In this document: piece after piece, positions 1 to 37,747 of the stretch
How positions within the stretch are numbered: position 1 is the stretch's first letter
Layout of the letters: each line of letters begins with the position of its first letter
DNA from: Thiotrichaceae bacterium
Lineage (GTDB): Bacteria > Pseudomonadota > Gammaproteobacteria > Thiotrichales > Thiotrichaceae
Length of the DNA stretch: 37,747 nucleotides
Direction: 5' to 3'
NCBI GenBank assembly: GCA_015490895.1
Contig: WFWY01000028.1
Span: forward strand, 1-37,747
Program-made: the position numbers and the translations under genes
Notes under the pieces: model-generated
The model's input: only the letters and a program-made list of their open reading frames with translations
What the model was told of the DNA's origin: nothing
Databases searched by the model: none

Positions 1-32
1 GAATGACAGGAACGGGGACTCTGATATTTGAA

Positions 33-126
<94 letters not shown>

Positions 127-154
127 AGTATTATTTCAATAGTCATAGTATCAC

Positions 155-176
155 TTTCTCAGCGACAGCCGAGAAA
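155..176. other. Weak hairpin between csrA and tRNA-Ser
   Basis: TTTCTC at 155-160 pairs with GAGAAA at 171-176 across a GC-rich loop that can add a GC/GC pair. Neither strand has a convincing T-run immediately after the stem, so I do not call a terminator. It could be a processing or attenuation site between csrA and the tRNA. Confidence 0.3.
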
Positions 177-221
177 ATTTAAGGTCGGTAGGATACAACC
201 GGAATAGTCGAAGGTAAAGGC

Positions 222-422
222 CTAATTTGCAACTTCTTCAGTTTCTGAAGTATCGGCCTGTTCGTTTTGAATTCTATTATAAATTTCTTCCCTGTGGACG
301 GAAACTTCTTTGGGAGCATCTATGCCAATACGCACCTGGTTACCTTTTACGCCCAGCACTGTCAGAGTGACGTCATCTCCAATCATCAGTGCCTCGCCCA
401 CTCTACGTGTTAATATAAGCAT
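222..422 (-). CDS. csrA: Carbon storage regulator CsrA (RNA-binding)
   Basis: This 66-residue protein begins [18 protein letters not shown], the hallmark CsrA/RsmA N-terminus, and keeps the [23 protein letters not shown] core that forms the beta-strands and RNA-contact face. By family, CsrA dimers bind GGA motifs in 5' leaders and change translation or stability of target mRNAs, acting globally on carbon flow, motility and biofilm. Length is normal for the family. A GGAGAG Shine-Dalgarno lies about 7 nt before the ATG. It follows lysC at a 379-bp distance that holds a promoter candidate, so it is probably transcribed on its own, perhaps also by read-through from alaS-lysC. Confidence 0.97.
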
Positions 423-443
423 CCTGTTCTCTCCATGTTGTCC

Positions 444-471
444 ATTTTATTTCCAAATACTTGTTCTTCAA
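444..471 (-). promoter_or_regulatory. Candidate sigma-70 promoter of csrA
   Basis: On the minus strand, TTGAAG (466-471) and TAAAAT (444-449) are separated by 16 bp, about 22 bp upstream of the csrA start codon. The leader would be very short. The -35 box lies inside an inverted repeat (457-475). Assigned by pattern only. Confidence 0.45.
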
Positions 472-475
472 GTAT
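457..475. promoter_or_regulatory. Inverted repeat over the csrA -35 box
   Basis: ATACTTG (457-463) and CAAGTAT (469-475) form a perfect 7-bp dyad with a 5-nt spacer. It covers the proposed csrA -35 box, so it could be an operator or simply an RNA hairpin if transcription starts further upstream. Confidence 0.35.
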
Positions 476-516
476 TACCCCATTTAAATGCCGCCGTGCC
501 AGCTATTTTAACCAGG

Positions 517-553
517 GTCTCCTTAAGGAGACTCTGAATAAGCGGACAGCCAT
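517..553. repeat. Palindrome with solo terminal-repeat ends
   Basis: A 16-bp perfect palindrome centred on TTAA (517-532) reads GGAGACTCTGA to the right. This matches the terminal repeat of the elements at 25136-25289 and 33360-33526. Immediately beyond it, the reverse complement of 544-553 contains GGCTGTCCGC, resembling the end of the element at 35231-35354. It looks like relics of two element families side by side. Confidence 0.5.
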
Positions 554-801
554 AACACATTCACTATCACATAAGATAACTTAATGCTCACTTAACAATA
601 GAGATAATTTTTTGGTGGAAGGCGTCACTTTGCAAAGAAGAAAATAGATGCTGAAAGAAGGAGATAATGATGCGTGACCCCGTTATGACAAGAAAATAGC
701 CGCGAGTCTGAATTTAAACAGCAGCACAGGAAATGAAAATTGAAAGAGGCAGAAAAGCGTAAAACAGTCCTGAACTAAAAGTCCCCGTTATTACAAAAAG
801 A

Positions 802-2034
802 TTACGTTATATCCGCATCAAGACCAAAGGCTTCATGTAAGCTCCTGACGGCAAGCTCCAGATATTTTTCATCAATAACGACCGATACCTTGATTTCCGA
901 GGTTGAGATCATACGAATATTAATCCCCTCTTTCGCCAGTGTAGCAAACATATCTCGCGCCACACCTGCATGTGAGCGCATACCCACGCCCACAATCGAC
1001 ACCTTGGCAATTTTGTTATCACCCGCACACGTTCTGGCACCCATTTCCTGCGCCAGAGCGCACAGAATTTCTTTTGCCTGCTCATACTCGTTACGGTGCA
1101 CCGTAAAAGTAAAGTCTGTTGTGTTATCTGACCCCACATTTTGCACAATCATATCGACTTCAATATTGGCATCCGATATCGGGCCCAGTATTTTATAGGC
1201 AATGCCCGGCTCATCCGGCACACCGGTTACTGTGAGTTGCGCCTCGTCCCGGTTAAAGGCAACGCCTCGTACAACAACTTTTTCCATGATATCTTCCTCA
1301 CGCGTGACCAATGTGCTCTTGCAGTCATCGTTTTCATCAAAACTGGATAATACCCTGATGGGCATATGGTATTTATGTGCGAACTCAACTGCACGAATTT
1401 GTAGAACTTTAGACCCCTGGCTAGCCATTTCCAGCATTTCTTCCAGTGAGAGTCTGGGTATATGCCGGGCACTGGGTACAACCCGTGGATCCGTACTGTA
1501 TACGCCGTCAACGTCGGTATAAATCTGACATTCATCAGCTTTGAGGGCGACAGCCAGCGCTACCGCTGTGGTGTCGGAGCCACCACGCCCCAGCGTGGTA
1601 ATATTGCCATCCCCATCAACGCCCTGAAAGCCAGCCACGATAATGACCTTGCCATCTGCAAGATCCGCTCGCAATGCCTTATCTTCTATATCCAGGATAC
1701 GTGCCTTACTAAAACTGTTATCCGTCAACACTTTCACCTGAGGGCCTGTATAGGATTTTGCAGCACAGCCCTTGCCTTCAAGTGCCAGCGACAACAAACC
1801 GATAGTTACCTGCTCCCCAGTCGATAGTATGACATCATGTTCGCGAGCAGAACCTTTGGGGTTAACAGCAGCAATCAGCTTCAGGAGGCGGTTGGTTTCA
1901 CCCGACATGGCTGAAACGACAACCACAATATCATGCCCTTTTTGCTTCCAGCGAATGATCCGGTCAGCAACAGCCTGTATTCGCTCTGCCGATCCTACAG
2001 ATGTTCCACCATATTTTTGTACAATTAATGCCAC
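802..2034 (-). CDS. lysC: Aspartate kinase
   Basis: Aspartokinase phosphorylates L-aspartate with ATP, the first step to lysine, threonine, methionine and diaminopimelate. The 410-residue protein opens with MALIVQKYGGTSVGS, the kinase nucleotide-site motif, and has TLGRGGSDTTAVALA in the amino-acid kinase domain. Two ACT-type regulatory domains follow (about residues 265-405; MRSHAGVARDMF lies in the second). It is a stand-alone kinase without a homoserine dehydrogenase domain, the usual length for Pseudomonas-type enzymes. It starts 4 bp after the alaS stop, so the two are almost certainly co-transcribed. The ACT domains imply feedback inhibition by lysine and/or threonine; which one cannot be read here. 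Confidence 0.96.
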   Translation of the reverse strand: MALIVQKYGGTSVGSAERIQAVADRIIRWKQKGHDIVVVVSAMSGETNRLLKLIAAVNPKGSAREHDVILSTGEQVTIGLLSLALEGKGCAAKSYTGPQVKVLTDNSFSKARILDIEDKALRADLADGKVIIVAGFQGVDGDGNITTLGRGGSDTTAVALAVALKADECQIYTDVDGVYSTDPRVVPSARHIPRLSLEEMLEMASQGSKVLQIRAVEFAHKYHMPIRVLSSFDENDDCKSTLVTREEDIMEKVVVRGVAFNRDEAQLTVTGVPDEPGIAYKILGPISDANIEVDMIVQNVGSDNTTDFTFTVHRNEYEQAKEILCALAQEMGARTCAGDNKIAKVSIVGVGMRSHAGVARDMFATLAKEGINIRMISTSEIKVSVVIDEKYLELAVRSLHEAFGLDADIT

Positions 2035-2038
2035 GTTT

Positions 2039-4654
2039 CTATGTCCTTTGTGCTACCCAGTCAGCGACTGAAGCCAAAGCGTCAGCAAGGTAGTCAGGCT
2101 GGTTACCACCGGCCTGAGCCATATCTGGTCGCCCTCCTCCTTTTCCGCCTACTTGACTGGCGACAAAATTAATTAATTCACCCGCTTTAATACGATCTGT
2201 TTCTGTTTTGGTCACGCCACAAATCAAACTGACTTTTTGACCGTCCACACTTGCCAGCACAACCACTCCCTTGCCGAGCTTGTTTTTTAACTGATCAACC
2301 GTATCACGCAGCATTTTCACATCTGCGCCTTCCAGTGTTTTTGCCAACACCTTGATACCATTAATCTCTACCGCATCAGCTGAGAGATCCGTTCCCTGCT
2401 GTGAGGCCAGTGAGGATTTTAACGCAGTGAGCTGCTTTTCCAGTTGACGGTTCTTTTCCAGTAAAGCATTCACCTTATATTCCAGATTGCTACTGTTTGC
2501 TTTTACCATCTGTGCAATGCTATCCAGTTGTTGACGTTGTTGATCGACCCACTCCAGCGCACTATCCCCCGTTACCGCCTCAATTCTTCGAATACCGGAA
2601 GCAACACCACTTTCTGAAATAATCTTGAACAGACCGATATCACCTGCCCGTTGCACATGCACACCGCCACAAAGCTCAGTTGAGAAGCCGATGTTCACAA
2701 CACGCACCTCATCCCCATATTTTTCACCAAACAGCGCCATGGCACCAGCATTCATGGCATCCTCCATACTCATAATCTGTGCGTTTGTCGCAGCGTTTTG
2801 CCGGATTTGCTGATTGACAATCCGTTCAACACGCGCAATTTCATCCACTGTTACCGGTTCTGGATGTGAAAAATCAAAGCGCAGGCGCTCCGCATTCACC
2901 AGCGAGCCTTTTTGCTCAACATGACTTCCCAGCACTTCTCTTAATGCGGCATGCATCAGGTGCGTTGCAGAATGATTCAGAACCACTTTTTGCCGGTGGT
3001 CAACATCGACGTCAGTGGCAACGATATCACCCTGTTTGAGTTGCCCTTTGATAACTTCACCCAGATGAATAATGACATCACCCTGTTTCTGGGTATCTGT
3101 GACCAGGAAGTTACCCCTATTGCTGGTAATCAAGCCGACATCACCCACCTGACCACCGGATTCCGCATAAAAGGGGGTTGTATCCAGCACGAGTTGACCC
3201 TTTTCACCGACTGAAAGCGTTGTCACAGCTTCTGTATCACGAAATAACTGATGTAAAACCGCTTTACTCTGCAATTGATCATAACCAACAAACTCAGTGT
3301 GACCTTCTACCTCCAGCTTATCACCATAATCAACCGCAAATTTACCAGCACTCCGGGAGCGCTCGCGCTGTTCATTCATCGCGGCTTCAAAGCCCTCATA
3401 ATCCACACCCAGCCCCTGTTCGCGGGCAATATCAGCCGTCATGTCAACAGGGAAACCAAGCCGGTCGTAAAGACTAAAGACCAGTTTTCCTTCCAGCATA
3501 TCCGTACCCGGTGGCATTTTCTCAAGATGTGCGTTGAGTATTTTCATACCGTGACCCAGAGTCTCGGCAAAGCGCTTTTCTTCTTTCAACAATGCTACAG
3601 ATACGGCATCCTGTGCCCTGGATAACTCGGGATAGGCATCCCCCATTTCAAGCACCAGGGTATTCACCAGTTTATAAAAGAAAGGGTCTGTTTGCCCCAG
3701 CTTATGCCCATGCCGCGCTGCACGGCGGATAATGCGGCGCAACACATAGCCCCTGCCTTCATTTGAAGGCAGTACGCCATCCACAATAAGGAAAGCGCAG
3801 GAACGAATATGATCGGCAATCACTCGCAACGACTTGTTACCCAGGTCGCGGGTGCCGGTTAGTTCGGCCGCTGCCCTGATCAGGCTCTGAAAAATATCAA
3901 TATCATAATTACTGTGTACACCCTGTAAAATAGCTGCCAGTCGCTCCAGCCCCATACCAGTATCGACCGAGGGCCTGGGGAGTGGTGTCAAGGTGCCATC
4001 TTTGGCACGGTCATATTGCATGAAAACCAGATTCCAGATTTCGATATAGCGGTCACCGTCTTCATCAGGCGTGCCTGGCGGCCCTCCAAAGACATCCTCA
4101 CCATGATCGTAGAAAATCTCGGTGCAGGGGCCACAGGGCCCCGTATCACCCATCTGCCAAAAGTTATCTTTGGCACCAATACGGCTAAAACGCTGCTTGT
4201 CCACTCCGATGGTATTCAACCAGATATCCGCGGCTTCCTCATCTTCTTCAAAAACGGTGATCCAGAGTTTTTCTGGAGGCAGGCCAATTTCCTGTGTCAG
4301 AAATTCCCACGCATAGCGAATAGCCTCCTCCTTGAAGTAATCACCAAAGCTGAAGTTGCCGAGCATTTCAAAGAAGGTGTGATGACGGGCAGTATAACCA
4401 ACATTCTCCAGATCATTATGTTTACCTCCCGCACGTACACAACGTTGTGATGACGTGGCACGATGGTATGAGCGTTGATCCTGACCGAGAAAAACATCCT
4501 TAAATTGCACCATGCCAGCATTGGTAAACAAAAGCGTGGGATCATTACCAGGAACCAGAGAACTGGATTTGACGACTTCGTGACCACGTTGCTGAAAGAA
4601 GTGAAGAAATTTTTGCCGTATATCGGCACTGCTATTGGGAGTCAATGTTGTCAT
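2039..4654 (-). CDS. alaS: Alanyl-tRNA synthetase
   Basis: Cytoplasmic class II enzyme that charges tRNA-Ala and hydrolyses mischarged Ser/Gly-tRNA-Ala. At 871 residues it is family-typical. The N-terminal catalytic domain begins with [17 protein letters not shown] and contains [17 protein letters not shown]. The editing domain keeps the zinc-site residues His561/His565 (HSATH) and Cys662/His666 (CGGVH). A coiled-coil linker (about 700-760) leads to the DHHA1/C-Ala domain with the [15 protein letters not shown] segment. It starts 9 bp after the recX stop and ends 4 bp before lysC, so recX-alaS-lysC looks like one transcription unit. Confidence 0.98.
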
Positions 4655-4663
4655 AGTCTTGCG

Positions 4664-5119
4664 TTATAAATCCAGTTCTGTTCGTATTAATTCCGTTTCA
4701 AACCCGCGACTTGCGAGAAAGCGACTCAGCCTGGCACGATCTCTGTCGTGTTGGGGCAAATGCACTCCCCATTTTTTTAGCCGAACCTGATGAATCTGTA
4801 CATGCCAATCGATATCAGCCTGATCCAGATAATACGCAATCAGACTGGCTGCGACACCAGTTTCTCTTAGCTTATTGCGAATTTTAAGTCGGCCATGACC
4901 CCGTTGCAATCCCGAGTAGACGACCGCCTCGGCAAAACGCTCATCACTGAGTGCACGCTCAGCTTCCAGCTTGTCCAGCAAGACAGCGAGATCTGTATTC
5001 TCACAACATGATCGCTGGCGTAACTTCCAGGCCAGTTCCTTGCGAGAATGTTCACGTCGGGCTAGCAGAGCGTAAGCAGCGTCCTGACAGGTTCGTTTTC
5101 CTTCCGGCACCGAGTTCAT
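4664..5119 (-). CDS. recX: Regulatory protein RecX
   Basis: The 151-residue protein has three tandem three-helix RecX repeats (AAYALLARREHSRKELAWKL; DERFAEAVVYSGLQRGHGRLKI; LSRFLASRGFETELI). By family it binds RecA filaments and limits recombinase and coprotease activity. It lies downstream of recA in the same direction. The roughly 207-bp recA-recX gap is filled by a large palindrome that could attenuate read-through and keep RecX well below RecA. The chosen ATG gives the normal family length. Confidence 0.93.
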   Translation of the reverse strand: MNSVPEGKRTCQDAAYALLARREHSRKELAWKLRQRSCCENTDLAVLLDKLEAERALSDERFAEAVVYSGLQRGHGRLKIRNKLRETGVAASLIAYYLDQADIDWHVQIHQVRLKKWGVHLPQHDRDRARLSRFLASRGFETELIRTELDL

Positions 5120-5174
5120 GATATTTCATACCGGGCCAGGAGGCTGTCTACGTTATATCGACGAGTAAGAACAA

Positions 5175-5252
5175 GGTGACTTGCAGGTTGGTGCTGAGTT
5201 TGCGAAGCCCAATAAACCAGGGCATATTGGGCTTCGTTCCTCAACACCAACC
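5175..5252. repeat. REP-like palindrome, copy 1 (recA-recX gap)
   Basis: The core stem is CGAAGCCCAATA (5203-5214) against TATTGGGCTTCG (5225-5236), 12 bp perfect with a 10-nt loop. An outer arm GGTTGGTG (5186-5193)/CACCAACC (5245-5252) extends it. The 62 bases 5175-5236 match the reverse complement of 18224-18285 at 54 positions. The layout resembles REP elements mobilised by RAYT (Y1-type) transposases, but no transposase is in the window. Its place between recA and recX suggests an mRNA stabiliser or attenuator. Confidence 0.8.
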
Positions 5253-5326
5253 GACAGTTGCTAATACTTCCTGACCGACAATTATAACTGGACGATGTAC
5301 CAGAAGCTTGTCCGAGAACCAGGAAG

Positions 5327-6373
5327 CTACTTGCTATCAGCAGCATCATTATCAGCATCAGCGAGCGTCTCTTCAGAGCCAGCTTTTGACAAATAATGAC
5401 TACGGATAGCTTGCTCTATTTCATCGGCAATATCCCTGTTCTCTTTCAGGAACTGCCGCACATTTTCTTTACCCTGGCCAATTTTCTTATCCCTGTAGCT
5501 ATACCAGGCACCCGCCTTTTTCACCATTCCCAGTTCGACACCCAAATCAATGAGTTCACCTTCAAGTGAAATGCCCTCACCGTAAAGAATCTCAAATTCA
5601 GCCTGCTTGAATGGAGGCGCAACTTTGTTTTTAACAACTTTAACACGGGTACTGTTACCCACAATTTCATCGCCTTTTTTGATCGCGCCAATACGGCGGA
5701 TATCAATACGCACAGAGGCATAGAATTTTAATGCATTACCCCCTGTCGTTGTTTCAGGGCTACCAAACATAACCCCGATTTTCATGCGAATCTGGTTAAT
5801 AAAGATCACCATGGTATTCGAGCGCTTGATATTGGCTGTCAACTTTCGCAGTGCCTGAGACATTAACCGTGCCTGTAAACCCATATGGGAATCTCCCATA
5901 TCGCCTTCTATTTCTGCTTTCGGTGTGAGTGCAGCAACCGAATCGACAACCACCATGTCAACAGCGGATGAACGCACCAGCATATCTGTGATTTCCAGTG
6001 CTTGCTCCCCGGTATCCGGCTGTGAGATCAATAAGTTATCAACATCAACGCCCAGTTTTCTGGCATATTCGGGATCCAGAGCATGTTCGGCATCAATAAA
6101 GGCTGCTGTACCGCCGTTCTTTTGACACTCGGCTATGGCATGCAGGGTAAGCGTTGTTTTACCCGAGGACTCCGGGCCATATATTTCAATGACGCGCCCT
6201 CTTGGTAAGCCACCTATCCCCAGCGCAATATCAATATTCAGTGAACCCGTAGAAACAACATCGACGTCATGCATAGCCGCAGCATCACCCAGCCGCATAA
6301 CTGCGCCTTTACCAAACTGGCGCTCAATCTGTCCCAGAGCGGAAGCTAGTGCCTTTTTCCTGTTATCGTCCAC
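5327..6373 (-). CDS. recA: Recombinase RecA
   Basis: RecA polymerises on single-stranded DNA, catalyses homologous pairing and stimulates LexA self-cleavage. The 348 residues include Walker A GPESSGKT (66-73), the [19 protein letters not shown] segment, and the L2-region run [20 protein letters not shown]. The C-terminal tail is acidic ([13 protein letters not shown]). The start is GTG at 6371-6373 with AAGGAG about 8 nt upstream, and [17 protein letters not shown] is the normal family N-terminus. recX follows on the same strand. I find no canonical LexA box upstream. Confidence 0.99.
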
Positions 6374-6667
6374 GGCGTCTCCTTATGTTGCTAATTAGAT
6401 ATGGGAGTGGATTATTTCATATTTATGCAGCGGGTACATACTATTTATCGCCTTTGATAGACCAAATACAATATTGGGCGCCTCGATCTCTGTTTTTAGC
6501 TGAAGGAAACACAAAACAACAGGCTTTCAACAAAACATATTAACAGCTCCCGCGAAATGATAATGCCACTTTGAGCGTGATAATGAGCCTCTGATAATAT
6601 TGGAGTCCTTGCATTACCTCTGATACGCTTACAGCACTTTAAATACATTGATAACTCACCTAACCTG
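6374..6667. other. Divergent recA / CPBP intergenic region
   Basis: These 294 bp hold the divergent promoters of recA (minus) and the CPBP gene (plus). A weak recA candidate is TTGGTC-N16-TAGTAT on the minus strand, about 45-75 bp upstream of GTG. A CTG-N10-CAG LexA operator is not seen; the nearest match is CTG-N9-CAG around 6617-6632. No ORF is convincing. Confidence 0.4.
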
Positions 6668-7432
6668 ATGACAACAGCCTCGCCTTCTTCAGCAACAAGT
6701 GCCTCTGTAGCAGCACCTTGGGGTGTACTCCCAACCATCGGCTTTTCCCTTGTTATCTTTGCTGTTTTTCTGGCTGTGCAAAGTGCTGCTCTGGCAATAT
6801 TCGCTTATTTTCAGCTACAACAACAAGCTGATACCAGCCTCGCAGAGATGCTGCAACAGATGGCTACCCAGGGTCTGGGTATCTCGGTGTCATTAATTCC
6901 GGGCACTTTGGCAGGCAGCCTGCTAATTCTTCTGTTTGCCTATTTACGTGGCAACATTACTCTTAAGCACTATCTGCATCTCAACCGACCGGCGATAAAA
7001 CCCTTCCTGTTCTGGCTTACGGTACTTGTTCTCTTTGCTGTGGGGATGGAGTTAGTCAACCATCTCAACCAGCGCCCCATGCCCAACTGGATGATCGACT
7101 CCTATCGAACTGCCGGAATTATCCCCCTTTTCTGGTTCACACTCGTGATTGCCGCACCCGTATTTGAGGAATTACTGTTTCGGGGCTTTTTGCTGGAAGG
7201 ATTGCGTCATTCCAGTGTTGGAACAGCCGGCGCAGTGATAGTAACCGCCGCACTATGGGCCTCCATACATCTACAGTATGAATGCTTTGAAATTATTTCC
7301 ATCTTTCTCATCGGATTAATACTGGGCTATGCAAAAATCAAAACCCGGTCTATTTATACACCCATTATTTTGCATGCATTAATGAATCTTGCCGCAACGG
7401 CTCAGGTCGCTGCGCTGGTAAGCTCATCATAG
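6668..7432 (+). CDS. CPBP family intramembrane protease (CAAX/Abi-type)
   Basis: This 254-residue protein has about six to eight hydrophobic segments. The CPBP (PF02517) signature starts with EELLFRG at 167-173, the glutamate pair and arginine of the active site, and continues with two later motif positions (ASIHLQYE; PIILHALMN). Family members are membrane-embedded glutamic proteases related to Rce1 or are bacteriocin-immunity/maturation proteins; the substrate here is unknown. It is divergent from recA and convergent with cobU, so probably monocistronic. There is no strong Shine-Dalgarno before the ATG, so the start is less sure than the family assignment. Confidence 0.88.
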   Translation: MTTASPSSATSASVAAPWGVLPTIGFSLVIFAVFLAVQSAALAIFAYFQLQQQADTSLAEMLQQMATQGLGISVSLIPGTLAGSLLILLFAYLRGNITLKHYLHLNRPAIKPFLFWLTVLVLFAVGMELVNHLNQRPMPNWMIDSYRTAGIIPLFWFTLVIAAPVFEELLFRGFLLEGLRHSSVGTAGAVIVTAALWASIHLQYECFEIISIFLIGLILGYAKIKTRSIYTPIILHALMNLAATAQVAALVSSS

Positions 7433-7466
7433 TGGAGCCACAACCCGCTCTATGAACACAGAAATA

Positions 7467-8045
7467 TCAGCTATCCAGGGTGCATTCTGGTGAACAACAG
7501 TAACCACTAGCGGGCTTTACCACATGCGGCAAACCGGCAACCATTAGCGTCACATTATCGACAAGTTTTGCCAAACGCTGATGTAAACGTCCACTTTCGT
7601 CAACAAATTGCCGGGTTATTTCTCCCATCGGTACCACCCCCATACCTGTTTCATTACTGACCAGTATTAACTGTCCTGGCAAGGCAGGGACAATATCCAG
7701 TAGGTGCTGCATTTCTTCCTGCAACCATTCAGGTTCTGGCCGGGATAACAAATTCATCACCCACATGGTCAGGCAATCCACCAATACCAGGCGCTCAGAC
7801 TTACAGTAGTGTTGCAAACAGGTAGCCAGGGATAGGGGTTCTTCAACCGTGTGCCAATGTGGGGGACGATCTTCCTGATGCCGTTTTATGCGCGACCTGA
7901 TCTCGTTATCCAGAGGTTGGGCTGTTGCTACATAAATGACATCCTGGCCTGAATGAGAGGCCAGTTTTTCCGCGTAGGCGCTCTTACCGGAGCGTGCGCC
8001 CCCCAGTATTAAACAGCTATATGATTGAGTTTGAGCCATGGTCAT
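7467..8045 (-). CDS. cobU: Adenosylcobinamide kinase / adenosylcobinamide-phosphate guanylyltransferase
   Basis: CobU/CobP phosphorylates adenosylcobinamide and then transfers GMP to it, in nucleotide-loop assembly of cobalamin. The 192-residue protein has the P-loop GGARSGKS (15-22). Further family segments are YVATAQPLDNEIRSRIKRHQ (with the histidine used for guanylylation in the family) and LVSNETGMGVVP. Its ATG overlaps the 3' end of the TonB-like gene by 4 bp, so translation is probably coupled. No other cobalamin gene is visible in the window, so a salvage role is as likely as de novo synthesis. Confidence 0.95.
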   Translation of the reverse strand: MTMAQTQSYSCLILGGARSGKSAYAEKLASHSGQDVIYVATAQPLDNEIRSRIKRHQEDRPPHWHTVEEPLSLATCLQHYCKSERLVLVDCLTMWVMNLLSRPEPEWLQEEMQHLLDIVPALPGQLILVSNETGMGVVPMGEITRQFVDESGRLHQRLAKLVDNVTLMVAGLPHVVKPASGYCCSPECTLDS

Positions 8046-9004
8046 CGCAGCTCATAACGTAGTGATACAACAAAGTGCCAGCGCTTCCTGTGAAGTTTCG
8101 CCGGGATGGGGAATTGCCTGTTAATTTTTCTAACCGCCCGCAGTGTCGCCTGATCCAGTGATGAATACCCCGAACTTTGAGTGATTGTTATTTGCTGCAC
8201 AGTGCCATCATGCAAGATAACAAAGGACACCGTTGCCACTCCCTGATGTCGCATTTTACGGGCACGTTTGGGGTAGTGTTTGTTGGCATTAAGCGCCCGT
8301 TGTACTGCGCTCTGATAGGCCTGCTGCATGGCAGGGTCAGGGCTCCCGGCACGATTCCCTGCTTTTGAAGCAGCCTGGGGGACAGGTAGCGGCTGTGTGT
8401 TTTTTGCTGGAGCGGATAGTTGAGAGATTTGTGTGTTGAGCACCCGTTTAGCCGATTGTCCGGGTGCGGGTTTCGCAGTCGGCAGGGAACGGGACGGTTT
8501 CTGAATATGCTTCGGTATTACCGGACTTTGGGATTTATGCTGGATTTTCGGCCTCGGCTTATCCTGTCTTTTGTACCTTTTGGGTGCAGGCTTATTGTTG
8601 CTCCTGATGCTTTGTTTGTGTTTCGTCTTTTTCTTTATAGAGGATTGAATCACAGGTGTCCTATTCTTCTTTTCTTTCTTCTTTTCTTTTTCCTGTAACA
8701 GTGGTTTTCTACTGTGATTCTTTTCAAGTGCCGCAATGACAGAAACCGACACTGGTGATTGAGATCCAGCCGGCAATGACGCCCTGTCAGGCACTACCCT
8801 GGTAATACGACTTGCCGCCTGTTCTTCTTTCACAGTCTCCACGCCGGGGTTTTGAAGCTCCGGCGGGGTATACAGCAATTTGACCTCAACTGTTTTCTGT
8901 TGCAGCACGTCAGCCTGCTCTGGCTGCTTGATAACCTGCCAGAGAAGGCTGAACACACCAACGTGTAGTAAAACCGAGAATAACAGAGCCACCCGCGTAG
9001 TCAT
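8042..9004 (-). CDS. TonB-like energy transducer
   Basis: The 320-residue protein has one N-terminal membrane anchor (about residues 5-22, RVALLFSVLLHVGVFSLL). A long low-complexity periplasmic linker rich in Lys, Pro, Gln and Ser follows (roughly 90-225, including KEKKKEKKN). A C-terminal TonB domain (about 230-320) contains YPKRARKMRHQGVATVSFVI and the SGYSSLDQATLRAV segment. With ExbB/ExbD such proteins pass proton-motive force to outer-membrane receptors for siderophores or cobalamin. exbBD are not adjacent. It overlaps the short CLC gene and cobU by 4 bp each. The link to cobU suggests, without proving, service to a cobinamide/B12 receptor. Confidence 0.9.
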   Translation of the reverse strand: MTTRVALLFSVLLHVGVFSLLWQVIKQPEQADVLQQKTVEVKLLYTPPELQNPGVETVKEEQAASRITRVVPDRASLPAGSQSPVSVSVIAALEKNHSRKPLLQEKEKKKEKKNRTPVIQSSIKKKTKHKQSIRSNNKPAPKRYKRQDKPRPKIQHKSQSPVIPKHIQKPSRSLPTAKPAPGQSAKRVLNTQISQLSAPAKNTQPLPVPQAASKAGNRAGSPDPAMQQAYQSAVQRALNANKHYPKRARKMRHQGVATVSFVILHDGTVQQITITQSSGYSSLDQATLRAVRKINRQFPIPAKLHRKRWHFVVSLRYELR

Positions 9005-10326
9005 TGCAACCTGGTCCGTTCCACCTTGTCCGAAGCAGGCAGCCCGCGCATAAAATCTTCTGCCAGTGCCCGGTAAATAGGCTGGGGACTAATTATTTTG
9101 GATATGCCGTCAGCTATCAGACACGTCGCCATCAATGGTAACAAAATATTTTGATTACCCGTCATTTCCATAATGATCACCACTGCGGTAATCGGTGTTT
9201 GAACGACTCCTGTGAAATAAGCTGCCATGCCCAGCAGGGCAATCGTTGATATACTGGCAATCGGCAACCACTGTGATAGCACATTACCCAAACCGGCACC
9301 AATGGATAGTGAAGGTGCAAATATACCACCTGGAATACCAGTCCAGTAAGACAGCAATGTCACCAGTAGTTTGTAAAACGGAAACGCAGGATCAATATAC
9401 GCGTTACCCGCCAAAGCCAGTTTGGCCTCTTCATAACCAGTCCCCCAGGTTTGTCCGCCAGAAGCCAGACCTACCAGTGCCAGGACAATACCAATAGTGC
9501 CAGCCAATGCATAAGGGTGGCGCTGACGCAAAGGTGCTATGCGCCTGCCTGCATGTACCAGTAATGCACTAAAGCTACCCCCGAGCAAACCGCCAGTGAC
9601 ACCACATACCAGAACAACCAGTAAAATTGAAGGTAGCTGAACCCCTGTTTCAACAACACCGAAATAACTGTAATTACCGCTGAGCGCCAATGCCGTCAAA
9701 CCGGAAACGATAACAGCCGTCAAGACTGTTCCGCTGGTTTTGGATTCAAAGTTACGTGCCAGTTCTTCAATGGCAAAAACAATACCTGCCAGTGGCGTGT
9801 TGAATGCACCCGCCAATCCTGCGGCACTACCGGCAAGTATTAATCCGCGCCCAATATCATAATGCGGGAAACGTGCAAAACGGGTGAGTGAAAAAGCTAT
9901 CGAAGCGGCGATATGAATGGTAGGCCCTTCACGCCCAATGGAAGCACCGCTGGCAAGCCCCAGACAGATCATCAGCGCCTTGCCAATCGCAATACGAATA
10001 GACAACAGCTTGTAACGCAACCCTTTGTTACGTTTCATATGCAAGGCAGCAATCGCCTGTGGAATACCACTGCCTTCTGCCCCTGGAAAAAAGGTGCGCG
10101 TGATATAAATAATCAGCATTAGCCCCAATGGGGTGATAATAAAAGGCAACCAGGGCTTATCGGTAATCAGGTGTCTGAATAGTTCGGAAGATAAATCGCT
10201 ACCATAAGCTACCACTACCGCCGCCAGACCAACCAGTACCGCGCCGAGGAAAAAGACAATCCGGGTACGCCAGATCCTGGAGGATGTGAGCTGCTTAAAG
10301 GAGCGACGTAATTGACGACGATACAT
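9001..10326 (-). CDS. CLC H+/Cl- antiporter-like protein, short form (ClcA-like)
   Basis: This 441-residue membrane protein has all CLC signatures: GSGIPQ (85-90, central-chloride serine kept), GREGP (131-135, gating Glu133), the NTPLAG segment, and GIPGGIFAPS (330-339). After NTPLAG it reads FAIEELARNF. Glu188 aligns with Glu203 of E. coli ClcA, the intracellular proton glutamate. Both glutamates needed for coupled exchange are therefore present, and I infer a 2Cl-/H+ antiporter. In E. coli such antiporters support acid resistance. It has no CBS domains. It starts 35 bp after the long CLC gene and overlaps the TonB-like gene by 4 bp. Confidence 0.93.
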   Translation of the reverse strand: MYRRQLRRSFKQLTSSRIWRTRIVFFLGAVLVGLAAVVVAYGSDLSSELFRHLITDKPWLPFIITPLGLMLIIYITRTFFPGAEGSGIPQAIAALHMKRNKGLRYKLLSIRIAIGKALMICLGLASGASIGREGPTIHIAASIAFSLTRFARFPHYDIGRGLILAGSAAGLAGAFNTPLAGIVFAIEELARNFESKTSGTVLTAVIVSGLTALALSGNYSYFGVVETGVQLPSILLVVLVCGVTGGLLGGSFSALLVHAGRRIAPLRQRHPYALAGTIGIVLALVGLASGGQTWGTGYEEAKLALAGNAYIDPAFPFYKLLVTLLSYWTGIPGGIFAPSLSIGAGLGNVLSQWLPIASISTIALLGMAAYFTGVVQTPITAVVIIMEMTGNQNILLPLMATCLIADGISKIISPQPIYRALAEDFMRGLPASDKVERTRLQ

Positions 10327-10361
10327 ATGATGACCTGATTATCTGAAACCCTTAGCCTGTA

Positions 10362-12170
10362 TCACCAGGATGCGGTGCTTGTTTTGTGAGGTATATAAGC
10401 ATCTTCCACCGATTTTTTGGTCACTATACCGTAAATTCTGGAATTGACTGCCACCGTTTTTTCCTGAAAAACCACATAAAGTGCTTCATCCCCCTGTTCA
10501 AACCGGGTATGTGCCTGCATCAGGTTCGCTTGCAGGGAGATAGGGGACAAGTGCAAGCGTCTGGCGGGTATTTCCAGTAAATCAATCGTGTTGCTATCCG
10601 TGTTATCTATCCTTTGGCTATCCTGTTCTTCAAGTTGTAGATATTTAGCCAGTTCTGATACCGGCAGCAGGTTGCTCACGCCTCCTTCTTTATCATTAAC
10701 GATGATCCAGCGAACTTCCCGCTTTAGCAACAACTCGGCGTGTTCTCGTGACAGTAGCGGGTCATGTCGCTCAAAGCGGGAATCCAGTACGCTGGCAACA
10801 CCGACTCCGCGTAGCAACTGTAGCACCGGATTAATCGTATAATCCAGCCCGTTGGAACGCAACAGCGTGACAAACAGGGACTTTTTATTGAAAATCTCAC
10901 TGGCTGTTAATTGTGCAATCACAATCACCAACATACCCGGCATAATAATCGCCGGACTATAGGTTAACTCCATAATAGCCGTTAATGCCGCCAGGGGTGC
11001 CTGCAGACTGGCTCCCATCATGGCACCCATACCTAACAGCGCATAGGAACCAATATGTGAGACACCATCACCATACAAACTGCTGGCGACAATACCAACA
11101 ACGCCCCCCAATGTTGCCCCAATAAAAAAAGCGGGCCCAATCATACCACCGGGTATACCCAGCCCTACACTCAGGCTGGTCGCCAATATTTTCAGAAAAG
11201 CCAATGCAAGCAACGACCACAGGGCAAATTCGCCAATCAGGGTAGCATTCACCGTGTCATAACCAATCCCTAGTATCTCCGGCTGTAATAAACCCAGCAG
11301 ACCAACCAGAAAACCGGCAGCCAGAATGCGCCACCAGATTTGATATTGCTGCGTTTTGGTCGTGATATACGTCAGAATATGATTAAACACCGCAGCACAG
11401 GCACCTACCAGCAAACCAAGCACCAGGACGACAGGCAACTCAACCAGTGACAATGCCGGTAAATCAGGCATGGTAAAGGCCGGATCACCCCCCAGTACTG
11501 CATTTGACAAGGCGGTAGCAACCACCGCTGCCAGCATTACCGGAATGAAACTGTTGAGAGCATACTCCATCATAATCACCTCCAGCGCAAAAATAACACC
11601 CGCCAGAGGTGTATTAAATGAAGCGGCTATACCTGCGGCTGCACCACTGGCAACCAGAGTACGAATACTGTTATTTGGAAGCTTGATGGCCTGCCCAAAC
11701 AGACTGGCAATCCCTGCACCCAAATAGGCATGAGGCCCCTCCCTGCCAACAGAGTGCCCGCCAGTAATGGCAATGGCCGCGCCAATAAACTGCATGAAAA
11801 AACCACGCACCGTTAAATAACCCTGGTGATAAGCAACGCGCTCCATGACTCTGGCAACACCCAGTACACGTATCCCCTTTGACCATCTATAGAACAAAAT
11901 AGCCAGTAAAACACTGGCCAGCAGAGGCAGCACAAAATGTTGCCAGGCGGGCAATGCCTCGTAATTTTCCGGGCCGTTACCGGGTAACAGGTAATCCTGG
12001 GTTTTTTCCACCAGTAAACGAAACAGAACAATCACTCCGCCTGCCAGAAAACCCGTAAGCAGACCAAAAAAAGCCAGATAGAGCAGCGCATCCGGACGTG
12101 CCAGGCGAAAGATCATTCCTTCCAGCCAGCGATGCCACCTGGCTTTTATAATCTGTTTGGGTGTTATCAT
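10362..12170 (-). CDS. CLC chloride channel-like protein with C-terminal CBS region
   Basis: This 602-residue protein has a CLC membrane domain (about 25-435), then a cytoplasmic CBS-type region (about 455-590; HDPLLSREHAELLLKREVRW, and RLHLSPISLQANLMQAHTRF). GREGP is at 142-146 with the gating glutamate Glu144. The usual GSGIP is replaced by VLGVA (102-106), so the central chloride serine is Leu103. The proton-glutamate position after NTPLAG is Val198 (FALEVIM), as in CLC channels. I infer a passive, channel-like anion path possibly gated by nucleotide at the CBS pair. It overlaps the mscS-like gene by 4 bp. Confidence 0.92.
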   Translation of the reverse strand: MITPKQIIKARWHRWLEGMIFRLARPDALLYLAFFGLLTGFLAGGVIVLFRLLVEKTQDYLLPGNGPENYEALPAWQHFVLPLLASVLLAILFYRWSKGIRVLGVARVMERVAYHQGYLTVRGFFMQFIGAAIAITGGHSVGREGPHAYLGAGIASLFGQAIKLPNNSIRTLVASGAAAGIAASFNTPLAGVIFALEVIMMEYALNSFIPVMLAAVVATALSNAVLGGDPAFTMPDLPALSLVELPVVLVLGLLVGACAAVFNHILTYITTKTQQYQIWWRILAAGFLVGLLGLLQPEILGIGYDTVNATLIGEFALWSLLALAFLKILATSLSVGLGIPGGMIGPAFFIGATLGGVVGIVASSLYGDGVSHIGSYALLGMGAMMGASLQAPLAALTAIMELTYSPAIIMPGMLVIVIAQLTASEIFNKKSLFVTLLRSNGLDYTINPVLQLLRGVGVASVLDSRFERHDPLLSREHAELLLKREVRWIIVNDKEGGVSNLLPVSELAKYLQLEEQDSQRIDNTDSNTIDLLEIPARRLHLSPISLQANLMQAHTRFEQGDEALYVVFQEKTVAVNSRIYGIVTKKSVEDAYIPHKTSTASW

Positions 12171-13270
12171 TGTGAAGCAGCTGAAGAAGCGTGTGGTACC
12201 CGTAAATCAGGCTGATGAATGACATGGGTTAGTGGGGTAGCCAGGGAAATCTGATGTTCGTTGGCCGTTTCCAGAAAAATATCCAGTAATTGCTGCCGGA
12301 TAGATGGCAATGCCTCAATCATCTTGGTGTAGTAATACACGCGCCATTCAACCGCATGATCACCCAGCTCATGAATGCCTATTTCCAGCTCCCGGCTACT
12401 TTCGATAGCGATAGATTTATCAGCTCGTATTTTTTCATACGCTGCCTGTAACATAGTTCGTACAGCATGACTGGAAATATCATAGCTAATTTTAAACCTC
12501 AATGACTCCCGCAACCCCTTGGCTGAGGCAAACTTGGACAGGTTATGAATAGTGAAATCCCGCAAACGTGAATTGCGAATCATGATTCGGTGGTTATCAA
12601 CCAGGTTCAGAATCACCGTATGAAACACTTTGGTTTTATAGACCAGTGCGTAGATGGTTTCATTGTCATGAAACTCGACAATATCGCCCTCTTCCAGCAT
12701 ATCGCTATTCAGGATAATCAACCCGCTAAAGATATCAGGTGCCCAGACAGCATTGGTCAGTGCCAGAAATACACCGATAAAACCAATAACCCCGCCAGCT
12801 TGCAACCAGGAGTCCAGGCCCAGTAACCGAACCACACTGATTAGGGCAATAATACCGATAAATACACTACTAAAAATACTCAGCAAACGTGTGTGATAAG
12901 TAGAAACAAAACGCTTTTTACCCCCCACATCACGCTCGCGCCCGTAATAACGCAAAATAACATAGGCCAGAAGCTGACTTACCAGATAGGCAAGATAAAT
13001 AATACCCAGTACGCCCAGTACCAGAAATGCCCCCCCGTGTTGCTTGCCTTGTTGTGTGTAAAAAAAGAAATAAACAATAAAAACAAGCAGGCTTAAGGCT
13101 CGGATAATGTGGATTTTACGTTCAATCCCGGCGCTGTTATCCGGCTCATGATAAATGGCGAGTACGAGCTGACGAGCAAAGATTAACAGCAGAAAATTGA
13201 TAGCCAGAATGAAATAATCCTGTAGGTCCAGGCTGGCTATATTAGGGAACAATGAAAGTATGTCTTGCAT
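12167..13270 (-). CDS. MscS-family mechanosensitive ion channel
   Basis: The 367-residue protein has four to five hydrophobic helices in the first 200 residues. The MscS pore-lining and beta-domain stretch follows (AGGVIGFIGVFLALTNAVWA, then FSGLIILNSDMLEEGDIVEF) and a C-terminal alpha/beta vestibule domain (about 255-345). Family members open under membrane tension and release solutes on hypo-osmotic shock. It starts 14 bp after the gyrA stop and its end overlaps the long CLC start by 4 bp (ATGA). It is longer than E. coli MscS (286 residues) because of extra N-terminal helices, as in YbdG-type members. Confidence 0.92.
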   Translation of the reverse strand: MQDILSLFPNIASLDLQDYFILAINFLLLIFARQLVLAIYHEPDNSAGIERKIHIIRALSLLVFIVYFFFYTQQGKQHGGAFLVLGVLGIIYLAYLVSQLLAYVILRYYGRERDVGGKKRFVSTYHTRLLSIFSSVFIGIIALISVVRLLGLDSWLQAGGVIGFIGVFLALTNAVWAPDIFSGLIILNSDMLEEGDIVEFHDNETIYALVYKTKVFHTVILNLVDNHRIMIRNSRLRDFTIHNLSKFASAKGLRESLRFKISYDISSHAVRTMLQAAYEKIRADKSIAIESSRELEIGIHELGDHAVEWRVYYYTKMIEALPSIRQQLLDIFLETANEHQISLATPLTHVIHQPDLRVPHASSAASQ

Positions 13271-13284
13271 GGAAACCGGATCGC

Positions 13285-15864
13285 CTATTGATCCCGGTCT
13301 TCATCCGTATCATCGACAGCAGGCTCCTGCTCATCACCCGGCAGTATTTCAATCCGTTCTATTTCCGTGAGCAATTCACCCTTACTTAAACGAATCAGCT
13401 TGACTCCCTGGGTATTACGGCTGGTTTCCGAGACCTGGGATACCGGTATCCTGACTAGCGTGCCACCGTTGGTAATCAGCATGATTTCATCATCATCCTG
13501 TACCTGAACGGCACCGATACTGCGACCATTACGCTCCGAGGTTTTAATGGAGATCACCCCCATACCGCCACGTTTCTGGGCTGCAAATTCTGCCACATCC
13601 GTGCGTTTACCATAACCATTTTCTGTGGCCATCAGCAGTTTTCCCTCACCCACAATAATGAGTGCATTGACCTGTTGCCCCGGCTCAAGCTTGATACCCC
13701 GAACACCTGCGGCGGTACGTCCCATGGCTCGCACATCGGCTTCATTAAAACGAATGGCCTTGCCTGAATCGGCAAACAGCATGACATCAGAGTTACCCGT
13801 GGTTAGCTCCACATCAATCAGGTCATTACCTTCGCGCAGGTCAATCGCAATAATGCCACTGGTACGGGGACGGGAGAAATGCGTTAATGCTGTTTTCTTG
13901 ACTGTGCCATTAGAGGTTGCCATAAAGACATACTTGTCTGCTTCATATTTCCGAATCGGCAAAATCGCACGAATACGTTCATTATCTTCCAGAGGCAACA
14001 GATTTACCATGGGGCGACCTCGTGAGGTGCGACTTCCCATGGGAATCTGATAGACATTGAGCCAGTAAAGACGTCCCCGGCTGGAGAAACAGAGCAGCGT
14101 GTCGTGGGTGCTGGCAACAAAGAGCTTCTCAATAAAATCTTCATCCTTCATGCTCGTTGCGGCCTTGCCCCGTCCACCGCGCCGCTGCGCCGAGTAGGTG
14201 TCAACGGGCTGCGCCTTGGCATAACCCGCATGGGACAGGGTCACGACAACATCCTCTTCAGGAATCAGGTCAATATCCCCCAGGTCTTCGCCAATCTGGT
14301 TGATCACTGTGCGCCGTTCGTCGCCAAACTCCTCCATCATTAACAGCAGGTCTTCACGAATCACTTGCATGAGTCGATCGGCACTAGAAAGAATATCAAG
14401 CAAATCCTCAATAATATCTATTAATTCTTTGTATTCTTTAATTATTTTATCCTGCTCAAGACCTGTCAAGCGATGCAGACGCAATTCTAGAATAGCCTGT
14501 GCCTGCGCTTCTGACAGCCAATAGCCATCGCTCTTGAGGCCATACTTGTCCAGCATGTCTTCTGGTCTGGAGGCATCAGCTCCTGAACGCTCCAGCATAT
14601 CGACAACCATACCCGGCTGCCAGGCACGAGAAATTAAACCCTGTTTGGCTTCTGCCGGGTTTGCAGAGGCCTTGATTAATTCAATAACTTCATCAATATT
14701 AGCCAACGAAACAGCCAGCCCTTCCAGGATATGTGCCCGGTTGCGAGCTTTTCGCAAGTTAAAGATGGTGCGTCGTGTGACCACTTCACGACGGTGCTTC
14801 AAAAAGGCTTCCAGTATCTGCTTAAGATTGAGTAAACGCGGCTGACCATCCACCAGCGCGACCATGTTTATGCCGAATACGGTTTGCATCTGGGTTTGCT
14901 TGTACAGGTTATTCAGCACAACTTCCGGCACTTCTCCCCGCTTTACTTCAATCACCATTCGCATGCCGTCCTTGTCAGACTCATCACGTAACTCGGCAAT
15001 CCCTTCTATTTTTTTGTCCTTAACCAGTTCGGCTATTTTTTCCAGCAAGCGTGCCTTGTTGACCTGATAAGGCAGCTCATAGACAACAATACTTTCGCGG
15101 CCTGAGCGCTGGTTTACCTCAAACTCGGCCCGGGCACGAATCCGAATACGCCCCCGACCTGTGCGATAGGCTTCATGGATCCCCTGTGCGCCATTGATAA
15201 TGCCCTGAGTAGGGAAATCCGGCCCGGGGATGTGTTCCATCAAGTCAGTGATATCGGATTCAGGGTTATCCACCAGTGCAACGCAGGCACTCAACACTTC
15301 CGTGATATTGTGTGGCGGAATATTGGTTGCCATGCCCACCGCTATACCGGATGAACCATTCACCAGCAAGGCAGGCAAACGGGTCGGCAATACGGATGGC
15401 TGTACTTCAGAACCATCGTAGTTTTCCACAAAATCGACAGTTTCCTTGTCAATGTCTGCCAGCATGGTATGGGAGATTTTTGCCATGCGAATTTCGGTAT
15501 ACCGCATGGCAGCAGGTGAGTCGCCATCCACTGAACCAAAGTTGCCCTGGCCATCAATCAGCATGTAGCGCATGGAAAATGGCTGCGCCATCCGTACTAT
15601 CGTGTCATATACAGCCGTATCACCATGGGGATGATATTTACCAATGACATCACCGACAATACGTGCTGATTTCTTGTAGGGTTTGTTCCAGTCATTTTTG
15701 AGCTCATTCATGGCATAGAGCACGCGCCGGTGTACCGGCTTCAAACCATCTCTGACATCAGGTAATGCACGACCGACGATGACACTCATGGCATAGTCCA
15801 GGTAGGACTGCTTCATCTCATCGTCAATATTAATGGGGATAATTTCTTTGGCAAAATCGGCCAT
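13285..15864 (-). CDS. gyrA: DNA gyrase subunit A
   Basis: GyrA cuts and reseals DNA in the A2B2 gyrase that introduces negative supercoils. The 859 residues carry the catalytic tyrosine Tyr122 (AAMRYTE) and numbering identical to E. coli across the quinolone pocket. Thr83 and Asp87 occupy the positions of E. coli Ser83/Asp87; Thr83 is the wild-type residue in Pseudomonas, so this is not a resistance call. The C-terminal wrapping domain has the GyrA box QRRGGRG, and the tail is acidic (DDTDEDRDQ). It heads the operon continuing to mscS, two CLC genes, tonB-like and cobU. There is no obvious Shine-Dalgarno before the ATG. Confidence 0.99.
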
Positions 15865-16202
15865 ATTGAGGGGTCACTTTTTAGCTGTTGAAAAATTTCC
15901 GGATTATAGCAGATAACGGGCAGGGTTGCAGGTTCTTGCATGTTGATGCAGACAGCGGCTTCAACGTCGTTCACTTACATTTGTACAGGAGCCTCCTGTC
16001 AAGCTCCAGGCGTTCTCCTGAGGCTGAAAGATCGCTATTTTTACCATATTTGCTATTTCGCCATATTCGCTATAAAAGTAATCAATAGAATGACTACTGC
16101 TAACTTTATCGTAATTACATCAGCGTGAGATTTTTGCATGGACAGGCATCTCTGAACATCGCATTATAGGCGCCCTTTTGAACGCAAGATTCCCGTATCA
16201 TC
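15865..16202. other. Divergent gyrA / rep intergenic region
   Basis: These 338 bp separate the gyrA and rep start codons. The gyrA extended -10 is at 15903-15911. On the plus strand CGCTATAAAAG around 16068-16078 is a possible rep -10 without a good -35. I see no operator, RNA gene or coding sequence here. Confidence 0.4.
15903..15911 (-). promoter_or_regulatory. Extended -10 promoter of gyrA
   Basis: On the minus strand TGCTATAAT is a perfect extended -10 element (TGnTATAAT), about 39 bp upstream of the gyrA ATG. A 17-bp spacer leads to CTGCAA, a poor -35, which extended -10 promoters tolerate. Some gyrA promoters respond to DNA relaxation; this spacing is compatible with that but does not show it. 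Confidence 0.6.
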
Positions 16203-18215
16203 ATGCACGGTCTCAATCCTCAACAACAACAAGCCGTCGAATACATCGGTTCCCCCCTGCTGGTACTTGCCGGAGCCGGTAGTGGCAAAACCCGGGTGAT
16301 TACTACAAAAATCCAGTGGCTAATACAACAGGCGGGTTTTCAGCCTCATCAGGTCACTGCCATCACCTTTACCAACAAGGCTGCGCGTGAAATGAAAGCA
16401 CGCACAGGGGAAATTCTCTCAAAAGAAGAAGCCAGAGGCTTAACCGTTTCAACATTTCATACGCTGGGGCTGAAAATTATCCGCTATGAAATCAAAACGC
16501 TGGGATATAAACCCGGCTTTAGTATTTTTGACTCGCAGGATGTGGGTAGCGTTTTGAAAGAACTGGCACACAAGGAGACAGAGCTTGAGCAGGAAGACAG
16601 TGACGATGATCCCCGCTGGATGATCTCCCGCTGGAAAAATGATTTGATCTCACCCCGACAAGCACTGGAAGCCGCCACCTCCGCACAGGAAATGCGGGCT
16701 GCCAAACTTTATGAACGCTACCAGCGGCAGTTAAAAGCCTATAACGCTGTCGATTTTGATGACCTGATTCAGCTACCTGTCATGCTGTTCAGGGAACACC
16801 CTGATATTCTGCAAAAATGGCAAAACAGGGTGCGCTACCTGCTGGTTGATGAATACCAGGACACCAATGCCTGCCAGTATGAACTGGTAAAAATGCTAAC
16901 AGGGGTGGATGGTGGCCTGACAGTGGTCGGTGATGATGATCAGTCAATTTACGCCTGGCGAGGCGCCAACCCGCGCAACATGAGCCAGTTAAGGAACGAC
17001 TTCCCTACTCTCAAAATCATTAAACTGGAACAAAATTACCGTTCAACCGAGCGCATTCTGAAAACAGCCAATCACCTGATTGCCAACAACCCTCACCTGT
17101 ATGACAAGCAGTTATGGAGTGCGCTGGGTGAAGGTGAAAAGATCCGTATCATGCCCTGTCGCAGCGTCGAACACGAGTGCGAACAGATCATTAGCCAAAT
17201 GATGAAAATTCATTTTAAGGAACGAGCCCGGTGGCAAGACTTCGCTATTCTTTATCGCAGCAACCATCAAAGCCGTATCCTGGAACGCTATCTGCGACAA
17301 AACCACATCATGTACAGCATTACCGGTGGCACCTCATTTTTTGAACGTGCCGAGGTGAAAGACATACTCGCCTACATGCGCCTCATTACCAACCCCGATG
17401 ATGATGCTGCCTTTTTACGTATTGTGAATACCCCCAAACGCTCTATTGGAGTCTCCACGCTGGAGAAGCTGGGGCATTACGCCAATAAACGCCAGATTAG
17501 CCTGCTTGCCGCCAGTACCGAAATGGGCTTTAAAGACAGTGTTTCCAGCAAGGTACAGCAGCGGCTGGAATATTTTTCAGACTGGATAACGGAATGCTCA
17601 CGCCAGCTCATCGACGTCGCCCCTCATCACACCGTCATGCGTATTATCACCGACACTAGCTATGAAGACTGGTTGCGAAATACATCTAAAAACCCCAAAG
17701 CAGCGGATGCACGTATCAACAACATAATGGAAATCGTCGATTGGGTTCGCAAACTGTACGATGACGGTGATGGCAAGGAAGACCTCGCTGACATCATTGC
17801 CCATATGTCACTGATTGACATGCTGGAGCGTAATGAAGAGACGGAAGAACTGGATGCTGTCACCCTGATGACACTGCACAGCGCAAAAGGACTGGAGTTT
17901 CCCTATGTGTTCATGGTGGGTGTAGAAGAGGATCTGCTGCCACATCAGAACAGCCTCGAAGGTGAAGGTATTGAAGAAGAACGCCGCCTGACCTATGTCG
18001 GCATCACCCGTGCCAAAGAGCGACTGTTTATGAGCTATGCCAGGTCAAGAGAGCGTTTCGGGGAAAAAATTGACTGTGCTCCCAGCCGCTTCCTCAAGGA
18101 ATTGCCTGTTGAGCATATTGAATGGGAGGATCAAATAGTCGTCAGCGAAGAAGAACGCCAGGCGACCGCACATGCCTACCTTACGGAGTTACAAAACTTG
18201 CTAGATAAAGAATAA
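16203..18215 (+). CDS. rep: ATP-dependent DNA helicase Rep
   Basis: Rep is a 3'-5' superfamily 1A helicase that helps forks past protein blocks. The 670-residue length matches E. coli Rep (673). Motif I is GAGSGKT (24-30), motif Ia AITFTNKAAREMKAR, motif II LLVDEYQDTN, motif III VVGDDDQSIYAWRGA, motif IV LEQNYRST, motif V TLMTLHSAKGLEFPYVF, and motif VI RLTYVGITRAKERL. The start MHGLNPQQQQAVEYI is the usual family N-terminus. It is divergent from gyrA. A REP-like palindrome follows the stop codon within 10 bp. Confidence 0.97.
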   Translation: MHGLNPQQQQAVEYIGSPLLVLAGAGSGKTRVITTKIQWLIQQAGFQPHQVTAITFTNKAAREMKARTGEILSKEEARGLTVSTFHTLGLKIIRYEIKTLGYKPGFSIFDSQDVGSVLKELAHKETELEQEDSDDDPRWMISRWKNDLISPRQALEAATSAQEMRAAKLYERYQRQLKAYNAVDFDDLIQLPVMLFREHPDILQKWQNRVRYLLVDEYQDTNACQYELVKMLTGVDGGLTVVGDDDQSIYAWRGANPRNMSQLRNDFPTLKIIKLEQNYRSTERILKTANHLIANNPHLYDKQLWSALGEGEKIRIMPCRSVEHECEQIISQMMKIHFKERARWQDFAILYRSNHQSRILERYLRQNHIMYSITGGTSFFERAEVKDILAYMRLITNPDDDAAFLRIVNTPKRSIGVSTLEKLGHYANKRQISLLAASTEMGFKDSVSSKVQQRLEYFSDWITECSRQLIDVAPHHTVMRIITDTSYEDWLRNTSKNPKAADARINNIMEIVDWVRKLYDDGDGKEDLADIIAHMSLIDMLERNEETEELDAVTLMTLHSAKGLEFPYVFMVGVEEDLLPHQNSLEGEGIEEERRLTYVGITRAKERLFMSYARSRERFGEKIDCAPSRFLKELPVEHIEWEDQIVVSEEERQATAHAYLTELQNLLDKE

Positions 18216-18223
18216 GCTGAAGA

Positions 18224-18285
18224 CGAAACCCAATATGCCCTGGTTTGCTGGGTTTCACAAGCTTAGCTCCAACCTGCAAGTCACC
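18224..18285. repeat. REP-like palindrome, copy 2 (after rep)
   Basis: In inverted orientation this matches 5175-5236 at 54 of 62 positions. The core stem is GAAACCCA (18225-18232)/TGGGTTTC (18249-18256). Compared with copy 1, a G-to-A change on one arm is matched by C-to-T on the other, so the stem is kept. It lies immediately after rep and may protect the mRNA 3' end. No T-run follows, so it is not a classical terminator. Confidence 0.78.
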
Positions 18286-18318
18286 CTGTTTTTATTCATC
18301 GATGTCGATATAACCAGG

Positions 18319-18348
18319 CAATGTAGGGTAATGTAGGGCAATGTACTA
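18319..18348. repeat. Short tandem repeat, 3 x 10 bp
   Basis: CAATGTAGGG, TAATGTAGGG and CAATGTACTA follow each other without gap upstream of the DUF1244 gene. The third unit is imperfect at its end. It could be a binding site or a slippage product; nothing further can be said. Confidence 0.5.
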
Positions 18349-18418
18349 ATCGTGCTATTTGCAAGGGACTTTGTTACTATTCTGTCTTTTCCTATTCACT
18401 CAAATCAAGAGCAAACAC

Positions 18419-18730
18419 ATGACAGACAAAGAGATTCAAATGCAGGCTGCTGCCTTTCGCAGCCTGGTCGAACATTTGCAACAACGCACGGATGTACAAA
18501 ATATTGATCTGATGAATCTTGCCGGGTTTTGCCGAAACTGTCTAAGTAAATGGTATCTTGCTGCTGGCGAGGCACTGGATGCAGATATCAACTACGAACA
18601 GGCCTGCGAGGTCGTCTACGGCATGCCCTACTCGCAATGGAAAGAAACCCACCAAACACCGGCGAGTGCAGAACAACTCAAGACATTTGAGAAAACCAAA
18701 CCCCTGCATGCAAAAATCAGTGGCCACTAG
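18419..18730 (+). CDS. DUF1244 family protein
   Basis: This 103-residue protein matches the DUF1244 family: FRSLVEHLQQRTDVQNIDLMNLAGFCRNCLSKWY is its conserved block, with a Cys38-x2-Cys41 pair. The family has no established biochemical role; the cysteine pair may bind metal. The same frame is open upstream to 18359, but starting at ATG 18419 removes a 20-residue hydrophobic leader absent from the family and gives the normal length. The downstream pyruvyl transferase-like gene probably overlaps its 3' end by about 23 bp. Confidence 0.88.
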   Translation: MTDKEIQMQAAAFRSLVEHLQQRTDVQNIDLMNLAGFCRNCLSKWYLAAGEALDADINYEQACEVVYGMPYSQWKETHQTPASAEQLKTFEKTKPLHAKISGH

Positions 18731-19640
18731 CACCGCCCGTAAAACCGGGGAGGCTGGAGTCAACGACAAGCCCAGGGTAGTTTTAATTGGTGATACCAGC
18801 CTCAATTCACCCCACTTTGGCTGCCAGCTTGTCGGACAAACGTTCCGGGAGCAATTCAGCCGCTGCGGACTTGATCTGGTCGCCAGCCTGCCGTTTAATT
18901 ATGAACGATTTGCAGCCAGTCCAGCTCTCTTTGAAAAAGCTGATCTGCTGATTATCAATGGTGAAGGTTCCATCCACCATGGTCGCTATCATGAACTGGT
19001 CAAGCTTGCTACAGACTACCCTGCCGCACTGGTTAATTGTGTCTATCAGGAAAACCCACACTGGCCAGAGCTTGAGAACTTTCACTATATTTCAGCGCGG
19101 GAATCCCTGAGTGCCGAGGAAATCCGTTCACAAGGTGTTAACTGCGAGGTAGTGCCGGATGTGCTCTTCGCGTCATCTTTATTGAATTCATTTGTATGCC
19201 AGGAGCCTGTCAAGACGACAGGTGTCACTGACAATGCACAAAAAACGATCTACCGCCTGGGCCCTTTCAAGGTACGCCTGAGACCGGGGCGTTCTCCCAA
19301 ACAGAAAATGGTTTCGGATTATTTAAATTTCCTGTGTGAACACCAAAGATTATGTATCGGACGGTTTCATGCCGCGATTGCTGCCAGCGTGTTACGCATA
19401 CCCTTCTCAAGCTGGGATTCCAACACCTGGAAAATGCGTGGGCTAATGCAAGACATGGGCATGTCCCATTTGCATTTTTCTGATCGACAGTCAGCACTAG
19501 CGGCAGTCCCTGCTGTATTCGACCCCAAAATCAGCACGTTTGCACAACAGGCCAAAGAAAAGATAGAAACGATGTTTGATACCCTGGCAACCATCGCAGG
19601 TAAAAACGCGGCTCACCGCCACACCGATAGCGTGGGCTAA
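18708..19640 (+). CDS. Polysaccharide pyruvyl transferase-like protein
   Basis: About 310 residues if translation starts at ATG 18708, inside the end of the DUF1244 gene. The frame is open further upstream, but that part is a shadow of DUF1244. The fold is suggested by VVLIGDTSLNSPHFGCQLVG at the N-terminus, LLIINGEGSIHH in the middle, and the C-terminal IGRFHAAIAASVLRIPFSSW, which matches the family's R-[FL]-H...A...P-F block. Members add ketal pyruvate to sugars of exopolysaccharide or cell wall, or are glycosyltransferase-like without proven activity. It ends 3 bp before the asparagine synthase gene, so the two form an obvious pair. No sugar-synthesis genes are nearby, and the substrate is unknown. 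Confidence 0.72.
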   Translation: MQKSVATSTARKTGEAGVNDKPRVVLIGDTSLNSPHFGCQLVGQTFREQFSRCGLDLVASLPFNYERFAASPALFEKADLLIINGEGSIHHGRYHELVKLATDYPAALVNCVYQENPHWPELENFHYISARESLSAEEIRSQGVNCEVVPDVLFASSLLNSFVCQEPVKTTGVTDNAQKTIYRLGPFKVRLRPGRSPKQKMVSDYLNFLCEHQRLCIGRFHAAIAASVLRIPFSSWDSNTWKMRGLMQDMGMSHLHFSDRQSALAAVPAVFDPKISTFAQQAKEKIETMFDTLATIAGKNAAHRHTDSVG

Positions 19641-19643
19641 TGC

Positions 19644-21511
19644 ATGTGTGGCTTTTTTCAGGTTATCCAACGCACAGCGCCTATTCATAGAGATCGCTTC
19701 CGGGCTGCACTGCAAACCATGCAACATCGTGGGCCAGACGCTCAGGGGGAACACTTCGCGGAAATCCAGCCAGCACAAAGTACCCGCTATTATACGGCCT
19801 TTGGCCATCAACGCCTGTCCATTCTGGATTTAAGCACCAGCTCCAACCAGCCTTTCAGACATCAGCAGCACACTTTATTATATAACGGCGAAGTTTATAA
19901 CTTTAAAAAACTGGCTCAATCATTAAATGCCCAGGGCGTATCACTCACAACACAGGGTGATACCGAAGTCGTCATGCATTCACTGATACATCAGGGTGCC
20001 GATGCATTATCCACATTCAACGGCATGTGGGCATTCAGCCTGTTTCATGCAAAGACACATCAGGTCATGCTCAGTCGCGACCGCTATGGCAAAAAACCCC
20101 TGTTCATTTACCAGGATGAGAACACGTTTTGTGCCTCATCTACTATCCGGGCCATCAAGGTTTACCTGGATCTCAAGCTGTCATTCAGGCGTCAAAAGCT
20201 GCTTGATCTCATGCTCTTTGGCACGCTCTACCCCTCTCCATCCGGGCAAACCCATTTTGAGAATATTTCGCACATTCTACCGGGGCATGTGGCCTTTTTC
20301 GATTGTGCAAACTGGTCCTTGCACCAAACACCATATTTTGACCCTGCCAAACCCAACCAGAGTACTCATGATAAAGCGCAATCAGCGGATCTGATAGCAA
20401 CATTAAGCGACAGTGTTGCTGCACGGCTGATTTCGGATCGACCCGTTGGCCTGTTATTGTCAGGCGGTATCGACAGTTCATTGCTCTTGTCAATTATGGT
20501 GAGCAAAGGACTTCAGGATCAGGTAAATATTTTCATGGGTGATACCGGGCGTTCGGAAGATTATGCCTACGCCAAAAAATCAGTGGAGCAACTTGGCCTT
20601 AAGGCGGAAACTGTCCGGCTGGATTATGATGACAATACCTTTGAGCGCTTTCTGAAAATCTGTTGGCACCATGAAAAACCCTTCCCGCTCAATGGCAATG
20701 CAATGGCTATGCCACAGATGTATGAAGCCGTTGAATCGCAGGGTATCCCGGTGTCCTGGACGGCTCGGGTGGTGATGAGTTATTTGGTGGTTACTGGGAA
20801 CGGCATTTGCCCTATGCCATGCGTGAAGCTCTCGGCAGCAGAAACTGGAGCTGGATAAAACAGATGCTGGCAGAAAACGGCAAGACAAACCAGGTACGCC
20901 ACAGTTTATTGTATGCTTTCCTGCCTGCTGCCCTGGTCAATACCAAACAGCGCTTTTCAAGCCGTGCGGCAAAACTGCTGCACCCATTGATACAAGCTTC
21001 TGCCCGTGAAATCTGGAATACAACGAACCCTGACCCCCTGACAGACCTGGGGCATAGTTTCTCATCCGCCCTGAGCCAGGATATTGCGCCCGGCGGACGC
21101 CTGGGTGAATGGATCTGGCACAATGATCGCAATGCCATGATGTCCAGCGTGGAAAGCCGTAGCCCCCTGCTGGATTACCGCCTGCATCCGTTCCTGTTTA
21201 GCGGCTATCCGAACAAGTATCAGGGCATATGGAACAAAGCTGAATTACGTCAGGCATTTGACGCCTTCAAACCACTCCCTACCCAATGGCGTCAGCAAAA
21301 ACAGGGGTTTCGCTGGGATGGCAAACATTTTATCCTGCATAACAAAGAGCGCATTATTGAACTCATTGCCAACAGTGATTGTCTTCCAGAGATTATCAAC
21401 ACCCGCAGACTGGTTAATCTGGCTAGAAAACACCCGAAAATTCTACGCTCCAGTATTGGCAAGCATGCCCTGTGTGTGGCGGGTATCGAACAAAGCCTGA
21501 TCCGGGAATAA
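19644..21511 (+). pseudogene. asnB: Asparagine synthase (glutamine-hydrolysing), frameshifted
   Basis: Two reading frames together make one 622-residue AsnB-like protein. The N-terminal Ntn glutaminase domain begins MCGFF (catalytic Cys2) and includes QHRGPDAQG and YNGEVYNF. The synthetase domain has the PP-loop SGGIDSS (273-279). After Val370 (about 20751-20755) one base is missing. The upstream frame runs out at 20858, while the next frame reads LDGSGGDELFGGYW and continues to the stop at 21509-21511. Adding one base gives exactly a whole number of codons. The rest shows no other lesion, so this is a recent mutation, a programmed shift or a sequencing error. It pairs with the preceding pyruvyl transferase-like gene, so the amidated substrate may be a surface sugar precursor rather than aspartate. 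Confidence 0.9.
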
Positions 21512-21605
21512 GCAAGACAAAACCATGCCTGATAAGGTAGGCTGTCGCCATTGATGACTGATCCATAATATTTCTACTCTATCAATTCAATGAAGGAGAA
21601 CACCC

Positions 21606-21887
21606 GTGAGTAAAGCAAGCGCAAGACATATTCTTGTTTCAACAGAAGCACAATGCAGTGAGCTGAAACAACAGATCGAGAACGGAGCTGATTTTGCAGC
21701 ACTGGCACAGCAACATTCAAGCTGCCCTTCAAAAGCACAGGGGGGTGACCTGGGTGAGTTTGGCCCCGGACAGATGGTGCCTGAGTTTGACAAAGTTGTT
21801 TTTAGTGCACCTGTCAATGAAGTACAAGGCCCGGTAAAAACCCAGTTTGGTTATCATCTGCTGGAAGTAACCCAGCGAACAGACTAA
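21606..21887 (+). CDS. ppiC: Peptidyl-prolyl cis-trans isomerase, parvulin type
   Basis: The 93-residue single-domain parvulin has [22 protein letters not shown] at the N-terminus, then [30 protein letters not shown] and [10 protein letters not shown], the complete rotamase fold. It lacks a signal peptide, so it acts in the cytoplasm like E. coli PpiC. The start is GTG (21606) with AAGGAG about 9 nt upstream, giving the same length as PpiC (93). It precedes the S1-protein gene by 15 bp and is probably co-transcribed with it. Confidence 0.95.
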
Positions 21888-21902
21888 TACAGACTAGCCC
21901 CC

Positions 21903-22763
21903 ATGACAGTATCTGACAGCCAAACCCGACCGCAGCTTGGCGCAATAAGCCGTCTTAGTGTGGTCAAGCAGGTAGATTTTGGTGTCTATCTTGATGGCAA
22001 GAGCCTGGGAGAAATCCTGCTCCCGAAACGCTACCTGCCTGAAACAGGCGGTGAGCCTGGTGACAAGATTGACGTCTTTCTCTATAAGGATTCTGATGAT
22101 CGCCTCATTGCCACGACAGAGACGCCCAGGGTCATGGTTGATCAGTGCGCCTGCCTGAAAGTTATTGAGGTTAACCACATTGGAGCTTTTCTGGACTGGG
22201 GGCTTTCCAGGGATCTGCTGGTTCCCCATAGTGAACAAACGGGTCGTATGACCCCCGGTAAATCGTATGTGGTTAATGTCTATATCGACGAACTGACTGA
22301 ACGCATCACTGCAACGGCCAAACTGGATGGCTGGCTCAGCGAGGAAGGCGTGTATTTCAAGCCTCGTCAGGCCGTTGATTTGCTAATCTACGGACACACC
22401 GAACTCGGTTATAAAGCGGTAATCAATCATACACATCTGGGGTTAATCTACAAAAACGAGGTTTTTCAGCCCATCACATATGGGCAACGGCTCCAGGGCT
22501 ATATCAAACGTATCCGTGATGATAAAAAAATTGACCTGTGTTTGCAGCAACCTGCGGCAGAAACACAAGATAAACTGATGCAGTCCATCATACGCTATTT
22601 ACAGGAGAATCAGGGTGTTTCAACCCTGACTGACAAAAGCCCGCCTGCGGATATCTACGCACAGTTTCACGTGAGCAAGAAAAACTACAAAAGAGCACTG
22701 GGCAGGCTCTACAAACAACGCGAGATCCGTATTGAAGCTGGGCGCATTGTGTTAATACGCTAA
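21903..22763 (+). CDS. CvfB-like S1-domain RNA-binding protein
   Basis: The 286-residue protein resembles the CvfB/YitL family: tandem S1-type beta-barrels followed by a C-terminal winged helix (about 225-285; ADIYAQFHVSKKNYKRALGRL). The S1-like segments include VVKQVDFGVYLDG, VIEVNHIGAFLDWGLSRDLL and GQRLQGYIKRIRDDKKIDL. In Staphylococcus CvfB binds RNA and affects virulence-gene expression; the role in gammaproteobacteria is undefined. A hairpin 11 bp after the stop separates it from the convergent groEL gene. Confidence 0.88.
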   Translation: MTVSDSQTRPQLGAISRLSVVKQVDFGVYLDGKSLGEILLPKRYLPETGGEPGDKIDVFLYKDSDDRLIATTETPRVMVDQCACLKVIEVNHIGAFLDWGLSRDLLVPHSEQTGRMTPGKSYVVNVYIDELTERITATAKLDGWLSEEGVYFKPRQAVDLLIYGHTELGYKAVINHTHLGLIYKNEVFQPITYGQRLQGYIKRIRDDKKIDLCLQQPAAETQDKLMQSIIRYLQENQGVSTLTDKSPPADIYAQFHVSKKNYKRALGRLYKQREIRIEAGRIVLIR

Positions 22764-22774
22764 TCACAACAAAC

Positions 22775-22800
22775 AAACGGGAGACAAATGCCTCCCGTTT
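22775..22800. terminator. Bidirectional terminator between cvfB-like gene and groEL
   Basis: AAACGGGAG (22775-22783) pairs with CTCCCGTTT (22792-22800), 9 bp with an 8-nt loop. On the minus strand the stem is followed by a T-rich run (TTTGTTTGTTG), as expected for groEL termination. On the plus strand it is followed by AGTTATT. It sits between convergent genes. Confidence 0.75.
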
Positions 22801-22864
22801 AGTTATTACATTAGCCCGACCAGATTATTCGATCAAGGCTAACCCTGTAGCGCAGCTGGCAGTG

Positions 22865-24523
<1,659 letters not shown>

Positions 24524-24539
24524 TTATAATTCAACTGTA

Positions 24540-24830
24540 TTAAGCTTCAATGACGGCAAGAATGTCTTCTTCTTTCATCATGAGTAACTCTTCACCATCT
24601 ACTTTCACAGCAGTGCCTGCGTACTGACCAAACAATACCGAATCACCTACTTTTACATCCATCGCACGAACTTCACCGCTATCCGTGATTTTTCCGTTAC
24701 CGGCTGCGATAATTTCACCACGATTTGGCTTTTCCGTTGCGCTATCGGGGATAATGATTCCACCTGAAGTTGTACGTTCCTCTTCGGTACGGCGAACCAA
24801 TACGCGATCATGTAAAGGACGAATATTCAT
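24540..24830 (-). CDS. groES: Co-chaperonin GroES
   Basis: The 96-residue heptameric lid of the GroEL folding chamber. It begins [18 protein letters not shown]. The mobile loop [20 protein letters not shown] contacts GroEL, and the C-terminus includes [25 protein letters not shown] lies 6-8 nt before the ATG. First gene of the groESL operon. Confidence 0.99.
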
Positions 24831-24932
24831 GTTTTCTCCTACAATAATTTAAATGATTGACAACATCTGATTGTTAGCTGGCATGACATCCAGCCATGGC
24901 GGGATGTACTATCTTAAACTTAAAGCTCTTGA

Positions 24933-24959
24933 TTAGCACTCCACACACGAGACTGCTAA
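24933..24959. promoter_or_regulatory. CIRCE operator (HrcA binding site)
   Basis: TTAGCACTC (24933-24941), a 9-bp spacer and GACTGCTAA (24951-24959) match the CIRCE consensus TTAGCACTC-N9-GAGTGCTAA in 17 of 18 arm positions. It overlaps the downstream edge of the groESL -10 box, so HrcA bound here would block initiation. hrcA itself is not in the window. Confidence 0.93.
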
Positions 24960-24987
24960 TAATAGGGTCGCTTAATACTAAGTCAAG
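24959..24987 (-). promoter_or_regulatory. groESL promoter, overlapping sigma-70 and sigma-32 consensus
   Basis: On the minus strand TTGACT (24981-24986) and TATTAT (24959-24964) are 16 bp apart, a good sigma-70 promoter. The same bases also read CTTGACT-N13-CCCTATTAT, close to the sigma-32 consensus CTTGAAA/CCCCATnT. With CIRCE abutting, groESL may be under both HrcA repression and sigma-32 activation. The leader to GroES is about 125 nt. Confidence 0.75.
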
Positions 24988-25135
24988 AGCCATAAAGTAT
25001 TTTTTTGTGAGACCGCTACAGGACGCCCGGTAAGACAAATAGTGCAAAAGAAAAATGACGTTAAAGTACTATATCTGCCGACAATGCCGACAAACTGGCC
25101 TACAATAAACGACAGGATGTCTGTTATGCCAGTTG

Positions 25136-25289
25136 TAAGGAGGCTCTGATCAAGTCCGGTCGAATCTACTGTAAAATGAAATTTGACCGGGCTTAATCAA
25201 CCTCTTTAGGCGGCAGCAGAGGTTCCATAAAGAGGCTCTGATTAAGTCCTGAGCGGTTTTCTCGAAACTAGAATTGTTCAGAGTCTCCA
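25136..25289. mobile_element. Composite MITE-like inverted-repeat element
   Basis: The left part (25136-25209) is a long imperfect hairpin: GGAGGCTCTGATCAAGTCCG pairs with a degenerate copy ending CTTAATCAACCTCTTTA. A further copy of the same end starts at 25230 (AGAGGCTCTGATTAAGTCC). The right boundary CAGAGTCTCC (25280-25289) is the inverse of GGAGACTCTG. Bases 25136-25190 closely match 33359-33413. There is no transposase ORF. It looks like a transposase-less element with a second end nested in it, 36 bp before the macroglobulin start codon. Confidence 0.65.
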
Positions 25290-25325
25290 TAAACAAACAT
25301 ATCTGTTGCATTTAAGGGAGTCACT

Positions 25326-28300
25326 ATGCACCACGTCTTAACCGGGTTTATTTTCAGTCTCAGCACCCTCTTGCTGGTCGCTTGCAACACGAATGAAAAC
25401 AACGAAAATACCACAGCCCGCTCAGCAGTTTCCTCAGCGGAAAAGACTTTAGTCACTGACAAACAAACAGCTTCCAGGCACAAATGGGCAACACTGATCG
25501 ACGCACAAACACAGGGCAAGGTATCACGCTATACCCCTATTTACATTCGCTTCCGGCAACCTGTTATTGAAATCAGCCAGATCGGAAAAACAGCCAGCGG
25601 GATTCTTCAAATACAACCGGCTGTCAAGGGAACAGCTATTTTTGAAAACACGCAGCAGATCACGCTGGTACCCGACACACCACTACAAGCCAGTCAACGC
25701 TATACGGTGACGCTACAACCCAATGGCTTGCAAGGCATGACACCAACAGACGCCCCCTACACTTTCAGTTTTAGCACCATCCCGCTGGAGTATGAGCTGC
25801 AAACCGATGCCTTGCAGGTTGACCCGAACAATGCCTCACTCATGCGCCTGTCAGGAAGCGTTCTGTTTTCTGACCGTGTAGAGATGGATGCTGTTAGCAA
25901 ATTGCTGACAGCCACGCTACAGGATAAACCTTTACCGGTTCGCTGGCAGATGGACGATAGCGGCAAACAGTTTCGCTTTTATCTCGAATCACTACCCCGT
26001 GAAACCTATGCAACGGATCTGCTGCTAAGCTGGAATGGTACTTCTCTGGGCATTGACACCCAGGGCAAAACAACCGTTACCCTGCCTGCTATCAATACCT
26101 TTAAGGTACTGGATATTCGGCGCATCACCCCCCTTGCTGACAAGCCTTATATTCGCATTACCCTGTCAGCTATCCGGGATCAGGAACAAAACCTCAAGGG
26201 ATTAATCCGCCTGGAACCCATCCCGGATATAGAGCACCCAAACCCCAAGACTGTTCCCTTTAAACTCAGCAGCGAAGGCAACCTGATCAAACTGTTCCCC
26301 AGGGAAGGAGCCAGTGGCCGTTTCAACGTAGCTATCGAGCCTGGCCTGCGAGGAAAAAACGGTAATGCACTGGGCAAGAGAATCAACCAGACCATCGAGC
26401 TGGAAACCATCAAACCGGGCATCCGGTTTGTCGGCAAGGGACATATTTTACCGGACAGTAAAATACTTGAAATTCCCTTTGAGGCTGCCAATGTGGATGC
26501 CGTCAAGGTCAAAGCCTTTCTGATCAACCCTGATAATGTCGCGCAGTTTTTCCAGGTCAATACCCTACAGGATAATAGTGAGCTACAGCGGGTAGGACGT
26601 TATCTCTGGCAAAAAACCATTCCCCTGTCGGCTGCCAATTTTGCCCAGTGGAATCGCTATACCCTGGATGCGAGCGAATTGCTGCGCTCCCACCCGGGCG
26701 GGCTGTTTCACCTGGAGTTATCCATTGACCGACGTTATTCACGCTATCACTGTCCAGCGGGCACACCCAAAACTCTGGCAGCAGATCAACCCTTGCAGAA
26801 CCATGAAGATAATGATGTAGTCGAGGCCTCCGGCTGGGATGGCGTAGAAACCCTCACTGAGAGCGCAGAACAGTTGCTGAACGACTGGCGCTGGGAAGAT
26901 CGAAATAAACCCTGTACCGATGCCTATTTCCAGTTTGATGACAATCCGGTAGCAGACAGCAGAAACTTTATCGCCAGCAATATCGGCTTGCTGGCCAAGC
27001 AGGATGCCCATGGTAAACTACTTATTGTAGCCACCGACCTGAAAACCTCAACGCCTCTGCCTGCGGTAGATTTGCGGGTTCAGAACTTCCAGTATCAAAC
27101 ACTGGCAACCGCCACAACCAATGATGAAGGCATGGCAACAGTCTCTCTTGAAAAGACACCTTTTTTACTGATTGCGAGTAAAAACAAGGAAAAGGCCTAT
27201 CTGAAGCTTAACGGTTCTACGGCATTGCCCGTCAGTCATTTCGATGTCGGCGGCAGTCAATTAAAAGAGGGATTAAACGGGACAATTTATGGTGAACGCG
27301 GTGTCTGGCGACCTGGCGATACGATTTATCTGACTTTTGTATTGCAGGACAAGGATAAAGTCATCCCGGCTAATCATCCCGTCAGCATGCAACTGTATGA
27401 CCCCAAAGGTCGCCTGGTACAAAGCCTCACCAACACTACACCCACAGGTAATTTTTACACCTTCGCCCTGCAAACTGACGAAAACGCAGAAACGGGAAAA
27501 TGGCTGGCAAAAGCCAGACTCGGCAATACAACCTTCTCCAAAACACTGACCATTGAAACCGTACGACCCAATCGTTTGAAAATTGATCTGGACTTTGGTA
27601 CCGATGTGTTGCTGGGCTATGAACCACCACCGCAGGGAAAACTGTTTGCACAGTGGCTGCATGGTGCGACAGCCAGTGGCCTGAAAGCAGACATTGCTGT
27701 CCGCTTTCGTGAGAAGACAACCCGTTTTGAACGTTTCGCCAATTACCAGTTTGATGACCCGGCACGCTCCCTGGACAGTAGTGAACAAAAACTGCTGGAA
27801 GGCCGGCTGGATGAGACTGGCACGCTACGTTTCAAAAAGGCTTTTGCACCACAATCCCGTGCCCCTGGTATGCTCAGCGCCTGGTTTACCTCACGCGTTT
27901 TTGAACAGGGCGGCGGATTCAGTATTAGCAAGCACTATCTGGATTATCACCCTTATGCCCACTATGTAGGTATCAAGCTCCCTAAAGGCGATGCCAGCCG
28001 CAACATGCTGCTCACCGACCAGACACACCGTGTAGAAATAGCCAGTCTCACGGCATCCGGAGAACCTGCTGATTTGCAACGTGTACAAGTAACACTTTAT
28101 AAAGTGGACTGGAAATGGTGGTGGGACAAGTCCCCGGAATCACTGGCCGCTTACAGCAATGCCAACCACCGCCGCAAACTACAGCAATCCATCATACAAA
28201 CCCATCAGGGTCGTGGTTACTGGGACTTTGCCATCAAGTACCCGGACTGGGGACGCTACCTGATCCGTGCCTGTGACCTGGAGGGTAAACACTGTGCCGG

Positions 28301-30965
28301 GCAAACCGTCTATATTGACTGGCCGGGTTGGGCAGGACGAGCCCAGCAACAGGGAAGTAGTGCAGCGGCCACCCTGGATCTATTTTCGGATAAAAAATCC
28401 TATCAAGTCGGTGAAACCGCCATTGTCCAGCTACCCAGGGCTTCCCGGGGGCGTGCACTGGTCAGTGTTGAAAGTGGCAGCGATATCATCAGTCAGCAAT
28501 GGGTAGAATTTAACGAACAACGCCAGCAAGTTGAAATACCCATCAAGGAAACAATGGCGCCGAATGTTTATGTCAGTGTCAGCCTGCTACAACCACACGC
28601 GAACAAACAGAATGACCGCCCTATTCGTATGCTGGGAATAATTCCATTGCAGGTTACAGACCCCAATACCCGGCTCAACCCCATGATGACCGCAGCCGAT
28701 GAGTGGAAACCCTCAAGCACACATAGTGTTGTTGTGGCCGAAGCCAATGGTAAGCCAATGAACTATACACTGGCACTGGTCGATGAAGGGTTATTGGGAC
28801 TCACCCGTTTCAAAACACCCGACCTGCATGCTTTTTTCTATCGCAAGCAGGCACTGGGTATCAAGCACTGGGATCTGTTCGATGATGTTGTCGGCGCGTA
28901 CGGTGGCAAGCTAGAACGTCTGCTGGCGTTAGGTGGAGGTGATGACGTACAACTTGATGATGCGGCCAATCGCCCCAAGCGCTTTCCCCCGGTAGTACAG
29001 TTTCTGGGGCCTTTCCAGCTGCAAAAAGGTGCAACACGCACCCATGAGTTTAATCTTCCTGCCTACCTGGGAGCTGTCCGTGTCATGCTTGTTGCCGGTC
29101 ACGAAAATGCCTATGGCCAGGCCGAGAAGTCGATCTTTGTGCGCCAGCCCCTGATGATTCAACCTAACCTGCCCCGTGTCCTGAGCACCCGGGAAGAAGT
29201 TATTGTGCCCGTGACCCTGTTCACAACCCGGGAAGACATCAAGGAGGTCGTTGTCACCGTCAAGACTGATGAGCTGCTGCAAGCTGAAAACCCGCAAACT
29301 CGTGTCGTATTTGAAAAAACCGGTGACAAGTTGGCCTTTGTACGTATCCGGGCAGGCACAAAGCCAGGACAAAGCACCTTACGTTTCACGGCACGCAGTC
29401 ACCAATACCAAAGTGAAGCCGAGATACATCTCGACATTCGCCGTCCTGCAACCCTGACGACACGCACTGAAACACACACAATCAATGCAGGAGAAACAGG
29501 ACGTTACCCGGTCACTGCATATGGTATTGAAGGCACAAACCGTGCGCTGCTCGAACTCTCCAGCGCACCTCCCCTGGGATTGGAAAAACAACTGGACTAC
29601 CTGGTAACATATCCACACGGCTGCCTTGAGCAGACCACCTCGGCGGCGTTTCCACAAATTTTCCTGAATCGCCTGATACAAACAGACCCGCAACGGGAAA
29701 AACGGATTGAACAACATGTCAACAAGGCTATAGAGCGTATCCGTAGCTATCAGCTGGCGAACGGTGATTTCAGCTATTGGCCAGGCATGAATGAACAAAA
29801 TAACTGGGCAAGCCTTTATGCAGGTCACTTCCTGCTGGAAGCCAAACAGGCCGGTTACCTGGTATCACCCACCTTGCTGACAGACTGGTTACGCTATCAG
29901 GCTACCACAGCACAGCGCTGGTTAGCTGGCAGCAAGGAGTACGCCTATACACAGGCCTACCGCCTGTATTTGCTGGCACTGGCAGGCAAGCCCGAACTGG
30001 GAGCCATGAATCGCTTCCGGGAAAACAGTCAGCCCGGCCTGAAAGCCAAATGGTTATTGGCAGCCGCCTATCAGCTTGCCGGTCAGCAAGATGCCGCCAG
30101 ACAAAGCCTGGAAGGTCTGGTTGCCAACCCCCAGGCAACAACCATCCAGCACCCGGATACTTTCAGTTCACGCCTCAGCGACCTGGGACTACAGCTCACT
30201 GCTCTTACCACCCTGGGCAAGTATCAGGATGCAGATCATTTCGTCAATGCTATTGCACAGGAGTTACAACAACCCAATCAGAATACCCATGGAATTGCCT
30301 GGGCACTGATTGCCGTTTCACGCTACATTAGCTCAGCACAAAACACAGATAAAAATGCAGATGTCCGCGCTGAGTTAGCCTGGGGAGAAGACCCACAGAT
30401 CCCAGTTTCAGGGAAAAAAGCCTACCTGCGCCATGTATTGGGCGAACTGACACAGACAAGTCAGGAACTGATCATCAAAAACCCCTCTTCCGTTCCGCTG
30501 TATGCCAACATTATTACCCAGGGAGTGCCTGAAGCAGGTCATGAAGTGGCCGTTGCCAATGGCCTGAAAATGACCGTGAATTATTATACTGCCGAGAATA
30601 AACAACCGCTTGACCTGTCAGCCCCTCTCCCCCAGGGCAAGGACATACTTATAACACTTGATGTACACAACATCAGCGGGCAAACGCTGGAAAATATTGC
30701 ACTCACCCAGTTGCTGCCAAGTGGTATGGAAATCACTCAGGCAAACTCTAGCAGTGACACCCTTGATTATCTGGACATCCGTGATAACCGGGTTAATTTC
30801 TACTTTTCCCTGGAAGACAAGGAAAGCAAACACTTTCAGGTAACCCTAAACCCTGCCTATGCAGGGCGCTTCTATCTGCCTGCCGTCAGTGCTGCTGCGA
30901 TGTATCAGCCTGCATTGCAGGCCCGGGTAGCAGGGCAATGGATCCACATATCTGCAAACAATTAA
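25326..30965 (+). CDS. Alpha-2-macroglobulin family lipoprotein
   Basis: A 1879-residue giant. The lipoprotein signal is MHHVLTGFIFSLSTLLLVAC with lipidation at Cys20 (lipobox LVAC; next residue Asn, so no inner-membrane Asp signal). A series of macroglobulin beta domains follows, including a region like the MG2 domain (LNGTIYGERGVWRPGDTIYL, about 650). The A2M core holds the thioester motif Cys1433-Leu-Glu-Gln in YPHGCLEQTTS. An alpha-helical thioester domain and a C-terminal receptor-binding-like domain complete it. Bacterial A2Ms (E. coli YfhM) trap proteases in the periplasm and often sit beside pbpC; no pbpC is here. AAGGGAG precedes the ATG. selU follows 24 bp downstream. Confidence 0.95.
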   Translation: MHHVLTGFIFSLSTLLLVACNTNENNENTTARSAVSSAEKTLVTDKQTASRHKWATLIDAQTQGKVSRYTPIYIRFRQPVIEISQIGKTASGILQIQPAVKGTAIFENTQQITLVPDTPLQASQRYTVTLQPNGLQGMTPTDAPYTFSFSTIPLEYELQTDALQVDPNNASLMRLSGSVLFSDRVEMDAVSKLLTATLQDKPLPVRWQMDDSGKQFRFYLESLPRETYATDLLLSWNGTSLGIDTQGKTTVTLPAINTFKVLDIRRITPLADKPYIRITLSAIRDQEQNLKGLIRLEPIPDIEHPNPKTVPFKLSSEGNLIKLFPREGASGRFNVAIEPGLRGKNGNALGKRINQTIELETIKPGIRFVGKGHILPDSKILEIPFEAANVDAVKVKAFLINPDNVAQFFQVNTLQDNSELQRVGRYLWQKTIPLSAANFAQWNRYTLDASELLRSHPGGLFHLELSIDRRYSRYHCPAGTPKTLAADQPLQNHEDNDVVEASGWDGVETLTESAEQLLNDWRWEDRNKPCTDAYFQFDDNPVADSRNFIASNIGLLAKQDAHGKLLIVATDLKTSTPLPAVDLRVQNFQYQTLATATTNDEGMATVSLEKTPFLLIASKNKEKAYLKLNGSTALPVSHFDVGGSQLKEGLNGTIYGERGVWRPGDTIYLTFVLQDKDKVIPANHPVSMQLYDPKGRLVQSLTNTTPTGNFYTFALQTDENAETGKWLAKARLGNTTFSKTLTIETVRPNRLKIDLDFGTDVLLGYEPPPQGKLFAQWLHGATASGLKADIAVRFREKTTRFERFANYQFDDPARSLDSSEQKLLEGRLDETGTLRFKKAFAPQSRAPGMLSAWFTSRVFEQGGGFSISKHYLDYHPYAHYVGIKLPKGDASRNMLLTDQTHRVEIASLTASGEPADLQRVQVTLYKVDWKWWWDKSPESLAAYSNANHRRKLQQSIIQTHQGRGYWDFAIKYPDWGRYLIRACDLEGKHCAGQTVYIDWPGWAGRAQQQGSSAAATLDLFSDKKSYQVGETAIVQLPRASRGRALVSVESGSDIISQQWVEFNEQRQQVEIPIKETMAPNVYVSVSLLQPHANKQNDRPIRMLGIIPLQVTDPNTRLNPMMTAADEWKPSSTHSVVVAEANGKPMNYTLALVDEGLLGLTRFKTPDLHAFFYRKQALGIKHWDLFDDVVGAYGGKLERLLALGGGDDVQLDDAANRPKRFPPVVQFLGPFQLQKGATRTHEFNLPAYLGAVRVMLVAGHENAYGQAEKSIFVRQPLMIQPNLPRVLSTREEVIVPVTLFTTREDIKEVVVTVKTDELLQAENPQTRVVFEKTGDKLAFVRIRAGTKPGQSTLRFTARSHQYQSEAEIHLDIRRPATLTTRTETHTINAGETGRYPVTAYGIEGTNRALLELSSAPPLGLEKQLDYLVTYPHGCLEQTTSAAFPQIFLNRLIQTDPQREKRIEQHVNKAIERIRSYQLANGDFSYWPGMNEQNNWASLYAGHFLLEAKQAGYLVSPTLLTDWLRYQATTAQRWLAGSKEYAYTQAYRLYLLALAGKPELGAMNRFRENSQPGLKAKWLLAAAYQLAGQQDAARQSLEGLVANPQATTIQHPDTFSSRLSDLGLQLTALTTLGKYQDADHFVNAIAQELQQPNQNTHGIAWALIAVSRYISSAQNTDKNADVRAELAWGEDPQIPVSGKKAYLRHVLGELTQTSQELIIKNPSSVPLYANIITQGVPEAGHEVAVANGLKMTVNYYTAENKQPLDLSAPLPQGKDILITLDVHNISGQTLENIALTQLLPSGMEITQANSSSDTLDYLDIRDNRVNFYFSLEDKESKHFQVTLNPAYAGRFYLPAVSAAAMYQPALQARVAGQWIHISANN

Positions 30966-30989
30966 TACAGAAGCAGGAGGCAACACCGG

Positions 30990-32147
30990 TTGAGGATCAG
31001 CGGCAAACCCGATAGTCTCTCAAACATGATGATTCATTTTGAAAAAGACCTGCCGACTGTTGCTGACCTTGAAGCTGTTTTTACCCACAACACCCCGCTT
31101 CTGGATGTCCGTGCGCCTGTTGAATTTGTCCAGGGAGCCTTCCCGATGGCTCACAACTGGCCACTTATCAATGATGATGAACGTCACCAGATCGGCCTGC
31201 GCTACAAGCACAAGGGTCAGGATGAGGCCATTAAGCTGGGTGCCGAGCTTATCGACACAACACGCCGTCAACAACGCGTCTCCCACTGGAAAACCTTTGT
31301 TCGCCAGCACCCTGACGCTGTATTGTATTGTTTTCGTGGAGGCATGCGCTCAAAAATAGCCCAGCAATGGCTTTATGAGGCAACCGGAATCAAATATCCG
31401 CGGATCTCCGGTGGTTATAAAGCCATGCGACGCTTCCTGATTGAACGCAGTGAACAGCTCATTCAACAAACCTCGTTTGTTTTGCTCAGCGGCAGTACCG
31501 GCTCAGGTAAAACCCGATTTCTTGAAGAACTACCTTCTGCCATTGATCTGGAAGGACTGGCGAATCACCGTGGCTCTGCTTTTGGTGCCTACGCCAGCCC
31601 ACAACCAACTCAGATTAATTTTGAAAATACACTTGCCATACAACAGCTTAAGCTGTCACAGAAGCAACAACAGCCGGTCTATCTGGAAGATGAAGGACGT
31701 AATATCGGTGCTATTCACCTTCCCAGAAAGCTGTATGAAAAAATGTCAACCTCACCTGTTGTGTTACTCCAGGTAGACGTTCATGAACGTCTGCAAACCA
31801 GCATTCAGGAATACGCCATCTCGATGCTCACAGATTTTCAGCAGCATTATGGAGAAGATCAGGGCTTTGAGCGTTATCGTCACGCCCTGCTAAACAGCCT
31901 GGACAAAATTCAAAAACGCCTGGGTGGACAACGTCACAAAAACCTGCGTACACTGGCCGAACAAGCCCTCCAGACCCAGCAACGCACAGGCAGCACAGAA
32001 GCACATCTGCCATGGGTGAATATCCTTTTGACGGAATATTATGACCCTATGTACCATTATCAGCTTGCCCAGAAAAAAGAACGTATTATCTTTACCGGGA
32101 ATCATCAGGAAGTGCTTGAGTTTATTCAAAACACATCCAGTGAATGA
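30990..32147 (+). CDS. selU: tRNA 2-selenouridine synthase (SelU/MnmH)
   Basis: This enzyme replaces sulfur of 2-thiouridine at wobble U34 of tRNA-Lys/Glu/Gln by selenium using selenophosphate, with a geranylated intermediate. An N-terminal rhodanese domain (LLDVRAPVEFVQGAFP) carries the catalytic Cys114 in VLYCFRGGMRS. A P-loop domain follows (GSTGSGKT, 168-175). Two starts compete: TTG at 30990 has an excellent AGGAGG 9 nt upstream, while ATG at 31026 has no Shine-Dalgarno but gives an N-terminus nearer to E. coli YbbB. The Shine-Dalgarno favours TTG. It is 24 bp after the macroglobulin gene and overlaps the next gene by 8 bp. MnmA, maker of its substrate, is 2 kb downstream. Confidence 0.94.
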   Translation: MRISGKPDSLSNMMIHFEKDLPTVADLEAVFTHNTPLLDVRAPVEFVQGAFPMAHNWPLINDDERHQIGLRYKHKGQDEAIKLGAELIDTTRRQQRVSHWKTFVRQHPDAVLYCFRGGMRSKIAQQWLYEATGIKYPRISGGYKAMRRFLIERSEQLIQQTSFVLLSGSTGSGKTRFLEELPSAIDLEGLANHRGSAFGAYASPQPTQINFENTLAIQQLKLSQKQQQPVYLEDEGRNIGAIHLPRKLYEKMSTSPVVLLQVDVHERLQTSIQEYAISMLTDFQQHYGEDQGFERYRHALLNSLDKIQKRLGGQRHKNLRTLAEQALQTQQRTGSTEAHLPWVNILLTEYYDPMYHYQLAQKKERIIFTGNHQEVLEFIQNTSSE

Positions 32148-33159
32148 ACGCCTGGAGCAAGCCACGTTATTTGCTCTTTATGAACCAGAAAGTGGCTGGA
32201 ACTCCAACTACATGATATGGATGGAGTGCCAGGCTCAAGGTCAATTTGCAGGAGCACCCATGGGGCAACAGCTAACAAACTGGCAACGTGATAACAAGAA
32301 GGCCATTCTGCAACGTCTGGGCTGGATACGCCCCAAAGCTGATGGCATTATTTTCCATTACGACAAAAATGGCGAAGAGATGATCGTCGTCAAAAGAGGG
32401 GATTTCATTTTTCTGCACTTCGTTGCCAAAGCCCCGGACACAACGCAGAACAAGGATTGTATCAGCGATGTCATGTCATTAATTGACATTCAGCATCCGC
32501 TGCATTTGCACAGCCAATATGCCCAGGCCATGCTGATGGTGCTCGCCTTTGTTCCACAACCCAGACAGCTCTATATGCTAGGTTTTGGAGGGGGACGCAT
32601 CCCTATGATTTTACATCATTACTTTCCAGAACTAACCATCTCATCCTCAGAATCCAGTGGAGGTGTTATTACCTTACTCGAAATGTTTTTTGGTATTGAA
32701 ACCAGTGAACGCCTATCTGTTTCACACATAGATGGCCGACAGCACCTGCAACACTTTCCACACAATATCTTTGATATTATCTTGCTAGATGGCTTTTCGA
32801 ACGCTGGTGATCATCCCGATACCCTGGCGACCGTGGAGTTTTACCAGTTATGCAAATCCAAACTGGCTACCGGAGGCGTAGTGGCCAGCAACCTGGTTGA
32901 CAACCACCCTGCTTTTGAGCAGAAAATGGAGACATTCTGCGCGGCCTTTCGATATGTTTATCACTTCAGACACGAAGAAAATCATGTCGTCATAGGCTCC
33001 GATCAACAGTGGCTTGACCTCAACAAACGCCTGAGCCGTGCAAAATCTATTGATGAAAAATATTCTCTGGGGTTTCAGCTGGCACCTTATGCCAGCCGCT
33101 TCAAACGCCGCCAATACAACCCACATTGCATACTATTGACAGATGCAATGTGTGGCTGA
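32140..33159 (+). CDS. Methyltransferase-like protein (spermidine synthase-type fold)
   Basis: About 339 residues from GTG 32140, which overlaps the selU stop by 8 bp; an ATG further upstream would lie deep inside selU. The C-terminal half is a class I SAM-methyltransferase/spermidine synthase-like Rossmann domain: LYMLGFGGGRIPMIL (motif I), an HIDGRQHLQHFP segment with the conserved aspartate, and FDIILLDGFSNAGDHPDTL (motif IV). FYQLCKSKLATGGVVASNLV follows. The N-terminal 130 residues (MIWMECQAQGQ...; LGWIRPKADGIIFHYDKNG) I do not recognise. Substrate unknown. Translational coupling to selU suggests a shared role, but polyamine synthesis or another methylation is equally possible. Confidence 0.7.
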   Translation: MNERLEQATLFALYEPESGWNSNYMIWMECQAQGQFAGAPMGQQLTNWQRDNKKAILQRLGWIRPKADGIIFHYDKNGEEMIVVKRGDFIFLHFVAKAPDTTQNKDCISDVMSLIDIQHPLHLHSQYAQAMLMVLAFVPQPRQLYMLGFGGGRIPMILHHYFPELTISSSESSGGVITLLEMFFGIETSERLSVSHIDGRQHLQHFPHNIFDIILLDGFSNAGDHPDTLATVEFYQLCKSKLATGGVVASNLVDNHPAFEQKMETFCAAFRYVYHFRHEENHVVIGSDQQWLDLNKRLSRAKSIDEKYSLGFQLAPYASRFKRRQYNPHCILLTDAMCG

Positions 33160-33189
33160 ATATGTCATCATGACAGTGGCACTTCTGGT

Positions 33190-33357
33190 TTAGTGGGCAA
33201 AGGGCTTGTTGTAATATGTTTGTAGAGAAACGCTAATAAAAAGGCTGCCAAACACCAGCCCGTCATCATCATTTAAACCTGGATCCGTGACTTTAATGCG
33301 GTTAACAGAGTGCAAGATATTGGTCGGGATTTTATTAAAAAAATTAGCTTCACCCTT
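33190..33357 (-). pseudogene. Possible 3' remnant of an unidentified gene
   Basis: A minus-strand open frame ends at 33190 and reads, in its last 55 residues, segments such as GEANFFNKIPTNILHSVNR and VTDPGLNDDDGLVFGSLF. This composition looks protein-like. Upstream of 33357 the frame runs into the MITE, so its apparent N-terminus is element sequence. I do not recognise the family; chance remains possible. Confidence 0.3.
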
Positions 33358-33359
33358 CG

Positions 33360-33526
33360 TTAAGGAGACTCTGATTAAGTCCGGTCGAATTTCCTGTGAA
33401 ATGAAATTCGTCAGTTTTTTGATAGAAACGTTAGCAATAGTCATTCTATTGGTCACTTTTAATAGCGAAAAAATGGCGATCTTTTAGCCTCAGGAAAACG
33501 ATTGGGACTTGATCAGAGGCTCCTTG
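33360..33526. mobile_element. MITE-like element, about 167 bp
   Basis: Terminal inverted repeats bound the stretch: AAGGAGACTCTGATTAAGTC at the left and, reading inward from the right, AAGGAGCCTCTGATCAAGTC, differing at two of 20 positions. The first roughly 55 bp match the element at 25136. The inside has no ORF of transposase type. No clear target duplication is visible. An IS5-like parent is a guess from the end sequence only. Confidence 0.75.
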
Positions 33527-33629
33527 AGTGGGTATTTTTTAAACCCGTGATAAATCAATAACTTGTTCCTGTGCCGTCGTGGAGTCACGGATTCAGGTTA
33601 AATAGAATAAATAAACATCGGAGCAAACT

Positions 33630-34175
33630 ATGGTGTGGAAACCACGTGTTGTTGTTGCAGCTGTACTGGAAAAAAATGGCAAATACCTGGTCGTTGAAGA
33701 ATGCGTTGATGGCAAAAATGTTATCAACCAACCTGCCGGGCATCTGGAAGCCAATGAAACCATTCTTGATGCTGCCCGTCGTGAAATACTGGAAGAAACA
33801 GGCTGGATCTTCGAACCCACCCACCTGGTCGGTATCTTGCACTTGCTAAACCCAGACACGAAACGTATATTTATTCGCTTTACCTTCACAGGGAAACTCG
33901 TCGAACAGTTACCGGACTACCAGCTTGACCCGGATATTATCGCAACTCACTGGATGAGCTATGAAGACATCAAATCTCAGGAGATGCTGTCCTGGCGTAG
34001 CCCGCTGGTTATACGCTCTCTAGATGAGTACCGCGCTGGTGTCCGCTACCCCCTGGATATTGTTCATACCCTGCACGTCGAACCGGAAAAGACCGCATGC
34101 CTGAACTCAAGCCCCGAAAACAATCTGGAAAACGCGTCATCGTGGGAATGTCAGGAGGAGTTGACTCCTCCGTAG
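33630..34175 (+). CDS. nudJ: Nudix hydrolase, NudJ-like
   Basis: Nudix hydrolase of the NudJ type (E. coli phosphatase on HMP-pyrophosphate/thiamine-PP and nucleoside di/triphosphates). The 181-residue protein has the complete Nudix box G-x5-E-x7-REILEETGW at 37-59, with the REILEE metal-binding helix. The final 28 residues exceed the E. coli protein (153) and are encoded by bases shared with mnmA, an overlap of 79 bp. Gene order nudJ-mnmA is the known gammaproteobacterial one. Confidence 0.93.
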
Positions 34176-35233
34176 CTGCTTTCCTATTGCTACAACAGGG
34201 GTATCAGGTCGAAGGCCTGTTTATGAAAAACTGGGAGGAAGATGATACGGATGCCTACTGTGCTGCCGAAACCGACCTTGCTGATGCCCATCTTGTCTGT
34301 GATCACCTGGGTATCCCGCTGCATACCATCAACTTTTCCGGTGAATACTGGGATAGGGTTTTCGAATATTTTCTAGCGGAGTACAAGGCCGGGCGCACAC
34401 CCAACCCGGATATCATGTGTAACAAGGAAATCAAGTTTAAGGCTTTTCTGGATTATGCCCTGGAACAGGGTGCCGACGCTATTGCAACAGGGCACTACGT
34501 ACGCAGAAAAAAGAACAACACAACTAATACAATCAATCTTTTAAAAGGTATTGATGAGAATAAAGATCAAAGTTATTTTTTGTATGCACTCGGCCAGTAC
34601 CCACTCTCCAGAAGCCTGTTTCCTGTGGGAGAGCTGAAGAAGCCGGTAGTCCGTGAAATTGCTCGTCGCGAGGGGTTGGCAACCGCTAAAAAGAAAGACA
34701 GTACCGGTATCTGCTTTATAGGAGAACGCAAGTTCAGGGACTTCCTGCAACGCTTTTTACCTGCCCGGACAGGTGATATCGTTACACCAGAAGGGGAGCT
34801 CATTGGTACACACAGTGGCATTATATATTACACCCTGGGGCAACGTCAGGGACTTGGCATTGGTGGATTAAAGGACAAATCCGATGCTCCCTGGTTCGTG
34901 GTTGATAAAGACCTGGAAAACAACCGCCTTATCGTTGCCCAGGGACACCATCACCCGCTGCTGCTCAGCAAGCAGCTCAATGCCTCACAACTGGACTGGG
35001 TTGCAGGACATGCCCCTGCCAGACAATTTCGCTGCAAGGCCAAAATACGTTACCGCCAGACAGAGCAACCCTGTGAAGTTTTTTTGCACAAGGGGCATGC
35101 CCAGGTAATCTTCACCGAACCACAACGAGCTGTCACTCCGGGGCAGTCCGTTGTTTTCTATGATGGAGACAACTGCCTTGGCGGCGGGATTATCGACGCT
35201 GCTCACAAGCTTCAAACTTCCGTTGACCGCTAG
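34097..35233 (+). CDS. mnmA: tRNA-specific 2-thiouridylase MnmA
   Basis: MnmA thiolates U34 of tRNA-Lys, Glu and Gln using ATP and persulfide from the Tus relay. The 378-residue protein has the PP-loop SGGVDSS at 19-25. The catalytic Cys108 ([12 protein letters not shown]) and Cys206 ([10 protein letters not shown]) are both present. The C-terminal beta-barrel contains [20 protein letters not shown]. Starting later would remove the [10 protein letters not shown] strand, so the ATG inside nudJ must be right despite the overlap. Its TAG stop lies in the left end of the inverted-repeat element that follows. Confidence 0.97.
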
Positions 35234-35354
35234 GAGTCTGTCCGCAAACTAGAATTTTTGAAAAGCAGATCAATATATAGCGGACAATCTATATAAAACA
35301 CACTATATATTGTATTTTTGATTTTTAGATACCTAATCTCAGACAGCTTCCTAG
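35231..35354. mobile_element. Small inverted-repeat element between mnmA and dnaE
   Basis: The spacer between the convergent genes is bounded by CTAG on both sides (35230-35233 and 35351-35354), a candidate 4-bp target duplication. Inside are imperfect inverted ends: GAGTCTGTCCGCAAAC at the left, and GAAGCTGTCTGAGAT reading inward from the right. The AT-rich middle has palindromic TATATA-type words and no ORF. The TAG stop of mnmA lies in the left CTAG and the TAG of dnaE in the right one. IS5-like elements with YTAR targets are a possible parent; this is inference. Confidence 0.6.
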
Positions 35355-37747
35355 TAGTGCAGCCGAACATTATCTTTTCCCAGCAACTCCCTGATACGAA
35401 ATAACTCCGAATCATTTATCGGGGCGCAGTAGTGATCGCCAAGGCGCAGCCGCGCACTACTTTCTATGGCATCATAATAAATTAACACCGGGCATTGACG
35501 GTTTTCTGCATCAGATACGGGCGTATGCAGCAGTTCTTTTAGCTCGTTAATCAGGCCATTGCCTGTCTGTGAGTGGTGTACCGACATACTCAAGCTACGC
35601 GCGAAAGTGCGTCTGGCACTTGCCATGTCATGTAAAGCTTCAACACGCAGCCGGATAGAACCGGTACGCATATCGCTGGATAGCGTCCCTTCTACCAGCA
35701 GGATTTCATCTTTTTGAATCAGATGGCCATAGGTTTCAAATGTCTGGGTAAAGGCTGCGACTTCCATATAGGCACTGCCGTCATCCAGGGTGAAAAAGGC
35801 CCGTTTGCCATTATCAGTATTTTGAACCCGAACAGCCGCGACAATACCACCGATGATGACCGGTAGTTTAGACATTTTGCCACCTTCGATCACATCCATT
35901 CCTTCAACTGTAGCCAGAGAATGGGTGATGAGTTGTTTCAGCTCATCAGCATACTCATCCATCGGATGACCGCTCAGATACAGTCCAAGGACTTCTTTTT
36001 CAGCCGCCAGGCGCTGTTTGGTATTCCACTCTGGCAGATCAGGCACCTGGGGTTCCTTGCCTTCCATGTTCACAGCACCACCGAACAGATCCGTTTGCCC
36101 ATTGGACTGATCCCGGTGATATTGTTCGGCAATTTGCACTGCTTCTGGCAAGAAACTTATCAGGGCATGACGGGATAGTCCAAACAGGTCAAAGGCACCT
36201 GCCTTGATCAGGGTTTCCAGCACACGACGTGATACCTTCTGTGAGCTTACCCGTTTACACAAATCCACCAGTGAGGTGAACTCCCCTTCCTGTTCCCGGC
36301 TTTCCCGAATCATGTCGATGGCGGCTTCACCTACGCCTTTCACGGCACCCAGGCCATAGACAACCCGACCCTCATCATCAACCGTAAACTGATAGTGGGA
36401 AAGGTTGATATCAGGCGCTACTACGGACAGGTTTTGCTGTTTGCAATCATCAATAAAAGTGACAACTTTTTCGGTATTATCCATATCAGAGGACAAGACC
36501 GCTGCCATGAACTCTGCCGGATAATGTGCCTTAAGCCACGCCGTCTGGAAGGAGACCAGTGCATAAGCCGCAGAGTGTGATTTATTAAAACCGTAGCCTG
36601 CAAACTTCTCCATCAAATCAAAAATGTAGGTTGCAGTTCCTTCTTCCACGCCGTTTTTCAGTGCACCTTCCATAAAAATAGAACGCTGTTTTTCCATTTC
36701 TTCCGGTTTTTTCTTACCCATGGCACGACGCAGCATATCCGCTCCACCCAGTGTATAACTGGCCAGCACCTGGGCAATTTGCATAACCTGTTCCTGATAC
36801 AGAATAACACCGTAGGTCGGCTTTAATATGGGTTCCAGATCGGGGTGTGGGTACTCCACTTTTTGGCGGCCATGCTTACGATTGACAAAATCATCAACCA
36901 TACCGGAACCCAATGGCCCCGGGCGATACAGGGCAACCAAAGCGATAATATCTTCAAACACATCCGGTTGTAACCGCTTAATGAGATCTTTCATGCCCCG
37001 CGATTCAAGCTGAAAAATGGCTGTAGTTTTGCACGCTTTTAACAACTCAAACGATGGCCTGTCAGCAAGATCAATCTGGCTGATATCAATCGGTTCCCTG
37101 TTTTTCTTTCTGCGCCTGGCATTAACAATTTTCAGTGCCCAGTCAATAATCGTGAGGTTTCTCAAGCCCAGAAAGTCAAACTTGACCAGCCCCACCGCTT
37201 CCACATCATGCATGTCGTACTGTGAAACCCTGTTACTACCATCAGGTTCACAATAAACCGGCGTATAGTCGGTTAAATCACTCGGAGAAATAAGTACCCC
37301 ACCCGCATGCTTACCCGTGTTACGAGTCAGACCCTCCAGTGAACGCGCCAGATCCATGAGACCCTGTACCTCTTCGTCTGTGTCGTACAGCGCTTTCAGA
37401 TCTTCCGATTCGAGCAATGCTTTTTCCAGCGTCATCCCAAGATCCATGGGGATCAGTTTGGCAACCCGGTCTACAAAACCGTAAGCATGCCCCAGCACCC
37501 GACCACAGTCCCGGATCACCGCCTTGGCTGCCATGGAACCATGTGTAATGATCTGTGAAACTTTCTCACGCCCATAGGTTTGAGCAACGTACTCAATCAC
37601 CTTGTCACGCTTTTCCATGCAAAAATCCACGTCAAAATCTGGCATGGAAATCCGTTCCGGATTCAGGAACCGCTCAAACAGTAAATCATATTCCAGCGGG
37701 TCAAGGTCGGTGATTTTTAATGCATAAGCGACCAGGGAGCCCGCCCC
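35351..37747 (-). CDS. dnaE: DNA polymerase III subunit alpha, C-terminal 798 residues (5' end outside window)
   Basis: Replicative polymerase subunit. The frame is open through the window edge, with GSLVAYALKITDLDPLEYDL before the methionine near 37645, so the gene is cut by the window rather than starting there. The palm motif PDFDVDF carries the two catalytic aspartates (D401/D403 in E. coli). The fingers and helix-hairpin-helix regions follow (VYGLGAVKGVGEAAIDMI). QTDLF near GQTDLFGGAV is the beta-clamp binding motif, and an OB domain follows (LPVIIGGIVAAVRVQNTDNG). The C-terminus RIRELLGKDNVRLHY ends at a TAG within the adjacent repeat end. It is convergent with mnmA. Confidence 0.97.
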   Translation of the reverse strand, partial: GAGSLVAYALKITDLDPLEYDLLFERFLNPERISMPDFDVDFCMEKRDKVIEYVAQTYGREKVSQIITHGSMAAKAVIRDCGRVLGHAYGFVDRVAKLIPMDLGMTLEKALLESEDLKALYDTDEEVQGLMDLARSLEGLTRNTGKHAGGVLISPSDLTDYTPVYCEPDGSNRVSQYDMHDVEAVGLVKFDFLGLRNLTIIDWALKIVNARRRKKNREPIDISQIDLADRPSFELLKACKTTAIFQLESRGMKDLIKRLQPDVFEDIIALVALYRPGPLGSGMVDDFVNRKHGRQKVEYPHPDLEPILKPTYGVILYQEQVMQIAQVLASYTLGGADMLRRAMGKKKPEEMEKQRSIFMEGALKNGVEEGTATYIFDLMEKFAGYGFNKSHSAAYALVSFQTAWLKAHYPAEFMAAVLSSDMDNTEKVVTFIDDCKQQNLSVVAPDINLSHYQFTVDDEGRVVYGLGAVKGVGEAAIDMIRESREQEGEFTSLVDLCKRVSSQKVSRRVLETLIKAGAFDLFGLSRHALISFLPEAVQIAEQYHRDQSNGQTDLFGGAVNMEGKEPQVPDLPEWNTKQRLAAEKEVLGLYLSGHPMDEYADELKQLITHSLATVEGMDVIEGGKMSKLPVIIGGIVAAVRVQNTDNGKRAFFTLDDGSAYMEVAAFTQTFETYGHLIQKDEILLVEGTLSSDMRTGSIRLRVEALHDMASARRTFARSLSMSVHHSQTGNGLINELKELLHTPVSDAENRQCPVLIYYDAIESSARLRLGDHYCAPINDSELFRIRELLGKDNVRLHY

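Follow-up and report, generated by a model that had tools for sequence, protein, structure and literature searches.

In E. coli ClcA (CLC-ec1), Lys131 has been termed "universally conserved" in print, and it is described as conserved in channels as well (PMC12248016, PMC12873427). The K131A and K131M mutants are reported to couple near 3:1 with rates down more than tenfold (PMC12248016), the same article recounts that mutations at S107 and Y445 uncouple the protein, and F357A and F357L are given a coupling of about 4.3:1 (PMC7274781). At Glu-in (ClcA E203), nondissociable residues are described in some antiporters and valine in all known channels (PMC3519907). According to PMC7253180, ClcA E203A pumps protons and several homologues do so without a titratable Glu-in, with Phillips 2012, Stockbridge 2012 and Feng 2010 cited for such exchangers. 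The second E. coli protein, ClcB, is called a channel of largely unknown function (PMC12624714), and loss of both clcA and clcB is reported to be worse for acid survival than single loss (PMC10394335). In Acidihalobacter, chloride-channel genes are described as adjoining a ygg operon (PMC6396713).

We analysed a 37,747-nucleotide stretch of a Thiotrichaceae bacterium genome (the window), which carries a short and a long CLC gene side by side, both at the positions assigned by an earlier sequence-only reading. The adjacent paralogues claimed there were borne out: both proteins match Pfam Voltage_CLC strongly (301.1 bits for the short and 287.3 bits for the long CLC, against a curated cut-off of 24.8) and thus belong to the CLC family. 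The two genes are tightly paired, and relatives share the arrangement: a diverged CLC followed by a standard one occurs in 10 genomes of three bacterial families, with differing neighbours, and these 10 genomes are the basis for the pairing. A promoter scan gave 17 hits, near the shuffled mean of 12.5 (s.d. 3.7), and a terminator scan gave 18 against 9.6 (s.d. 3.9), an excess. The plasmid search returned 172 records, every one below 60% identity, and a PHROGs search at E 0.001, considering phage origin, gave no match for either CLC. Across the whole window, the sole Rfam match at gathering score was a tRNA; no fluoride riboswitch attained that score, and CLC-F is at most a weak candidate identity for the long CLC.

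Table 1. Features of the CLC gene pair and its neighbours (positions in the window; residue equivalents in ClcA numbering).
Feature	Position	Strand	Evidence
TonB-like gene	8042..9004	-	PF03544 E 8.1e-20; 4-base overlap with short CLC stop
Short CLC, 441 aa, ClcA-type (Glu-type), predicted Cl-/H+ exchanger	9001..10326	-	PF00654 E 1.5e-89
Short CLC Glu188 codon, E203 (Glu-in) position	9763..9765	-	alignment
Short CLC Glu133 codon, gating glutamate (E148), in GREGP	9928..9930	-	alignment
Short CLC Lys116 codon, K131 position, retained	9979..9981	-	alignment
Long CLC, 602 aa, diverged ClcB-side group, Gln at K131	10362..12170	-	PF00654 E 2.3e-85
Long CLC CBS-pair-like C-terminal domain, residues 445-592	10395..10838	-	predicted fold
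Long CLC Phe433 codon, Y445 position	10872..10874	-	F in 129/140 Gln131 rows
Long CLC Ile344 codon, F357 (Phe-cen)	11139..11141	-	Gln131 rows (n=140): I 130, V 10
Long CLC Glu202 codon, acid 4 residues past Val198	11565..11567	-	acid in 124/140 Gln131 rows
Long CLC Val198 codon, E203 (Glu-in)	11577..11579	-	set A1 (n=54): 52 V, 1 L, 1 I
Long CLC Glu197 codon, E202 (water organiser)	11580..11582	-	54/54 set A1; 140/140 Gln131 rows
Long CLC Glu144 codon, gating glutamate (E148), GREGP	11739..11741	-	E in 54/54 of set A1, 140/140 Gln131 rows
Long CLC Gln127 codon, K131 position	11790..11792	-	alignment; Q in 140/259 usable rows
Long CLC Leu103 codon, S107 position (VLGVA for GSGIP)	11862..11864	-	alignment
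MscS-like channel gene	12167..13270	-	PF00924 E 1.3e-4; 4-base overlap with long CLC start

The short CLC is, judging by its residues, most likely a Cl-/H+ exchanger. Aligned with E. coli ClcA, it is identical at seven key positions (S107, K131, E148, E202, E203, F357 and Y445), among them the Glu188 that the sequence-only reading had put at the Glu203 position; given this full residue set, coupled exchange is the natural prediction. Isoleucine occupies the ClcA E113 position, as in many Glu-type CLCs. The protein clusters with E. coli ClcA in trees, and its best NCBIfam model is ClcA (PRK05277), with a score of 215.4 bits, which is under the equivalog cut-off of 350.

The AF2 model of the long CLC (pLDDT 93.5) has the ClcA fold, aligning with 1ots_B across 408 residues (VIA Z 49.3, rmsd 2.7), and the protein also keeps E202 and the gating glutamate, the latter within GREGP in both CLCs as previously read (E133 and E144). 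In contrast to ClcA, with which it has 26% identity, it carries L, Q, V, I and F at S107, K131, E203, F357 and Y445, together with a C-terminal domain. Val198 at the E203 position and VLGVA in place of GSGIP, both proposed earlier, hold on alignment to E. coli ClcA, and the HMMER alignment sets Val198 on the valine of the solved ClcA E203V mutant (3ejz). The earlier reading had missed the other three replacements (K131 to Q127, F357 to I344 and Y445 to F433). A search of the long CLC alignment for another acid at the proton site found none at E203 itself.

In trees, the long CLC groups with ClcB and not ClcA, with support of 0.925 (45-leaf clade including ClcB) and 0.94 (73 leaves); the tree giving the 45-leaf clade also places two Glu-in leaves among the aliphatic side. 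Its NCBIfam scores fall below the cut-offs for both ClcB-like PRK01862 (255.3 bits against 482) and ClcB (126.0 bits against 425). Like E. coli ClcB and PRK01862, it has valine at Glu-in and no GSGIP and sits on the same side of the tree, but E. coli ClcB retains K131, F357 and Y445 and is a 418-aa protein with no tail. Citrobacter koseri CLC-ck2, ascribed to Phillips 2012, is reportedly a slow Cl-/H+ antiporter with a non-titratable Glu-in and missing filter residues, two features that the long CLC has too.

Glutamine at Lys131 marks a large, little-studied CLC group that has kept the gating glutamate and lost five other transport-linked residues. This Gln131 group comprises 140 rows (138 distinct core sequences) among 259 usable rows, many of which were collected by similarity to the long CLC. 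All five of Ser107, Lys131, Glu203, Phe357 and Tyr445 are absent in 129 of the 140 rows and four are absent in the other 11, whereas the gating glutamate and Glu202 are retained in every row, indicating that the proton-handling glutamate is under constraint. An ungapped offset count agreed on the residue at K131 in 242 of 242 scored. Literature searches on tandem bacterial CLCs, natural K131 loss and ClcB-like proteins of sulphur bacteria yielded no description of the group.

These counts derive from a 265-row alignment, less 6 rows with too few aligned core columns (252 distinct core sequences remaining in the 259); removal of 4 rows on the same ground from a 206-row set gave the 202-row counts. 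Seven Thiotrichaceae sequences (L021-L025, L027 and L028) are misaligned at Glu-in in the 265-row alignment, which underlies the Gln131 residue counts, the 73-leaf tree and the class-wide Glu-in count given below. After realignment all seven have glutamate at Glu-in and arginine at K131, with Ser/Phe/Tyr at 107/357/445 in two and Gly/Ile/His in five. The corrected Glu-type count is therefore 65 instead of 58, 58 of these having all five residues, and the K/R-aliphatic count is 36 instead of 43; the Gln131 counts are unaffected. An acid stands four residues after Glu-in in 124 of the 140 Gln131 rows (123 E, 1 D). As a candidate replacement proton acid it is not confined to the group, occurring also in other aliphatic rows (17/36 and 6/18) and in 4 of 58 Glu-type rows.

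The C-terminal tail of the long CLC is predicted to fold like a CBS pair. Modelled alone by AF2 (pLDDT 90.9), it matched mainly proteins with CBS domains among the 50 Foldseek matches listed (best E 8.8e-7), and a VIA comparison aligned 139 residues (Z 12.1, rmsd 4.6). The CBS region proposed from the sequence thus stands as a predicted fold but not as a Pfam assignment: Pfam finds no CBS domain in the long CLC at E <= 0.1 or at E <= 1, and PF00571 matches 12 of 54 relatives (best E 3.3e-5). The combination of a CLC membrane domain and a predicted CBS-pair tail resembles CmCLC and animal CLCs with CBS domains, and one CBS-domain CLC, 3org_A, can be superposed on residues 28-589 of the model (Z 43.1, rmsd 9.4); unlike in those proteins, the tail is not recognised by Pfam.

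Known CLC channels generally retain four of the five residues lost in the Gln131 group, all but Glu-in, including the S107, F357 and Y445 equivalents. The long CLC has the channel valine (V198) and Q127 in place of the buried Lys131; having lost all five, it fits neither known class. The sequence-only reading had paired one antiporter with one channel. Its exchanger half agrees with the ClcA residues of the short CLC, whereas the channel call from Val198 does not follow and is rejected as a diagnosis: E. coli ClcB shares this valine, Val, Leu or Ile occupies Glu-in in 45 of 89 CLCs in the class-wide sample, and exchangers that pump protons yet have no titratable Glu-in have been published. The long CLC may be uncoupled, but a single-residue argument is insufficient. 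That it forms a passive anion path, as a channel or uncoupled carrier, beside a coupled Glu-type neighbour strikes us as rather doubtful. Such a path would accord with the Glu-in valine ascribed to every known channel (PMC3519907), with the absence of S107 and Y445, two residues at which mutations uncouple ClcA (PMC12248016), and with the absence of K131 and F357. Yet aliphatic residues at Glu-in are ordinary in bacterial CLCs, coupling is described as compatible with a non-titratable Glu-in (PMC7253180), and the other four replacements are not channel-like, K131 being described as conserved in channels (PMC12248016).

A coupled transporter whose natural substrate would be sulfate, another oxyanion or an organic anion could account for the conserved non-canonical anion site, which has changed as a whole and fairly constantly across the Gln131 rows. 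The named relatives listed include many sulphur bacteria (Thiotrichaceae, Sedimenticola and Chromatiaceae) and also Marinobacter, and CLC-ck2 is said to be inhibited by sulfate. However, similar proteins occur in genomes of many families and the taxonomic leaning may merely mirror the origin of the query, and we regard a substrate other than chloride as unlikely. We give similarly little credence to a third functional CLC class that retains the E202 portal along with the gating glutamate, dispenses with the other defining residues, perhaps uses the acid four residues past Glu-in for protons, moves a non-chloride anion and in some bacteria is paired with a standard exchanger. Recent tandem duplication with one copy decaying, as adjacent genes of one family might suggest, is extremely improbable: the two proteins share 26% identity, their residues are intact and widely conserved, and we rejected the idea because trees separate the two types deeply.

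We tentatively favour a co-made pair in which the short CLC is an exchanger and the long CLC an anion transporter gated by its glutamate, with a remodelled anion site, low Cl- affinity, slow, loose H+ coupling and a CBS-like tail that adjusts it. From the sequences, residues, tree position, recurring gene pair and predicted folds observed here, we infer all transport behaviour, dimer state and physiology as follows. The short CLC would perform ClcA-type 2 Cl-/1 H+ exchange. The long CLC, which groups with ClcB, would be dimeric, with E144 opening and closing the anion path and protons reaching it through the E197 water portal (ClcA E202). Its central anion site would have been remodelled to do without the lysine, the hydroxyls of serine and tyrosine, Phe-cen and Glu-in, and by analogy with ClcA K131 and F357 mutants and CLC-ck2, low chloride affinity and slow, loose coupling would be expected. 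The five replacements, each harmful alone, could jointly abolish coupling; at 26% identity, residue effects in ClcA may also not transfer to the long CLC. The tail probably tunes activity, and the two genes, likely co-produced, would provide an inner-membrane shunt for charge and chloride during acid, salt or osmotic stress.

Single-residue tests in one E. coli protein underlie most of the modelling of CLC coupling. With its natural, widely conserved swap of five such residues, the Gln131 group allows one to test directly which of them coupling and anion choice really need, with the tandem standard exchanger as an internal control within the same cell.

A gap of 35 bases separates the two CLC genes of the window. 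An MscS-like gene runs 4 bases into the start of the long CLC, the short CLC runs 4 bases into a TonB-like gene, and a CobU gene comes next, again with an overlap of 4 bases. On the other flank, 14 bases separate the MscS-like gene from gyrA, which is upstream of it. The layout looks like one operon. Both CLCs give strong Pfam Voltage_CLC matches, and no other CLCs were found in the draft genome (2.78 Mb, 95% complete). The short CLC is an ordinary member of the ClcA type. The long one scores under the curated ClcA and ClcB cut-offs, and its nearest named relatives are from Thiotrichaceae bacteria (65–76% identity over the best segment).

Features of the CLC locus and other genes of the window
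Feature	Position	Strand	Description
Short CLC	9001-10326	-	441 aa; downstream of the long CLC
Long CLC	10362-12170	-	602 aa; upstream of the short CLC, head to tail
MscS-like gene	12167-13270	-	Diverged; weak PF00924 match
ORF	18558-19640	+	360 aa; no Pfam match at E 1e-5
Bacterial alpha-2-macroglobulin-like protein	25326-30965	+	1879 aa; MG2, bMG3, bMG5, bMG6, bMG10, A2M, bait and TED domains
ORF	30990-32147	+	385 aa; no Pfam match at E 1e-5; follows the macroglobulin-like gene

Alignment confirmed the residues picked out by the sequence-only reading. The short CLC has Glu188 at the position of ClcA Glu203, the proton glutamate (Glu-in), and Glu133 in its GREGP motif, whereas the long CLC has Val198 at Glu-in, VLGVA in place of GSGIP, and the gating glutamate (ClcA E148) as Glu144 in GREGP. 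Its Glu197 occupies the position of ClcA Glu202, which is kept in 202 of 202 aligned rows. The step from Val198 to a channel did not hold, because E. coli ClcB, annotated in the K-12 genome as a putative chloride:H+ antiporter, likewise has Val at Glu-in and no GSGIP, because Val, Leu or Ile stands there in 45 of 89 sampled CLCs (Glu in 44), and because exchangers without a titratable Glu-in are published; Val at Glu-in is thus compatible with either mode. That class-wide sample was non-random, comprising 30 loci from one search and 60 regions hand-picked from its list, of which 90 CLCs were retained and 89 entered the residue counts. Passages of PMC7253180 report that ClcA E203A still pumps protons and cite three naturally occurring exchangers with a non-titratable residue at Glu-in, and part of PMC3519907 notes such exchangers as exceptions, with valine in all known channels. 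Our trees show a deep split between a Glu type (ClcA, short) and an aliphatic type (ClcB, long); the first tree places two Glu-in leaves with the aliphatic type.

The sequence-only reading had overlooked Gln127 of the long CLC, at the position of ClcA Lys131, a residue that sections of a preprint (PMC12248016; journal version PMC12873427) call universally conserved across transporters and channels. Gln occurs there in 140 rows (138 distinct sequences) of 259 usable ones, many of them gathered by similarity to the long CLC, so that this is no frequency estimate, and in 15 of 89 CLCs of the class-wide sample. An alignment-free check, which took the residue preceding the gating motif by 15 places, agreed in all 242 rows scored, leaving out 17 rows without that motif. 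The gating glutamate, Glu202 and Phe190 are present in all 140 Gln131 rows, and Ile or Val replaces Phe357 throughout; Glu-in is Val in 138, Leu in one and Ile in one, and Tyr445 is Phe in 129. When Ser107, Lys131, Glu203, Phe357 and Tyr445 are tallied together, with alignment gaps scored as the residue present, 129 of the 140 rows lack all five and 11 lack four, and 58 Glu-type rows have the full set. An acid four residues after Glu-in occurs in 124/140 Gln131 rows, versus 17/36 and 6/18 in other aliphatic rows and 4/58 in Glu-type rows. We found no description of this group in the mostly open-access literature searched.

Partial loss of the five-residue set also occurs outside the aliphatic type, since seven further Glu-type rows, all from Thiotrichaceae, combine Glu-in with Arg at 131. 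Five of these seven (L023, L024, L025, L027 and L028) also have Gly at ClcA 107, Ile at 357 and His at 445, which, judged by sequence, makes another unusual filter in the family. Separately, a short-type CLC inside the Glu-type clade (L030, genome G049) has Gln at Glu-in (FAIEQ) and no GREGP motif, VGVFAPT aligning at that place.

In the tree the Gln sequences cluster together as 57 leaves with two intruders (support 0.538), nested in a 60-leaf group (1.0); in a wider 71-leaf group (0.745), 69 have Gln, Ser, Glu, Ala or His instead of lysine at 131, one has Lys and one Arg. A phylum-wide search returned Gln131 with Val in 29/29 of the best other-genome loci and in 1/20 hand-picked lower-scoring regions. 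Five tail-less Gln131 CLCs (L262–L266; about 432 aa, VDREGPG motif) come from genomes outside the window's class; two have in-frame stops, and no short-type neighbour was seen within the flanks fetched. The C-terminal tail is absent from some members of the group. Pfam found no CBS domain in the long CLC and found one in 12 of 54 relatives, and AlphaFold2 modelled both the whole protein (pLDDT 93.5) and the tail alone (90.9) confidently, the structure matches listed for the predicted tail being mostly CBS-domain proteins, including ClC-3, ClC-5 and CNNM proteins.

Individually, changes at these positions impair ClcA: according to portions of the respective papers, K131A and K131M slow transport by a factor of more than ten and raise the coupling ratio from 2 Cl- per H+ to about 3 (PMC12248016, which also recounts uncoupling by S107 and Y445 mutations), F357A and F357L give about 4.3 (PMC7274781) and E203Q about 75 (PMC7253180). 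If such single-mutant effects were additive, the long CLC would be poorly coupled. Adding them up is unsafe, because CLC-ck2, with filter residues missing and Ile at Glu-in, is reportedly a slow antiporter. That the Gln131 group has kept the gating glutamate and Glu202 without exception speaks for a continuing role of protons, at least in gating. Given this retention and the CLC-ck2 caution, we favour the long CLC as a predicted slow, loosely coupled, glutamate-gated anion transporter; that it is a channel, or a transporter of a non-chloride substrate, are serious rivals.

Long and short CLCs adjoin in identical order in 6 of 63 Thiotrichaceae genomes (G000, G003, G005, G019, G030 and G310), the two (by tblastn) overlapping by about 30 bases at one extreme and standing about 185 bases apart at the other; in a seventh, G308, they lie on separate contigs, each ending near the expected junction. 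An MscS-like gene also precedes the pair at L033 and was not detected at the remaining pair loci, some of which have short flanks. Among loci found by similarity to the long CLC, some ending early, a short CLC adjoins in 5 of 80. A short-type search hit 50 of 369 genomes, with 51 matches; among 30 loci returned for the best of these, a long-type CLC lies upstream in five, namely in the window itself and in two genomes from each of two further families. Partners in these other families lack the tail and have Gln131 in 3/4 genomes, the three in which the region is present. Paired short types fall in one 14-leaf clade with support 0.995, in which 12 leaves are paired and a locus may be represented by more than one row, whereas the long-type partners are scattered, those of Thiotrichaceae nesting among unpaired CLCs (10-leaf node, 4 unpaired, support 0.998) and those of the other families placed elsewhere, with an unsupported deep joining node (0.004). 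Because of this difference, one exchanger line seems, from the trees, to have become paired with diverged CLCs on more than one occasion, and the recurrence of the pair, seen in 10 genomes, hints that the long and short CLCs share a job.
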